Source: Methylobacter sp. BlB1
Lineage (GTDB): Bacteria; Pseudomonadota; Gammaproteobacteria; Methylococcales; Methylomonadaceae
Reading direction: 5' to 3'
DNA length: 64,000 nucleotides
NCBI RefSeq assembly: GCF_015476545.1
Contig: NZ_JADMKV010000014.1
Location: 1 to 64,000 of the forward strand
Positions 1-64,000 of this stretch are shown one piece after another. A program made the translations under genes and the position numbers. The notes below the pieces were generated by a model, which did no database searches, was not told the DNA's origin, and was given only the letters and a program-made list of their open reading frames with translations. Position 1 is the stretch's first letter. Every line of letters starts with the position of its first letter.

Positions 1-136
1 CTGTGTAGGCTGGGTTGGAGCTTTAGCGGAAACCCGGCATGGGCGGCCGAAATGCGGGGTTTAGCAACCCAGCCTGCCGCCGCTAAGCCGCCGCTAAAAG
101 CTCCGGTGCTCGGTGGGGCAAACGGGGTATATCTCA
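1..136. repeat. Nested inverted repeats, REP-like, downstream of the MtrB-like gene
   Basis: Non-coding stretch between the window edge and the stop codon of the MtrB-like gene. Two nested inverted repeats are visible: aggctgggttg (7-17) pairs with caacccagcct (65-75), and ggagctttagcgg (16-28) pairs, with one bulged base, with ccgctaaaagctcc (90-103). The composition and imperfect nesting resemble repetitive extragenic palindromes. It may also act as a transcript end for the minus-strand cytochrome operon, though no T-run is present. Confidence 0.5.
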
Positions 137-2620
137 TTACTGAACACGATACTGCACAAACACCCCAAAAACATGCTCGCCATAGTTCTCCGGTATCGCA
201 TTCAGAAACAGATGATTGCCGATCAGCGGCGTGAGGCCGTCGTAGTGCCAGTCTTGTACGGTGTTATGTTCATAACGATGATAGAAGCGCATCGATATGT
301 CCTTGCGCAGGTTCCATCTCAGGTTGGTTTCCAGAATATGCCTGTCGAAATTGATGACCGGAAAGCTATTGCTGGCGGCCTGATTGGGCGCATCTGGATT
401 GGCGAAGGCCAGGTTGGATGCGGCGTCATAGCCGACATTCGTATTGGCCCAGTTGTATGAATAACGGATGTCGATATCGAGCGGGTCGAACTGGTAGCGG
501 AACCCTAGCCCTATCATGTGGCTGATGTCGTCGACGGCTTCTTTCCAGGCCGCGATATAAGGGAAACGGCTGCCGCCGGCGTAAGGGTCGGCCGATAAGC
601 CGATGTCGTTGATATTGCTGAGCTGGCTTTGCTGTTTCTGAAAACTGTAGAAAGCGTAGGCATTCAGCCGTGAAGTAGGCTGATAGTTGCCTTCCAGATT
701 GGCCGAAATGGTGCGGGCGTTTTGCAGTCCGTAACGCACGTCATAAACGTTGTTGGTCCAGTTGGCGGAAGCGATCAGATCCAGATCCTCGCGCAGCAGG
801 AAGTTGGCCTGGGCCTTGATCTGGTGCTGCTGCCGGTCGCTCAGATCGTATTTTCTGAGATCGGCGAGCGTGTGCGGCGTGACGCCGTCGGTCAGCGACG
901 ATCTGAAGCCGAGCAGCGAGCCGGTATAGAAGGGTACGTAGGGGTTGTAGTCATAATCGCTGCCGTCCCGGGTCGAGTATTCGTAGGACAGGCGCAAGGT
1001 CGTCCAGGACAGTGAGCGGTTCGATAAATGGAATTTCAGATGGTTTTCATCGGTGCTGATGCGCTCGCGGTAGCTGGGTTCATGCTGTTCAAAATGATAG
1101 CCGAAGCCGGCCGTGGTCTTGTAGCTGAGCCGGTAATCGGCATCGAAGAACCAGTCCATGACTTTCTGCGAAAAGGGGATGCTGCGGTAATGAAACGGGC
1201 TTTGCGGCGTTGCCGGCCTGAAAACCTCGCCGCCTTGCGCGCCGTCTTCGAGGACCATTCCGTATTGGTTGGTCAGCCGGTTGAACGCCGTATAGTCCGT
1301 GTCATTGGCTTCGTTGTAATAGCGGAATTTCGCTTTCAGCGTCAAAGGGTCCCACGGTGCCAGTTGCAGGCCCAGTTGAAACAGCCAGTTCGTAATTTCG
1401 GCATCGGCGGTTCTTCGCGGCAGCGATGCGATTGAATTCCACTGGTCCATGTTGATGCCGGTAAAGGTCTGCCCTGAGTTGAGGGTTGACGGGAGCAGGT
1501 CATCATTCTGGTACATGCGCGACCAGGACAGTGTCGAGGTCAGCTGCCCGCGCATCGGCAGCCGGTAGGCGAGATCGGTCTTGACCTGGTGGAAGGTGTT
1601 GTCGGGATACAAATCGTAGCGGCCGCGCTCGACGATAAAGTTCGTGCCGGGAAGGTTGGTAAACGGGTTGTTGAAGCTCAGCTGGCCCTTGTCGTTGGCA
1701 AAGAATGAGCCGGTATAGTTCAGGTTGAGTTCTAGATCGGTGCCGGCATAGCTAAAGCCGGTGCGTATTTCATTGGTCACGTAATCGATGGGCTCGATGG
1801 TTTCGACCATGCCGCCTGAGTTCGCGCCGGCATAAAACGGCGGCAGGAACGAGCCGCCGAAAGCCCGCCGGCCTTCGCGCGTTTCATGGGAAAAATCGGC
1901 GAAGAATTTCAGGCCCAGTGTCGGCGTATAGTTGAAGCCGATGCGGCTTTCCTCCCGGTTGATGCCCAGATCGGGATTGTAGGCCGATGCCAGGGCCTGC
2001 CGGATTTGCTCGCTGTTGTTGCGGCCGGGAACAAGCCCGAACGGCAGCGTCAGGTTTTCGCTGCCGACACCGTGAAAAATCGTTACGGCATTGTCGGTAT
2101 AGGTATGCGGCGTCTGGTTGAAAAAACCGTTGATCCTGAAGGTGCCGAGTTGGCCTGTCGATAATTGATAATACTGATCGTCACGCCCGACACCGCCGCC
2201 TTGCGCGTCCAAAAAATAGCCTTCACGCGCCTGCCAGCCTGACAGCGAAAAGTAATTGAGCAAGGGACCGTTGCGCCAGTCGCTGTAATCGCTGAATTTA
2301 GAAGACGATTTTCTGCCGCTGCCGAATAAATAGCCGAAATCCAGACTGCCCCGGTATTGCCAGTCTTCATTCAGCTTCTTATAGTTTAACGGCTCATAGG
2401 GCGTATCGAACAGCAGGCCGCTCGGCGTTCTGGAAGGTTTCTGTTTGACCGAGGAAAGCCCCTGCGGGGATTTGATCCGGGTTGTATCGGTGCCCGTAGG
2501 ATTGAGGTTGTTCCCGGGCGGATTGCCGGCGCCGATCGCCGATGAGGTAAAGGCCAGCAATGCAACAAGCGAAGCAGTATATTGGCTGCCGGAGCGGCCG
2601 GCGCTGACAGCGGGCGGCAT
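137..2620 (-). CDS. MtrB/PioB-like decaheme-associated outer membrane beta-barrel
   Basis: A protein of about 827 residues with an N-terminal signal peptide (MPPAVSAGRSGSQYTASLVA onward, cut near AIGAG) and then a long series of alternating aromatic/polar beta-strand segments ending in a C-terminal strand (FGVFVQYRVQ), typical of porins. The MtrB/PioB family sheathes a periplasmic decaheme cytochrome so that electrons cross the outer membrane. The open frame extends upstream to 2719, but the ATG at 2620 has a GAGG seven bases before it, lies 10 bases after the stop of the decaheme gene, and begins a credible signal peptide. The adjacent decaheme gene is the main support for the assignment. 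The N-terminal CxxC pair of Shewanella MtrB is not seen, and the length is closer to PioB than to Shewanella MtrB. Confidence 0.85.
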   Translation of the reverse strand: MPPAVSAGRSGSQYTASLVALLAFTSSAIGAGNPPGNNLNPTGTDTTRIKSPQGLSSVKQKPSRTPSGLLFDTPYEPLNYKKLNEDWQYRGSLDFGYLFGSGRKSSSKFSDYSDWRNGPLLNYFSLSGWQAREGYFLDAQGGGVGRDDQYYQLSTGQLGTFRINGFFNQTPHTYTDNAVTIFHGVGSENLTLPFGLVPGRNNSEQIRQALASAYNPDLGINREESRIGFNYTPTLGLKFFADFSHETREGRRAFGGSFLPPFYAGANSGGMVETIEPIDYVTNEIRTGFSYAGTDLELNLNYTGSFFANDKGQLSFNNPFTNLPGTNFIVERGRYDLYPDNTFHQVKTDLAYRLPMRGQLTSTLSWSRMYQNDDLLPSTLNSGQTFTGINMDQWNSIASLPRRTADAEITNWLFQLGLQLAPWDPLTLKAKFRYYNEANDTDYTAFNRLTNQYGMVLEDGAQGGEVFRPATPQSPFHYRSIPFSQKVMDWFFDADYRLSYKTTAGFGYHFEQHEPSYRERISTDENHLKFHLSNRSLSWTTLRLSYEYSTRDGSDYDYNPYVPFYTGSLLGFRSSLTDGVTPHTLADLRKYDLSDRQQHQIKAQANFLLREDLDLIASANWTNNVYDVRYGLQNARTISANLEGNYQPTSRLNAYAFYSFQKQQSQLSNINDIGLSADPYAGGSRFPYIAAWKEAVDDISHMIGLGFRYQFDPLDIDIRYSYNWANTNVGYDAASNLAFANPDAPNQAASNSFPVINFDRHILETNLRWNLRKDISMRFYHRYEHNTVQDWHYDGLTPLIGNHLFLNAIPENYGEHVFGVFVQYRVQ

Positions 2621-2630
2621 CGCCGCCTCG

Positions 2631-3596
2631 CTATCGATGGAAAAGCATGCCCGCGGCATGATTGGAGCCATGAATCTGGGCATGGCAGTTTTGGCAGCTT
2701 CGGTTGATGAGGCGCGCATCCGGATTGGAAGCCGACGCCAGATTCGCGGTCGTCATCAAATCGTTGGGATGGCCGCGGTTGGTATGGCAGGTCTGGCACA
2801 GGAACGGCCTGGTGCTGACCAGCAGCGATTCGTGATTGGAGCCATGCGGCTGATGGCAATTCAGGCAGCTTTCCCGGACCGGCGCATGCTCCCAGATGAA
2901 AGGGCCGCGCTTTTCCTGATGGCATTGATAGCAAACCTGATTGACCGTATCGGCTTTCAGCATCGGGTCGGTGTTCGAACCGTGCGGATTGTGGCAGTCG
3001 ATGCAGGTGACTTTGCCTTCGGGCAAGGGCATGTGCGAGCGTTTTCTGAACTCGGCGCGCTGTTGCTGATGGCAGCTGTAGCAGGTCTGATTGATTTCAT
3101 CCTTGCGCAACAGGCCCTTTTGCGAGAACTGCGCCATCGGATTATGGCAATCGCTGCAGCTCAAGTCATTCATTTGATGGACTGAGCCCGGCCAGGCAAT
3201 GCGCTCCTTGCCGCTGTGGCACTGAAGGCACATGGAGTTCTGCTGGCTGACGGTCGCGCCTGACTGATGCGTGAACGCCATGATTTTCGATTTATCGGCA
3301 GGGGCCGATACGTGCTCTGACCCGGGGCCGTGACAGGTTTCGCAGCCTTCTACTTTCGGATTGTCCGGCGCGGCAAGATGGGGAATGCGCGCATGAACCG
3401 TATGGCTCCAGTGACTGTTTTCAAGTTCATGACAACTGGAACAAACGCTTGCTCCGACATACTGGGCATGGCTTTGCGCGGCATTGAGTTCCGGTTTCAG
3501 GGACGGTGGCGACAATGACGAACAGCTCATTATCGCCGCTATGCCGGCGATTAAAGTTAAATAAACCAGTCTCATACGTGAGAGAAAATCCTTCAT
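2631..3596 (-). CDS. DmsE/MtrA-type decaheme c-type cytochrome
   Basis: 321 residues with ten CxxCH heme-binding motifs spread evenly from residue ~50 to the C-terminus (CSSCH, CETCH, CLQCH, CSDCH, CYSCH, CIDCH, CYQCH, CLNCH, CQTCH, CQNCH), plus free histidines for the second axial ligands. This is the MtrA/DmsE/PioA family, which carries electrons through an MtrB-type barrel. The N-terminus (MKDFLSRMRLVYLTLIAGIA) is a signal peptide followed by IMSCSS, so lipid attachment is possible but the lipobox is weak. It lies 10 bp upstream of the barrel gene, so the two are co-transcribed. No MtrC/OmcA-like multiheme surface cytochrome is in the window. Relics of this gene's first ~110 bp are found upstream between the paralogous cytochrome genes. 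Confidence 0.92.
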   Translation of the reverse strand: MKDFLSRMRLVYLTLIAGIAAIMSCSSLSPPSLKPELNAAQSHAQYVGASVCSSCHELENSHWSHTVHARIPHLAAPDNPKVEGCETCHGPGSEHVSAPADKSKIMAFTHQSGATVSQQNSMCLQCHSGKERIAWPGSVHQMNDLSCSDCHNPMAQFSQKGLLRKDEINQTCYSCHQQQRAEFRKRSHMPLPEGKVTCIDCHNPHGSNTDPMLKADTVNQVCYQCHQEKRGPFIWEHAPVRESCLNCHQPHGSNHESLLVSTRPFLCQTCHTNRGHPNDLMTTANLASASNPDARLINRSCQNCHAQIHGSNHAAGMLFHR

Positions 3597-3673
3597 TACT
3601 TACTACCTTATTACACATATAGTCTTATCGGCAGAAAACCGGCGATGTTCAGGTTTTATGCGGGTCCGGCATA

Positions 3674-4405
3674 TCACTGTTGGATGGGAGGGTATTTGAG
3701 TAATCTGAACCGCAGTGGGTTAGATCCCGGTATCAATTCCATTTCAGCACTTACCGGGGTCTGGCTGGCGCCGTCTTTTATCATCTCTACATAAGGCAGA
3801 GTAACTAGACCGGTTTCAGTATCAGCATTCACGGCGCTGTCTGAATTGGTTGCGGTCAACTCGGCAGTTTCCAGTACGAATCCAAGACCGGTCGGGCTAT
3901 CCTGGAGCGGAATGAGCTTCAAGCCAGCCCTGAATTTTTGCGTGCCGACAAAAACGACCGGCAGGGTCAGCGTAGTGGTGTCATAAAAATAGGAGGCTGT
4001 CGTTGAAAGATTCGGAAAGCCGGGCTCTTCTAAAATAAACTGCATGGGCTCAGATCCTGTTATCAGCGTCAAGTAGGCATCTCCCGTGCCCAAGCTGGTG
4101 CCGCCTTGCGTTACCTCTACCAAAGGTATCAGCACTTGCCCTGTTTCAGGGTCAAACGTCGCGGGATTGTTTGAAGAAGCCGTAGTCAGTTCAGCGTTTT
4201 TCAATACGAATCCGTAGCCGGTTGGGCTATTGTTGGGCAGAGTGAGTCCGAGGGTGGCGTTGAATTTTTGGCTGCCGACATTAACGACTGGCAGTTTCAG
4301 CGTTAAACCGTCAAAAGAAGCGTTGGGCGCGACCGTTGCGGCAGCGAAAACACAGTCTGTGATAAGGAAAGAGAGCAGAATAACCAACGAGCTTTTTATC
4401 TTCAT
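3674..4405 (-). CDS. Secreted protein of two beta-rich repeats, paralogue without the heme domain
   Basis: 243 residues: a signal peptide (MKIKSSLVILLSFLITDCVF) followed directly by two copies (~28-135 and ~136-243) of a beta-rich domain. Its core reads roughly LxLPVVxVGxQKFxAxL, then SPTGxGFVLExAELT, an ATxDxETGxVxxP block and an SDPLxFxL-like end. It is the closest of four paralogues to the decaheme gene and the only one lacking the N-terminal cytochrome c domain; the signal peptide joins the repeats with no heme-domain remnant. The ATG at 4405 was chosen because it starts the signal peptide conserved in the paralogues and follows AGGGTGAACCT; the frame opens at 4462. I do not recognise the repeat domain, and its function is unknown. 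Location beside decaheme/MtrB genes suggests a periplasmic or surface electron-transfer accessory. Confidence 0.8.
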   Translation of the reverse strand: MKIKSSLVILLSFLITDCVFAAATVAPNASFDGLTLKLPVVNVGSQKFNATLGLTLPNNSPTGYGFVLKNAELTTASSNNPATFDPETGQVLIPLVEVTQGGTSLGTGDAYLTLITGSEPMQFILEEPGFPNLSTTASYFYDTTTLTLPVVFVGTQKFRAGLKLIPLQDSPTGLGFVLETAELTATNSDSAVNADTETGLVTLPYVEMIKDGASQTPVSAEMELIPGSNPLRFRLLKYPPIQQ

Positions 4406-4476
4406 AGGTTCACCCTTGATATAGGCCTGAGATATAAAAATATGACACAGGCTATCTAACATAAAAGATCATTACA

Positions 4477-4490
4477 TTGATTTTAATCAG
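4477..4490. promoter_or_regulatory. FNR/ANR-like dyad upstream of first paralogue
   Basis: TTGATTTTAATCAG matches the FNR-family consensus TTGAT-N4-ATCAA at 9 of 10 fixed positions. It lies about 72 bp upstream of the start at 4405, a distance that fits an activator site with a short leader. Equivalent dyads sit at the same place upstream of the other paralogues. Confidence 0.5.
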
Positions 4491-4604
4491 ATAAAAAGCC
4501 GATATTGAATATGAGCCTATTTTTACTGCCAGCAGGGTTTGTCATCATTCCGGGCAGAATATAATTGAAACTGGACAGTATATTAAGAGGTTATGCTGAA
4601 ATTG

Positions 4605-4686
4605 CGGATTCCGGGAGAGCGGCGGCAATGACGGACAATTCATTGTCGCCGCTAGGCGGCTAAGGTTAAATAAATCAGTCTCGCGC
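4605..4686 (-). pseudogene. Relic of the decaheme gene 5' end (copy 1)
   Basis: On the minus strand this stretch aligns with the signal-peptide region of the intact decaheme gene (3490-3580): both share a GGTTTATTTAAC-like run, a GCGGCGA-AATGA run and a CATTGTCGCCGC-like run. The start codon region is missing and nothing follows it, so it is a dead fragment. It lies between paralogues 1 and 2, as expected if the unit that was duplicated contained a paralogue gene plus the first ~110 bp of the decaheme gene. Confidence 0.65.
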
Positions 4687-4697
4687 CTTATCGGCAG

Positions 4698-4730
4698 AAA
4701 ACCAGCAATGATCAAATTCATTGCTGGTTT
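4698..4730 (-). terminator. Stem-loop after paralogue 2
   Basis: Inverted repeat accagcaatga / tcattgctggt just downstream of the stop at 4739 on the minus strand, followed by TTTTCTG. The stem is about 11-13 bp. The same hairpin follows paralogue 3 at 6081-6108. Likely an intrinsic terminator, so each paralogue may be its own transcription unit. Confidence 0.6.
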
Positions 4731-4738
4731 AATAGGCA

Positions 4739-5749
4739 TCATTGCGTGATAGGCGTGTAGCTGGTTAAGCTGAACTGTAACGGATCGGAGCCCGGTACCA
4801 ATTGCATTTCAGCGCTTACCTGACTTTCACTGACGCCGTTTCGCTGCAGATCAATTAAAGGCAGGGTGACTATTCCGGATGCGGGGTCATAAGTCGCAGG
4901 AGTGTCCGAAGTTAGTTGGGTCAACTCTGCGGCTTCCAGCTGGAAGCCAAGGCCGGTCGGACTGCTTGGGAGTTGGATGAGATTCAGGATTGCACTGAAC
5001 TTTTGCTCTCCGACATTGATGACCGGTATTGCCAGCTTGTTGGCGTCATAAGAGAAGAAGGCAACAGTTGGAATCTCTAAGCCGCTTTGTTCTAAATTAA
5101 ACGTCATAGGATCAGAGCCAGCCACTAATGTCAATTCGATATTCGTTACCTGATCTTGGACAGCGCCGTTCTGTACCACATCCACCGAAGGGATGAGTAC
5201 TTTTCCGGATGCGGAGTCATAAGTCGCGGCAGTATCCGAAGACTCCGTGGTCAACACGGCATTTTCCAGCACGAATCCAACGCCGGTCGGACTGCCTGTG
5301 AGTGGAATCAATCTCAGGGTGGCATTGAATTTCTGGCTGCCGACATCGACCACCGGAAGTTTCAATGTTGTTCCATCAAAAGTGGCATTGATAGGGGTGT
5401 CCGCCGCTGCTTGCGGGAAACCGGCGCTTTGCCATGCGAGCATGGCATCTTTTTGTTCCTGGTTAAGCGGTGGTTTGGTACCCGCGGGCGGCATTGTCAT
5501 TGCCTCAACAGCCCTGGTGATGGCACTATCAGCATTGGGTAGCGTTGCCTCATAGGTATCCCAGTTGACTCCGGGAGGCGCGCCGTTGCGCGCCGCTCCG
5601 GTCAGCTGAGACGAATGACAGGACAGACAGTTGGTGGCAAATACTTTCTCTCGAATGCCGTTGGGCCCGTCATAAACCGGATCAATAGCGAAAGCATGGC
5701 CTGTGATAAGGAAAGAAAACAGTAAGACTAACGAGCTCTTTATATTCAT
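4739..5749 (-). CDS. Secreted monoheme cytochrome c with two beta-rich repeats (paralogue 2)
   Basis: 336 residues. A signal peptide (MNIKSSLVLLFSFLITGHAF) is followed by a small cytochrome c domain (~22-115) with one CLSCH heme motif, a likely axial methionine in TMPPAG, and a closing helix QKDAMLAWQSAGFP. Two copies of the family beta-rich domain follow (~120-225 and ~228-336). The heme is bound by covalent attachment in the periplasm. The reading frame starts at an ATG preceded by AAAGGTGAACCT. It is one of three nearly collinear paralogues, and the role is unknown. A secreted or surface electron shuttle working with the neighbouring MtrAB-like pair is an inference from context only. Confidence 0.85.
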   Translation of the reverse strand: MNIKSSLVLLFSFLITGHAFAIDPVYDGPNGIREKVFATNCLSCHSSQLTGAARNGAPPGVNWDTYEATLPNADSAITRAVEAMTMPPAGTKPPLNQEQKDAMLAWQSAGFPQAAADTPINATFDGTTLKLPVVDVGSQKFNATLRLIPLTGSPTGVGFVLENAVLTTESSDTAATYDSASGKVLIPSVDVVQNGAVQDQVTNIELTLVAGSDPMTFNLEQSGLEIPTVAFFSYDANKLAIPVINVGEQKFSAILNLIQLPSSPTGLGFQLEAAELTQLTSDTPATYDPASGIVTLPLIDLQRNGVSESQVSAEMQLVPGSDPLQFSLTSYTPITQ

Positions 5750-5816
5750 AGGTTCACCTTTGGGGCTTGCAAATAAAGTCGTGATCTCAGATTATCTAAC
5801 TTAAAAAATCATTACA

Positions 5817-5830
5817 TTGATTTAAGTCAG
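5817..5830. promoter_or_regulatory. FNR/ANR-like dyad upstream of paralogue 2
   Basis: TTGATTTAAGTCAG, 8 of 10 matches to TTGAT-N4-ATCAA, about 70 bp upstream of the start at 5749. The flanking sequence (ATCATTACA before it) is the same as in front of paralogue 1, so the site is conserved by descent of the duplication. Confidence 0.45.
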
Positions 5831-5937
5831 GTAAAATCTATTGATGAGCATGAGCTTGATTTCTTATGTCGGTTGAGCGTCACCTTATCTCGGGTTGGAC
5901 ATAATCAGGGCGGCGCATGTATTTAAGAAGCTGTGTT

Positions 5938-6051
5938 GAGTTCCGGTTTCAGGGGACGGCGGCGACAATGGCGGGCAACCTGTTAGCGCCGCTATGCTGG
6001 CGATTGAAGTTAAATAAATCAATTTCATGCCTGAGATAAAAAGTCCTTCAT
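5938..6051 (-). pseudogene. Relic of the decaheme gene 5' end (copy 2, best preserved)
   Basis: Read on the minus strand from 6051, this begins ATGAAGGACTTTTTATCTCA, matching the true decaheme start at 3596. It then follows that gene through the signal peptide and the serine/proline-rich segment. One base is lost after codon 7, so the frame meets a TGA at once. No heme motif remains. It marks a tandem-duplication junction between paralogues 2 and 3. Confidence 0.8.
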
Positions 6052-6080
6052 CAATTAAAACATAGTCTTATCGGTAGACA

Positions 6081-6108
6081 ACCAGCAATGATCAAGTTCA
6101 TTGCTGGT
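6081..6108 (-). terminator. Stem-loop after paralogue 3
   Basis: accagcaatga (6081-6091) pairs perfectly with tcattgctggt (6098-6108), loop of 6, directly downstream of the stop at 6118 on the minus strand. It is nearly identical to the hairpin after paralogue 2. Confidence 0.6.
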
Positions 6109-6117
6109 TCGATGGAC

Positions 6118-7128
6118 TCATTCTGCGATAGGCGTGTAGTTGGTTAAGATGAACTGTAACGGATTGGAACCCGGTACCAATTGCATTTCGGCTCGGACCG
6201 CGCTTTGGATAATGTCGTCTTGTATCAGCTCTACGTAAGGCATAGTGACTAATCCGGTTGCAGTGTTGGCAGTCGCGGCAGTGTCCGAAGATGCGCCGGT
6301 CAGCACGGCGCTTTCCAGTACGAATCCAATACCGGTGGGGCTGCCGCCCAAAGAGACCAGTCTCAGGTTTGCGCGGAATTTCTGATTGCCGACAATGACA
6401 ACCGGCAGATTCAGAAGGGTGGTATTAAAAGAGTAGTTGGCGTTAGTGGGTACCGTCAAACGGTTATCCAAGCTGAACGTCATTGGATCAGAGCCCGGAA
6501 TCAATGTCAGCTGGATAGCCACTGTGCCTATATCGGTGCCGTTCTGTATTACTGCTGCCGAAGGTACAAATACTTTCCCGGTCGCAGGGTCGGCAGTGGC
6601 GGGATTGCTGGAAGATGCCGTGGTCAACGCGGCGTTCTCCAATACGAATCCGTTGCCGGTCGGGCTGCTTTCGAGCGGAATCAGCCTCAGGGAGGCATTG
6701 AATTTTTGATTGCCGATATTGACCACCGGGATTCTTAATCGGGTGCCGTCAAAAGAGGGATCGGCAGAGCCGGCAGTGGTTATAATGCCTTTTGGGAAGC
6801 CGGCGTCTTGCCACGCGAGCATGGCGGCACTTTGTTCTTCGTTAAGCAATGAACCGCTGGTACTGGGCGGCATAGACCCCTGCTCAACGGCCGCGACGAT
6901 GGCGCTCTCAGCATTCGGTCGCGTTGCCTCATAGGTATCAAAGTTGACGTCGTCCGGAGCGCCGTTGCGCGCCGAGCCGGTCAGATGGGAGGCATGGCAG
7001 GCCAGACAATTGGCGGCGAATACTTTTGCTCGAATGCCGTTGGGCCCGTCATAAACCGGATCAATGGCGAAAGCGGGGCCTGTGATAAGGAGAGAAAACA
7101 GCAGGATCAACGAACTTTTTATATTCAT
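6118..7128 (-). CDS. Secreted monoheme cytochrome c with two beta-rich repeats (paralogue 3)
   Basis: 336 residues, built like paralogue 2: signal peptide (MNIKSSLILLFSLLITGPAF), cytochrome c domain with one CLACH motif and MPPSTSG as the probable methionine-ligand loop, a closing helix SAAMLAWQDAGFPKG, then two beta-rich repeats (each with a QKFxAxLRL segment and SPTGxGFVLE). The frame opens at 7170, but the ATG at 7128 aligns with the starts of the paralogues and follows AAAGGTGAACCA. High identity to paralogue 2 indicates recent duplication. Function unknown; heme binding is clear from sequence. Confidence 0.85.
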   Translation of the reverse strand: MNIKSSLILLFSLLITGPAFAIDPVYDGPNGIRAKVFAANCLACHASHLTGSARNGAPDDVNFDTYEATRPNAESAIVAAVEQGSMPPSTSGSLLNEEQSAAMLAWQDAGFPKGIITTAGSADPSFDGTRLRIPVVNIGNQKFNASLRLIPLESSPTGNGFVLENAALTTASSSNPATADPATGKVFVPSAAVIQNGTDIGTVAIQLTLIPGSDPMTFSLDNRLTVPTNANYSFNTTLLNLPVVIVGNQKFRANLRLVSLGGSPTGIGFVLESAVLTGASSDTAATANTATGLVTMPYVELIQDDIIQSAVRAEMQLVPGSNPLQFILTNYTPIAE

Positions 7129-7197
7129 TGGTTCACCTTTGTGTGTAGGCTTTAAAAAGTCGCAATACACAGGCTAGCCTACGCCAAAAATCATGAC

Positions 7198-7233
7198 ATT
7201 GACTTTAGTCATACATGACATTGACTTTGGTCA
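7198..7233. promoter_or_regulatory. Two tandem FNR/CRP-like dyads upstream of paralogue 3
   Basis: TTGACTTTAGTCAT (7198-7211) and TTGACTTTGGTCAG (7220-7233) lie 22 bp apart inside a small local duplication of catgacattgactttrgtca. Both resemble the sites in front of paralogues 1 and 2 but with TTGAC-N4-GTCAN half sites. The doubling is unique to this copy and could change its expression. Confidence 0.45.
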
Positions 7234-7330
7234 GATAGAAAGCCGCTTTTGAATTTACCCCACGAACTGATGTCACACCATCTCGGACTGAGCATCATCA
7301 GGCCGACGCATGTATTTAAGAAGCTGTGCT

Positions 7331-7389
7331 AATTTCCCGCCTCAGGGACAGCGGCGATAATGGAGAGCATTCACCATTATCGCCGCTTT
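7331..7389 (-). pseudogene. Relic of the decaheme gene 5' end (copy 3, most decayed)
   Basis: Short minus-strand match to the decaheme 5' region: the cctcagggacagcggcgataatg-like segment and the ccattatcgccgct segment are retained, while the start codon and signal peptide are gone. It lies between paralogues 3 and 4 in the same position as the other two relics. It is weaker than they are and best read together with them. Confidence 0.5.
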
Positions 7390-7432
7390 CTTATAAGGGC
7401 ATGGCCTTATTGGTAAGGCGATAATGCTGAAG

Positions 7433-8455
7433 TTATTGCGGGCTTGCCGGATACCATGGGGCTACAGGCATAACGGTAGAGGCAGTTATGTTGAACAGCA
7501 GCGGATTAGAGCCTGGCACCAATTCCATTTCGGTAAGCATCTGGCCTAGCCTGACGCCGTTTTGCATCACTTTTATCACAGGCAGGACAACCTGTCCGGT
7601 TTCAGGATTATAAGTTGCGGCATCCTCTGAAGATGCCGTGGTCAGCTCAGCGCTTTCCAGCATAAAACCGGAATTTGATGGGCTGGTGAGGAGGGGAATT
7701 AGCTTCAGGGTTGCACGGAACTTCTGGTCTCCGACATTGACGACCGGCAGGGTCATGATACCGCTGCTATAATTGTAAGTAGCCGGGGGCGAAATTGTCG
7801 GAAAACTGGGATTATCCAAGGTAAATACCATTGGCGCTGAACCGGTTACCCAGGTCATCTGGACATCTCCGCTGCCCAGGCTGACGCCCTTTTCCATCAA
7901 CTCCACCGAAGGCAGATGCATTTGCCCGGTTTCAGGAGCAAAAGTTGCCGGATGCTCTGAAACCGCTGTGGTTGGCCCAATGCTATCCAGTATGAACCCG
8001 TAGCCGGTCGGACTATTTTTGAGAGAGGTTGATCTAAACGTGGCTTTGACTTTGCGATCGCCGATTTCGAGGACTGGGAGAGTCAGAATACTGCCGTCAA
8101 AAGAGGAAACAGCCGTTTTTGGGAAGCCGGCGCTTTGCCACGCGATCATGGCAGCCCTTTGTTCTTCGTTTAGAAGTGGTTTGGTGTTGACGGGAGGCAT
8201 CGATCTCTTCTCGACGGCCCTGACGACGGCGCGCTCAACCTTCTTTAGCGCTGCCTCATAGGTATCAAAGTTGACATCGGCCGGAGCGCCGTTGCGCGCC
8301 GAGCCGGGCAGATTGGATGTATGGCAGGCCAGACAATTGGAAGCGAATACCTTCGCTCGAATGCCGTTGGGTCCATCATAAACCGGATCAATGGCGAAAG
8401 CGGGGCTTGTAACAAGAAAAAGGGATAGTATGACTGATGTGTTTTTTATATCCAT
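7433..8455 (-). CDS. Secreted monoheme cytochrome c with two beta-rich repeats (paralogue 4)
   Basis: 340 residues and the most diverged heme-bearing copy. A signal peptide (MDIKNTSVILSLFLVTSPAF) precedes the conserved DPVYDGPNGIRAKVFASNCL stretch, the CLACH heme motif and SMPPVNT, followed by the helix RAAMIAWQSAGFPK. Two beta-rich repeats follow, the first with altered core residues (DRKVKATFRS in place of QKFNATLRL). The C-terminus carries a short extra proline-rich tail (VMPVAPWYPASPQ). It is the 5'-most member of the array and is divergent from the Mla-type operon starting at 8683. Role unknown; membership in the family is certain from the shared architecture. Confidence 0.83.
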   Translation of the reverse strand: MDIKNTSVILSLFLVTSPAFAIDPVYDGPNGIRAKVFASNCLACHTSNLPGSARNGAPADVNFDTYEAALKKVERAVVRAVEKRSMPPVNTKPLLNEEQRAAMIAWQSAGFPKTAVSSFDGSILTLPVLEIGDRKVKATFRSTSLKNSPTGYGFILDSIGPTTAVSEHPATFAPETGQMHLPSVELMEKGVSLGSGDVQMTWVTGSAPMVFTLDNPSFPTISPPATYNYSSGIMTLPVVNVGDQKFRATLKLIPLLTSPSNSGFMLESAELTTASSEDAATYNPETGQVVLPVIKVMQNGVRLGQMLTEMELVPGSNPLLFNITASTVMPVAPWYPASPQ

Positions 8456-8525
8456 AAGTTAATTTTTATTATAGGCTTGAAAGAAAAAGTCGTGATCTTG
8501 AGGGCTTGTGTTCATAATCATGGTA

Positions 8526-8539
8526 TTGATTATGATACA
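8526..8539. promoter_or_regulatory. Weak FNR-like dyad upstream of paralogue 4
   Basis: TTGATTATGATACA keeps the first half site and part of the second (8 of 10 positions). It sits about 75 bp upstream of the start at 8455, as in the other three genes. By itself this would not be reportable; its conserved location supports it. Confidence 0.3.
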
Positions 8540-8682
8540 GGTAAAACACAAGTAAAAGTCATTTCTGAGCACGAGCTTAGTCCCCAGCTTCAGCTGAACG
8601 CCATACCTTTTCAGGCAAGATATAATCAATTCGGATAGTATGTCGCTAAGGAAAACTTTTTGTTTGCTACCGTAAATTATTT

Positions 8683-9822
8683 ATGACTGATGCCGCAATA
8701 CGTTCAGACTCCTCAGCATTGCTGAAAGTCCATAAGCAAAAGGAGGGCGATAAAGTGGTCAGATTGTCTGGCAACTGGACGCTGCGCAATCTGGCGATGG
8801 CGCCGCTGTTGAGGCATAAAATCAAAAAATTGGCCGGCAACAAAAATATGCAATGGGATATGGAGGCTGTCGATGTGCTCGATAGCGGCACGGCCTTGAT
8901 TCTCTGGCAGGATTGGGGGAAGCAGATGCCGGCGGCGCTCCGGATGCGGCCGGAGCATCAGCGTTTGTTCGAGCGCTGGCAATCGCAACAGCTTACGGAA
9001 TCCAAGCCTAAGCGTTCCCGGGTATTCCTGATAATTCAATATCTGCAGCGAACGATTGAGAGTTTCCGGCTTCAGCTGCTAGACTTGGTCATGCTGCTAG
9101 GCCAGCTGGCTCTCGATATAACTTACTTGCTCCGGCATCCGGGAGCTGTTCCCTGGTCTGAGATTTCCGGCACGATCTATGAGGCGGGCGTTCGGGCTTT
9201 GGGCATTACGGCACTGGTGGGTTTCCTGATCGGCATCGTGCTCAGTTATCTGTCGGCGCTGCAACTAAAGCTTTTCGGAGCCGAGATTTACATTATCGAT
9301 ATTCTGGGCCTGAGCGTTATTCGCGAGCTGGGGCCATTGCTCGCGGCCATTCTGGTCGCCGGCCGTTCCGGTTCGGCCATGACTGCGCAAATCGGCATCA
9401 TGCGTGTCACCGAAGAACTCGATGCATTGTCCGCAATGGGCATTTCCCACTCCATGCGTTTGATTCTGCCCAAAGTGGCGGCGCTGACGATTTCAATGCC
9501 GCTGCTGAGCGTCTGGACCAGCGCTATGGCGCTGGTCGGCGGCATGGTTTCGGCGCAGAATACGCTGGATATCAGTTACCAGCAGTTTTTTCTCAAGTTG
9601 CCCGATGTGGTGCCGCTGCTTAATGTCTTTATCGGGCTGGGCAAGAGCGTCGTGTTCGGTTTGATGATAGCGCTGATTGCCTGCCATTTCGGATTCCGTA
9701 TTCAGCCCAATACCGAAAGTCTCGGCTACGAAACGACGAATTCCGTAGTGGCCGCGATTACCGTGGTGATCATGAACGATGCCGTATTCGCGATCCTGTT
9801 TATGAAGGTAGGCATGCCATGA
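8683..9822 (+). CDS. MlaE-type ABC lipid transporter permease with N-terminal STAS domain
   Basis: 379 residues. The first ~110 resemble a STAS/MlaB-like domain (VVRLSGNWTLRNLAMAPLLR, then WDMEAVDVLDSGTALILWQD). Residues ~150-375 are the MlaE/YrbE permease fold with about five membrane segments and the conserved IRELGPLLAAILVAGRSGSA and EELDALSAMGI elements. MlaE is the inner-membrane core of MCE transporters that move phospholipids or other lipids between membranes. It overlaps the following ATPase gene by 4 bp (ATGA), so translation is coupled. The STAS-permease fusion replaces a separate mlaB. The lipid cargo cannot be read from sequence; the nearby hopanoid methylase and MlaC-like gene make membrane lipids plausible. 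Confidence 0.9.
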   Translation: MTDAAIRSDSSALLKVHKQKEGDKVVRLSGNWTLRNLAMAPLLRHKIKKLAGNKNMQWDMEAVDVLDSGTALILWQDWGKQMPAALRMRPEHQRLFERWQSQQLTESKPKRSRVFLIIQYLQRTIESFRLQLLDLVMLLGQLALDITYLLRHPGAVPWSEISGTIYEAGVRALGITALVGFLIGIVLSYLSALQLKLFGAEIYIIDILGLSVIRELGPLLAAILVAGRSGSAMTAQIGIMRVTEELDALSAMGISHSMRLILPKVAALTISMPLLSVWTSAMALVGGMVSAQNTLDISYQQFFLKLPDVVPLLNVFIGLGKSVVFGLMIALIACHFGFRIQPNTESLGYETTNSVVAAITVVIMNDAVFAILFMKVGMP

Positions 9823-10619
9823 TCGAGTCTCCGAAAGATACGTCTTCATGCGCGATACGGATCGAACACGTCTGGACCCGCTTCGGCGAGAAGTTGGTGC
9901 ATAAGGATATCAATCTTTGCCTGCCGCAAGGCCAGATTATGGGCTTGGTGGGCGCGTCTGGCTCCGGTAAGACGGTCTTGCTGCGTGAGATCATAGGCCT
10001 GCAAACGCCTACGCAGGGGGAGGTGTTCGTGATGGGGCAATCCATGAAGAGCACCAGTGCCAGTAGCGGGCGGCGGTTGCGCAACAATTTCGGCGTGCTG
10101 TTCCAAAAAGGCGCGCTGTTCAGCGTGCTGGATGTTTTCGATAATATTGCCTTCCCGTTGCGTGAATTGGGCGTCCGTGACGAGGAATTGATCAGGCATC
10201 TGGTTTTCATGAAACTGGAAAACGTAGGGTTGTCGCCTAAGGATGCCTGGCTGAAGCCGGCCGATCTATCCGGCGGCATGACCAAGCGAGTCGCGCTTGC
10301 CCGTGCGCTGATCGTGGAGCCGCCGTTGCTGTTGCTGGACGAGCCCACCTCGGGCCTGGACCCTATTTCCAGTGAGGATTTTGTTGAACTGTTATCAAGC
10401 CTGCATCGCGATCTCAGGTTCACGGTCGTCATGGTGACGCATGATCTGGATATCTTGAGGGATTTATGCACGCTGGTGGCGGTTTTGGCCGATCATCAAC
10501 TGGCCGCATTCGGACCGCTGGCCAAGGTACTGAGCAGCAAGCATCCTTTTGTTGAAGAGTTTTTCCACAATAGGCGCGCTGAGCGGGTATTTCAATATCA
10601 AGAGACTACGCATGGGTAG
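9819..10619 (+). CDS. MlaF-type ABC transporter ATP-binding protein
   Basis: 266 residues with a Walker A (GASGSGKT, ~44-51), a Q-loop (GVLFQKGALFS), the ABC signature (LSGGMTKRVALARAL), Walker B (LLLLDEPTSGLDP) and a switch histidine (VMVTHDLD). The LSGGMxKR form of the signature is typical of MlaF/Ttg2A-class ATPases. It powers the MlaE permease encoded just before it. The gene overlaps its upstream neighbour by 4 bp, and the following MCE gene by 8 bp if that gene starts at 10612. Confidence 0.93.
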   Translation: MIESPKDTSSCAIRIEHVWTRFGEKLVHKDINLCLPQGQIMGLVGASGSGKTVLLREIIGLQTPTQGEVFVMGQSMKSTSASSGRRLRNNFGVLFQKGALFSVLDVFDNIAFPLRELGVRDEELIRHLVFMKLENVGLSPKDAWLKPADLSGGMTKRVALARALIVEPPLLLLDEPTSGLDPISSEDFVELLSSLHRDLRFTVVMVTHDLDILRDLCTLVAVLADHQLAAFGPLAKVLSSKHPFVEEFFHNRRAERVFQYQETTHG

Positions 10620-11526
10620 AAATAATCACGCATTGATGACCGGTCTGTTTTTGGTCGCTTTAATTACGGCGACGGCGATCGTGATCTACTGGATGGGCCA
10701 TTTTGAGCGCGAACGCGATCTTTATGTGATTTCAACGCGCCAATCCGTTTCCGGCCTCAATCCCGAGTCCACGGTATTTTTCCGCGGCATTGCCGTAGGC
10801 AAAGTGCGGAAGATCCTGTTTGATCCGAAAGATTTCGGCACGATTCTGGTGCCGATTGAAGTGGACAAAGACATCACGCTGACCAAAGGCGTTTATGCCA
10901 CGTTGCGGTTAAAAGGCGTCACCGGCTTAACCCAGATCGAATTGCAGGACGACGGCAAGATTCGGGAAGTGCTGCCGCCCGGCAATAATCCCATGACGCG
11001 CATTCCCCTAGTGCCGTCATTGACCGACAAGCTGATGCTGACAGGCGAAGACCTGCTTAAAAAGGCCGAGCTGATCATGGACCATCTTAACTCATTGCTG
11101 AATGAAGAAAACGAAAAACATATCGGCGATATTCTCAGTAATTTCAATACGCTGACCGCCAAGCTTGCCGACTTACAGGTAAGCGTGGATAAAGCGCTGG
11201 CCGGCGTCCCGGCGTTGAGCGCCGATGCTCAGAAAACGTTGATGCATGTCAATGCCTTGACCGCAGATTTACAGCATTTAACTAACAATGTGCAGAAGCT
11301 GAGCAATAAAGCGGAGAACCTTACCGACACCGGCAAAACGGCCGGCGATCTTCTGTTGCAAACGACGCTGCCGAAAATCAATGATCTGTTGTCAGAACTG
11401 CAATCGACCACGACCCAGGTCAAACGCGTGGCGACGATGCTCGAAAATAATCCACAGAGCCTGCTGTTGGGTCCGGCTGAGCCCGAACCCGGTCCGGGTG
11501 AACCCGGTTATAAGGAACCGAAATGA
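10612..11526 (+). CDS. MCE-domain (MlaD-like) periplasmic substrate-binding protein
   Basis: About 304 residues: one N-terminal membrane helix (~8-27), an MCE/MlaD domain (~38-115, containing GLNPESTVFFRGIAVGKV and ATLRLKGVTGLTQIEL), a long helical, coiled-coil-prone region (~165-275, TADLQHLTNNVQKLSNKAEN), and a Pro/Glu/Gly tail. MCE proteins form hexameric rings anchored to the permease, and the helical part may form a channel across the periplasm. The frame is open from 10549; the ATG at 10612 overlaps the ATPase stop and starts the membrane helix, so I prefer it. Third gene of the transporter operon. Confidence 0.87.
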   Translation: MGRNNHALMTGLFLVALITATAIVIYWMGHFERERDLYVISTRQSVSGLNPESTVFFRGIAVGKVRKILFDPKDFGTILVPIEVDKDITLTKGVYATLRLKGVTGLTQIELQDDGKIREVLPPGNNPMTRIPLVPSLTDKLMLTGEDLLKKAELIMDHLNSLLNEENEKHIGDILSNFNTLTAKLADLQVSVDKALAGVPALSADAQKTLMHVNALTADLQHLTNNVQKLSNKAENLTDTGKTAGDLLLQTTLPKINDLLSELQSTTTQVKRVATMLENNPQSLLLGPAEPEPGPGEPGYKEPK

Positions 11527-12119
11527 ACTATTCAAGCGTATTATTGTTGCTCGCTATTGCAATCAGCACCGGTTGCAGCATTACCTCCAAGCAGCAGCAA
11601 GCCGCACTGCACGATTTCGGCGCTCCTTATTCCCGTAATGAAAGCGGTCAATCGATTAAACCGGCTGTCACGGTCACCGCACCTAAATGGTTATGGGACA
11701 ACCGCATCCGTTATCGGCTGCTCTACGCGGCCCCGACTCAGGTAAGATTTTATGCCCTGGACCGCTGGATCGCAGCGCCTCCGGAATTGCTTGAGCAGCA
11801 ATTAGTTGACGACACAAAGTCGCTGGATTATTTGCTGAACATTCGTCTGCTGGACTTTGAACAGCAGTTCGAGTCATCTGACCGGGCCCGTGTCGTGATG
11901 CGTTTTTATCTGGAGGCTTATGCGCCTGATAATAAAGTTCTGCTCGGCGCTCATGAATTTCATTTGGAGCAGGTGACACAAACGCCTGATGCATCGGGCG
12001 CGGTAACGGCTTTCGCCGAATTAGTGCAACAAGCCGAAGACAGAATACAGGCCTGGTTGGCTCGACTGCCCGGTACAGCTAAAGGAAACGGCCGGACCGG
12101 CATTTCTTCTGCACTATAG
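11523..12119 (+). CDS. ABC-type transport auxiliary lipoprotein (PqiC/YmbA-like)
   Basis: 198 residues with a lipoprotein signal peptide (LLLLAIAISTGCS, lipobox STGC at ~19) and an alpha/beta domain with the RIRYRLLYAAPTQVRFYALDRW and RVVMRFYLEAYA segments seen in the outer-membrane lipoproteins that partner MCE transporters. It overlaps the MCE gene by 4 bp (ATGA) and closes the operon. Its expected place is the inner leaflet of the outer membrane, where it would dock the MCE tunnel. The operon is therefore PqiC-containing, unlike the classical mlaFEDCB set. Confidence 0.82.
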   Translation: MNYSSVLLLLAIAISTGCSITSKQQQAALHDFGAPYSRNESGQSIKPAVTVTAPKWLWDNRIRYRLLYAAPTQVRFYALDRWIAAPPELLEQQLVDDTKSLDYLLNIRLLDFEQQFESSDRARVVMRFYLEAYAPDNKVLLGAHEFHLEQVTQTPDASGAVTAFAELVQQAEDRIQAWLARLPGTAKGNGRTGISSAL

Positions 12120-12150
12120 AGTAGAAAACAGTTGTTCGCGGACAAAAAAA

Positions 12151-12179
12151 ACCTCCCGGAGCCAATGGCAACGGGAGGT
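12151..12179 (-). terminator. Stem-loop with a T-run on the minus strand
   Basis: acctcccg (12151-12158) pairs with cgggaggt (12172-12179). An A-run at 12144-12151 gives eight Us at the end of a minus-strand transcript. On the plus strand no T-run follows, so it is oriented against the lipoprotein operon that ends at 12119. No minus-strand gene is visible between it and hpnR. Confidence 0.55.
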
Positions 12180-12231
12180 ACAAAGAATACAGAATCATAA
12201 GGTTCTGAATTTCCATAATCCGAGGAGGTAT

Positions 12232-12339
12232 ATGAAACAGGTGGAGATGAGCTTTTCAGGCTCTATCTCATGGCTACGCGCCAAATATTCGGACACTCGC
12301 CAAAAACGGTTACAAACAGGCTGGAATGATTTCTCATAA
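12232..12339 (+). CDS. Candidate 35-residue small protein with a strong ribosome-binding site
   Basis: A short frame, MKQVEMSFSGSISWLRAKYS to NDFS, then TAA. It is preceded by CGAGGAGGTAT, a near-perfect Shine-Dalgarno five bases from the ATG. The peptide has no membrane segment and is rich in Ser, Arg and Lys. No function is recognised. It lies alone in the spacer between the lipid transporter operon and hpnR. The ribosome-binding site is the only evidence beyond the open frame. Confidence 0.3.
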   Translation: MKQVEMSFSGSISWLRAKYSDTRQKRLQTGWNDFS

Positions 12340-12789
12340 GCCAGCAAAAATAAGTATAGCATCGGCTTAAAAATTTGCCTGAAAGGTTAGGCATTAAATT
12401 TCGCCGTTAGTTGTTATGTACTATACGCAGATAATTAATGGTTTACAATATGGTGTGTTATTAATAGATTGTTTCTATTTTGTTGATAATTGCTGATATT
12501 GAACGGATTCGTCATGCATTTGCAAGCGGATTTTTTGTTTATCCAGAATAATTTCCAAGCACGCATGACACATTATGCGCGAGGAACGACAGAAAACCGA
12601 TTTTGCAGGAAGCAAGAAAATCAGCCTCATTGTCTATATAGTCCAATTCTTTTGCCGACAGGCGATCAAACTTGACCGATATAGTGGGTTTTTTTATATT
12701 GAGTCGATACCCTATTTCATAAGCGCGCATTTATGCTAAAGGTTGCATGGATTGTTGCGAGTCACGAGAACCAATAATAAGGAGTTATT
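12340..12789. other. Spacer and probable promoter region of hpnR
   Basis: AT-rich stretch of about 450 bases with no convincing gene on either strand. Short open frames at 12490-12675 (+) and 12539-12730 (-) lack ribosome-binding sites and homology I can recognise. It presumably holds the hpnR promoter, but I could not assign -35/-10 boxes with confidence. Confidence 0.4.
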
Positions 12790-14337
12790 ATGAAGTTTCT
12801 TGCCGTCCATCCCAGTCCACTTATGTACACCAAAGTGTTCTTGCGCCTCGAACCGCTCGGCTTGGAGCAGGTCGCCGATACGGCCCGCCGGAGCGGTTAT
12901 CAGGTCCGCCTGATCGATTTGCAGGTGGAGTCGCATCAGGCTTTGTACCGTTTGCTGGATGACTGGCAACCCGACATCATCGCCTTTTCGTTGAACTATC
13001 TGGCCAATGTGCCGGAAGTGATCGATCTGGCCAAAGCCGCTAAGGATCGGTTGCCGCACAATTTTGTCTTTATCGGCGGCCATAGCGCCTCATTCACGGC
13101 GGAAGAAATACTGGAGCACGGCGAAGGCAAGATCGATGCGATTCTGAAAGGCGAAGGCGAATCAGGGCTGCCGTTATTGCTGCAGGCTATCAGGGAAGAC
13201 CGGGAAAATATTCATTGCGTGCCGGGCGTCGTGACCATGAAAGGGCAGGGAGGGCAACCGACTTTTATGGCCGACTTGAATAATGTGTCGCCGGCGCGGG
13301 ATCTAGTCAACTATCGCAAGAAATACTTTCTGGGCACCATGGACCCGTGCGCGTCGATTGAATTTTCCAGGGGCTGCCCGTGGGATTGCTCGTTCTGCAG
13401 CGCCTGGACTTTTTACGGGCGCAGTTATCGCGTGCTGAGCCCCGAAAAAGTCGTCGAAGAAATGCAGCGCATCCGCGAGCCGGGCGTTTTTATTGTCGAC
13501 GACGTGGCGTTTATTCAGGAAAAAATGGGCTTCGAGATCGGCGAGGCGCTGGCCAGGCAGGGCATCAAGAAGGAGTATTATCTGGAAACCCGCGGCGATG
13601 TGCTGTTGCGCAACAAGGACGTCTTCAAATTCTGGAAGGAGCTCGGCATGAGTTATATGTTTCTGGGCATCGAATCGATTGATGAAGAGGGTCTGGAAAA
13701 ATACCGCAAACGCATTGATTTGAGCCGCAATTTCGAAGCGCTGGAATTCGCGAGATCCTTGGGCATCAATGTCGCCATCAACATCATCGCCGATACGGAC
13801 TGGGATCATGAACGCTTCCGTGTCGTCAGGGAATGGTGCAAGGAAGTGCCGGAAATCGTCAATATCAGCGTCAATACGCCCTATCCGGGTACAGAAAGCT
13901 GGCTGACCGAATCACGCAATCTTACGACCCAGGATTACCGGCTGTTCGATATCCAGCATGCGGTGCTGCCGACCCGCCTTCCGATTGACGAGTTTTATGC
14001 GGAGCTGGTTGAAACGCAACGAGTCATGTTCACCAAGCACCTGGGTTGGGCCGCCATACGCGATGTGACCAAGATTATCGGCGGCCATTTAATACGCGGC
14101 CAGACTAATTTTATCAGCAACCTCTTCAAGTTCGACAAAGTCTTCAATCCTGCGCTTCAGTTGGAAGACCACCGCATGCCGGTCAAATATCAAATGCGGC
14201 CCCCGGTTCGCGATAGGCAATTTACCAATGCGAAGGCTCTTTCCAAATCTCTTTATATTCATCAGCCTTTGGGCCGCGCCAGCCGGCAGTTGGATGACGA
14301 AACCGAACAGTTCGTCGACAGGAGCAGGGGAGCCTAA
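12790..14337 (+). CDS. hpnR: Cobalamin-binding radical SAM hopanoid C-3 methylase
   Basis: 515 residues. The N-terminal ~150 form a B12-binding domain (LGLEQVADTARRSGYQVRLI, PDIIAFSLNY, FVFIGGHSASF). The radical SAM domain follows with the 4Fe-4S motif CPWDCSFC at ~198-205, then GIESIDEEGLEKYRKRIDLS and the VNTPYPGTESW segment. Length and layout match HpnR, which methylates the C-3 position of the hopanoid A-ring using SAM and methylcobalamin; 3-methylhopanoids occur in aerobic methanotrophs and a few other bacteria. A good ribosome-binding site (AAGGAG, 6 bases) precedes the ATG. Other class B radical SAM methylases share the fold, so the exact substrate is inferred from overall resemblance and genome type. 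Confidence 0.82.
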   Translation: MKFLAVHPSPLMYTKVFLRLEPLGLEQVADTARRSGYQVRLIDLQVESHQALYRLLDDWQPDIIAFSLNYLANVPEVIDLAKAAKDRLPHNFVFIGGHSASFTAEEILEHGEGKIDAILKGEGESGLPLLLQAIREDRENIHCVPGVVTMKGQGGQPTFMADLNNVSPARDLVNYRKKYFLGTMDPCASIEFSRGCPWDCSFCSAWTFYGRSYRVLSPEKVVEEMQRIREPGVFIVDDVAFIQEKMGFEIGEALARQGIKKEYYLETRGDVLLRNKDVFKFWKELGMSYMFLGIESIDEEGLEKYRKRIDLSRNFEALEFARSLGINVAINIIADTDWDHERFRVVREWCKEVPEIVNISVNTPYPGTESWLTESRNLTTQDYRLFDIQHAVLPTRLPIDEFYAELVETQRVMFTKHLGWAAIRDVTKIIGGHLIRGQTNFISNLFKFDKVFNPALQLEDHRMPVKYQMRPPVRDRQFTNAKALSKSLYIHQPLGRASRQLDDETEQFVDRSRGA

Positions 14338-14671
14338 TCCGGAATGGACGGCGGCACGGATATCAGGACATCTTGGTTCTGCCTCATCTTGTTGAGACTT
14401 TTGACCACGGGGCCTGATGCCGCACCGCCTAGTGCAAGAAGACAAATGATTGTTCTGGCGGATTACGTGTGCTCAAGCCCTGCCTAGAACTGCAGGCGAC
14501 GGATTTTGGGAAACCATTGTTGATGTTGAAGGCCACTTATTTTGTGATCAGCCCGGTAAAAATCGGCAGTCGTAAAGTGAGAAAATGCGCGCCGATCCGC
14601 AGCCATTTCCAAAACTGTATGGGCAATATGCCGTGCCTGGATTTTTGATTCTGATTATATATTCTGTGTTC
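14338..14671. other. Convergent intergenic region between hpnR and the mlaC-like gene
   Basis: About 330 bases between two convergent genes. I see no gene and no clear bidirectional terminator; a GC-rich first half gives way to an AT-rich end near the mlaC-like stop. Confidence 0.5.
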
Positions 14672-15310
14672 TTAACTCTTATTTCTGGTTACAGCTTTAC
14701 TGTTTTTATCAATCAGCATTTGGATGACACTGTCAATCGAACCTGATTGCGCAATTTCCTGGTTAAAAGAAGTACGATAATTAGTTACCAGGCTGACGCC
14801 TGCAATGATAATGTCGTAGACCTTCCACTCGCCTTGTTTATTCAGCAGCATGCGATAGTTGACATCAACAGGCTGCTGCCCAGGTTGATGGACCACGGTC
14901 TTTACAAGGGTCCTGCCGTCGTCTTTGTCATCGTTATAAGGGTTGTAGGTAATGGTCCAGTCTTTATAGTCCAGAAATGCCCTGGTGTAAGTGCGCACCA
15001 GCAAGGTTTGAAATTCTTTTATGAAGCGCTGTCTTTGTTCAGGGGTAGCTTTGTGTATATTTTTGCCTAATACCAGTTGCGATACTCTGGTCATATCGGC
15101 GAATTTGGCCACGATCCCGTCGACAAATTGGACCGACTTATTAAAGTCGTTTTGATAGGCCGGTTGTTTTAATGTCTGTTTTATTTGTTCCGAGCTGTCC
15201 TCAATGATCTGCTGGGCCTGGGCTGTGTCTTCGGCGGCGAGCGCAACAGGGGGCTGGGTGATAAAGCTGAAGAAGGGTATCAGTAGTAACAATAGTTGCC
15301 TGTGAAACAT
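14672..15310 (-). CDS. MlaC/Ttg2D-family periplasmic lipid-binding protein
   Basis: 212 residues with a cleaved signal peptide (MFHRQLLLLLIPFFSFITQ ... ALAAE) and the MlaC fold: VDGIVAKFADMTRVSQLVLG, RQRFIKEFQTLLVRTYTRAF, then VNYRMLLNKQGEWKVYDIII and GVSLVTNYRTSFNQEI. MlaC shuttles phospholipid between the outer-membrane and inner-membrane Mla complexes. A related protein, HpnM, is found in hopanoid gene clusters. It is encoded convergent to hpnR and apart from the mlaE-F-D-like operon at 8.7-12.1 kb, which has no mlaC of its own; the two could work together. The start follows CTGGAGATTTCC. Confidence 0.88.
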   Translation of the reverse strand: MFHRQLLLLLIPFFSFITQPPVALAAEDTAQAQQIIEDSSEQIKQTLKQPAYQNDFNKSVQFVDGIVAKFADMTRVSQLVLGKNIHKATPEQRQRFIKEFQTLLVRTYTRAFLDYKDWTITYNPYNDDKDDGRTLVKTVVHQPGQQPVDVNYRMLLNKQGEWKVYDIIIAGVSLVTNYRTSFNQEIAQSGSIDSVIQMLIDKNSKAVTRNKS

Positions 15311-15765
15311 GGAAATCTCCAGAAAAGATAGTAAAGCCGGTTAAAAAATCGGCCAGCTTCATGACCTGATTTCAGAATTACATTAATCAGAACCGACAAG
15401 CCTCTCTATAATTTGTAAATTAAAAGCAAAGCTCATTCAGACTTCAACCGGTAACAATATTAATACCTTTGTTTGTTACGGGTATGTCCCTGCTTCTATC
15501 TCGCGTTAATTCAAAATACACATCTGAATGACTAGTAAGAGTAGTAATTGGCCTATTTTTATCCAGCTACACGTATCCATAAAAATAGGCAATTTATAAA
15601 TATCGCCATGCTTATTGGTTAACTGGGCGCTTTTCAAAACCGGTATGGATTTGTTAAAGCCGACGTCAATAAAGAACCGAGAGCGTGAAAAGACGCAAAA
15701 CTTTAAATTTTCGCAACAACCTGATTTATATTGGAAGAAGGCGCGATAGAAGGGAAAACTGAGCC
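15311..15765. other. AT-rich intergenic region upstream of the mlaC-like gene
   Basis: About 455 bases without a supported gene. It should contain the mlaC-like promoter on the minus strand. No repeat or conserved site was recognised. Confidence 0.4.
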
Positions 15766-15797
15766 AGCTGTTTCAGATTTTTACATCTGAAACAGCT
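15766..15797 (-). terminator. Strong stem-loop downstream of the small lipoprotein gene
   Basis: agctgtttcagat (15766-15778) pairs perfectly with atctgaaacagct (15785-15797), a 13-bp stem with a 6-base loop. In the minus-strand direction it is followed by ggctcagttttccc. It lies 40 bp after the stop of the lipoprotein gene at 15838 and probably ends the protease-lipoprotein transcript. Confidence 0.65.
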
Positions 15798-15837
15798 GAC
15801 AACCTCGCACTCCTAACAAAATCACGGCCTTATTTTT

Positions 15838-16128
15838 CTATCGTTCTTCCGGTTCATCGCCAGGCATGCCTTTTCTATCAGGTTGCGCATCGGGAGGAGA
15901 CGTTTCGGGAGCGTTCGGGTCGATAATCCGCTTTGGCGTCGGCGTAGGTTTGGCCTTCTCCATTTTTTCTTTTGTCCAGTAAGATTCGATAGCTTTTGAC
16001 TCATCCCTTGTCTTCGTTTTGTCGGTTTCTGTCGCCCTCCGTTGGTCCGTATCGGTTTGCGTTTGTCCGCAGCTTGTCATCGAAATTAGCCATAAACCCA
16101 GCACAAGCTTCCATTTTGAATAATGCAT
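15838..16128 (-). CDS. Small putative lipoprotein sharing a motif with the adjacent protease
   Basis: 96 residues. The start at 16128 has GGAGGTTATATC before it and opens a lipoprotein signal peptide (MHYSKWKLVLGLWLISMTSC, cysteine at 20); the open frame upstream to 16215 has no such support. The mature part is highly charged and Pro-rich (KPTPTPKRII, ETSPPDAQPDRKG) and contains AIESYWTKEKMEKAKP, which closely resembles AIISYWTSAKMSKTKP near residue 54 of the protease encoded 93 bp upstream. I recognise no family. The shared segment suggests a common binding or processing role for the pair. Confidence 0.65.
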   Translation of the reverse strand: MHYSKWKLVLGLWLISMTSCGQTQTDTDQRRATETDKTKTRDESKAIESYWTKEKMEKAKPTPTPKRIIDPNAPETSPPDAQPDRKGMPGDEPEER

Positions 16129-16221
16129 GATATAACCTCCAGCTTTAAATGAACCAAGGCTTAAGTTGTCTGAATCCATTGCCTTAAAGGCTTCGGCTAA
16201 AGCTAATGATGCCAATTTGCT

Positions 16222-17487
16222 TTAAGGGTCGTTGTTGGAATGCGCAAAACATGCGGCTATGATGTCTTCGGATTCGTCATTATCAGATGTAGTGTTCCTA
16301 AACGGAGGCGAGCTCATCTCCTGCCAAAATAGTCCACTTGTAGTGGTAGGGGGCATGTTGCAATTAACCAGACAGCGGCTGTGGCTATTCACCCCATTGA
16401 CTGCATTACTTAGAGGGTCCGTTGTACTCGATGCATCGGTATCAGGCGTTTCACCGAGTCCGCCTGTCCACCCTAAAATCCAAGGTCCTCCGCTTGATCC
16501 GCCTGTTAAATCGCTGCCGATTATTTTGGAAATCTGTCCGCCACTGGTCGAATCATAGGTGTACCACTCAGTCGATGCAGTTGTTTGTAAAGTTCTTCCC
16601 CTGAACGGAGGGATACCCGGATATCCGAACGTGCGTTCGGCTTGGTTAGGGGGAAAGTTCCAGGCATGAGCCAACCATCCCGTGATATTGCCAATTTTAT
16701 CCGCTATTTTCGTTCCCGTGGCTGCAGTTATTAAGCAAGAATAATCGTAATCCGCGTCGCCTGAGGTATGCCAGCGGCTCGGTACAACTCTTGCAATTAT
16801 TGCCCAACAGCCTCTTGCCGGATGTGCGCCGTTGGCATAGCTTGGGCAAAACAGCTGGTTCGTAGCCAAATGTCCTTTTCCATCCGAACTGCAGTGGCCC
16901 GCAGTAATCAATGTGCTTCTATTAATTACGGAAGCGGAGCAAGAGGTATCCCTTCCATTGAGAGTGTAAAACAGTATTCCAATAGTCGATTTGGGATAGG
17001 CTATAATGGGTTCGGCCTCTCTCCACCGCTGAAACGGACCATAGGGGCCGTCTTTAGGGTTAACGGGGCTACTGCCATGCATCGGTTGGATCAGATCACC
17101 ATGAGCCACGCTCTCGGAAGACAGTAAGGATTCAGATGACACGGTGCGTGGCGCGGTATCGCAATTTTTAGCTTTAGGCGGACAGCCGGGAGAGTATCCA
17201 GGAAGGGCTTGCTCATCACTTTCCTGGCTGGCCGAGGAGAAAAGCAATGAATCCGACTTGATAACGACTTTAGGCATTTGCGCAGGCTTGGTCTTGGACA
17301 TTTTTGCTGACGTCCAATAGGATATAATGGCCTGCGCATCGGCAGTCGTCATGGCTCTTTTTCTTTCGTCCATATTGACCATAATGACCCCATCTGTAGC
17401 TTCCGCAGCGGCTTCCAGCGTCGGTTGCGCATAAGTTGTTGTCATACAAGACCATAGCCCTGCCACGACAGTTTTTGAATATCTCAT
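16222..17487 (-). CDS. Secreted trypsin-like (S1/V8-type) serine protease
   Basis: 421 residues with a signal peptide (MRYSKTVVAGLWSCMTTTYA), a ~130-residue charged N-terminal region, and a chymotrypsin-fold catalytic domain. The triad is visible: His in ITAGHCSS (~200), Asp probably in GDADYDYSCL (~250), and Ser in LTGGSSGGPW (~340). Several cysteines (CSASVI, CPSYANGAHPARGC, CLVNC) suggest disulfides. Residues ~48-70 contain AIISYWTSAKMSKTKP, shared with the adjacent small lipoprotein; this may be a propeptide element. It probably acts in the periplasm or outside the cell. The substrate is unknown. Confidence 0.83.
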   Translation of the reverse strand: MRYSKTVVAGLWSCMTTTYAQPTLEAAAEATDGVIMVNMDERKRAMTTADAQAIISYWTSAKMSKTKPAQMPKVVIKSDSLLFSSASQESDEQALPGYSPGCPPKAKNCDTAPRTVSSESLLSSESVAHGDLIQPMHGSSPVNPKDGPYGPFQRWREAEPIIAYPKSTIGILFYTLNGRDTSCSASVINRSTLITAGHCSSDGKGHLATNQLFCPSYANGAHPARGCWAIIARVVPSRWHTSGDADYDYSCLITAATGTKIADKIGNITGWLAHAWNFPPNQAERTFGYPGIPPFRGRTLQTTASTEWYTYDSTSGGQISKIIGSDLTGGSSGGPWILGWTGGLGETPDTDASSTTDPLSNAVNGVNSHSRCLVNCNMPPTTTSGLFWQEMSSPPFRNTTSDNDESEDIIAACFAHSNNDP

Positions 17488-18149
17488 GCTAATGCCTCGC
17501 CATTATTTTGTAATTGATATTTCACTCGATAAGGACAGAACCGAGACCTTGCAAAACACACTTAATTCATCAGAAAAAACAAAAAGAATCTTGGAATAAG
17601 CTTTTCAATGCCTGTTTGACGGCGACAGTACGCGATGCGGGGCAGTGTAACGGTTAAAAAGATTAACCATTAAAGCATTTATTTTTAGCCAGAAAAGAAG
17701 TTCAGGCATTCACCGGCCTGAAAAAGATCCATTAACTAGCCGATCATGGGCCAGAGCGTTTCTGTTCTTTATAAAACAGCCTGAACAGGCGCAATCTCAA
17801 TTCAGGTATCAGGAAGAACAAGGACCTTATATCAGCGCTTGATTATTTCTTGATGAGTTCTTCAGATTTAACTGTTTTTTCAGATTCGTTTTATGGAAAT
17901 TTAAGGTTAGATTGATTAACACTATAGTCGAGATTGAGCTGGTGATTTTACTAATGCGGTATTTACTCTAACTTCGAATCATCCTCAATAGCAAGAAGCT
18001 TGGCCGGAAGTACTATTTTATCTCGGCTTTGATTTAGTGGTGATAAACGTCATCAGAATTTAATAATTGATTTTTATAATTAAATGTCAAGCATGGCGCC
18101 GAGTCGGAGTTATGGTCGATAAATCGAGTTAAGCTTTTGCAGGATTGAT
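17488..18149. other. AT-rich intergenic region without a recognised gene
   Basis: About 660 bases upstream of the protease gene (promoter expected near 17500-17560 on the minus strand) and before the direct repeats that precede mbtH. Composition is low in GC. A short inverted repeat, caggc / gcctg, near 17704-17722 is the only structure noticed. Confidence 0.4.
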
Positions 18150-18240
18150 GCATGATGTGCCCTGTCAGGGCTTATGTAAGTCTTGCCGGACATTGGTGAG
18201 GTGTTCTCCGACAAGCATCATGCATGCGGTTCTATACCGG
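18150..18240 (+). repeat. Structured direct repeat A upstream of mbtH
   Basis: A ~91-bp element from gcatgatgtgccctgtcagg to ctataccgg, repeated at 18440-18531. Inside it gcatgatg (18150-18157) pairs with catcatgc (18216-18223), and cttgccgga pairs with tccgacaag with one mismatch, so the strand can fold into a long stem-loop around a cattggtgag loop. Conservation of both stems and loop in the second copy suggests a structured RNA or a protein-binding element rather than coding sequence. Confidence 0.6.
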
Positions 18241-18439
18241 GCAGAGTTCCCGAACGCCCGTTGTATCATTTTTGATTCTCTTCATTTTTGCTGGACAAAG
18301 CAAAATCTGAGCTGGGAAATTCAGAACCAGAAGAGTATCATAAGAATATACCTTATTTTTTTTAAGGTTAAAAGATCGGGTATGCGAGCTGGTGTGTGAT
18401 TACAGAAATTGATCCTGTCTCGGACTGGGTTGGGCTATT

Positions 18440-18531
18440 GCATGATGCGGTCCTGGCAGGGCTTATGTAAGTTTTGTCGGACATTGGTGAGTAATCTCCG
18501 GCAGGCAATCATGCATGTGACGCTATATCGG
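18440..18531 (+). repeat. Structured direct repeat B upstream of mbtH
   Basis: Second copy of the element at 18150-18240, starting gcatgatgcggtcctggcag, sharing gcttatgtaagt, tgtcggacattggtgag, tctccgg and catgcatg, and ending tatatcgg. The copies start 290 bp apart, and this one ends about 140 bp before mbtH, so it may lie in the mbtH leader. A faint third match is seen near 30260-30300 ahead of the decayed mbtH copy. Confidence 0.6.
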
Positions 18532-18669
18532 ATAGTCAAACGCCAGATGGATCGTAAAGGGAGGGATTGTGGACTCCATCACATTGTGATGGATATAACA
18601 AAACATGAACAGGGAAATCTGTATTATAATCGTCACCCCTTAAGATTTTTTTAAGAAAGGAGAGAATCG

Positions 18670-18921
18670 ATGAGTTGGAGCAAGGAAGAAGACCGGATGA
18701 CTTATCAGGTCGTTGTCAACAAAGAGAATCAATATTCAATCTGGTCGGACTTCAAAGAGATTCCGGACGGTTGGCAGGCGGTCGGCAAGTCCGGAAACAA
18801 AGAAGCCTGCCTAACCTATATCAAGGAAATATGGACCGATATGCGGCCTCTCAGTCTCCGCAGTCAGATGGATGTTGCCGGAAAGCCAGCGATGGCAGCC
18901 AGAGCGTCAGGACAACGCTGA
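18670..18921 (+). CDS. MbtH-like NRPS accessory protein
   Basis: 83 residues with the MbtH signature: NKENQYSIW near the start, the [10 protein letters not shown] turn with conserved Trp, CLTYI, then [10 protein letters not shown]. MbtH-like proteins bind and activate adenylation domains of NRPSs; the cognate enzyme is the NRPS 1 kb downstream. The ATG at 18670 has AAAGGAG eight bases before it. An internal ATG at 18697 (MTYQVVVN) is the position where many MbtH proteins start, so the first nine residues could be an extension. A non-functional copy of this gene with its leader is present at 30335-30595. Confidence 0.93.
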
Positions 18922-18935
18922 GAAGAGGCTAGCGC

Positions 18936-19772
18936 ATGTCTGGGCACGATTGGGAGTCCTCCGTCTGGTTTCCGTCTGCAAACCGCAAGTCGACGGCAAA
19001 GATCCGGCTTTTCTGTTTCCCTTATGCCGGGGGGAATTCTTCTTTATTCAGTGCGTGGCCAGAATATTTTTCTGATTTGGTGGAGGTCTGTCCGGTAAAC
19101 TTGCCAGGACGGGGAATCCGCTTTCATGAGAAAGCGTTCACGCAATTGGCGCCGTTGGCGCGCGAACTTGCAACGGCGATAGCGCCGTGCCTCGATATAC
19201 CCTTTGCTTTTTTCGGACACAGCCTCGGCGGTCTGTTGGCTTTCGAACTGGCCCACGAGCTGCGGGCGGCGCACCGGATGATGCCCTTTTGCCTTTTTGT
19301 ATCGGGCTGTCGCACCCCTAGACGAGACGTACCGAAAAGGACACTCCACGACCTGCCTGAGGATGAATTCTTGACCGAAATTAAGCGAATTGGCGGCACT
19401 CCCGAAGATGTACTAAACAATCGTGAACTGATGTCAATAATGCTGCCGACCCTGCGTGCCGACTTCTCGCTCTGGGAAACTTACCGGTGCATGCGGAGCG
19501 AGCCGCTGACGTGTCCTATCGTGGCATTCGGAGGTCTGCAGGATTCTCGCGTTAGCTGCGAGCAACTCGAATCATGGTGTAAAGAGACGCGCGGACAGTT
19601 TTCACTCCATTTGTTTCCTGGCGATCATTTCTTCCTTCATGCCCAAACAATGCCGTTATTGGCTATAATCGCCCGGTACCTCGAACCGCAGATTCACAGG
19701 ATGGCCTTGCACATGCCGCTATCGGCTGTCCGATACCGTCAAAATGGAGCACAGGACTACGATTTATTTTAA
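18936..19772 (+). CDS. Type II thioesterase (NRPS editing)
   Basis: 278 residues, alpha/beta hydrolase fold of the GrsT/TEII family: an N-terminal RLFCFPYAGGNSSLFSAWPE segment, the nucleophile elbow GHSLGG (~94), GGLQDSRVSC near the acid, and the catalytic His in PGDHFFLHAQ. Such stand-alone thioesterases release wrongly loaded or stalled acyl groups from carrier domains. The gene starts 14 bp after mbtH and precedes the NRPS gene by 184 bp, so the three very likely function together. A short C-terminal tail after the canonical fold is not conserved in any way I recognise. Confidence 0.92.
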   Translation: MSGHDWESSVWFPSANRKSTAKIRLFCFPYAGGNSSLFSAWPEYFSDLVEVCPVNLPGRGIRFHEKAFTQLAPLARELATAIAPCLDIPFAFFGHSLGGLLAFELAHELRAAHRMMPFCLFVSGCRTPRRDVPKRTLHDLPEDEFLTEIKRIGGTPEDVLNNRELMSIMLPTLRADFSLWETYRCMRSEPLTCPIVAFGGLQDSRVSCEQLESWCKETRGQFSLHLFPGDHFFLHAQTMPLLAIIARYLEPQIHRMALHMPLSAVRYRQNGAQDYDLF

Positions 19773-19956
19773 GTTTCAATTATGAGTGACATGTTGTCGA
19801 GCGCTACGATCACGCTGTCGCGAAGGCAACCAGAATCGCAACATCTTTTAAATGATGAAGATACTGGATAATGAAGAACGATTACCCTCATTGTGCACCA
19901 TAAAATAACTGCCTATTGGCGAAAGACTCACTGAATCACAAGTAAAAAGAAAAATT

Positions 19957-24018
<4,062 letters not shown>

Positions 24019-24178
24019 TTGTATAGGATGGAGTGCTAGCGCCTCCTATTCAAGCCAATAGAATATATACTGCTGGCCAATTCCAGTCAGATATGTCTGG
24101 AAAACTACACGATGCGCTACATTTGGATGAGGCAGATTAACAGCTGTCAGATCGGCGATTGATAATTAGCCATGATAA

Positions 24179-24200
24179 ACTCCCGGTTAATACCGGGAGT
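24179..24200 (+). terminator. Stem-loop after the NRPS gene
   Basis: actcccgg (24179-24186) and ccgggagt (24193-24200) form a perfect 8-bp stem with a 6-base loop, 160 bp after the NRPS stop. No T-run follows, so it could be a factor-dependent end or simply an extragenic palindrome. Confidence 0.4.
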
Positions 24201-24452
24201 GCTCAAGTATGAGCTATCAGGCTTTCGATTGGATTCTTTGAAATTTGAGCAATGGTCTGGAGAATCCCAAATGGGATAATCTCAGAGACTAGAACAAGAC
24301 GATACTGCGTGCCAACGGTTGATCTTGATGCAGAGTAGAGGTGGGCCGCCATTGCATGAGAGCAGGAGCGCGAGGAGGACCTATAAGTTTGACCGCACGA
24401 CCTGCAGGCTCTTGAAGAGCTTAAGTTCGTTTACATGCCGGCCCCAGGATTT
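24201..24452. other. Intergenic region between the convergent NRPS and glycosyltransferase genes
   Basis: About 250 bases with no supported gene. All six frames are interrupted and I recognise no protein fragment in the pieces. Confidence 0.4.
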
Positions 24453-25706
24453 TCAGCGAATATAGGGCTGCAGAAGTTCAATTGCCTTAGCTACACCATC
24501 ATTGACTTGCATTGTTTGGCTTGCTTGTTGGGCACGGTTTCGATAACCCGTGGCCGATAACGTAGCGCTAATGGCATTGGCTAGGGCTTGTGCCGTCACT
24601 TTTTGGGCCGGCAGTGGTTTAACCGCCAATCCTAGTTGATGAAGCCGCCTTCCCCAAAACATCTGTTCATCCATGAACGGAATTGCTATCGACGGACAAC
24701 CGGCGCGGGTAGCGGCATGAGTCGTTCCGGCACCGCCATGATGTACAACTGCCGCACAATGCTTGAAGACCGGCTGATGCGGATGTTTGCCGATGAAATA
24801 GATGTTTCCTGTCTGGCTATCTGATGGATAGCGATCATCACTAGTCTGAATAATCGCGCGGCAGCCCGTCAGATCAGCGGCTTGCAAAAATAAATCCATA
24901 CTCCATTCTGGAACTGACTGTTGAAAACTACCCAGTGTCATGTACACGGGAGCAGGTCCTTGATCCAGAAATGCCTGCAAGCTATCCGGCAATGCCCAAC
25001 GCTGTGCATCTTCGGTAAATTCGAGAAACCCGCAGATTTTGTTGAAAGGTTGCCATTCTTCACTGCCAATACAAAACAACGGATCGGCCGCTACCAGATT
25101 GAGCTGCTGCGATGTTAACAGTTCAGTGAGAACATTAGCGGGTGGCGTTTGTCCTACCGAACGCCACAATCGCGTCAATGGTTGTTTGAAAGCCCAATTT
25201 CCTGCCACATCCAACAGCTTCCAGTAGAGCGGGTTGAGATATCGACCTAAACTGGGTGCGCCGGTCGGTGCAAACTGCCCGCTGGGTATGGCGGAAGGGC
25301 AGAAATTCACGCTGAAAAACGGCTTGCTCTGTTGAAGCGCTGCCAATTTCAATGGATAAAGGATATGACGGCCGATGACATAGTCGTTTTCAGCAACCAA
25401 TGCTTGCGCTGCTTCATAAATGGCCTGTTCAAACGGAAAAAACGCTTCGTTGAACAAGATCCGCAGCCATTGCAAAGAGTTCATGTGAAGGGAGCGTTTG
25501 CTAAAGTCCTCCAGATCGAAATCTATCCGTTCAGGTATTTGCCGATAGGCGATCCCCAACTGGTCACAGATTCCCTGATAACTTTGATTATCGACACTGG
25601 TAGCGGCTAAAGTAATTTGATGACCGGCTTTTTGCAAACCGTCCGCTAATGCCAGAAGTGGACGCACATCACCGTTTGATCCCCAAGTTTGAATTCCAAT
25701 TTTCAT
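24453..25706 (-). CDS. UGT-type glycosyltransferase (GT1/sterol glucosyltransferase-like)
   Basis: 417 residues. The N-terminal half opens with KIGIQTWGSNGDVRPLLALA, the acceptor-side glycine-rich loop of this class, and the C-terminal half has the nucleotide-sugar donor signature VHHGGAGTTHAATRAGCPSIAIPF... DEQMFWGRRLHQLG (~325-370). Closest known types are bacterial macrolide, sterol and rhamnolipid-like GT-B transferases. It is convergent with the NRPS and next to an RND pump gene, so it could decorate the NRPS product or a membrane triterpenoid; neither is proven. The start overlaps no neighbour, and 75 bp separate it from the pump gene upstream, so it may be the last gene of the pump operon. 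Confidence 0.85.
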   Translation of the reverse strand: MKIGIQTWGSNGDVRPLLALADGLQKAGHQITLAATSVDNQSYQGICDQLGIAYRQIPERIDFDLEDFSKRSLHMNSLQWLRILFNEAFFPFEQAIYEAAQALVAENDYVIGRHILYPLKLAALQQSKPFFSVNFCPSAIPSGQFAPTGAPSLGRYLNPLYWKLLDVAGNWAFKQPLTRLWRSVGQTPPANVLTELLTSQQLNLVAADPLFCIGSEEWQPFNKICGFLEFTEDAQRWALPDSLQAFLDQGPAPVYMTLGSFQQSVPEWSMDLFLQAADLTGCRAIIQTSDDRYPSDSQTGNIYFIGKHPHQPVFKHCAAVVHHGGAGTTHAATRAGCPSIAIPFMDEQMFWGRRLHQLGLAVKPLPAQKVTAQALANAISATLSATGYRNRAQQASQTMQVNDGVAKAIELLQPYIR

Positions 25707-25781
25707 AATTTAGCTAGTTAATAGTGAAAGTAACCGCATAGGCGACGCGCGCAAATTGCCATTGAACGCCTATGCCAGCGC

Positions 25782-28700
25782 TTAATGCACAGATAAAGTG
25801 GCGCTGCTGCCGGCCAATTTTTCCTCATTGCCGTCACCGGCCGGCTGATTCCGTTTACCGCGCCGGAGCAACTGCTGCAAACCATCGACATAGGTCAACA
25901 CCACCGGTACCACCAGCAGGCTGAGCAGTGTGGAACTGAGTAGGCCCCCGATCACCGTGATCGCCATCGGCTGCCTGAAGCCGGCGTCGGCGCCTAAACC
26001 CAGGGCAATCGGCAACATGCCGGCCACCATCGCCACGGTGGTCATGATGATGGGCCGGGCGCGCTTCCTGCAGGCATCCAGCAGGGCCTCATGCTGAGAT
26101 AAACCGTGGTCGCGCCTGGCTGACAGCGCGTATTCCACCAGCAGAATCGAGTTCTTGGTGACGATGCCCATCAGCATGATCAACCCTATCGTCGATGAAA
26201 TGTTCATCTCGCCGCCAGTGAGCAGCAGCGCGATAAATGCCCCGCCCATCGACAGCGGAATCGCCGACAGGATGGTCAGCGGCTGGAAGAAATCCTTGAA
26301 CAGCAGCACCAGCACGCAGAACACGCAAAGCAGGCCCGTCAGCATCGCGAAACCGAAACCGCTGGCCATCTCTTCCATGATTTCCGCATCGCCGGTCGAA
26401 ATCAGCTTGACGCCGGCCGGCAGGTTTTTCGCTGCCGGCAGCGCCTTGGCGTCGGCCAGCGCCTTGCCTAATGACAGTCCGCCCAGATCGGCGTTGATGA
26501 CGACGAAACGGCGGCGGTCGTAACGATCCACCTGCACCGAGCCTCCGGCCAGCGACAACTCGGCGACGCTGGACAACGGTATCAGACCATTGGCGGACTT
26601 GATCCGCAGATTGGACAGCACCTGCAGGTCCCGGCGGGCAGCATCGGCCATGCGCACCCGAATCCCGAGCTGCCGGTTATCCAGGTTGAGCTTGGCCAGC
26701 TGCGCGTCGAAATCGCCGATGGTGGCGATGCGCACGGTCTCGCCGATCAGCTCCGCGGTGACGCCCAGTTCGGCGGCGCGCCGCCAGTCAGGCCGAATCA
26801 CGATTTCCGGCCGTTCCAGACTGGCGGTGCTGGTAATGCCGCTCAGGGTGCCGAGGCTGCGCAGATCCCGTTCCAAGGCCTGAGCGCTGGCTTTCAGCGC
26901 CGCGACATTATCGCTGGACAGAATCAGCGACATTTTTTCGCCCGGCCCGCCGATGCCGATGGTGAAACGGGCGCCGGCAACATTCTTCAAAGCTTGGCGT
27001 ACCGCCTTTTCGATGACGAGTTGCGAGGGTCTTTGATCGCGTTCGTTCAACGTCAGCGTCATCGAGCCTTCACGTACTTCGCCGGCCCGGATCATACCGT
27101 TGCCCGGCCGGCTGCTGCCGATCGCCGTGAACAGATGGCTGATGCCGGGGATCGGTTGCAGCGCCACCCGCATGGCTTCGGCCACCCGGCCGGCATCGGT
27201 GATTGAACTGCCCGGCGGCAATTCGAAACGTACCAACGTATGGTCGCGATCGGCAGCCGGCACAAAGCTGGACGGAATCAACGGCAACAACGCACAGGAG
27301 GCAATGAAGAACAGCGTTGCCAATGCCATGGTGGTCTTGCGCCGATCCAGCGTCCAGCGCACGGTCTGCAGATAAAACCGCATCAGCCCGCCGTCTGCCG
27401 CCACCGGATGTTGGCGATCAGTGAGCAGAAATACCGCCAGCACCGGCGTCAGCAACCGCGCCACCAGCAGCGAGGCCAACACCGCCACCACGGCCGTCCA
27501 GCCGAATTGCTTGAAAAACATCCCGGAAATGCCGCTCATCAATGCCGTCGGCATGAATACCGCCACTAAGGTCAGCGTAGTGGCAATCACCGCCAGCGCG
27601 ATTTCATTGACCGCCTCGGCGGCGGCTTGGCGTACCGTTTTGCCCATCTGCACATGACGAGCGATGTTTTCGATTTCGACGATGGCATCGTCTACCAGGA
27701 TGCCGACCACAATAGCCAGTGACAGCAAGGTCAGCATGTTCAGGGAAAAATCCAGCCAATACATCGCCGCAAAGGTCGGCAGTATCGATAATGGCAGAGC
27801 CGAAGCAGACACCAGCGTCGCCCGCCAGTCGCGCAGGAACCACCACACCACCAGCACCGCCAGCACCGAGCCTTCGTACAGCATTGTCATCGAACCCTGA
27901 TACTGTTCCAGCGCATAAGCCACCGAACCAGAAATCAAGGTCACGCTGATGGTCGGATCGGCCTGCTGCAAACGTTGCAATGCTTGTTGCACGCCTTCGG
28001 CGATGCGGCTTTCATCATGGCCTTTGGCGCGGTAAATATTGAAGCCTATCACCGGCTTGCCGTCCAGCATGGCTAACTGGGTACGCTCGGCCACCGTATC
28101 CCTGACCGTGGCGATCTGATCCAGGCGCACGTCGCGCCCGTTGCCCAGCGTTATCGGCAAGGCTGCCAATTCCGAGGCTTGGCGTACCGTCGCCAAGGTC
28201 CGGAACGATTGTTCGGCCAGACCGAGATTGCCGCGTCCGCCGGAAGACTCCTGCTGCACCTGTTTCAGCGCCCGGGACACATCGGTGGCCGTCACGCCCA
28301 GCGCTGCCATGCGCACCGGATCGACTTCCACCTGGACCTCGCGCTGCACGCCGCCCAGACGCTCGAAGCGGCCGACGCCGCGCACACTGGACAGAGTTTT
28401 GTTAACGGTATCGTCGATAAACCAGGACAAGGCCTCCTCGTCCAGCCGCGAAGAGGCAATCGCATAGGTCAGCGTCGGCGCGCCGCCGACGTTGATGGCG
28501 CTAATGCTGGGCTGCTGCACGCTGGTCGGCAAGTCCGAACGCACCTGGTCGACGGCATCCTTGGTTTCGATCAAGGCGTCCGACAGTTTCTTCTCCAGCT
28601 CGAATTCGGCAGTGATTTGCACCAGGCCGTCGGTGATCGAAGTGCGTATGTGCTTGATGCCCGATAGGGTAGCGATGGAGTCTTCGACCTTGCGTGCTAC

Positions 28701-28886
28701 TTCAGTTTCCAGCTGCGCCGGCGCCGCGCCGGGCTGGCTGAGCTTGATGCTGATGCCGGGCAGGTCAAGGTCCGGCAGGCTTTGAATAGGCAGCTGTTGA
28801 AAACCGCGCAATCCGGCCAGCGTCAGCAGTATGAACAATAAGATGGCCGGTATCGGGTTGCGTATGGACCAGGTTGCCAGATTCAT
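25782..28886 (-). CDS. RND (HAE1-type) efflux pump inner-membrane protein
   Basis: 1034 residues with the two-fold RND layout: N-terminal helix (NPIPAILLFILLTLAGLRGF), large periplasmic loop, six membrane helices, then a second loop and helices. The proton-relay residues are visible in GILVDDAIVEIENI (paired Asp in TM4) and MGIVTKNSILLVEYA (Lys in TM10). It overlaps the adaptor gene by 4 bp. Such pumps export hydrophobic or amphiphilic compounds with a membrane-fusion adaptor and a TolC-type channel, which are both encoded here. Export of the NRPS product is a reasonable guess from context. The C-terminus is short and Asn/Gly-rich. Confidence 0.93.
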   Translation of the reverse strand: MNLATWSIRNPIPAILLFILLTLAGLRGFQQLPIQSLPDLDLPGISIKLSQPGAAPAQLETEVARKVEDSIATLSGIKHIRTSITDGLVQITAEFELEKKLSDALIETKDAVDQVRSDLPTSVQQPSISAINVGGAPTLTYAIASSRLDEEALSWFIDDTVNKTLSSVRGVGRFERLGGVQREVQVEVDPVRMAALGVTATDVSRALKQVQQESSGGRGNLGLAEQSFRTLATVRQASELAALPITLGNGRDVRLDQIATVRDTVAERTQLAMLDGKPVIGFNIYRAKGHDESRIAEGVQQALQRLQQADPTISVTLISGSVAYALEQYQGSMTMLYEGSVLAVLVVWWFLRDWRATLVSASALPLSILPTFAAMYWLDFSLNMLTLLSLAIVVGILVDDAIVEIENIARHVQMGKTVRQAAAEAVNEIALAVIATTLTLVAVFMPTALMSGISGMFFKQFGWTAVVAVLASLLVARLLTPVLAVFLLTDRQHPVAADGGLMRFYLQTVRWTLDRRKTTMALATLFFIASCALLPLIPSSFVPAADRDHTLVRFELPPGSSITDAGRVAEAMRVALQPIPGISHLFTAIGSSRPGNGMIRAGEVREGSMTLTLNERDQRPSQLVIEKAVRQALKNVAGARFTIGIGGPGEKMSLILSSDNVAALKASAQALERDLRSLGTLSGITSTASLERPEIVIRPDWRRAAELGVTAELIGETVRIATIGDFDAQLAKLNLDNRQLGIRVRMADAARRDLQVLSNLRIKSANGLIPLSSVAELSLAGGSVQVDRYDRRRFVVINADLGGLSLGKALADAKALPAAKNLPAGVKLISTGDAEIMEEMASGFGFAMLTGLLCVFCVLVLLFKDFFQPLTILSAIPLSMGGAFIALLLTGGEMNISSTIGLIMLMGIVTKNSILLVEYALSARRDHGLSQHEALLDACRKRARPIIMTTVAMVAGMLPIALGLGADAGFRQPMAITVIGGLLSSTLLSLLVVPVVLTYVDGLQQLLRRGKRNQPAGDGNEEKLAGSSATLSVH

Positions 28887-30067
28887 CGTTTAACCTCATT
28901 GCCGGCGAGCTTGTTCTGTTCCTGGACGATCTGCACCAGATCGCCGTCGTTCAGAAAGCCTGCGCCTTCAACCACGACGTGGTCGGCTTCATGCAGGCCT
29001 TGTACGATCTCGATCTCGGTGCCTTGCCGGCGACCGGTGTCGACCGGCTGCAAGCCGACCGGCGTGACGGGATTGTCGTTTTGCAGTTTCAGCACATAAC
29101 TGCGGCCGTCGCGGATCACCACGCTGGCGGCCGGTACGGTCAGCGCCGGGCTCTCGGTCAGCAGCACCTGGCCGGCGGCATACATGCCGGATCGCGCCTT
29201 GCTTCCCGGCGCCAGGTCGGCATAGACGATGCCCAGGCGGGATTGAGGGTCCAGGGTAGGGGCCAGTTGCCGTAAAGCGGCTTCGGCACGGCTGCCGTCC
29301 GGCAGGCTAAGATTGATGTGCAGGCCGGGCCGGATTTGCGCCATTTGCGCGGCCGTCAGTTCGCCGCGCCATTCCAGGCGGTTCTGGCGTATCAGCCTGA
29401 ACAGTTCCTGGCCGCTGGCCGCCACCGTGCCTAGCGTCGCCTGACGGGCACTGATCACGCCGTCGTCCGGCGCCAATACCTGGGTGTATTTTAATTGCAG
29501 CTGTTTGGCCGCCAGCTGGGCCTTGACCGCTTCGACCTGGGTGCGGGACGTTTCCGCTTCGGTTTCATAGCGCAGGATCTCCTGCTGGCTCAGGCTGCCG
29601 GCGTTGTTCACCAGCTTTAGCACCCGCTGCTTGTTGGTTTCGGCCTGCGCCGCCGTGGCCTGAGCCTGGGCCAGATTGGCCTTGAGCTGGGCCATATCGG
29701 CGATGAGCATGTCGTCATCGAAGCGCGCCAGCAGCTGGCCGCGTTTGACCGCATCGCCGACATTGGCCCGCACTTCGGTCAAGCGCACGCCCGACAGCTG
29801 GGCGCCGATGACGGCCTCCTGCCAAGGCGCAATGGTGCCTGCCGCCTCGATCGTCGCCGACCACTGCCGCCATTGCGGCGCGGCCCGGGTCACTGATAAT
29901 GCCGCCACCGGCTGCGTTTGGCCGGCTTCCGTGGGCTTGGGCGCGGCCCGCAGGTACACCAGGCCGGTCGAAATGACCAGCACGGCAAAAACGGCTGTTA
30001 GTAAGGCGCCACGGCCGATGCCGCGCTGTTTCGATAAACTGAAGGAAAGGAATCTGGGTGTCGTCAT
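28883..30067 (-). CDS. RND efflux membrane-fusion (periplasmic adaptor) protein
   Basis: 394 residues. N-terminal membrane anchor (~20-40, GALLTAVFAVLVISTGLVYL), a lipoyl/biotinyl-like half (GTIAPWQEAVIGAQLSGVRL, VGDAVKRGQLLARFDDD), an alpha-helical hairpin rich in Ala/Gln (~115-185), the second lipoyl half (VLAPDDGVISARQATLGTVA), then beta-barrel domains. It bridges the pump with an outer-membrane channel. First gene of the minus-strand pump operon; it overlaps the pump gene by 4 bp. The dyad at 30135-30156 lies about 70 bp before its start. Confidence 0.92.
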   Translation of the reverse strand: MTTPRFLSFSLSKQRGIGRGALLTAVFAVLVISTGLVYLRAAPKPTEAGQTQPVAALSVTRAAPQWRQWSATIEAAGTIAPWQEAVIGAQLSGVRLTEVRANVGDAVKRGQLLARFDDDMLIADMAQLKANLAQAQATAAQAETNKQRVLKLVNNAGSLSQQEILRYETEAETSRTQVEAVKAQLAAKQLQLKYTQVLAPDDGVISARQATLGTVAASGQELFRLIRQNRLEWRGELTAAQMAQIRPGLHINLSLPDGSRAEAALRQLAPTLDPQSRLGIVYADLAPGSKARSGMYAAGQVLLTESPALTVPAASVVIRDGRSYVLKLQNDNPVTPVGLQPVDTGRRQGTEIEIVQGLHEADHVVVEGAGFLNDGDLVQIVQEQNKLAGNEVKR

Positions 30068-30134
30068 GACAGATAATCTCCGCAGGTAAGAGTTACACGG
30101 TGGCTCTATGGCTGAGTCATTGGGTTCGGAGCAT

Positions 30135-30156
30135 TATAACTCAAGCTAGAGTTATA
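30135..30156 (-). promoter_or_regulatory. Perfect dyad operator upstream of the RND operon
   Basis: tataactc-aagcta-gagttata, an 8-bp inverted repeat with a 6-base centre. In the minus-strand direction it ends in TATAAT, a perfect -10 hexamer, so a regulator bound here would sit on the promoter. The form resembles sites of MerR- or TetR/MarR-type regulators of efflux operons. No regulator gene is encoded next to it in this window. Confidence 0.55.
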
Positions 30157-30334
30157 GATGCCGGCCAGTTTCACAAATCCCGAAGCGCAATAGGGTATCC
30201 ACATTCTGTTCGCAGATGCGATACTCGCATTGCACGCTGCCGATAGGCAGAAAGGCAAGTAACTCGGGCGATTCCCGCTATACCGAATATCCAGATAACA
30301 GTCATGCCCAGACAGTCTCGCAAAAACCTGTGCA

Positions 30335-30595
30335 CTGTGATGGATAAAGCAAAATATGAACAGGGAAATCTGGTATTATTAGCGACCATTTTACGGTTTG
30401 ATTAAGAAAGGATAGTGTTGATGAGTAGGGGGCAAGGAAGAAGACCGGAATACCTGCCGGGCCATTGTCATCAGAGCAGATCAATATCCATTCTGGCCGG
30501 ACTTCAAGCAAATTCCAGACGCCTGACATACAGTCGGCAGGACCAGAAATAAACAATCCTGTCTAAATTTATAACAAGAAGATATGACAAGACGC
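30335..30595 (+). pseudogene. Decayed second mbtH copy with its leader
   Basis: From tgtgatggata (30336) onward this tracks the mbtH leader and gene at 18585-18853: both share catgaacagggaaatct-like and ttaagaaagga sequences and an ATGAGT start (30421). One inserted base near codon 4 shifts the frame. The shifted frame then reads DQYPFWPDFKQIPDA followed by TGA, matching [16 protein letters not shown] of intact MbtH, with the Trp codon changed to stop. Faint similarity continues to the TolC-family start at 30584, whose ATG aligns with the intact gene's ATATGG. It is clearly a dead paralogue. Confidence 0.85.
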
Positions 30596-31936
30596 TCCTT
30601 ATCAAAAAAAGCCTTAGGTTTAATGATTGTTTTAGCCAGCGCTTCGCCGTTACAAGCCCAAAATCTGATGGAAACCTACGAACTGGGCCTGCAAAATGAC
30701 CCCGTTCTAAAGGAAGCCCTGGCTAACCAGCTCTCGACAGGTGAATTAAGGGACCAAAGCATTGCCCGTTTTCTGCCCAATCTTTCCGCCACGGGGACCA
30801 GCAGCAGAGATTGGCTGCATAATAGAAAAGCCAAGAAAAGCGGCTTTACTTTCCAGGGCGCTCAAGTCAACCAGGAATACTGGGACCATCGTTTTGACCT
30901 GAATCTGGCCCAGCCTTTGTTTCACTGGGAGCACTGGATACAGCTCAGCCAGTCCGACAATCAGATTGCCCAGGCGGAAGCTTCCTATCAGGCGGAGCTG
31001 CAGAATCTGATGGTCAAGATCAGCGAGGCTTATTTCAATGTCTTATCGGCCCAGGATAACCTGGATTTCACCGTGGCGGAAAAAGACGCTATCGGCCGGC
31101 AGCTGGAACAGGCCAAGCAGCGGTTCGAAGTCGGCCTGGTGGCCGTTACCGATGTGCATGAAGCGCAGGCGGCCTTCGATCAGGCCAGCGCCGCAGAAAT
31201 CGAAGCCAGCAACAATCTGGATAATCAGAAGGAAGCGTTAAGGGAAATCGTCGGCGATACGGAGGCCCAGCTGAACCCGCTCGGCGAAAAGCTGCCCCTG
31301 GCCAAGCCCGAACCGGCCGATATCGCGAAATGGAGCGATTCAGCGGAAATGAACAACTTCAGCATCATTTCGGCCTTGAACGAGGCAGAAGTCTTTCGTA
31401 AATCGGTGGACCTGCAGCGCAGCGGCCACCTGCCGCAGCTGGATCTGGTCGCTTCTTACGGCGTTTCGGATGTGAACAGCAGCTTCGGCTTCCGCGGCGA
31501 TACGCAAAGTGTCGGCGTGCAATTAAATGTGCCGTTGTTCGAAGGCGGCGCGGTCAACTCGCGCACCCGTCAGGCCAACTATGACTATGAAGCCGCCAAA
31601 GAGCGGCTGATTGCCGCCAAGCGCGCAGTCAAACGGCAGGTCAAGGATGCGTTCCGGGGCGTCATGTCCAGCATCGGCCAGGTCGAGGCGTTGAAAACCA
31701 CGGTCGTTTCGGCCGAAAGCGCGCTGGAAGCGACGGAAGCCGGCCATGAAGTCGGCACCCGCACTATGGTGGAGGTCTTGAGCGAGCAGCGGAATTTATA
31801 CCGGGTAAAACGGGATTACGCGCGCAGCCGCTATGATTACCTGATCAACAGCATCCGGTTAAAGCAGGCCGCCAGCACGCTGACCATAGATGATCTCGAG
31901 CAGATCAATCTTTTGTTGACGGCGAATGCCAAATAA
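30584..31936 (+). CDS. TolC-family outer membrane efflux channel
   Basis: 450 residues: signal peptide (MTRRSLSKKALGLMIVLASA, cut near LQAQN), then the two-fold TolC repeat with long helices (SEAYFNVLSAQDNLDFTVAE, QAKQRFEVGLVAVTDVHEAQ; the second half has VKDAFRGVMSSIGQVEALKT and EAGHEVGTRTMVEVLSEQRN). TolC proteins form the outer-membrane exit duct for RND and type I systems. It is on the plus strand, 516 bp from the divergently encoded adaptor-pump operon, and is the likely partner. Its start codon falls at the very end of the decayed mbtH copy, so its present translation start may derive from that sequence. A TolC acting for type I secretion cannot be excluded. Confidence 0.92.
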   Translation: MTRRSLSKKALGLMIVLASASPLQAQNLMETYELGLQNDPVLKEALANQLSTGELRDQSIARFLPNLSATGTSSRDWLHNRKAKKSGFTFQGAQVNQEYWDHRFDLNLAQPLFHWEHWIQLSQSDNQIAQAEASYQAELQNLMVKISEAYFNVLSAQDNLDFTVAEKDAIGRQLEQAKQRFEVGLVAVTDVHEAQAAFDQASAAEIEASNNLDNQKEALREIVGDTEAQLNPLGEKLPLAKPEPADIAKWSDSAEMNNFSIISALNEAEVFRKSVDLQRSGHLPQLDLVASYGVSDVNSSFGFRGDTQSVGVQLNVPLFEGGAVNSRTRQANYDYEAAKERLIAAKRAVKRQVKDAFRGVMSSIGQVEALKTTVVSAESALEATEAGHEVGTRTMVEVLSEQRNLYRVKRDYARSRYDYLINSIRLKQAASTLTIDDLEQINLLLTANAK

Positions 31937-31952
31937 TACATGCGCTGGTTAA

Positions 31953-32004
31953 TCATTCCTTGCCTGAGGTGCGTCTCAGCTTTAGTTCAGGTTGAAGGAA
32001 TGTA
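31953..32004 (+). terminator. Long imperfect stem-loop after the TolC-family gene
   Basis: cattccttgcctga and tcaggttgaaggaatg pair with a small bulge around a ~20-base loop, 20 bp after the stop at 31936. A plausible transcript end, without a strong T-run. Confidence 0.4.
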
Positions 32005-32102
32005 TTGCTTAAAATAGTTGGGAAATTTACCGTTCTTTCATCGCAAAATAATAGATAGAATTGTCATAAGGTCGTAGTGTATCGACATAGGTTGAAAATT
32101 CC

Positions 32103-32369
32103 ATGAATACGGGCCCATTAACAGTTCATGTGGAGTGTTATGCCGGTTACAAGGGAGAAGAAACGCCGCGACGTTTTTTTATGGGTGATAAATCCATCGA
32201 AATTGAAGAGATAATCGACCGCTGGCTGGCTCCTGAGTACCGTTATTTTAAAGTGCGCGGAGGTCAAAACGATATTTACATCCTGCGGCATGATGAATTA
32301 GCGCAACGATGGGAGCTGACGCTCTTTCAAAGCGGGAAGTATGGCGGCAGCCCATTGTCTTCAACTTAA
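32103..32369 (+). CDS. Small conserved-type hypothetical protein
   Basis: 88 residues, no signal peptide or membrane segment: TVHVECYAGYKGEETPRRFF, then IEEIIDRWLAPEYRYFKVRG, NDIYILRHDELAQRWELTLF. The pattern of an alternating beta-strand start and a C-terminal RHD-x6-WELTLF strand resembles small single-domain proteins often found in Methylococcales and related genomes, but I do not know the function. It stands alone between the TolC-family gene and the L,D-transpeptidase gene. Confidence 0.6.
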   Translation: MNTGPLTVHVECYAGYKGEETPRRFFMGDKSIEIEEIIDRWLAPEYRYFKVRGGQNDIYILRHDELAQRWELTLFQSGKYGGSPLSST

Positions 32370-32581
32370 AAATGCAGGCGCTTATACTATAAAAACTCTG
32401 CACTTGGGCTGGCAGTTTCAAGCATTAGTTTGGGTTTAAGAAGATTATATTGGTTATGTAGTCGATACAAGCCATGAGATTGAATTCTGTTTGACTATTA
32501 TTACTATCAGCTTATGCGTTAAGCCTAGAATTGAAAAAGTGATGTTATACTTGGCTTTATGGTTAATAAAATTATTATATT

Positions 32582-33568
32582 ATGAAATTACGTATATTAT
32601 TTGCCTTGCCGATTGTAATATCAGCCATCAGTGGCAAAGCCAATGCCACGACTTATAACTGGCCGGAAAATCCCAATGACACTGTCATCACCGAATATCC
32701 TGATGGTGTGCCTTTAGTCAAGGCAGAGCAAGAAGAGACCTTGCTGGATGTGGCCAGACAGTTTAATCTGGGGCAAACTGAAATAGTGCGCCTGAATCCG
32801 GATGTGGATCGCTGGCATGTCAAAAAGGATGAGATTATCCGTATCGCCAACAGACGCGTTCTGCCTGATACACCGCACAAAGGCATTACGCTGAATATCT
32901 CCGAATATCGTATGTATTATTATCCGCCGGAAGTAAAAGGCGTACCCCGACAGGTGATGTCTTATGCGCATGGTGTTGGCAGGCAGGACTGGAAAACGCC
33001 GCTGGGCGAAACTAAAGTTTCACAGAAAGTTAAAAATCCATCTTGGTATCCGCCTGAATCAATCCGACGCGAGCATGCAGCCAACGGTGATCCTCTGCCG
33101 GCAGTCGTACCGCCAGGTCCGCATAATCCGCTGGGATTATATTCGCTGCATCTGGCGCTGCCCGGCGAATATCGCATTCATGGCACCGATATCGACAAGA
33201 TCTTCGGTATCGGCATGCAGATTACGCACGGTTGTGTGCGCACCTATCCTGAAGATATAGAGCAGCTCTATAACATGGTGCCGGTAGGGACGCCGGTTTT
33301 CATCGTCAAACAGCCCATCAAGGTGGGATGGCTGGATAATAAGCTTTACATAGAGGCGCACCCTGATTTGGAAGGCGAGGAAATGACGCGAGATCAGCGC
33401 TTTGAGCTGGCGCTGAGCCTTATCCAGAAAGCCAATAACGGCCAAATACCCGATTTTGATCGACAAACGCTGAACGAAGCCCTGACCAAGCTGGACGGCG
33501 ATCCTGTGTCGATCTATGAAAGAAAACCACTTTTGCCAGAGGAAGAGGCTGTAGCCGCACGGCAATAA
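32582..33568 (+). CDS. L,D-transpeptidase (YkuD family) with LysM-like domain
   Basis: 328 residues. A signal peptide (MKLRILFALPIVISAISGKA) is followed by a LysM-like module (~45-95, EETLLDVARQFNLGQTEIVR) and a YkuD catalytic domain (~100-240) with the conserved histidine region YRIHGTDIDKIFGIGMQITH and the catalytic cysteine in THGCVRTYPED. It matches ErfK/YbiS/YcfS-type enzymes of about 300-330 residues, which attach Braun lipoprotein to peptidoglycan or form 3-3 cross-links. The C-terminal ~70 residues are a helical tail. It stands alone; periplasmic location follows from the signal peptide. Confidence 0.9.
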   Translation: MKLRILFALPIVISAISGKANATTYNWPENPNDTVITEYPDGVPLVKAEQEETLLDVARQFNLGQTEIVRLNPDVDRWHVKKDEIIRIANRRVLPDTPHKGITLNISEYRMYYYPPEVKGVPRQVMSYAHGVGRQDWKTPLGETKVSQKVKNPSWYPPESIRREHAANGDPLPAVVPPGPHNPLGLYSLHLALPGEYRIHGTDIDKIFGIGMQITHGCVRTYPEDIEQLYNMVPVGTPVFIVKQPIKVGWLDNKLYIEAHPDLEGEEMTRDQRFELALSLIQKANNGQIPDFDRQTLNEALTKLDGDPVSIYERKPLLPEEEAVAARQ

Positions 33569-34156
33569 CCGCTTCAAACGCCTGTCAAAAGTCCGACTTT
33601 GACCAAGTATTATCGCGGTCCTCAAAAAGCGCCTGTCTATTAGAGCAGTATCACATCAATCCTAAACCGGCCCGGAAATGGAAACAAACCCGTCCTACTC
33701 AAGATTGACAGGCAACTCAAAAAAATAACAAAGCCTTGCAGTAAAGGCAGTTGGCATCATAAGCCTTCGGCTTTCAAACAGCATTTCCTTATATTTATAA
33801 AGTTTGGCGAGGTGTTTTTTTTACACTCGGCATTCTTAAAGCGCACCTATCCTGAAGAATAATGTCCAATCAAATCGATAAATCTCAATGGTCACAATGC
33901 GTATGTGTCCCATGGATAACGTTAATATTCTGAAAAATGAGAATGGGCATTTATTAAAACGCAGATATGACCCTTTCTGCACGAGAGCTAGTCATTGAGA
34001 CGGAAATAAGACCAGGCAGGAATGGTCGCGGTTCATGTGTTGAGAGCCTTTTATTATCGTTATCCTGCGGAAAAAGCGGATGAAATGCATAGGAAGCACA
34101 CGTAAATAATTTAAGCAACTGGCAGCGGTTTCTACACAAATTTAGGAGAAACGCTA
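33569..34156. other. Intergenic region without a recognised gene
   Basis: About 590 bases between the L,D-transpeptidase gene and the 6-phosphogluconate dehydrogenase gene. A minus-strand open frame at 33954-34139 has no credible start signal. No repeat or RNA was recognised. Confidence 0.4.
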
Positions 34157-35194
34157 ATGAACAGACAAACGACGATGCAACTCGGTATGATCGGATTGGG
34201 CCGGATGGGTGCCAATATGGTGCGCCGCCTGTTGAGAGATGGTCATCAGTGCGTGGTATATGACCAGTCGCAGCCTGCCGTCATCGCAATGGTTCAGGAG
34301 CAGGCAGTAGGTTGCAGTTCGCTGCAAGACCTGATATCAAAGCTGGAAAAGCCGCGAGCAATTTGGGTAATGGTGCCGGCGGCGGTGACCAACCAGGCCA
34401 TTGCCGATCTCCTGCCGTATCTGGAAGCCGGCGATATTATCATTGACGGCGGCAATTCCTATTACGCGGATGATATCCGGCGGGCACATGAGCTCGCCGC
34501 CAAAGGCATCCACTATGTCGATGTCGGAACCAGCGGCGGCGTCTGGGGCTTGGAACGCGGCTATTGCATGATGATCGGCGGCGAGCCAGAGGTAGTCGAG
34601 CACCTTGATCCTATCTTCAGAACGCTAGCGCCGGGAGCGGGCAGCATTCCGCGTACTCACGGGCGCGAGCGGAGCGAAGGAACCGCGGAGCTGGGCTATC
34701 TGCACTGCGGCCCGAGCGGGGCAGGGCACTTCGTAAAGATGGTCCACAATGGCATCGAATATGGCCTCATGGCGGCTTATGCCGAAGGCATGGGCATCCT
34801 GAAAGCCGCCAACATCGGCAAGCTTCAGCATTCCAAAGATGCCGAGACCACGCCATTGCGAGATCCCGAGCGCTATCAATATGATTTTAATCTGGACGAG
34901 ATTGCCGAAGTCTGGCGGCGCGGCAGCGTCATTGCGTCATGGTTGCTGGATCTGACAGCCGCCTCTTTAGTTGAAGATCCCGAACTCTCAAAATTCGAGG
35001 GACGGGTTTCGGATTCAGGGGAAGGGCGATGGACCATCAAGGCCGCCATAGATGAGGCCGTGCCGGTGCCTGTTCTCTCTACTGCGCTCTATCAGCGCTT
35101 TAGTTCGCGCGGCGAATCGGACTTTCAGGACAAGCTGCTCTCGGCGATGCGATATCAATTCGGCGGACACATGGAAAAACCGGACAAGAAATAA
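34157..35194 (+). CDS. gnd: 6-phosphogluconate dehydrogenase, short (NAD-type) form
   Basis: 345 residues. Rossmann start [20 protein letters not shown], the IIDGGNSYY segment, [21 protein letters not shown] and the catalytic stretch [20 protein letters not shown]. It oxidises and decarboxylates 6-phosphogluconate to ribulose 5-phosphate. The length (~345 rather than ~470) and the GxGxMG fingerprint without the NADP-type arginine place it with the short GndA/YqeC-like class, usually NAD-preferring. In methanotrophs this enzyme takes part in oxidative sugar phosphate cycling around the ribulose monophosphate pathway. Good ribosome-binding site (GGAGAAACGCTA). No neighbouring pathway gene. Confidence 0.9.
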
Positions 35195-35610
35195 CTATCT
35201 GATCGTTGAAGAGGTTCCTTTCGCAAATATTCGGAAGACGTTGAGCAGTACAAAGCTATCCTGTTAAAGCCATTAACTGCTGATAAACCGACCTGTTCTT
35301 GGCAGGGAGCCGGCCCCTAACGGTCTTATCGGGCAGTTTTTTGATTGTCAGGATAGCATTGCATTGCAGACCTTCATAAAAGAAGCTGATGGAAACCGAT
35401 GAGCATTCCCGAGTTTATTGCCTAAAATCGGGTTATTATGAAAGATATAACCAGTTTTGGTTTTTCGGCTGAGTGCCGTATTTATCCATACAACCTACGG
35501 CCTTGAATACAGAGATGGCTATCATAAACACAAACAACTGGAGCGATGCGACGAATGCATTGGATTATTGAATACCTGATCTCGCATATAAGTTAGGCTT
35601 AAGGACGTTT
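35195..35610. other. Intergenic region without a recognised gene
   Basis: About 415 bases. It contains short overlapping frames only, and becomes AT-rich towards the methyltransferase gene. Confidence 0.4.
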
Positions 35611-36210
35611 ATGACTCCTCAGGAAATTGGAAAAGCCTATGATCAGATTGCTGATCGTTGGGATAGCGATAGATTTAATAGAAATAATGGCATTGTTCAG
35701 CACGAACGTGCCATTGGATTTGCGGAAAAAAGGCGTACTGCGCTCGACGTTGGTTGCGGGAGCAGTGGGCGATTAATCGATCTATTAATAGCGTATGGCT
35801 TTGAAGTTGATGGTATTGATATTTCAAAAGAAATGTTGGTTCGCGCTGAGAGAAGGCATCCGGACGTGAAATTTTATCATGAAGATATATGCCTCTGGGA
35901 GATTCCAAGAACTTACGACTTTATAACGGCATGGGACAGCATTTGGCATGTGCCTCTGACGCTGCACGGACATGTTTTAAAAAAGCTTTTTGCAAGTCTC
36001 AATAGTGGCGGGGTTTGCATATTTTCGGCGGGTGGGCTCGACAGTGCAGATGAAATGACAGACTCGTATATGGGGCCGGAAGTTTACTACGCTACATTGG
36101 GAGTTCCGCGATTGTTAAAAGTGGTTTCAGAAGCAAGCTGCATCTGTAGGCATCTCGAATATGACCAATATCCGGAAAACCATGTTTACTTTATCGTACA
36201 AAAAACCTAA
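35611..36210 (+). CDS. Class I SAM-dependent methyltransferase
   Basis: 199 residues. Motif I reads ALDVGCGSSGRL (~46-57), followed by VDGIDISKEMLVRAERRHP and the acidic loop FYHEDICLWEIP, then TAWDSIWHVPL in the post-II region. This is the Methyltransf_11/25-type Rossmann fold, and the acceptor cannot be predicted. Base composition is lower in GC than the flanking housekeeping genes, as is the next gene, so both may have arrived by transfer. The protein looks soluble. Confidence 0.85.
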   Translation: MTPQEIGKAYDQIADRWDSDRFNRNNGIVQHERAIGFAEKRRTALDVGCGSSGRLIDLLIAYGFEVDGIDISKEMLVRAERRHPDVKFYHEDICLWEIPRTYDFITAWDSIWHVPLTLHGHVLKKLFASLNSGGVCIFSAGGLDSADEMTDSYMGPEVYYATLGVPRLLKVVSEASCICRHLEYDQYPENHVYFIVQKT

Positions 36211-36335
36211 CGAATAAAGTTAGATGGTGCGAGCGTAACGCGTGCAGGGCCCAGATTCGTAATATTTTTCGTATCAACCCAAGCTAACATTGATTAAAAT
36301 TATCCGTTTTATCTTAGTTAGTGAATGAGCAAAAA

Positions 36336-36731
36336 ATGAGTATTAAATCCAGTCTATTGAAAATATTGATAAAACTGACGCCCAACGTATTAATTATCTG
36401 GGTCTCAAATATAATTCTGAAGGGCATCGCGGAATTAATTAAATTTAATTTCGATGTCGATTCACGGAAAGTTTACGTGCAAACCAGGCTTTATGGTGAA
36501 GAGGGTACGATTGATGTTCATCTGGAGGACTTTGCTGTTTTTCACGATGGGGAATCCTATCGATTTATTATTCACCATGCCCAATCAGATCGCCCCTGGC
36601 TGAACAATTTATTGGCCCGATTCGTCGGAAAAGCCTGGAAAATTCCGGCGCTGCCTCAATTCTCGTCTCAAATTGAGCTTTTAGCAGAGCTATTCAAAGC
36701 CAATCCTCCTGCACTGGAAAAGATTGATTGA
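36336..36731 (+). CDS. Hypothetical protein, AT-rich gene
   Basis: About 131 residues from the ATG at 36336 (MSIKSSLLKILIKLTPNVLI), or 136 from a GTG at 36321. The first ~35 residues are hydrophobic and could be a membrane anchor (LIIWVSNIILKGIAELI); the rest looks like a small beta-rich domain (VYVQTRLYGEEGTIDVHLED, YRFIIHHAQSDRPWLNNLLA) ending in a helix. No family is recognised. It is about 110 bp after the methyltransferase gene on the same strand and has the same low GC. Confidence 0.6.
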   Translation: MSIKSSLLKILIKLTPNVLIIWVSNIILKGIAELIKFNFDVDSRKVYVQTRLYGEEGTIDVHLEDFAVFHDGESYRFIIHHAQSDRPWLNNLLARFVGKAWKIPALPQFSSQIELLAELFKANPPALEKID

Positions 36732-36764
36732 GATTGTGCGGCGTAATTGTCATGTTAGTAGAGA

Positions 36765-36815
36765 ATGCGCCGCGTAAGGTCTGTCCTGAGCGCAGTCGAA
36801 GGGAGGCGCATCCAT
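36765..36815. repeat. Short dispersed repeat (tcctgagcgcagtcgaagg type)
   Basis: The sequence tctgtcctgagcgcagtcga, then aggg, is a version of a short extragenic repeat found in many proteobacterial genomes. It lies between the hypothetical gene and the convergent haloperoxidase-like gene. It is recognised from memory of its form; only one copy is in this window. Confidence 0.4.
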
Positions 36816-36915
36816 TGTAAATGATGTGTCAAAGCTTGAGCGGTGCGCTTCCTGCCTCGGCACACCGCTATGCTGCTCCTGCATCCCTGCTGTCGTTCAT
36901 GGTGAAATATTCAGG

Positions 36916-38793
36916 TTAGACGGTTACAGCAGTGCCGTCGAACTTGGTGAAAGTATAGCCGGCAAAGTTTTCATTGTAGGTATAACGCTGGTCTCTGAGA
37001 ATGCTGATCGCAAGTGCCTCGCCCAGTGTGTGGGATGCCGAAATATCCGAACGGATATGGAAGCCGTTAAAATTACGGCCGTAGCCGATATTGTTCACCA
37101 GCTTGTTCAGCTCTCCGCCGATAGTCAGCGGCGCACCGGTGTAAGGAATGAGCTTTGTAGGATCATCGGGATCAACCTGCACCGGATTCGGTATCACATA
37201 GTTTTCGTCGAAAAATGCTTTCAGAAGCGTAACCGGCGTAGCGGCGGAAATGGTCGCGCCACTCGGATAGCCGGGGTGTGTCGGCGCCCCGGTATTATTG
37301 GCCAGCGGCAACAGATAGCTGCCAAAAGCGCTATAAACCCTGGCCACCGCGTCGGAGTTCAGTATGTCAGCGTGGATGGGATAATTTGCGCCATTGGCCA
37401 GCACCTTATGGACAAGGCCGGCATAGTCCTCCGGTCGCAAGCGCCGGTTGACATACCAGTTCTGATAGTAAGAAGTTTTGATCGCCAAAGGAGCGGCCAG
37501 GGCGAGCAAACCTTGTATGAAGCCCGACGAAAACGACGAGCCGCTATTTTGGGTTTTCGAGCTGACGTATGGATTGGCCGGATTGAACGGTGCGCCTATG
37601 CCGCCGGCGAGCGGATTGCCTGCGACGGGGGCAGCGAGAAGAATCTGAAGCACATGCAGATAGGTGGGGCCGGTATTTCGGGCCAGTGTGGCCAGGTCGC
37701 GGCCGTTGATCAGATGACGCCGTCCGGATTCCAGCGTGATGCTTTTACCGGTACTGATGCCGTTACGAATCGCAAGCCATTCGTCGAAATCGGTTCCAAA
37801 GGTTTCACCCGCCTTCTGGATGGGGCGCAGCTGCGGCTGGCCGGCAATGGTTCCCCATGCAGGCAGAGGCCTTAACAAAAATTGAGAAATATAAGGGCCT
37901 TCAAGCGTTCCGGGCGGTATCACATAGTTGCCTTTCTTTCCGGTGGGGTCCGCCTGATAGTCAACATACGCCGCTGTACTGCGGAACAGTGTTTCCGGCG
38001 TCACTCGACCATTATCAGTTGGCCCGTTGAATGCAGGAAGGCTGTTAAGTTCGCTGACAGCCGCCAAAACCAATGGGTGAGACGTGTCATTGCGATACTC
38101 GGAAAAGGGGACATCGCGAAGCAAGGCCTGCCAGTAGAGCTCAATGTGATCGGCTGCAAGCTCAGCGCTGTCCAGAGTTGCGGCCAGGGGAATTGCCAAC
38201 TGGCTGTTATTGATGCCATCCAGAGCTGTCGTTAAAGGTCCTTGAGGATCAGCCAGTTTTGCCGTGCCGCCAAGAATGATTTTTTCAAAATCCTCTGGTT
38301 TGCGTGATTTCAGCGCCTTCAGCAAGGACTCATAAGAAGCGGGATCCACATGTCCATTGGCGTCGTGCTTCAAACCTTTGGTCGCAACGCTGATCTTTTC
38401 GGGATAACGCGCCTCATCGCCGTTATTTGGAAGTGGCGGAATGTCGATATTAAATTCCTCTTCAGCCGCTTTCAGGCGTGCCTTGAAAGCTTTTTTACGT
38501 AAATCCTTGGCATGCAGCGTGCCGAATGTGTCGTTGTGATACTTTTTGGCGAAGTCTTGTCCTGAAGATGGCTTGATGTCATCGCCAGCGAATCCGAGCC
38601 CATCATCCGCATAGGCCGACGATGATAGCGCCGGCGCTAGAACGCCGGCGGCGGTGAGTGCGCCGGCCTTGCCGATAAATGACCGCCTGCTGATCGGGAA
38701 AGAGGCGGCAGCAGTTGCATGAGTCACGTTGTCCGTATCCAAAGTAACTGCGTCTGCTTCAGTTGATTGTTGCGTAAAGGATTTGTTTGTCAT
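36916..38793 (-). CDS. Vanadium-haloperoxidase-fold protein with altered active site
   Basis: 625 residues with a Tat signal (ISRRSFIGKAGALTAAGVLA) and the PAP2/vanadium haloperoxidase fold. The first motif region reads WYVNRRLRPEDYAG, where algal and bacterial enzymes have a vanadate-binding Lys eight residues before the Arg; here that position is Asn. The second region reads THPGYPSGATISAA: the catalytic His of PSGH is absent, as checked in the nucleotide sequence. The third motif, RNFNGFHIRSD, keeps the Arg and the apical His. Known family members oxidise halides with peroxide, or are phosphatases. With two pocket residues lost, activity may be gone or changed. The start at 38793 is preferred for its GGAG; the frame opens at 38820. 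Confidence 0.82.
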   Translation of the reverse strand: MTNKSFTQQSTEADAVTLDTDNVTHATAAASFPISRRSFIGKAGALTAAGVLAPALSSSAYADDGLGFAGDDIKPSSGQDFAKKYHNDTFGTLHAKDLRKKAFKARLKAAEEEFNIDIPPLPNNGDEARYPEKISVATKGLKHDANGHVDPASYESLLKALKSRKPEDFEKIILGGTAKLADPQGPLTTALDGINNSQLAIPLAATLDSAELAADHIELYWQALLRDVPFSEYRNDTSHPLVLAAVSELNSLPAFNGPTDNGRVTPETLFRSTAAYVDYQADPTGKKGNYVIPPGTLEGPYISQFLLRPLPAWGTIAGQPQLRPIQKAGETFGTDFDEWLAIRNGISTGKSITLESGRRHLINGRDLATLARNTGPTYLHVLQILLAAPVAGNPLAGGIGAPFNPANPYVSSKTQNSGSSFSSGFIQGLLALAAPLAIKTSYYQNWYVNRRLRPEDYAGLVHKVLANGANYPIHADILNSDAVARVYSAFGSYLLPLANNTGAPTHPGYPSGATISAATPVTLLKAFFDENYVIPNPVQVDPDDPTKLIPYTGAPLTIGGELNKLVNNIGYGRNFNGFHIRSDISASHTLGEALAISILRDQRYTYNENFAGYTFTKFDGTAVTV

Positions 38794-38820
38794 TGTGTTT
38801 TTCTCCATAAAACTTTCCAA

Positions 38821-39117
38821 ATACTGGGTACAGTTAAAGCAAGATGAAGCGTGAGGATTTTTATATCCGCTTTGTATGTTTCAATATTTATGCCACCGGA
38901 AAAAGCCGAATTTTATGGCCTTAAAACACAATAATTGCTTGATATCGAACAGTTAGTGTTTGAAGTCTGCTTGTTTTTAAGCAATCACCGTCTTGATTTT
39001 ATTCAATGAATCGCACGGAACTCTTTAAATCATAATTTGGCTCGATAAATGCTTTAGTGATGGGAAAAATTTTTACCTTGCCTTATCAACCCATCACAAA
39101 ATACAGAGATTCCACTC
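38821..39117. other. Intergenic region upstream of the haloperoxidase-like gene and the amidase
   Basis: About 300 bases between divergent genes, AT-rich. It should hold both promoters; no repeat or operator was recognised. Confidence 0.4.
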
Positions 39118-40515
39118 ATGGCCGATGATTTAACACAGCTCAGCGCGAACGAATTGCTCGCACTCTACCGCAGCAAGGCGGCGTCGCCTGTCGAAGTGAC
39201 CAAAGCGGTGCTGGATCGCATCGCTACGTTGCAGCCGCATTTTAATGCCTATCGCGTCGTCGATGCCGAAGCAGCGCTGGCTCAGGCAATAGCCTCCGAG
39301 CTACGCTGGCAGCGCGGTGCGCCGCAAGGTGCGCTCGACGGTGTGCCGGTGGGTTTTAAGGACTTGCTGAATGTGCAGGGTCTGCCCACACGCAAAGGCA
39401 GTCTGGCCACATCGGACAAACCGCAGACCGAAGATAGTCCCGCCGCCGCGCGGCTGCGCGAATCGGGCGCAGTGCTGCTCGGCAAAACACAAACTGCCGA
39501 GTTCGGCTGGAAAGGCCTCACCGAGACGAAGCTGGCAGGCGTCACGCCCAATGCCTGGGATCGCCAATACGCCAGCGGCGGCAGCAGCGGCGGGGCGGCT
39601 GTCTCGGCAGCGCTGGGCCTGGGGCCCTTGCAGGTAGGCACCGATGGCGGTGGGTCGATTCGCCAGCCGGCGTCGGTAAACGGCGTATTCGGCTTCAAGC
39701 CCAGCTACGGCCGCGTGGCCGGTTACCCGGCGGCGCACAACGGTACTCTGTTCCATATCGGCCCCATTACCCGCACTGTGACGGATGCCGCTTTGTTGCT
39801 GAATGTCATTGCCGCGCCCGACGTGCGCGACTGGACCAGCTTGCCGAGCGACGGCCGTGACTGGACGGCAAATCTCAATGATGGGGTGAAAGGTCTGCGC
39901 ATCGCTTACAGCCGGACGCTGGGATACCTTAAAGTTGATCCAGGCATTGCGGCTATCGTCGACCGCGCTGTGGCCCGCTTGACCGAGTTGGGCGCCATTG
40001 TCGAGGATGTTGACCCGGGCTTTGCCAATCCTGCGCCCATCCTCGGCGCGTTGGCAGCCGAACGCGCCGCCCGCTTACGGCGAGATATTGGAGAAGTGGG
40101 GCTGGCGCTGCTGGATCCTGGTATCCGCGCTTCGCTCGAAAAGGCGGAACGGCACACCTTGGCTGAAGTCGTTGAAGCCAACCGACTGCGCGGAGAACTC
40201 GCCGTGTTGATGCGGCGTTTTCACCAGCGTTACGACCTGCTGGTCACGCCGGTCACCTCGCAACCCGTGCCTTATGTTGGCTCAGCGCCAGAGGCTCCGT
40301 TCCTGTCGCCTTTTAATCTCACCCAGCAGCCTGCCGCATCGGTGCCGGCCGGCTTTGACGCAAACGGTCTGCCGGTAGGCCTGCATATCGTCGGGGCTCA
40401 GTATAATGATGCATTGGTACTGCGTGCAGCGCGGGCTTTCGAAAACATCCAGCCATTTCCTGCACTGCACCTCAGCTCTTTGCGCGGGCATGCGCCGGCA
40501 TGGAAGCTTGCCTGA
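39118..40515 (+). CDS. Amidase (amidase signature family)
   Basis: 465 residues of the amidase signature family. The Ser-cisSer-Lys triad is visible: Lys in GVPVGFKDLLNVQG (~81), and the Gly/Ser-rich block SGGSSGGAAVSAAL followed by GTDGGGSIRQPASVNGVFGF carrying cis-Ser and nucleophile Ser (~155-180). These enzymes hydrolyse amide bonds; relatives include GatA, but no gatB or gatC is nearby and the substrate-side loops differ, so a catabolic or detoxifying amidase is more likely. No signal peptide, so cytoplasmic. It stands alone, and the next gene is convergent. Confidence 0.87.
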   Translation: MADDLTQLSANELLALYRSKAASPVEVTKAVLDRIATLQPHFNAYRVVDAEAALAQAIASELRWQRGAPQGALDGVPVGFKDLLNVQGLPTRKGSLATSDKPQTEDSPAAARLRESGAVLLGKTQTAEFGWKGLTETKLAGVTPNAWDRQYASGGSSGGAAVSAALGLGPLQVGTDGGGSIRQPASVNGVFGFKPSYGRVAGYPAAHNGTLFHIGPITRTVTDAALLLNVIAAPDVRDWTSLPSDGRDWTANLNDGVKGLRIAYSRTLGYLKVDPGIAAIVDRAVARLTELGAIVEDVDPGFANPAPILGALAAERAARLRRDIGEVGLALLDPGIRASLEKAERHTLAEVVEANRLRGELAVLMRRFHQRYDLLVTPVTSQPVPYVGSAPEAPFLSPFNLTQQPAASVPAGFDANGLPVGLHIVGAQYNDALVLRAARAFENIQPFPALHLSSLRGHAPAWKLA

Positions 40516-40617
40516 AGCGCTTTTCGAGATCAATCAGCTCGGGAAATCCTTTGCCGATTTCCCACAATTACATCCAGCGCATTGAGATTATCAGCCTTCG
40601 ACTGGCACAAACTTAAG

Positions 40618-41805
40618 CTAGGCCGGTTGGCTAATTTTCAATGGCGCTCCGGCGCGGAATTTACTCAGACGAGCGACGGCTTCATGTAATACCGCATCTT
40701 CTTTGGCAAAACAAAAACGTATTAGCCCTTCGCCTTGGGGGCCCTGGTAAAACGAACTGCCGGGTATGCCGGCAACGCCCGTCTGTTCCAGCAGCGCGAG
40801 GGCGGCCGCTTTGGCGGTCGGGTAGCCCAGATGCGACACGTCGACTAATACATAATATGCGCCTTGCGGTATCAGCGGCGTCAATCCGGCATCGGCCAAA
40901 CCCTGGCAGATGATGTCCCTTTTACGCTGATATTCGGCCCTTAGCTTGTCAAAATACTCCGGCGGAGCTTGCAGGCCTGCCTCGACTCCGTATTGCAATG
41001 GGGATGGCGCGCAGACATATAGCAGATCATTGACCAGATTGATGGCTTTCGCCAGGCTGGCATCGGCGACTGCATAGCCCAGCCGCCAGCCAGTGATGCT
41101 GAAGGTCTTGGAAAACCCCATGATGCTGACAGTGCGTTTGCCCAACCGGCCGATGGAGGCCGGTGATAGATGCTGACGGCCGTCATAAGTAATGTATTCG
41201 TATATCTCGTCGGAGATGATCAGCAGATTGTGCTGTTCGGCAACCCGCTCGATAATCGCCAATTCGGCGGCACTGAACATTTTTCCGCTGGGATTGGATG
41301 GCGTACAAACCACCATTGCCCGGGTATTGGGACGTAAAGCGGCACGCAACGCCGTTTCATCCAGCGCGAATTTAGGCGGCGCCAAAGGCAGAAAATGCGG
41401 TTCCAGTCCATTCAACAGGATCGTGTTGAGGTGATAACCGTAATAAGGCTCCAACAGCAAAATGCCGTCTCCCGGATTGAGCAATGCGGTCAAGGTCGCC
41501 GCAAAGGCGCCGGTAGTGCCGCAGCTGATAACGATTTCGTGGTCAGGATCAACGTCCAGGCCATTGTCCCGCTTTAATTTTTTCGCAATGGCCTGCCGTA
41601 GCGACGCTACGCCTTCGGAGGGTGTATAAGTATTGAGGCCGTTTTGTATGGCCTTGATCGCCCCCTCTCTGACCATCGGCGGTGTTGGCAAGTCGCCTAA
41701 ACCTTGTCCTAAATTAATCCCGTCCAGCCGCTCGCATTCGCGGGTCATCAGACGGATATCAGAGGGTTGTAAATTGGCAATTCGATTTGCGATAGGAAAA
41801 TTCAT
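40618..41805 (-). CDS. Class I/II PLP-dependent aminotransferase
   Basis: 395 residues of the aspartate aminotransferase fold I family: N-terminal INLGQGLGDLPTPPMVREGA, the CTPSNPSGKMFS Asn-Pro motif, ISDEIYEYITYDG, the PLP lysine in SIMGFSKTFSITGWRLGY (~235), and RFCFAKED with the carboxylate-binding Arg near the C-terminus. It moves an amino group between an amino acid and a 2-oxo acid; substrate choice cannot be read from this. It is alone and transcribed towards the amidase gene. Confidence 0.9.
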   Translation of the reverse strand: MNFPIANRIANLQPSDIRLMTRECERLDGINLGQGLGDLPTPPMVREGAIKAIQNGLNTYTPSEGVASLRQAIAKKLKRDNGLDVDPDHEIVISCGTTGAFAATLTALLNPGDGILLLEPYYGYHLNTILLNGLEPHFLPLAPPKFALDETALRAALRPNTRAMVVCTPSNPSGKMFSAAELAIIERVAEQHNLLIISDEIYEYITYDGRQHLSPASIGRLGKRTVSIMGFSKTFSITGWRLGYAVADASLAKAINLVNDLLYVCAPSPLQYGVEAGLQAPPEYFDKLRAEYQRKRDIICQGLADAGLTPLIPQGAYYVLVDVSHLGYPTAKAAALALLEQTGVAGIPGSSFYQGPQGEGLIRFCFAKEDAVLHEAVARLSKFRAGAPLKISQPA

Positions 41806-41921
41806 TCACTTGTTTCCAAAAATAGCCCAGCCCATGGCTGGCAATAAAAAAATAAAAACGTAAAGAGAGCCCTCATACTATTCCTGTCGGTTAAGGGCTC
41901 ACTCACAGACAAGGCAACGGC

Positions 41922-43118
41922 TTAATTTCTGGCGTAGTCTTGATTGCGCGCCACGAGGTTCATTGTCTGTTCGATAAAACACCAGAAAGGCTTGCGCGTC
42001 ATGAAACCATGATTAGGGATGATGCGTTTGTCCACTTGAATCACCCAGTAAGGATCGTGCGCAGACGAATCATCTTGAAGGCTCAGGTGCAAACCGGCGG
42101 AAGCCGAACTATCCGCTCCGGATGTGCATGACCAGTCATCTGCAAATGCGCTATTTGACTCCAGCCGATGCGTAATAAACCGTTTGAAATGGCCGACCGC
42201 AGTGGTGTCCAACTCCCATTTGGAAACGTCTGCCAGTTCATCATCCGGATTCAAATCTTGCCCGGATTCGAGCAGGGCAGGTACTGCTCTGCTCCAGGCG
42301 AACGCGGTCTTGGTCATGGCGTCCGTCTCCGACGTAGCGATCAGCAGTAGCGGATTGTGTCGGTCAGCGAACGGAGACTCACGCTTATAGTGTTGCGCGA
42401 CTGCGCGAATCCTACTGAAACGCTTGGCTTCGAACGCTGGATTGACCAGCGCCACCAGATCGCCGAAACCGACTGGCTGGCTACCGTCCGCGTGAGTCAA
42501 ACGTTGCAACAAAACGCGTTGCAAAGCATTGAATATTACCGTAGCGCCCAGGCTATGCCCGATCGTCAATAATCTGTTGTGCTCCTTGGTATCCCCCTTA
42601 ACCACGGCTTCAACCTGTAACAGAAAATCCAATAGCTGGCTGCGGCCTATGGTCTCGCTGACCGCTTTTCTATCCCAGAACGTCACTAATCTCAGCCAGG
42701 GCAGATCCAGGATTTCGCCGCGCCAGCCAACATAAATACCCACCACTTGGTATTGCGGATTACGCCGCTTGATATCACGCAGGCTGTCCCTGAAGCGGCG
42801 GACATTGCTATCGGTATCACTGGCATTATGGTGCCAGCCATGAGTGTAAATCACTACGTATTGCGGTTGCTGCGCGTGCTTCAACCAATTCAACAATATG
42901 TCTGCCTGTCGTTGATCGTAAAATCGGCCACGATCATTGATCTCGACAAAGCCCAACATATAATGGTCTTGCTTGTCGACCACCAGATTGGCCGAACCGC
43001 AGTTGTTGCCCGATGCCGATAAACAAGGGGCATCACTAATCTCGGTTCTGAAATAGTCCTTAGGCACGCAACCCGAAACCAGCAGCAGTAACAGCAACGC
43101 CAACAGCGATTTATTCAT
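41922..43118 (-). CDS. Lipoprotein with alpha/beta-hydrolase fold
   Basis: 398 residues. Lipoprotein signal peptide MNKSLLALLLLLLVSGCVPK (Cys at 17), a strand-helix core with VVIYTHGWHHNASDTDSN as the oxyanion-hole region and a nucleophile elbow LTIGHSLGATVIFNALQ (~195). Substrate specificity is unknown. The family is annotated as esterase/lipase-like in many Gammaproteobacteria. The protein is probably held in the outer membrane. No partner genes are adjacent. Confidence 0.75.
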   Translation of the reverse strand: MNKSLLALLLLLLVSGCVPKDYFRTEISDAPCLSASGNNCGSANLVVDKQDHYMLGFVEINDRGRFYDQRQADILLNWLKHAQQPQYVVIYTHGWHHNASDTDSNVRRFRDSLRDIKRRNPQYQVVGIYVGWRGEILDLPWLRLVTFWDRKAVSETIGRSQLLDFLLQVEAVVKGDTKEHNRLLTIGHSLGATVIFNALQRVLLQRLTHADGSQPVGFGDLVALVNPAFEAKRFSRIRAVAQHYKRESPFADRHNPLLLIATSETDAMTKTAFAWSRAVPALLESGQDLNPDDELADVSKWELDTTAVGHFKRFITHRLESNSAFADDWSCTSGADSSASAGLHLSLQDDSSAHDPYWVIQVDKRIIPNHGFMTRKPFWCFIEQTMNLVARNQDYARN

Positions 43119-43575
43119 GCATAAGAATATTGCCGGACAATAGTCGAAGAACAGTCCGCTTTATTAATAAACTGCAACGCATAAAAGTCTCTCCGCAGGA
43201 TTTCTTGCCAATAATGCCAGACCGTTCATCAAGGCTGTTTCGTCATGGCTAAGTATCAGCAGATTTCGTGCCGCCAACCGAACCGCCACAATCGCGGATT
43301 TTTTACACTTGCCGCGCGGCAATTGTTCTTCAAGCAACAGCAAATCAACACATACTGTTACATAAGCAGCATCGGTTACACCTTGGCGATGCCGAAATCT
43401 TCAAGCTCATAGCGAACTCGAGCAATTTAAGGGTTTCGCCATGCTGCAGCCTGTGGCATGTGTCTTGCGATATGGACAGTTCCACAATCAACTTACAGTC
43501 GTTGTAAATCAAGCTACGGCAAAAAGGCCGAGGAATCGGCCTGCAACAAGCCCATAAAAATTAACAGGAGTTTAC
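43119..43575. other. Intergenic region between divergent hydrolase genes
   Basis: About 450 bases between the hydrolase-like lipoprotein (minus) and the MBL-fold protein (plus). A run of short frames on the plus strand (43268-43507) has no ribosome-binding site. No other signal was found. Confidence 0.4.
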
Positions 43576-45051
43576 ATGCACAGATCACTCTATACCGCCG
43601 CCGCTCTGGCGGTGGCATTGTCTACCAGCAGCTGCAGTTCATTGCAGCCTCTCAGCCTGCACTTGGCGAGCGATGCCGCCGGCGTAGACGGACTGAGATC
43701 CATTGAGTTTTCAGGTACCGGCCGCTGGTATCAATTCGGTCAGGCGCCCAACCCGGATTTGCCATGGCCGCCATTCCATCTCAAAAACTACACTGCCGAC
43801 ATTGATTACGATACAGCCAGCGCCAGAGTACAGATCACCCGCAGCCAGGTCATCGAGCCTGGCCGCAATCGTCCGGCGCCGGTCGAGCAGAAAGCCGATC
43901 AATACATCAGCGGTGCGACCGCCTGGAATCTGGCCCAGCCTGCCGCCAATGCCGCCAATCCTGCGCCGGTCGTTAATCCCCAGCCAGCGGCTGTCGAGGA
44001 ACGCCGCGCAGAAATCTGGGCCAGCCCGCAAGGTTTCCTGAAAGCGGCGCTTGCTCATCATGCAAAATCCGAAACAGTGGATGGCGGCGCTGAAGTCTCG
44101 TTCAGTCTGGGCGGGAAATACCGTTATGTCGGCACTTTGAACGCCAAAAACCAGCTGACCAGTGTAAAAACATGGATAGACAATCCGGTGCTGGGCGATA
44201 CGTTGGTGGAAACTTACTATAGCGATTACAAAGACTTCGGCGGCATTCAATTCCCCAGCCACATTGTCCGCAATCAAGGCGGTTATCCGGTGCTGGACAT
44301 CAATGTCTCATCCGTCAAAGCCAATCCTAAAGTAGACATAAGCGTGCCTCAGGAAGCCGCCAAGGCACCCAAAGTCCTCGTTAATGCCAATAAACTGGCT
44401 AACGGCGTTTATTATCTTACCGGCGGCACCCATCACAGTGTCGCGATCGAACAAACGGATCACATCGTCGTGATCGAAGCCCCGTTAAATGAGGAACGTT
44501 CGCAAGCCGTCATCGCCAAGCTGAAGGAAACTATCCCCGGCAAGCCCATCAAATATCTGATCAACACCCATGCCCACTTTGACCATGCCGGCGGCTTGCG
44601 TACGTTTGTCGATGAAGGCGCCACCATCGTCACGCATCAGCCAAACCAGGCTTATTATCAAAAGATCTGGACGAATCCGCACAGCATCCATCCCGACCGG
44701 CTGGCTAAATCAAGCAAGCCAGCGAACTTTGAAAGCTTTACCGGCAAACGCGTACTGACGGACGGCAAGCGCAGTATCGAGATTCATTCGCTTGCCGACA
44801 ATAGTCATAATGATGCGTTCGTGCTGGTCTATTTGCCCGCTGAAAAAATCCTGATCGAAGCCGACGCTTATACGCCTTTGGCCGCCAACGCGCCGTTGCC
44901 GGCTGTGCCGAATCCGTATTCGGTGAACTTGTACGAGAACATTCAAAAATTGAAACTGGATGTCGGCCAGATTGCCGCCTTGCATGGGCCGCGTGTAGCG
45001 ACATTGGCCGACCTGCGCAGTGCCATCGGCATAAGTAGGGCTTCCAGATAA
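43576..45051 (+). CDS. Secreted metallo-beta-lactamase-fold hydrolase
   Basis: 491 residues with a signal peptide (MHRSLYTAAALAVALSTSSC). The first ~260 residues form an extra beta-rich domain. The C-terminal half is the MBL domain, with NGVYYLTGGTHHSVAIEQTD, the metal motif INTHAHFDHAGG (~335), a second ligand region NSHNDAFVLVYLPAEKILIE, and ALHGPRVATLADL near the end. These enzymes bind two Zn ions. The layout resembles periplasmic MBL hydrolases linked to arylsulfatase or beta-lactamase-like families. The substrate is unknown. A GGAG ribosome-binding site precedes the start. Confidence 0.85.
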   Translation: MHRSLYTAAALAVALSTSSCSSLQPLSLHLASDAAGVDGLRSIEFSGTGRWYQFGQAPNPDLPWPPFHLKNYTADIDYDTASARVQITRSQVIEPGRNRPAPVEQKADQYISGATAWNLAQPAANAANPAPVVNPQPAAVEERRAEIWASPQGFLKAALAHHAKSETVDGGAEVSFSLGGKYRYVGTLNAKNQLTSVKTWIDNPVLGDTLVETYYSDYKDFGGIQFPSHIVRNQGGYPVLDINVSSVKANPKVDISVPQEAAKAPKVLVNANKLANGVYYLTGGTHHSVAIEQTDHIVVIEAPLNEERSQAVIAKLKETIPGKPIKYLINTHAHFDHAGGLRTFVDEGATIVTHQPNQAYYQKIWTNPHSIHPDRLAKSSKPANFESFTGKRVLTDGKRSIEIHSLADNSHNDAFVLVYLPAEKILIEADAYTPLAANAPLPAVPNPYSVNLYENIQKLKLDVGQIAALHGPRVATLADLRSAIGISRASR

Positions 45052-45193
45052 GCCGTGTAAGGATCGAGGCTGAGGAATGAAACTTTGGACTCGATCCTGC
45101 CTGCCTCGTATAGGCGCCACCAATGGTTGTGCTGCCTTAGCAAGATGGCACGTTGTTCGGGTAAGCGGTTCTGTTGCGTGAATTTCCTTCGAG

Positions 45194-45330
45194 AGCGAAG
45201 GGTGGTTTCGCGTAGCAAACCGCCATTTCCAACAGGCCAGCAATATTGCAGAATATTACGGTTTTAAAGCTCCGGTTATTGATGGATTGCCTAGGCGAAT
45301 CCGCTCTATAATTCATCCGTCATACGACCA
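45194..45330. repeat. Direct repeat (left) flanking the M23 peptidase gene
   Basis: A ~130-bp element from agcgaagggtggtttcgcgt to catacgacca. It is clearly similar to 46344-46475: both hold ggYggtttYgcgYagcaaac, cgccatttcc, ggccag, a gcagaatatt/gcacattgcg-type stretch, gctcc, ggattg/ggatag, aattcat and catacg. The ggtggttt-cgcgtagc-aaaccgcc core can fold as a hairpin. The M23 gene lies between the two copies. Confidence 0.7.
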
Positions 45331-45332
45331 TG

Positions 45333-45353
45333 CCCAACGGTTGTGCCGTTGGG
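45333..45353. repeat. Perfect short hairpin before the M23 gene
   Basis: cccaacgg (45333-45340), loop ttgtg, then ccgttggg (45346-45353). It stands between the left direct repeat and the M23 start. The following spacer ends in atgttaaacgttatgag, which loosely resembles the end of an integron attC site, but this is unproven. Confidence 0.45.
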
Positions 45354-45405
45354 TGTCCCTCACACTATGCGCTCCGGCGCCCGGTTACCTCCAATGTTAA
45401 ACGTT

Positions 45406-46104
45406 ATGAGAGCAGAGCCAGAACCAGTCATTGTGGATTTCCCGCTGCGTGGGGAATGGGTGGCTGCGTATACCCCGGCAGAGCAGATACCGAGCCATGG
45501 TAGCGATCAGCTCGGCCAACGGTTCGCATATGACTTCGTGCGAATCCAAAGAGATGAGAAGGGCTGGAAATTCTTCCGTCCCCCAATCATTGCCTATGCC
45601 TTGTTCGGAGTCAGGCTTAAGGATTGTTATGGTTGGGGCGAGCCGATCTATGCACCTTTCGATGGCGTGGTGATCTCCGCCAACGACGGATGGCCCGAAA
45701 GGAAACGATTGCATTTCCTGCGGGATACGGCAGTGGTTCTCAAGAATGGGCTGTTCTTCAACCTGGAGAAGCCCGGCGACCTCAGGTCGGTTGTTGGCAA
45801 CCACGTAGTTCTCAAAATGAGGGGCAGGGAGGTTTACGCTTTCTTCGCTCATGCGCGGCTTGATTCTGTGCGGGTTCATGAAGGCGATCATATAAAGTGC
45901 GGCCAGTATCTCGCAGATGTCGGGCACTCAGGCAACTCCACAGCGCCGCATCTCCACTTCCAGCTCATGGACAGGGCCAACATCCTCGAAGCACAAGGCG
46001 TGCCGTGTGGATTCCGGGCATACCAGGCACTGATCGATGGCGTATGGAGGGAGGTTAAAGAGGGAATTCCGGGCAAGAGGGAATTCATCAGATATGGCGA
46101 ATAA
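45406..46104 (+). CDS. M23 (LytM-like) metallopeptidase-fold protein
   Basis: About 232 residues from the ATG at 45406 (MRAEPEPVIVDFPLRGEWVA); earlier in-frame starts at 45343, 45367 and 45394 exist without ribosome-binding sites. The M23 signature is complete: a His-x-x-Asp-like pair around HGSDQLGQRFAYDF, GNHVVLKMRGREVYAFFAHA, VHEGDHIKCGQYLADVGHSG and the metal-binding STAPHLHFQ. M23 enzymes cut peptidoglycan cross-bridges, but this protein has no signal peptide or LysM domain, so its place of action is uncertain. It is isolated between two direct repeats and palindromes, which points to horizontal arrival. Confidence 0.82.
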   Translation: MRAEPEPVIVDFPLRGEWVAAYTPAEQIPSHGSDQLGQRFAYDFVRIQRDEKGWKFFRPPIIAYALFGVRLKDCYGWGEPIYAPFDGVVISANDGWPERKRLHFLRDTAVVLKNGLFFNLEKPGDLRSVVGNHVVLKMRGREVYAFFAHARLDSVRVHEGDHIKCGQYLADVGHSGNSTAPHLHFQLMDRANILEAQGVPCGFRAYQALIDGVWREVKEGIPGKREFIRYGE

Positions 46105-46122
46105 CATGTCGCTGAACCGGAT

Positions 46123-46140
46123 GCCGCGTCGCGACGCGGC
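46123..46140. repeat. Perfect 18-nt palindrome after the M23 gene
   Basis: gccgcgtcgcgacgcggc is fully self-complementary, extended by cgga / tccg with one unpaired base. It lies 20 bp after the stop at 46104. No T-run follows, so it is not a standard terminator. Confidence 0.5.
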
Positions 46141-46343
46141 TCCGTGCCGATTGCCTCTGCGTTGAGCGGACAATTTGCGACCAATAGCAGCCGTCCAAAA
46201 ATACACAACGCCGACAGAAATTGGCCGGATTCCGTCAGCCAATCGACAACCAGAAATCGACTCTGAGCGGACGGTCAGGTAGTGCAAAATGTTTTGAACA
46301 TTAATATTGCCGGCGGCAAGTTGCTTGGGCAGGAGATTACAGA

Positions 46344-46475
46344 AGCGTAGGGCGGTTTTGCGCAGCAAACCGCCATTTCCAGCGGGCCAGTAACATCATG
46401 GCACATTGCGTTTTTCAGGCTCCTGCTGTTGGTGGATAGCTAAGTTTACTCAACAATTCATTAACCATACGGACA
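46344..46475. repeat. Direct repeat (right) flanking the M23 peptidase gene
   Basis: Second copy of the element at 45194-45330, beginning agcgtagggcggttttgcgc and ending catacggaca. The hairpin core ggcggttt-tgcgcagc-aaaccgcc has a perfect 8-bp stem. The two copies are about 1.15 kb apart in the same orientation. Confidence 0.7.
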
Positions 46476-46489
46476 TAAACAGTTATGAG

Positions 46490-46830
46490 GTGCGGGATTA
46501 GTCCCGTATGCCGCGCCGAGTACCGGAGATTTCGGCGGGAATAGCCCGAAGGGGTGCGGCAGGGATGCCGCACGTTGACGAAGGGGCAGGAGCCCCTTTC
46601 GGCAACCCCCGTCGAAATTGAGGAACGCAGGAAGCAAGCGGCATCCGGGCGGCCTTTTCTTTGGTTTCTTTCTTTTGGCCGCGCAAAAGAAAGAAACCCG
46701 CCTGCCGGTGCGGGAACCGGCGTTAGATCAGGCTTCGCGTTAGCGAATCATTGTTTTTTGCAAATCGACGCAGAGCGTCTATAGTTGAATTCCCACGCCG
46801 GAGCGTGGGAACGATAAAAATTGACGCGAT
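46490..46830. repeat. Cluster of extragenic palindromes
   Basis: Non-coding stretch dense with stem-loops. ggtttctttctttt (46663-46676) pairs perfectly over 14 bp with aaaagaaagaaacc (46685-46698), and ttcccacgc (46790-46798) pairs with gcgtgggaa (46803-46811) around cgga. gcggcagggatgccgc and gacgcagagcgtc are further small hairpins. Such mosaics of palindromes are common in intergenic DNA of methanotrophs and relatives. Here they separate the M23 region from the AbiTii-HhH gene. Confidence 0.6.
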
Positions 46831-46840
46831 TGTTATACGA

Positions 46841-48019
46841 TTACTCATCAATAACAAACTCTTCTTGGGCTTTCTTAACTGTTTTTGGTCCAACACCATT
46901 TATCTTAGAAAGAGTGTCTGAATCTAAGAAGCCTTCTTTAATACGATGTTTAAAGATTTCTTTAGCTATATTCCGATTTACTGAGAGCAATACCTCTAGC
47001 TCATCTATGGTTGCGGTATTAATATTTGGTTTGCCTTTATTGGTAGTTTCTTCACTTAAGTGTTCCATAATATCAGCTATTACCAAATAGGTATGGAATA
47101 CCGCTTTAGTTGCTTCCAACTGCCCAAGCTCTGCATGCACCCCTTTATTAGCTAGTTTGTTTATTTTCTCTAACCACGAACCCAAAAAGTCAACATGCGT
47201 TTTTGCTAGTGCTTTATTGCTATCCGACTCGATTGAAGCGTCCATGAAAGCCCATATTCTGTTTACATACTGGCCTTGCCCCAAAACCCTTCCATTTGTT
47301 TTCTGGTCTGATGCTGGATATAACTGGTCAGCAAGACCCTCAAGAAGCCTTCTGCAAGTAGTTAAAGCTTGTGACCATTCTTCTTCCTTAGTAGAAGAAA
47401 CGGATTTGAATGCGAGCATTAACTGCTCAGCAAGAACCGGATCTAGATCTAATAATTTGTCATCAACCGCATTTTTAAGTAAATCAAAGCAATTGCTAAC
47501 GGTTCCTGAGAACTTTAATTCGTTGAATAACTTTGAAGCTACCTCATGTGCTTTTTTACGCACATAGTTAATATGCCTATTAAGATCATTTTTATAATAG
47601 GTGCCATCATTGCCGCGTTTGGTTCGTATTAGATCTGCATATCGCTCTTCAACGAATCCAATATTTACGTAACCACCACCGCTTTTTGGGTACTTTGCCG
47701 TAAGTTCTTCGTTTGAATAATGAACTCCCGCTTTCAAACCAAGATTATCAATTTCTCTTTGGTATTCAGCCAGCTCTTCAACAACCTCTTTAGAATCATC
47801 TTCTTGCCTTACTACAAGAGTATCCACAAACTTTCTAAGAGCAGATGTATATTCTTGTTCACCCAGTTGAATTAGGCACCAAGTATGTATTTCTGTGTTA
47901 TCCATAATCACTGATGCTCTAGATATCTTTTGGACAGCAGATAAAACTGAACCTTTTGGTGATTCAAGTTCGTTTAATGCTTCCTCAAGTAAACGAAGTG
48001 ATTCTTTTTGTTGTTTCAT
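46841..48019 (-). CDS. AbiTii-domain protein with C-terminal helix-hairpin-helix
   Basis: 392 residues from the ATG at 48019 (AAGGAAAGC before it). The N-terminal ~80 residues (SLRLLEEALNELESPKGSVL, IMDNTEIHTWCLIQL) resemble the AbiTii abortive-infection domain. The middle (~130-320) is helical with TCRRLLEGLADQLYP and KLANKGVHAELGQLEATKAV, unassigned. The C-terminus (~330-390, INTATIDELEVLLSVNRNIA, INGVGPKTVKKAQEEF) is a ComEA-like HhH2 DNA-binding module. The gene is visibly AT-richer than its neighbours and sits next to palindromes and a repeat-flanked gene, suggesting an acquired island. A phage-defence role is plausible, but the AbiTii domain call was made by eye and has not been confirmed by a profile search. 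Confidence 0.7.
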   Translation of the reverse strand: MKQQKESLRLLEEALNELESPKGSVLSAVQKISRASVIMDNTEIHTWCLIQLGEQEYTSALRKFVDTLVVRQEDDSKEVVEELAEYQREIDNLGLKAGVHYSNEELTAKYPKSGGGYVNIGFVEERYADLIRTKRGNDGTYYKNDLNRHINYVRKKAHEVASKLFNELKFSGTVSNCFDLLKNAVDDKLLDLDPVLAEQLMLAFKSVSSTKEEEWSQALTTCRRLLEGLADQLYPASDQKTNGRVLGQGQYVNRIWAFMDASIESDSNKALAKTHVDFLGSWLEKINKLANKGVHAELGQLEATKAVFHTYLVIADIMEHLSEETTNKGKPNINTATIDELEVLLSVNRNIAKEIFKHRIKEGFLDSDTLSKINGVGPKTVKKAQEEFVIDE

Positions 48020-48184
48020 GCTTTCCTTTTCGTATAACAAGTGATTTTCTGGATTTGGATAACATGCAAATCCAGTATGTTATCCAGCATTATTTTTAAA
48101 AGTTGTTCTTTATTCAATTTAAGCTCAGCAAGGGCGATCCGAAATTAGATAATCTACTTCATGCCGTTACAAAGCCTATTCCCA

Positions 48185-48862
48185 TCACCCACACTTACTC
48201 TCCCCACAATTCAAACAAGTCATACACCCATCCATCAGCACCATAGCCTTGGTGCTGCATTTGGTGCAGAGCACAGCTTTTTCAGGAAACGCCTGGCCTT
48301 CCGATGAACCATGCTGAGCTTCAAACTCGCGGCGTTTTTCTTCCAGAAACTGCTTCTGATGGTCGCTCATCACTTCCGGCTTGATCATGCCGATGTGTTT
48401 CAGGTGCGATTCAATGGCGTAGCCGATTTCGGCAACCAATGATGGCATGAACACGCCGCCTTTCTTGAAGTAGCCGCCGCGCGGGTCGAATACCGCTTTC
48501 AACTCTTCGACCAGGAAGCAGGCGTCACCGCCTTTTCTGAATACGGCCGAGATAACGCGCGTCAGCGCCAGCACCCACTGGAAATGCTCCATGTTCTTGG
48601 AGTTGATGAAGATTTCGTAAGGGCGGCGCTCTTCATGTTCCGTGCCCTGGTTCAGGATGATGTCGTTGATGGTGATGTACAGGGCATGTTCCGACTGCGG
48701 CGTTTTGATCTTGTAGGTGGAGCCTACCAGCACTTCGGGCCGCTCGACGTTTTCATGCATGCGCTCCAGCGCCTGCTGTTCTTCCTGCTTGGCGGCTTCG
48801 GCAGTAGTTTCTTTGGTCAGGACTTTGTAGCCGACGATTTTTTTTGCGATCTTATGTGTCAT
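48185..48862 (-). CDS. nrdJb: Class II ribonucleotide reductase, NrdJb subunit
   Basis: 225 residues: GSTYKIKTPQSEHALYITIN, NSKNMEHFQWVLALTRVISA, VFRKGGDACFLVEELKAVFD, and a C-terminal cysteine-rich tail CTKCSTKAMVLMDGCMTCLN. It matches the TSCPD-type C-terminal domain of adenosylcobalamin-dependent RNRs, which in Pseudomonas and some relatives is a separate NrdJb chain needed for turnover; the cysteines are thought to re-reduce the active site. It starts 14 bp after the nrdJa stop on the same strand. The length fits NrdJb of P. aeruginosa (~226). Confidence 0.92.
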   Translation of the reverse strand: MTHKIAKKIVGYKVLTKETTAEAAKQEEQQALERMHENVERPEVLVGSTYKIKTPQSEHALYITINDIILNQGTEHEERRPYEIFINSKNMEHFQWVLALTRVISAVFRKGGDACFLVEELKAVFDPRGGYFKKGGVFMPSLVAEIGYAIESHLKHIGMIKPEVMSDHQKQFLEEKRREFEAQHGSSEGQAFPEKAVLCTKCSTKAMVLMDGCMTCLNCGESKCG

Positions 48863-48876
48863 GTCTGTAATCTCGA

Positions 48877-51030
48877 TTAAAACTTGCCGTAGTAGCCTTC
48901 TTTCAAGGCGTCAAACAGATTGGCGGCGGTATGGACTTCTCCGTCATATTCCACTTCTTCGTTACCTTTGAATTCCACCACATGGCCGTCTTCGAGCGTG
49001 AATTGGTAGGTGGTGTTTTCCAGATCCGATTCCTTGACCAGTACGCCCTGGAACACTTCCGGGTTAAAGCGGAACGTCGTGCAGCCTTTCAGTCCTTTCT
49101 CATAGGCGTATTCGTAAATCGACTTGAAGTCTTCATACGGATAATCGGTCGGCACGTTGGCGGTTTTGGAGATTGACGAATCGATCCATTTCTGCGCGGC
49201 GGCCTGGATGTCGACATGCTGTTTGGGCGTGATGTCGTCGGCGGCGATGAAATAGTCCGGCAGTTGCTGGTCCGGTTCCTGGCTGTAAGGCATCGCGTTG
49301 GGGTTGACCAGCGCGCGATAGGCCAGCAGTTCGAAGGAATAGACATCGACTTTTTCTTTGGTTTTCTTGCCGGCGCGGATGACGTTGCGCGAATAATGGT
49401 GCGCAAAGCTCGGCTCGATGCCGTTGCTGGCGTTGTTGGCCAGCGACAGCGAGATCGTACCGGTCGGTGCGATCGAACTGTGGTGCGTGAAGCGTGCGCC
49501 GGTCTCGATCAGTTGCGCGGCCAGTTCGGGCTCGATCTGGGCCAGTTGCTGCATGTAGCGGCTGTACTTGGAGTGCAGGAGTTTGCCCGGTACCTGATCG
49601 CCGACTTTGTAGCCGTCGGCGACCATTTCAGGGCGTTTGTGCAACATTTCGCCGGTGACGGTGAACATCTGTTCCATGATCGGGGCGGGGCCTTTTTCCT
49701 TGGCCAGCGCGAGGCCTTCCTTCCAGCCTTCCACGGCCAGGGTTTTGGTCACTTCTTCGGTGAATTGCAGCGAGCGTTCGTCGCCGTATTTCATGCCCAG
49801 CATGGTGACGGTGGAGCCCAGGCCCAGATAACCCATGCCGTGGCGGCGTTTGGTGAGGATTTCATGCTGCTGCTGCGGCAGGGGCAGACCGTTGATTTCG
49901 ACGACGTTGTCGAGCATGCGCGTGAAAATGCGGATGGTTTTGCGGTAAGTGTCCCAGTCAAAATGCGCTTCACTGGTGAACGGCTTTTTGACGAAACGGG
50001 TCAGGTTGATGGAGCCTAGCAGGCAGCTGCCGTAAGGCGGCAGCGGCTGTTCGCCGCAAGGGTTGGTTGCGCGGATTTTCTCGCAGAACCAGTTGTTGTT
50101 CATTTCGTTGACCTTGTCGATCAGAATGAATCCGGGCTCGGCGTAGTCGTAAGTGGAGCTCATGATGATGTCCCACAGACGGCGCGCCGGGATCGTTTTA
50201 GTGATGCGGCAGGCGAGCAGGCCGTCTTCGTTGACGATATAGCCTTCGTCTTTGCCGGGCAGGTCGCGCCAGATGATCTGCTCGGGGTTATTCAGGTCGA
50301 GCTTGTCCAGCTGGAGTTCTTTTTCGGTGATAGGGAATGACAGCGGCCATGGTTTGTCGTTTTTAACGGCTTCGATAAACTCCGAGGTGATCAGCAGCGA
50401 CAGGTTGAACTGGCGCAGGCGGCCATCTTCGCGTTTGGCGCGGATGAATTCGACGACGTCGGGATGACCGATATCGAACGTGGCCATTTGCGCGCCGCGC
50501 CGGCCGCCGGCCGAGGAGACAGTGAAGCACATCTTGTCGTAGATATCCATGAACGACAGCGGGCCGGAGGTGTAGGCGCCGGCGCCGGACACGTAGGCGT
50601 TTTTGGGCCGGAGCGTCGAGAATTCATAGCCGATCCCGCAGCCGGCCTTCAGGGTCAAGCCGGCTTCATGCACTTTGTGCAGGATATCGTCCATCGAATC
50701 GGCGATCGTGCCGGACACGGTGCAGTTGATCGTCGATGTGGCCGGTTTGTGTTCCAGCGCGCCGGCATTGGAAATAATGCGGCCTGCCGGTATGACGCCC
50801 TGACGCAGTGCCCACAGGAATTCCTTGTAGTACTGTTCTTGCTTGGCTTTGCCTTTTTCCGCTTCAGACAGCGCTTTGGCCACCCTTTGGTATGTTTCGT
50901 CCATTGTGGCGTCAATAGCGACGCCTTCTTTGGTCTTTAAACGATATTTCGTATCCCAGATGTCAATCGAAGCATCCTGGAACGGTATTTCGGTCACGGC
51001 ATTGGCTACGACATGGAGTTTGGCTGTCAT
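48877..51030 (-). CDS. nrdJa: Class II (B12-dependent) ribonucleotide reductase, NrdJa subunit
   Basis: 717 residues. The catalytic barrel is seen in VIPAGRIISNAGALEHKPAT, NCTVSGTIADSMDD, AGCGIGYEFSTLR, MATFDIGHPDVVEFI, the NPCGEQPLPPYGSCLLGSIN active-site segment, and the SIAPTGTISLSLANNASNGI nucleotide region. It reduces ribonucleotides to deoxyribonucleotides using adenosylcobalamin for radical generation, independent of oxygen. The C-terminal redox domain is missing from this chain and supplied by nrdJb. Expression is probably controlled by NrdR through the tandem boxes at 51104-51150. Confidence 0.95.
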   Translation of the reverse strand: MTAKLHVVANAVTEIPFQDASIDIWDTKYRLKTKEGVAIDATMDETYQRVAKALSEAEKGKAKQEQYYKEFLWALRQGVIPAGRIISNAGALEHKPATSTINCTVSGTIADSMDDILHKVHEAGLTLKAGCGIGYEFSTLRPKNAYVSGAGAYTSGPLSFMDIYDKMCFTVSSAGGRRGAQMATFDIGHPDVVEFIRAKREDGRLRQFNLSLLITSEFIEAVKNDKPWPLSFPITEKELQLDKLDLNNPEQIIWRDLPGKDEGYIVNEDGLLACRITKTIPARRLWDIIMSSTYDYAEPGFILIDKVNEMNNNWFCEKIRATNPCGEQPLPPYGSCLLGSINLTRFVKKPFTSEAHFDWDTYRKTIRIFTRMLDNVVEINGLPLPQQQHEILTKRRHGMGYLGLGSTVTMLGMKYGDERSLQFTEEVTKTLAVEGWKEGLALAKEKGPAPIMEQMFTVTGEMLHKRPEMVADGYKVGDQVPGKLLHSKYSRYMQQLAQIEPELAAQLIETGARFTHHSSIAPTGTISLSLANNASNGIEPSFAHHYSRNVIRAGKKTKEKVDVYSFELLAYRALVNPNAMPYSQEPDQQLPDYFIAADDITPKQHVDIQAAAQKWIDSSISKTANVPTDYPYEDFKSIYEYAYEKGLKGCTTFRFNPEVFQGVLVKESDLENTTYQFTLEDGHVVEFKGNEEVEYDGEVHTAANLFDALKEGYYGKF

Positions 51031-51103
51031 TGATAAGTCCCTGTGATTGTTGTGTAAGGGGATGAAAACAAGCCGTTGCTTTTGCGGGCAATTTATGCTT
51101 GTT

Positions 51104-51150
51104 AATCGATATGTAGTGATTTATAAATAGGATAACACAATATATAGTGG
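51104..51150 (-). promoter_or_regulatory. Tandem NrdR boxes upstream of nrdJab
   Basis: acacaatatatagtgg (51135-51150) matches the NrdR-box consensus acaCwAtATaTwGtgt at 15 of 16 positions. A second, weaker box aatcgatatgtagtga lies at 51104-51119. Their starts are exactly 31 bp apart, three helical turns, the usual spacing for cooperative NrdR binding. They sit about 75-120 bp upstream of the nrdJa start at 51030. NrdR represses ribonucleotide reductase genes when dATP is plentiful. Confidence 0.88.
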
Positions 51151-51366
51151 TTATCGAGAAAATAATGAATCCTCATATGGTTAAAAAATGCTTGCAGGAA
51201 GACGATTTTTTAATGTAGGGATTCTGTTTTTCATCAATTTTAGATTCAAAAACGCCTGGCAAAGTTTAGCGGGATTGCGCCAGGGCAGCGTGCGGAATAT
51301 CGATTGTGGCGGCGGGTGAGGTCATCGTCTGCCTTTTGCAAGGCAGACGATGACAAGCAGAGTCGT
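51151..51366. other. Spacer between nrdJa promoter and permease gene
   Basis: The region downstream of the permease stop (51367, minus strand). cgtctgccttttgcaaggcagacg (51328-51351) is a perfect 11-bp stem around a ttgc-type loop and lies 16 bp after the stop, a likely transcription end for the permease gene. Otherwise AT-rich with no gene. Confidence 0.55.
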
Positions 51367-52776
51367 TTAGGCGGATTTTGCCAGTTTGCTGTGGCGCATC
51401 GAATAGGCGAAGTAAATGATCAGGCCAAGAACCAGCCAGATAATGAAACGCAGCCAGGTGAGGGCGGGCAGGAAAGCCATCAAGCTGCCGCAGGACAGCA
51501 TGCCGAGTACCGGGAACAATGGGTGGAACGGCGCGCGGAACGGACGGGGCATGTCCGGTTTGACGATGCGCAGTATGAGCACGCCCAGGCAGACCAGCAC
51601 GAATGCGGCCAGAGTGCCGATATTGACCAGTTCCGCCAGATCGCCCAGCGGCATGAAGCCGGCAGTCAGCGATATGATGATGCCGCAAAGCACAATCACG
51701 CGCACCGGCGTTTGGGTTTTAGGGTTGATCTCGGAAAAGAAAGGCGACAGCAGGCCGTCGCGCGACATAGCGAAGATGATGCGCGTCAGGGCATAGTAAA
51801 GCACCAGCATTACCGTCGTAAGCCCTGCGATGACGCCGGTTGCGATCAGCGCCGATGCCCAGTTGATGCCGATCAGGCTCAGGGCGTGCGCCACGGGCGA
51901 GGAGACGTTCAGGTCGGTATAAGGCACGACGCCGGTCAGCAGGCCGGATACGACAATATAAATGATGGTGCAGAAGATCAGCGAGGCGACAATGCCAAAG
52001 GGCAGGTCGCGCTGGGGATTTTTGGCTTCTTCCGCGGCGGTCGAAACGGCGTCGAAACCGACATAGGCAAAAAACACCAGCGATGCGCCGGCCAGAACGC
52101 CGGTCGTCTTGCCGTCGGGCAAGGTCTCAAACCAGCCGTAAGGCATGAAAGGGCTCCAGTTGGCCGGATTGACGTTGAACACGGCGACGGCGATGAACAC
52201 GGTTATGGTGATCAGTTTGACGAATACCATGGCATTGTTGGTTTTGGCGCTGTGCTTGACGCCTATGATCAGCAGACCCATCAGGAGCAGAATGATGGCC
52301 GAGGCCGGCAGGTTGATCAAGCCTCCCAGTTTGGGCGCTTTGGTCAGCATTTCCGGCAGTGGCAGGCCGATGGCCACCAAGGCGTTGTTGAAATAGCCGG
52401 ACCAGCCGTTGGCGACGGCCGCCACCGAAATGCCGTATTCGAGCAGCAAATCCCAGCCGATAATCCAGGCGAACAGCTCGCCGAACGCCACATAACTGTA
52501 GCCATAAGCGCTGCCGCATCCTCCGATGGCGGCGGATAGTTCTGCATAAGCCAGCGCGGCAAATGCGCAGGCCAACCCCGCTATGACGAACGATAGTATG
52601 ACGGCGGGCCCGGACATCGTTGCGGCGGCTATGCCGGTCAGGACAAAAATGCCAGTGCCAATGATGGCGCCAATGCCCAGAAAGGCAAGATCCCATGCCG
52701 ATAAGCAGCGGTGAAGGCCGGTGCCGGAATGGTCATCCGGCTTGAGGTGTTTGGTGCGGAAAATTTGCAGTGACAT
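51367..52776 (-). CDS. APC-family amino acid permease
   Basis: 469 residues with about twelve membrane helices. The first helix carries GIGAIIGTGIFVLTGIAAAT, the glycine-rich substrate and cation motif of the cationic amino acid transporter branch. SAAIGGCGSAYGYSYVAFGE and SFFAYVGFDAVSTAAEEAKN-like elements (FAYVGFDAVSTAAEEAKNPQ) follow. It is a member of the YfnA/CAT-type uptake proteins; the substrate is not determinable. It stands alone on the minus strand, divergent from the alcohol dehydrogenase gene. A stem-loop follows the stop. Confidence 0.9.
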   Translation of the reverse strand: MSLQIFRTKHLKPDDHSGTGLHRCLSAWDLAFLGIGAIIGTGIFVLTGIAAATMSGPAVILSFVIAGLACAFAALAYAELSAAIGGCGSAYGYSYVAFGELFAWIIGWDLLLEYGISVAAVANGWSGYFNNALVAIGLPLPEMLTKAPKLGGLINLPASAIILLLMGLLIIGVKHSAKTNNAMVFVKLITITVFIAVAVFNVNPANWSPFMPYGWFETLPDGKTTGVLAGASLVFFAYVGFDAVSTAAEEAKNPQRDLPFGIVASLIFCTIIYIVVSGLLTGVVPYTDLNVSSPVAHALSLIGINWASALIATGVIAGLTTVMLVLYYALTRIIFAMSRDGLLSPFFSEINPKTQTPVRVIVLCGIIISLTAGFMPLGDLAELVNIGTLAAFVLVCLGVLILRIVKPDMPRPFRAPFHPLFPVLGMLSCGSLMAFLPALTWLRFIIWLVLGLIIYFAYSMRHSKLAKSA

Positions 52777-53092
52777 ATGATCTCTGAGCGTTTATTAAAG
52801 TTGTTTATTAAGGAATTGGACATTGGCAGAAGCGTCATCATCTGCTGAGTGAGCTTAATTATAGTGTAGGAAGACAGTATAACGATAAATCTAATGCCAT
52901 TTTTTGCTTACTTTCAGCGATTAAAAGCAGGTTTTCAGTGATTAAGGGCAAGATGACGGCAAGGCATTGCTCAGCCGGCGTGGTTTCAATCTTGTGTACG
53001 CCATCGTACCGACAGAAACGCTGAATGGAACTAAGGTTACAGTCATTTCCGAGGCGAATCGCCTCGTAATCCGTTTCTTCAGGAGCACAGCT
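52777..53092. other. Divergent promoter region, permease and alcohol dehydrogenase
   Basis: About 315 bases between the permease start (minus) and the dehydrogenase start (plus). The frames covering it (52859-53221 minus and the upstream extension of the dehydrogenase) lack start signals. No clear operator was seen. Confidence 0.4.
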
Positions 53093-54265
53093 ATGAGAGC
53101 ACTTTGTTGGCATGGTAAATCCGATGTACGTGTTGATACTGTTCCCGATCCCATTATTGTCGATCCTACGGATGCTATCGTAAAAATAACGTCTACCGCG
53201 ATTTGTGGCTCCGATCTCCATCTTTACGACGGCTATATGCCGACCATGGAGTCAGGCGACATTTTGGGTCATGAGTCTATGGGGGAGGTTGTTGAGATCG
53301 GCGCTGAGGTGAGTACTTTGAATATAGGCGACCGCGTCGTTATTCCTTTCACGATTTCGTGCGGGCACTGCTTCTTCTGCGAAAAAACGCTTTACGCATG
53401 TTGCGATACCACTAACCCGAATGCCGAAATGGCGCGCAAGGTGATGGGGCATTCGCCGGCCGGCATTTTCGGTTATTCCCATTTGTTAGGTGGTTTTTCG
53501 GGCGGCCAGGCGGAATATCTGCGCGTGCCCTATGCCGATGTTGGGCCGATCAAGATTAAATCCGGGCTGCCCGATGAAAGAGTGCTCTTTCTGTCCGATA
53601 TTTTTCCTACCGGCTATATGGCTGCCGAAAATGCCCATATTGAGGCAGGGGATACGGTAGCAGTATGGGGCTGTGGACCGGTAGGACAGTTCGTTATTCA
53701 GAGTTGCTGGATGATGGGCGCCGGCCGCGTCATTGCTATCGACCGTGTGCCGGAACGCCTGAGCATGGCGCAAGAGTACGGCAAAGCCGAAATCGTCGAT
53801 TTTGAGGAAGAGGATGTCTACGATCGATTGATGGCGATGACGAATGGCCGCGGCCCTGATCGCTGCATTGATGCCGTCGGCTGCGAGGCGCACGGTACCG
53901 GCAGTTTCGATGCGGTACTCGATAAGGCGAAAGCGGCGCTTTATTTGGCCACTGACCGCCCGCATGCCTTGCGTGAAGCGATTATGTGCTGTCGTAAGGG
54001 AGGAACTGTCTCAATTCCTGGCGTGTATGTCGGTCTTCTCGATCATATGCCGATGGGGGCGGCGATGAACAAAGGCTTGACTTTGAAAATGGGGCAGACG
54101 CATGTGCAACGCTATCTTGAGCCGTTGCTCGAGATGATTGAAGACGGTCAGATCGATCCGTCTTTTGTTATCACGCATCGTCTGGGATTGGAGGATGGCC
54201 CTCAGGCTTACCAGACTTTCCGCGACAAGGAAGATGGCTGCATTAAAGTGGTATTGAAGCCGTAA
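53093..54265 (+). CDS. Zinc-dependent alcohol dehydrogenase family protein
   Basis: 390 residues from the ATG at 53093, which has AGGAG seven bases upstream; the frame opens at 52967 but the extra residues have no support. Catalytic Zn ligands in [13 protein letters not shown] and LGHESMGEV, structural Zn cysteines in [16 protein letters not shown], and the NAD-binding [14 protein letters not shown]. It belongs to the medium-chain dehydrogenases close to FdhA-like glutathione-independent formaldehyde or threonine-type dehydrogenases. In a C1 organism formaldehyde is a tempting substrate, but several families share these motifs. It is 12 bp upstream of the YetF-like gene, so co-transcription is likely. 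Confidence 0.87.
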
Positions 54266-54277
54266 GCCGGCAAGACA

Positions 54278-54814
54278 ATGGATATTTTATTTCAGATTGA
54301 TTGGCGGTCGGTTTTTGTTCCATCCGTTGGTATTCTGGAGATTATTGTACGCGGCACGATCATCTATCTGATGCTGTTCGTTTTATTGCGGGTGCTAAGG
54401 CGTGAGGCTGGATCTTTGGGAATAACCGATGTTTTGGTGATTGTGCTTATTGCTGACGCGGCCCAGAATGGCATGGCCGGCGATTATAAATCCATTACCG
54501 AAGGGCTCGTTTTAGTCGCGACAATTGCTTTTTGGGATTACTTGCTTGATTGGCTAGGTCACAGTATCCCTTCTTTTCAACGACTTATTCATCCCGCTCC
54601 CTTGTTGTTGATAAAAGATGGCCGGATGCTGCGCAGAAATATGCGTCAGGAAATGATTACTCAGGACGAGCTGATTAGCCTGATACGACAACAGGGGGTG
54701 GAGCGGGCGAGTGAGGTCAAGGCGTGTTATCTGGAGAGCGACGGCGGCATCAGTGTGATAAAAAAAGATGCTGACGACAGTAGTTCTCAAGGGCCAACGA
54801 AAAAGCAGCCGTGA
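54278..54814 (+). CDS. DUF421/YetF-like membrane protein
   Basis: 178 residues with about three N-terminal membrane helices (IIVRGTIIYLMLFVLLRVLR, ITDVLVIVLIADAAQNGM, GLVLVATIAFWDYLLDWL) followed by a soluble domain of YetF type (PAPLLLIKDGRMLRRNMRQE, ITQDELISLIRQQGVERASE, ACYLESDGGISVIKK). Its biochemical role is unknown. The family is often found near stress or spore genes in Bacillus and as a single gene in Proteobacteria. It follows the alcohol dehydrogenase gene by 12 bp. Confidence 0.85.
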   Translation: MDILFQIDWRSVFVPSVGILEIIVRGTIIYLMLFVLLRVLRREAGSLGITDVLVIVLIADAAQNGMAGDYKSITEGLVLVATIAFWDYLLDWLGHSIPSFQRLIHPAPLLLIKDGRMLRRNMRQEMITQDELISLIRQQGVERASEVKACYLESDGGISVIKKDADDSSSQGPTKKQP

Positions 54815-54970
54815 ATTTCATAAGCCTCATCATTATGCCTGTCCGCTTAAATTCTTAAGCAGAGCGACTGCAGGGAGAATTGACTTTTTCTGCCCGCGCA
54901 GTCCCTCATAAATTGATGGCAATTTAAAAAAGTGGCAAGTCAAATGGAAAATAAATTGCCTGAATGCGCT

Positions 54971-55237
54971 TTAATGGCGTCTGCCGTTTCTGCCGCCAGT
55001 CGGCTCTTCAAATTTGACTTTTAAAGGTTTTCCGCAGTACAGGTTGCCGTCTAGCCCGGCGATAGCCGCTCGGGCTTCATGGCCTTCCATTCCGATAAAG
55101 CCGAAGCCTCGGCATTTACCGCTAAATATATCCGAAGCCAGTTGGATGGAGCGGACTTTTCCATATTGGGAAAATAAAGCTTGTACAGATTCTTCAGTGG
55201 CGTCGCTAGGTAAATTTCCTACAAAAATTCGTTTCAA
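54971..55237 (-). CDS. RRM-type RNA-binding protein
   Basis: About 88 residues: a single RRM with RNP2 KRIFVGNLP at the start and RNP1 KCRGFGFIGM in the middle, ending in a short Gly/Arg tail (EEPTGGRNGRRH). Bacterial single-RRM proteins bind RNA and are often cold-induced. I placed the start at the TTG (55237), which follows AGGA at 8 bases and directly precedes the fold; a GTG at 55288 would add 17 residues. The cold-shock gene lies just upstream on the same strand. Confidence 0.85.
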   Translation of the reverse strand: MKRIFVGNLPSDATEESVQALFSQYGKVRSIQLASDIFSGKCRGFGFIGMEGHEARAAIAGLDGNLYCGKPLKVKFEEPTGGRNGRRH

Positions 55238-55339
55238 CAGATATGTCCTAAGTTCGGAGGATTGGCCAATTTGGCCTATATTAGTCACAACCCCCTCAGT
55301 TTATGCCGATGGGGTCGTGGATCAGAAAGTACCGTAAGA

Positions 55340-55543
55340 TTAAGCTATGGATACTTGGGATGCTTGCGGGCCTTTAGGGCCTTTTTCTACTTCATACTTG
55401 ACTGGTTGACCTTCAGTCAGTGTGCGATAGCCATCGCCAGAGATTGCAGAAAAATGCACAAACACATCTGCACCGCCATCGCTAGGTGAAATAAAACCAA
55501 ATCCTTTGGATTCGTTAAACCACTTAACAGTACCTAATGCCAT
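55340..55543 (-). CDS. CspA-family cold-shock protein
   Basis: 67 residues, [20 protein letters not shown], with RNP1 (KGFGFI) and RNP2 (VFVHFSAI) and the usual SQVSIA-type end. It binds single-stranded nucleic acid and melts RNA structure. The start at 55543 is set by the conserved [10 protein letters not shown] terminus and a GAGGTAAT ribosome-binding site; the frame upstream to 55717 is not coding. It may share a transcript with the RRM gene that follows. Confidence 0.95.
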
Positions 55544-55701
55544 ATAAATTACCTCAATAAATAAAAGATGTTCGATTGCAGATATATCGGGCAATTTAAA
55601 GGAAAAAACGAATAGGATTTCTGTAAAATGCTGAATAACATGCAAAATTGGATTAGTGGCCATATAAGACCTACTAGCTTCCCCATTATAGAGACTAATG
55701 T

Positions 55702-55738
55702 GAGGTATAGCTATCAATATTATTGATAGCTATACCTC
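55702..55738. repeat. Perfect 37-nt palindrome between mltD and the cold-shock gene
   Basis: gaggtatagctatcaata, one central t, then tattgatagctatacctc: an 18-bp inverted repeat without mismatch. It is 13 bp after the mltD stop and about 160 bp upstream of the cold-shock start on the same strand. No T-run follows on either side, so it may be a factor-dependent end or a regulator site. Confidence 0.75.
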
Positions 55739-55750
55739 GTCTATCCGCAT

Positions 55751-57403
55751 TTAGGTTGTGGGTTGGCTGTTATCAATCAGGATTTTTATTTTTTGCCCGG
55801 GACGCAGAGCCTTGCCTATTGTGTCTGAATTCCATTTGCGGAGGTCTGTAAGCGAGACATTGAATTTCCGGGTAATTTTCATCAATGAGTCGCCCGGCTT
55901 GACGGTGTAATGGATCAGGCGGAATGGGTTTGGTTCTGCAGAAGATGAGGTAACAAGCTGTTGCTCTCCGCCTTTAATGATGAGTTTTTGGCCGGGTGTC
56001 AATGAACTTGCCAGCGTGAGTTTGTTCCAGCTTGCGATATCTTTGCCGCTAACCGAAAAATTTTGGCCGATCTTCCAGAATGTATCGCCTTTTCTTACAG
56101 TATAGGTTCGGCTATTCTGGAGGTGACTTTTAGATGCTTTGGCGATAATCGGGAAATTGGCTGAATTTCTCGATGAAGGGATTTTTAAAATCATGCCGGA
56201 GTGAATAGTATTGCCGGCCAGATGATTGGCCTGGCGGATGGCTTTGGTCGTTGTATGATTTCGGGTGGCAATCGAGGTAAGCGTTTCGCCTGATCGAACC
56301 TTGTGGCGATTGTAAGCAACTTGCGTGACCTGCTCGTCATGGGGAACATGAGGTACTCGTTCTTCATAATACCGATGCTGGGCGACCCGGTCTTCATCGG
56401 GCAGCATTGCCAGGTTTCTTTTGAATGACTGGGCCTGGTCAACGGGAACCAATAAGCGATGAGGGCCTTCAGGCGCAGTGGTCCAGCGGTTAAAGCCGGG
56501 GTTTAGTTTTAAAAACTCTTTAAGCGGGGTGTTGGCCAACTGAGCGGCTTTATCCAAATCCAGTTGAGATTTGATGTCGACGACCTCAAAGTAAGGCTTA
56601 TTTGGAATATATTGCAAAGGAACATGGTATTCGTCGGCATGGGCAAATAATTTGGCCACAGCCAGCAGCCGAGGCACATAATTCATGGTTTCTTCCGGAA
56701 GGTTCAAAGACCAGTAATCCGTCGGTAGGGATAGGTCTTCATTCCTTTCGATGGCTTTTCTTATATTGCCTTTTCCATAATTATAGGAAGCCAATGCGAG
56801 CAGCCAATCTCCATCAAACGTTTCGTTCAGCTGTTTAAGAAAAGTAGTGGCGGCTTTGGTTGATGCATAGACGTCGCGCCGGCCGTCATACCACGAATCC
56901 TGCTTGAGACCGAAGAGGCGGCCCGTAGCCGGTATGAACTGCCAGAGGCCTGAAGCATCGCTTTTTGAATAGGCTTCCGGTAGGAACGCACTTTCAACTA
57001 TTGGCAGTAATGCCAATTCTCCAGGAAGATCTTTGGCTTCAATTTCATTGAGGATAAGATGCATGTAGGGTTCTGCCCGTTCCTGAACCCTGGCAATATA
57101 GTCGGGGTGCTGCAGATACCAGTTTAACTCGCGGTCTATGCGTTCATTCTCGATTTCGGGCAATGCGTATAAAGACAGTAACCGCTCCCAGACGCTGCCG
57201 CGGGAGTTTAATGATCCTTTAAACCTTTTTTTAGATAATGGAGTATGGTGATGGTATACGTAATTGCTGTCTTCCTGGCCTACAAGCGGCGGTTTTTGAC
57301 TCACGCTCAGGGGATCTTTAGCATTTTCCGAGCAACCTGATGCTATTAAAAGGATCAAAAAAGATAAAAAATTAACTGACCTGTTAAAATTGGTATGCAT
57401 CAT
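55751..57403 (-). CDS. mltD: Membrane-bound lytic murein transglycosylase D
   Basis: 550 residues. Lipoprotein signal (LSFLILLIASGCSE). A goose-type lysozyme SLT domain with the catalytic Glu in LPIVESAFLPEAYSKSDASG and the conserved GLWQFIPATGRLFGL and ASYNYGKGNIRKAI (~120-250). Three LysM domains follow, around residues 365-410, 430-475 and 500-545 (RSGETLTSIATRN, RKGDTFWKIGQNF, KPGDSLMKITRKF). It cleaves peptidoglycan glycan strands to 1,6-anhydro products. In E. coli mltD lies close to gloB, yafS, rnhA and dnaQ; here a methyltransferase and rnhA follow on the other strand, which supports the assignment. Confidence 0.93.
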   Translation of the reverse strand: MMHTNFNRSVNFLSFLILLIASGCSENAKDPLSVSQKPPLVGQEDSNYVYHHHTPLSKKRFKGSLNSRGSVWERLLSLYALPEIENERIDRELNWYLQHPDYIARVQERAEPYMHLILNEIEAKDLPGELALLPIVESAFLPEAYSKSDASGLWQFIPATGRLFGLKQDSWYDGRRDVYASTKAATTFLKQLNETFDGDWLLALASYNYGKGNIRKAIERNEDLSLPTDYWSLNLPEETMNYVPRLLAVAKLFAHADEYHVPLQYIPNKPYFEVVDIKSQLDLDKAAQLANTPLKEFLKLNPGFNRWTTAPEGPHRLLVPVDQAQSFKRNLAMLPDEDRVAQHRYYEERVPHVPHDEQVTQVAYNRHKVRSGETLTSIATRNHTTTKAIRQANHLAGNTIHSGMILKIPSSRNSANFPIIAKASKSHLQNSRTYTVRKGDTFWKIGQNFSVSGKDIASWNKLTLASSLTPGQKLIIKGGEQQLVTSSSAEPNPFRLIHYTVKPGDSLMKITRKFNVSLTDLRKWNSDTIGKALRPGQKIKILIDNSQPTT

Positions 57404-57501
57404 CTAACCCTAAGGTGAAGTCTAATGGTTTAATATTTTATTATTGTACAGCTTGTCTTCCTTGAAAACCATTTAAAGCCATGAATTGTTGAGCTAGATC
57501 A

Positions 57502-58218
57502 ATGAAACGCGATTTTTTGTTTGCCTGCTACGAGACTCCCAGGGGCAAGCTGCTGAAGCAGCTTGAAGAATGCTATTTGCGGCGGGCTATTACCGTCAGT
57601 TGTAAGCAGACTATTTTGCAGATCGGTGGATTAGGCTGGGAAAATCAATTCATTGATTGCTCTTTATACAAAAACTATACGGTGCTCGATGCCAAAAATC
57701 TGGGCAGTAATGAAGCAAGAAAGATTCAGGCAAAGTCATATAATCTACCGCTGCAAAGCAATAGCATTGATATGATAATACTGCCGCATTTATTGGAATT
57801 CGACGCCAATCGGTTTCAGACCATGAGAGAGGTGGAACGCGTTCTGAAGCCGGAAGGCTTGTTGGTCGTGCTGAGTTTTAATCCTTGGAGCTTATGGGTC
57901 AGGTATCAGTATTTATGGGATAAAAAAATGGCTGACTCCTGGCGTGGACATTTTATTTCCAGGGCAAGAATATTAGACTGGCTGAAGTTGCTGAACTTTG
58001 AAGTAACGCTCTCATCGGATTTTAATCTGAATTCGGTGAAATCGACGAATGGCAGATTGAATGCCAACAGACATGCATTTTCTGCGGCGGCGTATGCGGT
58101 GAAGGCGATAAAACGCCGTTATCATTTAATTCCTTTAGCACCTGTGGAAAGGACAAACCCCCAGTTGGTCTTTGCCAATTCAATGGGTTCACCAACAGAA
58201 TCAAGCCAACATGACTGA
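57502..58218 (+). CDS. SAM-dependent methyltransferase, YafS-like position
   Basis: 238 residues. Weak motif I ([20 protein letters not shown]), an acidic strand end ([10 protein letters not shown]), then [20 protein letters not shown] and [20 protein letters not shown], typical of Methyltransf_11-like proteins. It lies between mltD and rnhA and overlaps rnhA by 8 bp (ATGACTGA), the same position as yafS in enterobacteria. The acceptor is unknown. The glycine-rich motif is less canonical than usual (QIGGLGW). Confidence 0.85.
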
Positions 58219-58678
58219 TCGCGTTATTATTTATACCGACGGCGCCTGCCGCGGCAATCCAGGACCTGGCGGATGGGGCGCCATTCTCAAATACAAAGGT
58301 AAGGCCAAGGAACTGTACGGCGGGGAACTGGAAACGACAAATAATCGTATGGAGCTGACGGCTGCCATACAGGCTCTGGAAGCGCTGACAAGGCCCTGTA
58401 CTATCGAGCTTCATATCGATTCAAAATACGTACTGCTCGGGATCACCGAATGGATGGTCAACTGGAAAAAGCGGGGCTGGAAAACCGCAGCTAAAACACC
58501 GGTTAAAAATGAGGATTTATGGCGCAGGCTGGATGCCGCTATTGAGAAGCACGATATAGAATGGCGATGGGTAAAAGGGCATGCAGGAGATGAGGGCAAT
58601 GAGCGGGCGGATGCTTTGGCAAATCTCGGCATTGATTCCTTGATGGCAAGACAGGGTAGTCATGCAATTGCCCGCTGA
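58211..58678 (+). CDS. rnhA: Ribonuclease HI
   Basis: 155 residues. Type 1 RNase H with the DEDD metal residues: Asp in [14 protein letters not shown], Glu in NRMELTAAI, Asp in [10 protein letters not shown], and Asp in NERADALAN, with [12 protein letters not shown] carrying the loop His. It removes RNA from RNA-DNA hybrids. The start at 58211 matches the family; the frame upstream to 58172 overlaps the methyltransferase gene. Confidence 0.97.
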
Positions 58679-58692
58679 CAAGCCTTCCTGAG

Positions 58693-59073
58693 TTATTTTT
58701 TGCTGTCCAGTAAGGCTTTGAGGTTTGCAAAAGGATTATGGGTAGGGATTGACTCGGACGTTTTATGAGATTGACCGCTGTCAAAGCGAGCTTCTTCATA
58801 CCGCGAATGCTCATTATCGTGGCAGTAAAGGCATAATAATTCCCAATTGCTGCCGTCGGGAGGGTTATTGTCGTGGTTGTGGTCCCTATGATGAACGGTC
58901 AGTTCGCTTAAGTTCTTGTGTGTGAATTCTCGGGCACAGCGTCCGCATATCCAGGGGTACATTTTGAGCGCTTGTCCCCGATAGGATTGTTCCCGCAATT
59001 CCTGATTACGTCGGGCTTCAATAACAATTTGATTTAATTTATCCTTATCAATATTGGTCTTTTTAGTAGGCAT
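58693..59073 (-). CDS. YajD-like HNH nuclease family protein
   Basis: 126 residues. CGRCAREF and CLYCHDNEH supply two zinc-binding cysteine pairs, and LTVHHRDHNHDNNPPDGSNW is the HNH core, as in E. coli YajD. The C-terminus has the short helical end FANLKALLDSKK typical of the family. Family members are assigned as HNH nucleases, with unclear cellular role. It is convergent with rnhA (stop to stop 14 bp). Confidence 0.9.
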   Translation of the reverse strand: MPTKKTNIDKDKLNQIVIEARRNQELREQSYRGQALKMYPWICGRCAREFTHKNLSELTVHHRDHNHDNNPPDGSNWELLCLYCHDNEHSRYEEARFDSGQSHKTSESIPTHNPFANLKALLDSKK

Positions 59074-59320
59074 AGGGTTTCTTGTCAGGTAGGCTATGAT
59101 CTTTTTTACAATTAGAGAAAGGCATCGTCAAATAAGTGCCTTATATATACCTTAAATATGATCTGCTGTAATATTTTTTATCCTTTTGTATCTCCATGTG
59201 CTTTAGTTTGCTTGGATGCACGTTAAAAAATAAAGCATGACAAAGCCCCCTGGAAAGTCCTATTATTTTCCCCTTTTTTTGGCTTGAGTCGCAGTTCAGC
59301 TAGCGATACAAGGTTAAAGC

Positions 59321-61165
59321 ATGTCAATTCGTTATATTTCCATTCTTATTTTCTCTGCTGGCTATATATTGTCAGGATGCACAACTACCCGTCAAATTGC
59401 TATCGATCCTCCATCAATTGAGCCGCATTCTTTCCAGCCTTTGCAGGGATTTTCGGTTATTGACGGCGATGATTATTATGTACGGCTGATTTCCGAGTTT
59501 GATTCCAAAGCGGACAATGTATTAAAAAACGGCTGCGCTGATATTGCGCCATCCTATAGCAAGGGCGATTCATCAGCGGCTCTGATTTACGGCGTTCGTA
59601 ATAATGCGCTCAAGTTCAACAGTGAAGCCACCGGTTTCCTATATCAGACCGCGACAGGGAAGTGCAATTTCAAGTTCGAGGCTAAAAAACAGTATCTCAC
59701 GCCGTGGATACGCTTGGATTCAGGCAAGGAGACTATGGTCGACTACAACATCTATACAGATGCCAATAATGATCTGAATTTATCAAAACTGGTCGGCGAT
59801 GTGAATGCGGCCAGTGGTCTGCTGGCGATGACTGGGGTCGGTATGGGCGTTGCCGTTATGGGGCAGTTCGCCAGCGAATGGGTGAAAAGCAGTCAGCAAG
59901 CGGCGCCGGCCGCCGTCCAGGAATCAGTCAAGCATAGTTCGGAATCGCACTCGTTGCCGGCTGCGACTTCATTTTCAGGCAAGGCAGGTACGCTCAATCA
60001 TTCCGTATTCAAGGTTCATGAGGTGTCGGAAGGCGGCATCAATCCGTTTGGCTCGGATATCAAGCTTCTGGGCGAACTAAAGGTTTATCCTGAAATTTTG
60101 CCGTCATTATTGTTGAAAATGACGGCGGATGGAATTCCCGACGCGCGAGATTTATCGCTGGAGGAAATGTGGTACTCGCCCATAAAATCAACAACAGGCC
60201 AGATTACACTGCAGCAATTGATTGAGCAGTCGCAGCATCCGGCAAAGCCGAAGTTAAATCCCGACTGGAATAATTATGCTGAAGTCGAGAGTAATTGCCG
60301 GAAATTAAAGCTGGTTTTGAAGGATCTCGGCTTTAATAAGTTTGACCGTAATGCCGTGCTTTATTATTTTCTGGCTAAAAACGGCGATTGGAAAAGCTAT
60401 AATATATCTCCACAGATGGCCATGGCCGACGAGATCCGGCCCAAAGTGCTGGAAGATTATCGCCGCAAGGGCTTCGGTAATTGTCTCGCGGTTGACGATT
60501 ATGCCGTTATGAAATCAATGGGTTTATCCGTCAATGCGCAGTCGGACTGGAATTTGATCGGTGAATCCAGGCAGAAAAAAGAACAGTTTTTTACGCCGAT
60601 GCAGTCAGTGGAAAGGCAGTTGATTTCAGTGCTTAAAAATCCCAATCCGGCTGAAATGGCGCGCCAGATGTTCCCTTTATTAACTACTGCAAAGAGTGGT
60701 GACGGTACGGTATTGCTACAGAATCATTTGGGCGATTTCGGCCTGGAAGCATTGTTGAATCCATCTGCTCCGTTAGCGCCTCCAGTCCCAGGTGCGCCAG
60801 AGGCTCAAACAGCGCAGCCAGCTTCATCCGCTCCCGCGGTTATTCCCGGAGAAGGAATCATTATTAGCGCGCATCAATTGGCGCGAGTCTTTTCCGGGCT
60901 TTCCATAAGCGAGCTGAGCTGCGCTCGTCCTGCGCCTGAGCAGCAAGGAAAATCAGCGGAGAATGTGGGGATTTTCTTATTTACTACCAACGATGGCAGT
61001 CCGCGCGCCAAAGGCGGTGCCATAGAGTTTGAATTTTCAGGCGGAAAAATTAACCGCATAGCATTTCAGTTGCCGACTTTCAGGGATTTCGAGCAGGATC
61101 TGCTGAATCGTCCCGAAATTGGCGGTTGCCGGATTGATCCGGCTTTTCTGAAGAAGTTGCACTAA
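59321..61165 (+). CDS. Large putative lipoprotein of unknown function
   Basis: 614 residues with a lipoprotein signal (ISILIFSAGYILSGCTTT, Cys ~20). No known domain is recognised. A beta-rich region (~35-160) is followed by a hydrophobic Gly/Met segment (AASGLLAMTGVGMGVAVMGQ, ~165-190), a Ser/Ala linker, a globular middle (~230-470), and an Ala/Pro-rich linker (APPVPGAPEAQTAQPASSAP) before a C-terminal domain that contains FTTNDGSPRAKGGAIEFEFS. Two conserved-looking Cys residues and the alternation of strands suggest an outer-membrane-attached accessory protein. No neighbour explains it. Confidence 0.7.
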   Translation: MSIRYISILIFSAGYILSGCTTTRQIAIDPPSIEPHSFQPLQGFSVIDGDDYYVRLISEFDSKADNVLKNGCADIAPSYSKGDSSAALIYGVRNNALKFNSEATGFLYQTATGKCNFKFEAKKQYLTPWIRLDSGKETMVDYNIYTDANNDLNLSKLVGDVNAASGLLAMTGVGMGVAVMGQFASEWVKSSQQAAPAAVQESVKHSSESHSLPAATSFSGKAGTLNHSVFKVHEVSEGGINPFGSDIKLLGELKVYPEILPSLLLKMTADGIPDARDLSLEEMWYSPIKSTTGQITLQQLIEQSQHPAKPKLNPDWNNYAEVESNCRKLKLVLKDLGFNKFDRNAVLYYFLAKNGDWKSYNISPQMAMADEIRPKVLEDYRRKGFGNCLAVDDYAVMKSMGLSVNAQSDWNLIGESRQKKEQFFTPMQSVERQLISVLKNPNPAEMARQMFPLLTTAKSGDGTVLLQNHLGDFGLEALLNPSAPLAPPVPGAPEAQTAQPASSAPAVIPGEGIIISAHQLARVFSGLSISELSCARPAPEQQGKSAENVGIFLFTTNDGSPRAKGGAIEFEFSGGKINRIAFQLPTFRDFEQDLLNRPEIGGCRIDPAFLKKLH

Positions 61166-61578
61166 AAATTGTCAGGACTTTATAGAAGTTGACGGGCAAT
61201 CGAGAATTGAAAATGCTTGGTTGTTTCATTTATCAGTGACTAATTCAAGAAAATTGTTCTACATCAAGTTGAATTGTTCCGCATCAGTTAGAATTATTTT
61301 GCATCAAGTTAATTCAGATGTCATAAGAAACCAACACAAATCCAAAATTGTCTTTTTCCGAAGTAGATTTCAATACATAAGATAAATAGCGATAGAGTGA
61401 AGCTCTTCGGTCTAAATTCTACAGACTTCTAGCTTAGAGAAGCTTCATAGGTTAGAATTGCACAGTTTATTTGTGAGAATTCTTATAGAAAAGACGCAAT
61501 GGGGGTTTAGTGCGTCTTTGAAATTACGAAACGATAACGCATACAAGAGTTTATAACTACTAACGAGGAGAGCGCTCC
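61166..61578. promoter_or_regulatory. Upstream region of the cytochrome oxidase operon
   Basis: About 410 bases between the unknown lipoprotein gene and coxB. It holds three tandem 20-bp repeats (61252-61311) and an AT-rich stretch up to the GTG start; no gene is present on either strand. A promoter is expected, but no hexamers were assigned with confidence. Confidence 0.5.
61252..61311 (+). repeat. Three tandem 20-bp direct repeats upstream of coxB
   Basis: aattgttctacatcaagttg, aattgttccgcatcagttag and aattattttgcatcaagtta follow each other without gap, a period of about two helical turns. They lie about 270 bp upstream of the coxB start. Repeats on one face of the helix suggest cooperative binding by a regulator. 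Confidence 0.6.
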
Positions 61579-63090
61579 GTGAAAACAATAAAGCAACTGC
61601 TCGCAGGTCTGATCTTAATGGCTTTTGGCCTAGGGACAGCGCAGGCGGCGTATACGCTCAATTTAATGAAAGGGGTTACAGAAATCAGTAATGATATTTA
61701 TGACCTGCATATGCTGATTCTATGGATATGTGTATTCATAGGCGTCGTCGTATTCGGCACTATGTTCTATTCGATTTACCATCACCGTAAATCAAAAGGA
61801 CATAAAGCGGAGCAGTTTCATGAAAATACTACTGTCGAAATTATCTGGACCATTATTCCGACACTGATTCTCATCGGTATGGCCATTCCGGCAACCAAAG
61901 CCATGTTGGAGTTGGATGATGTGCAAAATGCAGATATGTCCATTAAAGTCACTGGTTGGCAATGGAAATGGGAATATGAATATCTGGATAACGGTATTCA
62001 TTTTTTCAGTAATCTGGATGAAGCCAGTAATAAGGCGCGTCAGGTAGGTTCGGACATAGATCCTCGTACAGTTCCCAACTATCTGTTGAATGTGGATAAC
62101 CCTTTGGTTATTCCTACAAAGAAGAAGATTCGTTTCGTATTTACAGCGGCTGATGTAATTCACTCATGGTGGGTGCCTGAGTTGGGCTGGAAAAAAGATA
62201 CTATCCCTGGCTTTATTAACGAAGCCTGGACCTCTGTTGACAAACCTGGTGTATATCGTGGCCAATGTACCGAACTCTGCGGTAAAGATCATGGCTTTAT
62301 GCCTATCGTAGTCGTTGCAATGGAACAGGCCGACTATGATGCTTGGGTGAAAAAGACTCAGGAAGAAGCGGCAAAAGGGCCTGATTTAAGTGAGCAAAGC
62401 CATGATGAACTGGTTTCTAAAGGTGCTGCCGTTTATGCGAAAAACTGCGCATCCTGTCATATGGCCGGTGGCGAAGGCGTTCCGGGCACATTCCCTGCTA
62501 TTACCGGCAGCGCTGTTGTGAAAGGCGATATTAAAGACCAGACTAATTTGGTGCTGAATGGTAAAGGCATGATGCCGGCTTTCGGAAAAATGCTGAACGC
62601 AGCTGAATTGGCTCAGGTTATTACTTACACCAGAAATGCATTAGGCAACTCAGTGGGTGATGAAATACAGCCTAAAGCTATACAAGAACTGCTGCCTGCA
62701 GGATCTGCTCCTGCCGCAAAAGAAAAGCCGCAGGAAAAAGTGGATGCGAGTAAAAAAATGTCGCTTGATGATTTAGTGGCTCGCGGAGAATCTGTGTACG
62801 CCCAGAACTGTGCATCATGTCACATGGCTGATGGCGCCGGATTGCCTGGTACGTTCCCGGCCTTAAAGGGAAGCCCTATGGTAACAGGTGACATCAATGC
62901 CCAGGTTGATTTGATGATGAACGGAAAAGGCATGATGCCGGCTTTCGGAAAGACATTAAATGCGGTTGACTTTGCCGCAGTCGCAACATATATCCGTAAC
63001 AAACTGGGAAATTCGGTAGGGGATTCTATACAGCCTTCAGCGATTCAGTCTCTGCAATCGGCTATGCCTGCTGAAGATGATGATGAGTAA
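61579..63090 (+). CDS. coxB: Cytochrome c oxidase subunit II with two fused cytochrome c domains
   Basis: 503 residues with a signal peptide, two membrane helices (~40-60 and ~85-105) and the CuA domain with HSWWVPELGWKKD, then YRGQCTELCGKDHGFMPIVV carrying the Cys-x3-Cys-x3-His-x2-Met CuA site (~235-250). Two cytochrome c domains follow, each with a CASCHMA motif (~295 and ~412) and a GKGMMPAFGK methionine loop. The two c domains are close paralogues and arose by duplication. The enzyme accepts electrons from cytochrome c and passes them to subunit I. The start is a GTG with GAGGAG nine bases before it. The gene is followed by coxA. Confidence 0.95.
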   Translation: MKTIKQLLAGLILMAFGLGTAQAAYTLNLMKGVTEISNDIYDLHMLILWICVFIGVVVFGTMFYSIYHHRKSKGHKAEQFHENTTVEIIWTIIPTLILIGMAIPATKAMLELDDVQNADMSIKVTGWQWKWEYEYLDNGIHFFSNLDEASNKARQVGSDIDPRTVPNYLLNVDNPLVIPTKKKIRFVFTAADVIHSWWVPELGWKKDTIPGFINEAWTSVDKPGVYRGQCTELCGKDHGFMPIVVVAMEQADYDAWVKKTQEEAAKGPDLSEQSHDELVSKGAAVYAKNCASCHMAGGEGVPGTFPAITGSAVVKGDIKDQTNLVLNGKGMMPAFGKMLNAAELAQVITYTRNALGNSVGDEIQPKAIQELLPAGSAPAAKEKPQEKVDASKKMSLDDLVARGESVYAQNCASCHMADGAGLPGTFPALKGSPMVTGDINAQVDLMMNGKGMMPAFGKTLNAVDFAAVATYIRNKLGNSVGDSIQPSAIQSLQSAMPAEDDDE

Positions 63091-63144
63091 GTCATTGACT
63101 TTGTTATCAATAAAATCTTTTCATATATTCATAGAGGTTAAAAT

Positions 63145-64000
63145 ATGTCTGCTGTAGTAGCTGAACATGAACATGACGATCATCATGATCACGGCCCTCA
63201 GAAGGGGCTTTTAAGATGGGTAATTACAACTAACCATAAAGATATCGGCACCTTGTATTTAATGTTCGCACTGGCGATGTTTTTCGTCGGCGGCGCAATG
63301 GCAATGGTTATTCGTGCTGAGTTGTTTGAACCGGGCATGCAGTTTGTCAATCCCCAATTCTTCAACTCAATGACCACCATGCATGCTTTAGTGATGGTGT
63401 TTGGCGCGGTTATGCCCGCGTTCGTAGGTTTAGCCAACTGGATGATTCCAATGATGATTGGAGCGCCTGATATGGCATTGCCCCGTATGAACAACATGAG
63501 CTTCTGGATGCTCGTAGCCGGTGTTCTATTGCTCGCCAGCACCTTGTTTATGGAAGGCGGCGCACCTGCAGCCGGTTGGACTTTATATCCGCCGCTGGTG
63601 TTGCAGACTGGCACCGCATTGCCTTTCGCGATTTTCTCAGTGCATTTGCTGGGTATTTCGTCCATCATGGGGGCGATTAACATCATTGCGACTATTTTCA
63701 ATATGCGCGCTCCAGCTATGACATTGATGAAAATGCCATTGTTCGTCTGGACTTGGCTGATCACCGCTTTCCTGTTGATCGCTATCATGCCGGTTTTTGC
63801 CGGTGCGGTAACCATGCTGTTGACAGACCGCTTCTTCGATACCAGTTTCTTTGATGCTGCTGGCGGCGGTGACCCGGTTCTTTATCAGCATATCTTTTGG
63901 TTCTTCGGACACCCTGAAGTGTATGTCATGATTCTGCCAACTTTCGGTGTGGCTTCCACCATCATTCCGGTATTCGCTCGTAAACCTTTGTTCGGTTACA
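63145..64000 (+). CDS. coxA: Cytochrome c oxidase subunit I (5' part, runs off the window)
   Basis: The first ~285 residues are visible. A His/Asp-rich N-terminus ([11 protein letters not shown]) precedes [20 protein letters not shown]. The low-spin heme ligand lies in [12 protein letters not shown]. The CuB region [18 protein letters not shown] has the His and the cross-linked Tyr. There is no stop in the window. Subunit I reduces oxygen to water and pumps protons. It is 54 bp downstream of coxB, with AGAGG before the ATG. Confidence 0.96.

Follow-up and report, generated by a model that had tools for sequence, protein, structure and literature searches.

The window, meaning the whole 64,000-nucleotide stretch of Methylobacter sp. 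BlB1 DNA that was analysed, probably holds a distinct MtrAB lineage in which a carrier cytochrome was fused to a new beta repeat and duplicated in place, and whose array proteins are proposed to work in the periplasm. The genes concerned were the following:

137 to 2719, reverse strand: mtrB, MtrB/PioB outer-membrane barrel, 860 aa (PF11854, TIGR03509)
2631 to 3596, reverse strand: mtrA, DmsE/MtrA-family decaheme cytochrome, 321 aa, ten CXXCH motifs (TIGR03508)
3674 to 4405, reverse strand: P0001, heme-less paralogue, signal peptide and four ~50-aa beta half-repeats
4739 to 5749, reverse strand: P0002, monoheme cytochrome with four beta half-repeats
6118 to 7128, reverse strand: P0003, monoheme cytochrome with four beta half-repeats
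7433 to 8455, reverse strand: P0004, monoheme cytochrome with four beta half-repeats

The first-pass annotation had described a tandem row of four secreted paralogues at 3674-8455, and this row was found to be real. All four proteins aligned over their full length, each began by eye with a signal peptide ending in an A-x-A-like site, and one CXXCH was present in each of P0002-P0004 and absent from P0001, as the annotation had it. The start of P0001 was placed at 4405 because the start MxIK was common to all four genes; an alternative upstream start lies at 4462. The DmsE/MtrA and MtrB/PioB genes named in the annotation as lying directly downstream were borne out by the family models: the mtrA product scored 257.9 bits against TIGR03508 (E 9.5e-77, cut-off 192.2), and the mtrB product scored 434.8 bits against PF11854 (E 8.2e-130, cut-off 23) and 289.2 bits against TIGR03509 (cut-off 240.05). 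The mtrA ORF overlapped mtrB, and comparison of the MtrA N-termini of six genomes revealed a lipobox-like IMSC at residues 22-25.

Of 151 genomes sampled from the bacterial family, six were found to carry the MtrB lineage of the window, the relatives being 47-94% identical to the window's MtrB, and in all six of these genomes cytochrome-beta genes, alone or as an array, lay directly before mtrA. No intact cytochrome-beta fusion was found in the other sampled genomes. Within the genus, as handled here, three of the four sampled genomes carried both the MtrB lineage and cytochrome-beta genes, and G074 carried neither. A broken cytochrome-beta fragment (L050) was present in G090, a genome where no MtrB was found. 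Outside the family, the closest MtrB proteins were those of G155 (37% identity; the contig stops at the gene start) and G516 (29%). The survey thus tied the array proteins to the conduit, as the annotation had proposed. The annotation had named widespread family members lacking MtrAB neighbours and having a different function as evidence against its reading; the beta module by itself was indeed found on unrelated secreted proteins, whereas the intact fusion was found only as two unlinked extra copies, L036 in M. luteus and L044 in Ca. M. oryzae, in genomes that also held the locus.

In all, 21 MtrB neighbourhoods were viewed, three from the window lineage and the others from 18 genomes among the 29 further ones that exceeded the cut-off. 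A one-CXXCH gene adjoined mtrA on the same strand in 18 of 19 testable neighbourhoods; in the window and in G029, the adjoining gene was the heme-less P0001. At the other MtrAB loci of the family, the slot before mtrA was occupied by a different monoheme gene (15 of 16 testable), and the MtrB of the common family lineage shared only 20-22% identity with that of the window. The slot was therefore mostly occupied by one-heme proteins of kinds that differ by lineage, a pattern that hints at a general hand-over step in the periplasm and makes a periplasmic partner the best reading of the array proteins.

The annotation had noted the absence of an MtrC-type cytochrome, but with only 137 bases between the end of mtrB and that of the contig, the window is uninformative on this point. 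At the genome level, no OmcA/MtrC-type protein (TIGR03507) exceeded the cut-off in any of the six locus-bearing genomes and none matched in the window's own genome; weak partial matches were seen in G053 (one) and G097 (two). In two near-complete genus-mates, the ORFs of at least 90 aa in the ~2.9 kb after mtrB contained no CXXCH. Likewise, a search for a monoheme gene after mtrB found no CXXCH in the ORFs viewed at L034, L035, L042, L043 and L045.

The spacers of the array contained mtrA-like remnants and hairpins:

5936 to 6111, reverse strand: decayed mtrA start with its upstream sequence, 3' of P0003 (blastn, 75% over 188 columns, E 2e-33)
4602 to 4714, reverse strand: decayed mtrA start 3' of P0002, matched in two pieces (blastn, 78% over 85, E 2e-15, and 89% over 28, E 3e-6)
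7334 to 7387, reverse strand: doubtful mtrA-start remnant 3' of P0004 that overlaps a hairpin (blastn, 74% over 54, E 1e-4)
6080 to 6109, reverse strand: hairpin after the P0003 stop codon (spacer fold z -4.9)
4700 to 4729, reverse strand: hairpin after the P0002 stop codon, the same as after P0003 (spacer fold z -5.0)

The remnant at 7334 to 7387 did not outdo the strongest match to the opposite strand in L035 (E 3e-4). Across three species, mtrA-start matches were present in eight of nine inner spacers, seven of them at E <=2e-13. Therefore, the array arose in place, and because the units that were copied contain a portion of mtrA, the cytochrome gene already lay directly before mtrA at the array's beginning. 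The P0003-type hairpin was also found 3' of the cytochrome gene in relatives; in the P0001-mtrA spacer, it was eroded (fold z +0.5).

The heme-binding part was located in three of the four proteins:

5414 to 5686, reverse strand: cytochrome domain of P0002 (alignment A2; CXXCH at residue 41, MPP at residue 86)
6793 to 7065, reverse strand: cytochrome domain of P0003 (alignment A2)
8120 to 8392, reverse strand: cytochrome domain of P0004 (alignment A2)

With its CXXCH, later Met-Pro and helical fold of ~90 residues, the domain resembled class I cytochrome c (PF00034, PF13442), but the window domains scored only around the family cut-offs: PF00034 was above its cut-off in P0002 and P0004 and just below it in P0003, and PF13442 was below its cut-off in all three. 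Both Cys, the His and the Met-Pro were invariant in all 19 cytochrome domains of alignment A2. Among the 15 loci found with this alignment, all strong matches to the profile were in Methylococcales; five loci (L101-L105) were weak matches in other phyla and were left unused, and L106 was a fragment. A single-sequence locus search with P0003 found no relatives. The domain showed no specific similarity to L085, the sole small slot cytochrome compared, and MtoD (4XXL) was not among the matches listed (best 60 of 89) in a PDB search with alignment A2.

Beta domain pairs were located in all four proteins:

3695 to 4324, reverse strand: beta domain pair of P0001 (alignment A3; AlphaFold2 model with pLDDT 88.4 and pTM 0.70)
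4757 to 5386, reverse strand: beta domain pair of P0002 (alignment A3)
6142 to 6762, reverse strand: beta domain pair of P0003 (alignment A3)
7484 to 8110, reverse strand: beta domain pair of P0004 (alignment A3)

The annotation had described a doubled beta domain, and two copies of ~98 residues per protein were indeed found; the true unit is half as long, at ~50 residues, with four per protein. When the halves of alignment A3 were aligned, the score of 17.2 stayed below the highest score obtained from 100 column shuffles (18.0; mean 9.3), and within the P0002 domain no match between the first and second half was seen at E 0.05. The ~50-residue unit was accepted because relatives link the halves: those of L179 matched each other at E 1e-16 and those of L177 at E 1e-12, both when searched against 15 segments with borders set by the analyst, and one L041 unit matched both half kinds of P0002 (E 1e-4 and 3e-6). 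Relatives carried one, two or four such units.

The beta domain had not been recognised in the annotation, and it was covered by no Pfam or NCBIfam model; P0002 gave one sub-threshold Ig-like match of 22 residues. The eight window copies matched a profile built from them among others at E 2.5e-42 to 7.1e-41. A PDB sequence search with the domain returned four designed, propeller-like proteins at E 4e-4 to 6e-3, the matches spanning 37-38 residues and no stretch passing on its own. Beta meanders were predicted in two AlphaFold2 models, the second of which, of mature P0003, had pLDDT 79.4 and pTM 0.47. With these models, Foldseek returned nothing at E <=0.001 and VIA-align nothing at Z >=4 (best Z 3.6 and 3.8); many of the rows were propeller proteins, matched over 40-80 residues, which is a lead only. 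Judged by these comparisons, the beta repeat is a new family, absent from the libraries searched. The module was also present on lysyl-oxidase-like, sugar-dehydrogenase-like, CAP-domain and laminin-G-like proteins; proteins other than the array members that bear it had signal-like starts, and several were large.

Fnr sites have the form TTGAT-N4-ATCAA or similar and lie about 41 bases before the transcription start. Palindromes of this kind were present upstream of three array genes:

4477 to 4490, reverse strand: Fnr-like palindrome CTGATTAAAATCAA upstream of P0001, with TAGCCT at -10 distance
5817 to 5830, reverse strand: Fnr-like palindrome CTGACTTAAATCAA upstream of P0002, with TAATCT at -10 distance
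7199 to 7212, reverse strand: Fnr-like palindrome ATGACTAAAGTCAA upstream of P0003, with TAGCCT at -10 distance
7221 to 7234, reverse strand: second Fnr-like palindrome CTGACCAAAGTCAA upstream of P0003, with no -10-like hexamer at that distance

The palindrome and a TANNNT hexamer occurred at one fixed spacing in all nine P0001-P0003-type genes of three species, these genes being mutually related and the palindrome pattern having been chosen after its sites had been seen. Ten palindrome boxes were counted in 3.8 kb of array spacers, compared with five in the surrounding 88.5 kb, and none preceded any of the 36 other window ORFs. The palindrome was absent from the other 13 upstream regions examined, including those of three P0004-type and three linked single-copy genes; Fnr control may thus extend neither to the first gene of the array nor to the ancestral state. 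A whole-genome scan for the palindrome with its -10 element gave two matches, both in the array, and none in the control; it was given no weight because ~0.6 matches were expected by chance, by estimate. A simple scan for promoters and terminators found no more of them than shuffled sequence gave. The genome encodes an Fnr homologue, L184, whose best model was NF008365 (196.7 bits, below the cut-off of 228) and which by eye contains CxxC-x5-C and E-x-x-S-R, resembling the Fnr motif; four of the six Crp/Fnr matches in the genome were inspected. The palindromes suggest low-oxygen control of P0001-P0003 by Fnr.

The following scheme is proposed. The locus would represent an MtrAB porin-cytochrome lineage of Methylobacter and close relatives in which a one-heme carrier, encoded directly before mtrA, became fused to the new beta units of ~50 residues. 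Duplication in place, in the window's species group, would have copied this carrier gene along with the initial ~115 bases of mtrA and given four divergent paralogues, one of which lost its heme domain. The array proteins would be exported by the general pathway and retained in the periplasm, where the heme, ligated by the His of CXXCH and probably by the Met of the MPP motif, would carry electrons from the respiratory chain to MtrA or in the reverse direction. The beta repeats may serve to anchor the heme domain, or to set its spacing, with respect to MtrAB, to one another or to some further part of the envelope; since the module also occurs on non-redox secreted proteins, it may be unrelated to the conduit. 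At low oxygen, active Fnr would raise P0001-P0003, and mtrAB via read-through from P0001. A bolder extension, which we regard as improbable, is that the beta units form a modular scaffold in which neighbouring units, of one chain or of different chains, pack laterally and align several heme domains before MtrA as a periplasmic bridge with the heme-less P0001 as spacer or cap, so that growth from one to two to four beta units would reflect an evolving wire of single-heme proteins and not a multiheme one.

The location of these proteins and the direction of electron flow admit other interpretations. The annotation had also considered a surface position. In such a reading, the secreted proteins would replace MtrC as terminal donor or acceptor and the beta repeats would form a surface scaffold. 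The lack of OmcA/MtrC-type matches and the presence of the module on other, apparently exported proteins, several of them large, favour this, and several c-type cytochromes have been recovered from the cell surface of M. capsulatus (PMC4831470). However, each protein has a single heme, and the signal looks cleavable, with neither a lipobox nor a known sorting domain seen by eye. Furthermore, the same-slot gene product of the Methylobacter_1 locus is predicted to be periplasmic (PMC13322032), and Sideroxydans and Gallionella are described as holding MtrAB homologues without MtrC (PMC8805035). A surface role is therefore unlikely. An inward conduit, with electrons from Fe(II) or another reduced donor reaching the respiratory chain through the cytochromes in the way put forward for MtoD and PmcA, is somewhat less unlikely: MtrAB without MtrC resembles MtoAB, which clusters with monoheme carriers (PMC4412085, PMC13390432). 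Sequence cannot tell the direction, but an anode community rich in Methylobacter with another MtrAB locus produced a methane-dependent outward current (PMC13322032), which its authors did not show to run through that locus.

It is improbable that the cytochromes and beta repeats are mere neighbours of mtrAB with an envelope function of their own. The variety of proteins bearing the module and the unlinked cytochrome-beta copies speak for such a function, but adjacency was kept in all six genomes down to 47% MtrB identity, and the duplicated units include part of mtrA. The annotation had further suggested that amplification tunes dose. The tandem layout and the promoter-like element common to three of the four genes would agree with amplification of one protein, but identity among the window paralogues was only 44-56% for the beta part and 69-75% for the heme part, and the array genes formed orthologous sets in three species, indicating old, divergent copies. 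dN/dS between G000 and G029 was 0.20-0.30 for the four array genes and 0.13 for mtrB; the value of 0.23 for P0001 indicated purifying selection on the heme-less member. Dosage amplification is thus highly improbable and was rejected on the divergence and orthology of the copies. In the paralogue tree, from which the G029 genes P1 and P2 were left out because the domain pattern missed them, the deep d1/d2 forks were weakly supported and most gene-by-position clades were strong.

Compared with MtrCAB of Shewanella, the periplasmic carrier system proposed here shares the MtrA/DmsE decaheme and MtrB barrel families but has no OmcA/MtrC-type protein over the cut-off and has added monoheme-beta fusions. 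The Mto pathway of Sideroxydans lithotrophicus ES-1 (MtoAB, MtoD, PmcA) is likewise MtrAB-type, without MtrC and with clustered monoheme carriers, two of which are described as periplasmic (PMC13390432); no tetraheme gene, in contrast, was seen beside the window-lineage loci viewed. Like MtoD, the array cytochromes are monoheme proteins encoded with the conduit and are probably periplasmic, but the heme of MtoD is reported to be bis-His ligated and to lack a proline-rich distal site (PMC4412085), whereas the array cytochromes have, from sequence, an invariant Met-Pro.

Closer at hand is the extracellular electron transfer locus of Methylobacter_1 (02045-02048), in which a monoheme gene before mtrA, MtrA/DmsE and MtrB/PioB occur together without MtrC (PMC13322032). 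This locus was equated with the common lineage of the family by gene content, not by sequence, and it is to the MtrB of loci with this content that the window MtrB is 20-22% identical. The window carrier differs in being beta-fused and amplified, and no monoheme gene was seen after mtrB, unlike in Methylobacter_1, where the one in that position is given as an inner-membrane cytochrome (PMC13322032). The 70% identity rule of that study would, we infer, have missed the window lineage. Whether aerobic methanotrophs export electrons once oxygen is gone is an open question on which the recent electrode result bears (PMC13322032), and the window locus adds a second, distantly related MtrAB lineage within the same bacterial family. 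Since the locus is present in Methylobacter luteus, which is named as the type species of the genus (PMC13322032), the question is testable in a cultured strain.

The four paralogues of the array, P0001 to P0004, could be aligned with one another along their length and are followed by the two genes of the MtrAB conduit:

7433-8455, minus strand, P0004, colinear with P0001-P0003
6118-7128, minus strand, P0003, colinear array member
4739-5749, minus strand, P0002, colinear array member
3674-4405, minus strand, P0001, array member closest to mtrA
2631-3596, minus strand, mtrA, after P0001; over the TIGR03508 cut-off
137-2719, minus strand, mtrB, after mtrA; over the PF11854 and TIGR03509 cut-offs

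P0002-P0004 each contained a single CXXCH (residue 41) followed by an MPP motif (residue 86). The cytochrome domain was missing from P0001, which retained its signal peptide and beta part. Profile scans of the array proteins found no Pfam or NCBIfam model covering the beta domain. The window opens an 88,905-base contig, of which it covers bases 1 to 64,000, in a genome of 4.87 Mb. The organism shares its genus with Methylobacter luteus and is thus a gammaproteobacterial methanotroph related closely to that species. Elsewhere in it (18936-24018), according to the translations, a thioesterase-like protein adjoins a 1353-residue nonribosomal peptide synthetase-like protein.

To follow the distribution of the locus, 151 family genomes were drawn evenly, counting that of the window. 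Of these, 38 had a PF11854 match (35 above the cut-off), 10 matched the cytochrome domain profile (A2) and 18 the beta domain profile (A3). An MtrB of the window's lineage was found in six: the window's genome, G029, Methylobacter luteus IMV-B-3098 (same genus as the window's genome), Candidatus Methylobacter oryzae KRF1, Methylobacter sp. FW305_bin.9 and a Methylococcaceae MAG (G097). Within this lineage, MtrB relatives were 47-94% identical, and the next best matches were 26-28% identical. All six genomes carried one or more genes for the cytochrome-beta fusion directly before mtrA: a four-gene array in the first three, with the heme-less paralogue closest to mtrA in the window's genome and G029, and a single gene with two half-repeats in the others. 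In these six genomes, a lipobox-like I/A-x-S-C motif was seen near the N-terminus of MtrA (window positions 3522-3533, mtrA residues 22-25), whereas the MtrA signal peptide of other family loci looked ordinary by eye. Judging from this motif, MtrA of the window's lineage may be a lipoprotein.

Four further genomes of the draw had the cytochrome domain. Away from mtrAB, a short cytochrome form with one half-repeat was found in genomes G008 and G086. Genome G090 combined the short form with a broken piece of a cytochrome-beta gene (L050), and G049 contained the cytochrome domain as broken pieces; within the family draw, MtrB was found in neither G090 nor G049. Additional cytochrome-beta copies unlinked to the locus were present in M. 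luteus (L036, 382 residues) and Ca. M. oryzae (L044). The M. luteus copy (L036:8679-9827) lies on a 318-kb contig beside conjugative-transfer-like genes, which we take to be TraL/TraE-like; thus, the cytochrome-beta fusion may be mobile. In a class-wide draw, the beta domain was detected in 4 of 369 genomes, the window's own included (E 1e-4). In an uncultured Methylococcaceae bacterium, a protein (L097:9896-10639) couples the array-type cytochrome domain to an unrelated tail; mtrAB was not seen in the surrounding sequence stretch.

Another 29 genomes exceeded the PF11854 cut-off, and 18 of them were examined around MtrB. Together with three of the window's lineage, 21 neighbourhoods were compared, and the region before mtrA lay on the contig in 19. 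A one-CXXCH gene adjoined mtrA on the same strand in 18 of these 19, although at L083 it was approximately 690 bases away; L088, without such a gene next to mtrA, was the single exception. Two other kinds of locus were distinguished. In the common one, the carrier before mtrA, where present, had 108-140 residues, and a monoheme protein of approximately 241 residues followed mtrB in 12 of 15 loci. The EET locus described in PMC13322032 matches this kind in gene content. The one small carrier compared with A2 matched only around the heme motif. Loci L074-L076, the other kind and another MtrAB lineage of the family, contained a tetraheme gene and an approximately 312-residue monoheme gene before mtrA; the one scanned protein of the latter type (L074:6228-7166) contained an ethylbenzene dehydrogenase domain (PF09459). 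Therefore, the slot before mtrA is mostly conserved in position but not in the protein that fills it.

The beta domain is built of units of approximately 50 residues. In comparisons against a database of 15 segments, domain halves matched each other in L179 (E 1e-16) and L177 (E 1e-12), and the tail of the short cytochrome L099 (Methyloprofundus), a single unit, matched the fourth unit of P0002 (E 7e-8); the two kinds of half in the window's own family, too diverged, gave no direct match. One unit is present in L099, G008, G086 and G090, two in the single-gene genomes of the lineage and four in the array genomes. The AlphaFold2 model of P0001 consisted of repeated beta meanders (pLDDT 88.4, pTM 0.70), and structure searches gave no clear match among solved structures. 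The module also ends CAP-domain (L178) and laminin-G-like (L177) proteins of other Gammaproteobacteria. Since it occurs on unrelated proteins, it is a general add-on, uninformative by itself on electron transfer. The same beta pair stands at the end of a lysyl-oxidase-like protein of 893 residues that also has Ig domains (L033:6383-9064, contig C2 of the window's genome), with similar proteins in G029 (L039) and M. luteus (L037), and of a glucose/sorbosone dehydrogenase-like protein (PF07995; L038:7153-9048, G029). Proteins L040:6698-8773 and L041:5813-7771 (691 and 652 residues) have four diverged half-repeats near the start; L041, the one scanned, had no Pfam match.

The first-pass annotation had remarked that MtrC was absent from the window. 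As mtrB ends 137 bases short of the end of the contig, the window alone cannot settle this. In two near-complete genus-mates, approximately 2.9 kb past mtrB contained no CXXCH in any ORF of at least 90 residues, and the OmcA/MtrC model gave nothing above the cut-off in the six genomes with this locus type, with weak partial matches in M. luteus and G097. Overall, the findings fit a periplasmic carrier role of the cytochrome-beta proteins for a conduit without MtrC, one of the placements proposed initially. The same role is proposed for the Mto pathway in PMC13390432 and PMC4412085, where two monoheme carriers coexist, with potentials of +155 and about -143 mV; the divergent members of the array, were they to differ in potential or partner, would form the natural analogue. 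The direction of electron flow is not readable from sequence. Among the papers listed by literature searches, none described the four-gene array or the cytochrome-beta fusion in its title or the beginning of its abstract. The presence of mtrAB as such in Methylobacter is already known, since matches to MtrA/MtrB and MtoA in Methylobacter genomes are flagged in a legend of PMC12810054.

Remnants of the mtrA start in the spacers bear on how the array grew. Decayed copies follow P0003 (E 2e-33) and P0002 (E 2e-15). In the three array species, eight of nine inner spacers matched at E 0.01 or better, seven of them at E 2e-13 or better; the ninth, the P0003-P0002 spacer of G029, had no match. In the opposite-strand control, the array sequence L035 gave three matches, the best at E 3e-4, and the other two sequences gave no match. 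The match after P0004 is weak (E 1e-4) and thus not beyond this control. These remnants show that the duplicated unit comprised the cytochrome gene, the region upstream of it and some 115 bases from the start of mtrA, and that the cytochrome gene was the immediate neighbour before mtrA at the time the array began to form. The unit also includes a hairpin located just past the cytochrome stop codon; in the window it follows P0002 and P0003, and in Ca. M. oryzae and M. luteus it stands before mtrA. Between P0001 and mtrA it is eroded in the window and G029, a change that would favour read-through into mtrAB.

When beta domains were placed individually in a tree, the first and second domains of the P0002, P0003 and P0004 types formed separate clades with their orthologues (support 92/88 to 100/100); domain doubling thus appears to predate gene amplification. 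For P0001, the first domain grouped with the first domain of a heme-bearing M. luteus gene (94/91), suggesting a loss of the heme domain from P0001. Purifying selection acts on all four genes (dN/dS 0.20-0.30 against G029, 0.23 for heme-less P0001; mtrB 0.13).

The 250 bases before each of 22 cytochrome or paralogue genes were surveyed. In the three array species, the genes of types P0001, P0002 and P0003, nine in total, all had a palindrome, CTGAY-N4-RTCAA (ATGAC in one), 80 to 89 bases ahead of the start codon; a TANNNT hexamer begins 29 bases from the palindrome centre. The palindrome was absent upstream of the other 13, including the three P0004-type and the three linked single-copy genes. 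Its form and distance would fit an Fnr-type activator site at -41.5. Array spacers and flanks contained 4, 3 and 3 boxes in 1327, 1246 and 1226 bases, and the rest of the three sequences 4 in 58,896, 1 in 14,968 and 0 in 14,670 bases. The window's 36 other ORFs of 150 residues or more, which need not all be genes, had no box within 250 bases upstream. Because the palindromes are related by descent and were picked after inspection, Fnr control of the array is putative and is regarded as a lead only. The genome encodes an Fnr homologue (L184); its best model, NF008365, gave 196.7 bits, which is below the 228-bit cut-off. This protein (L184:694-1740) has an extra N-terminal part of approximately 120 residues.
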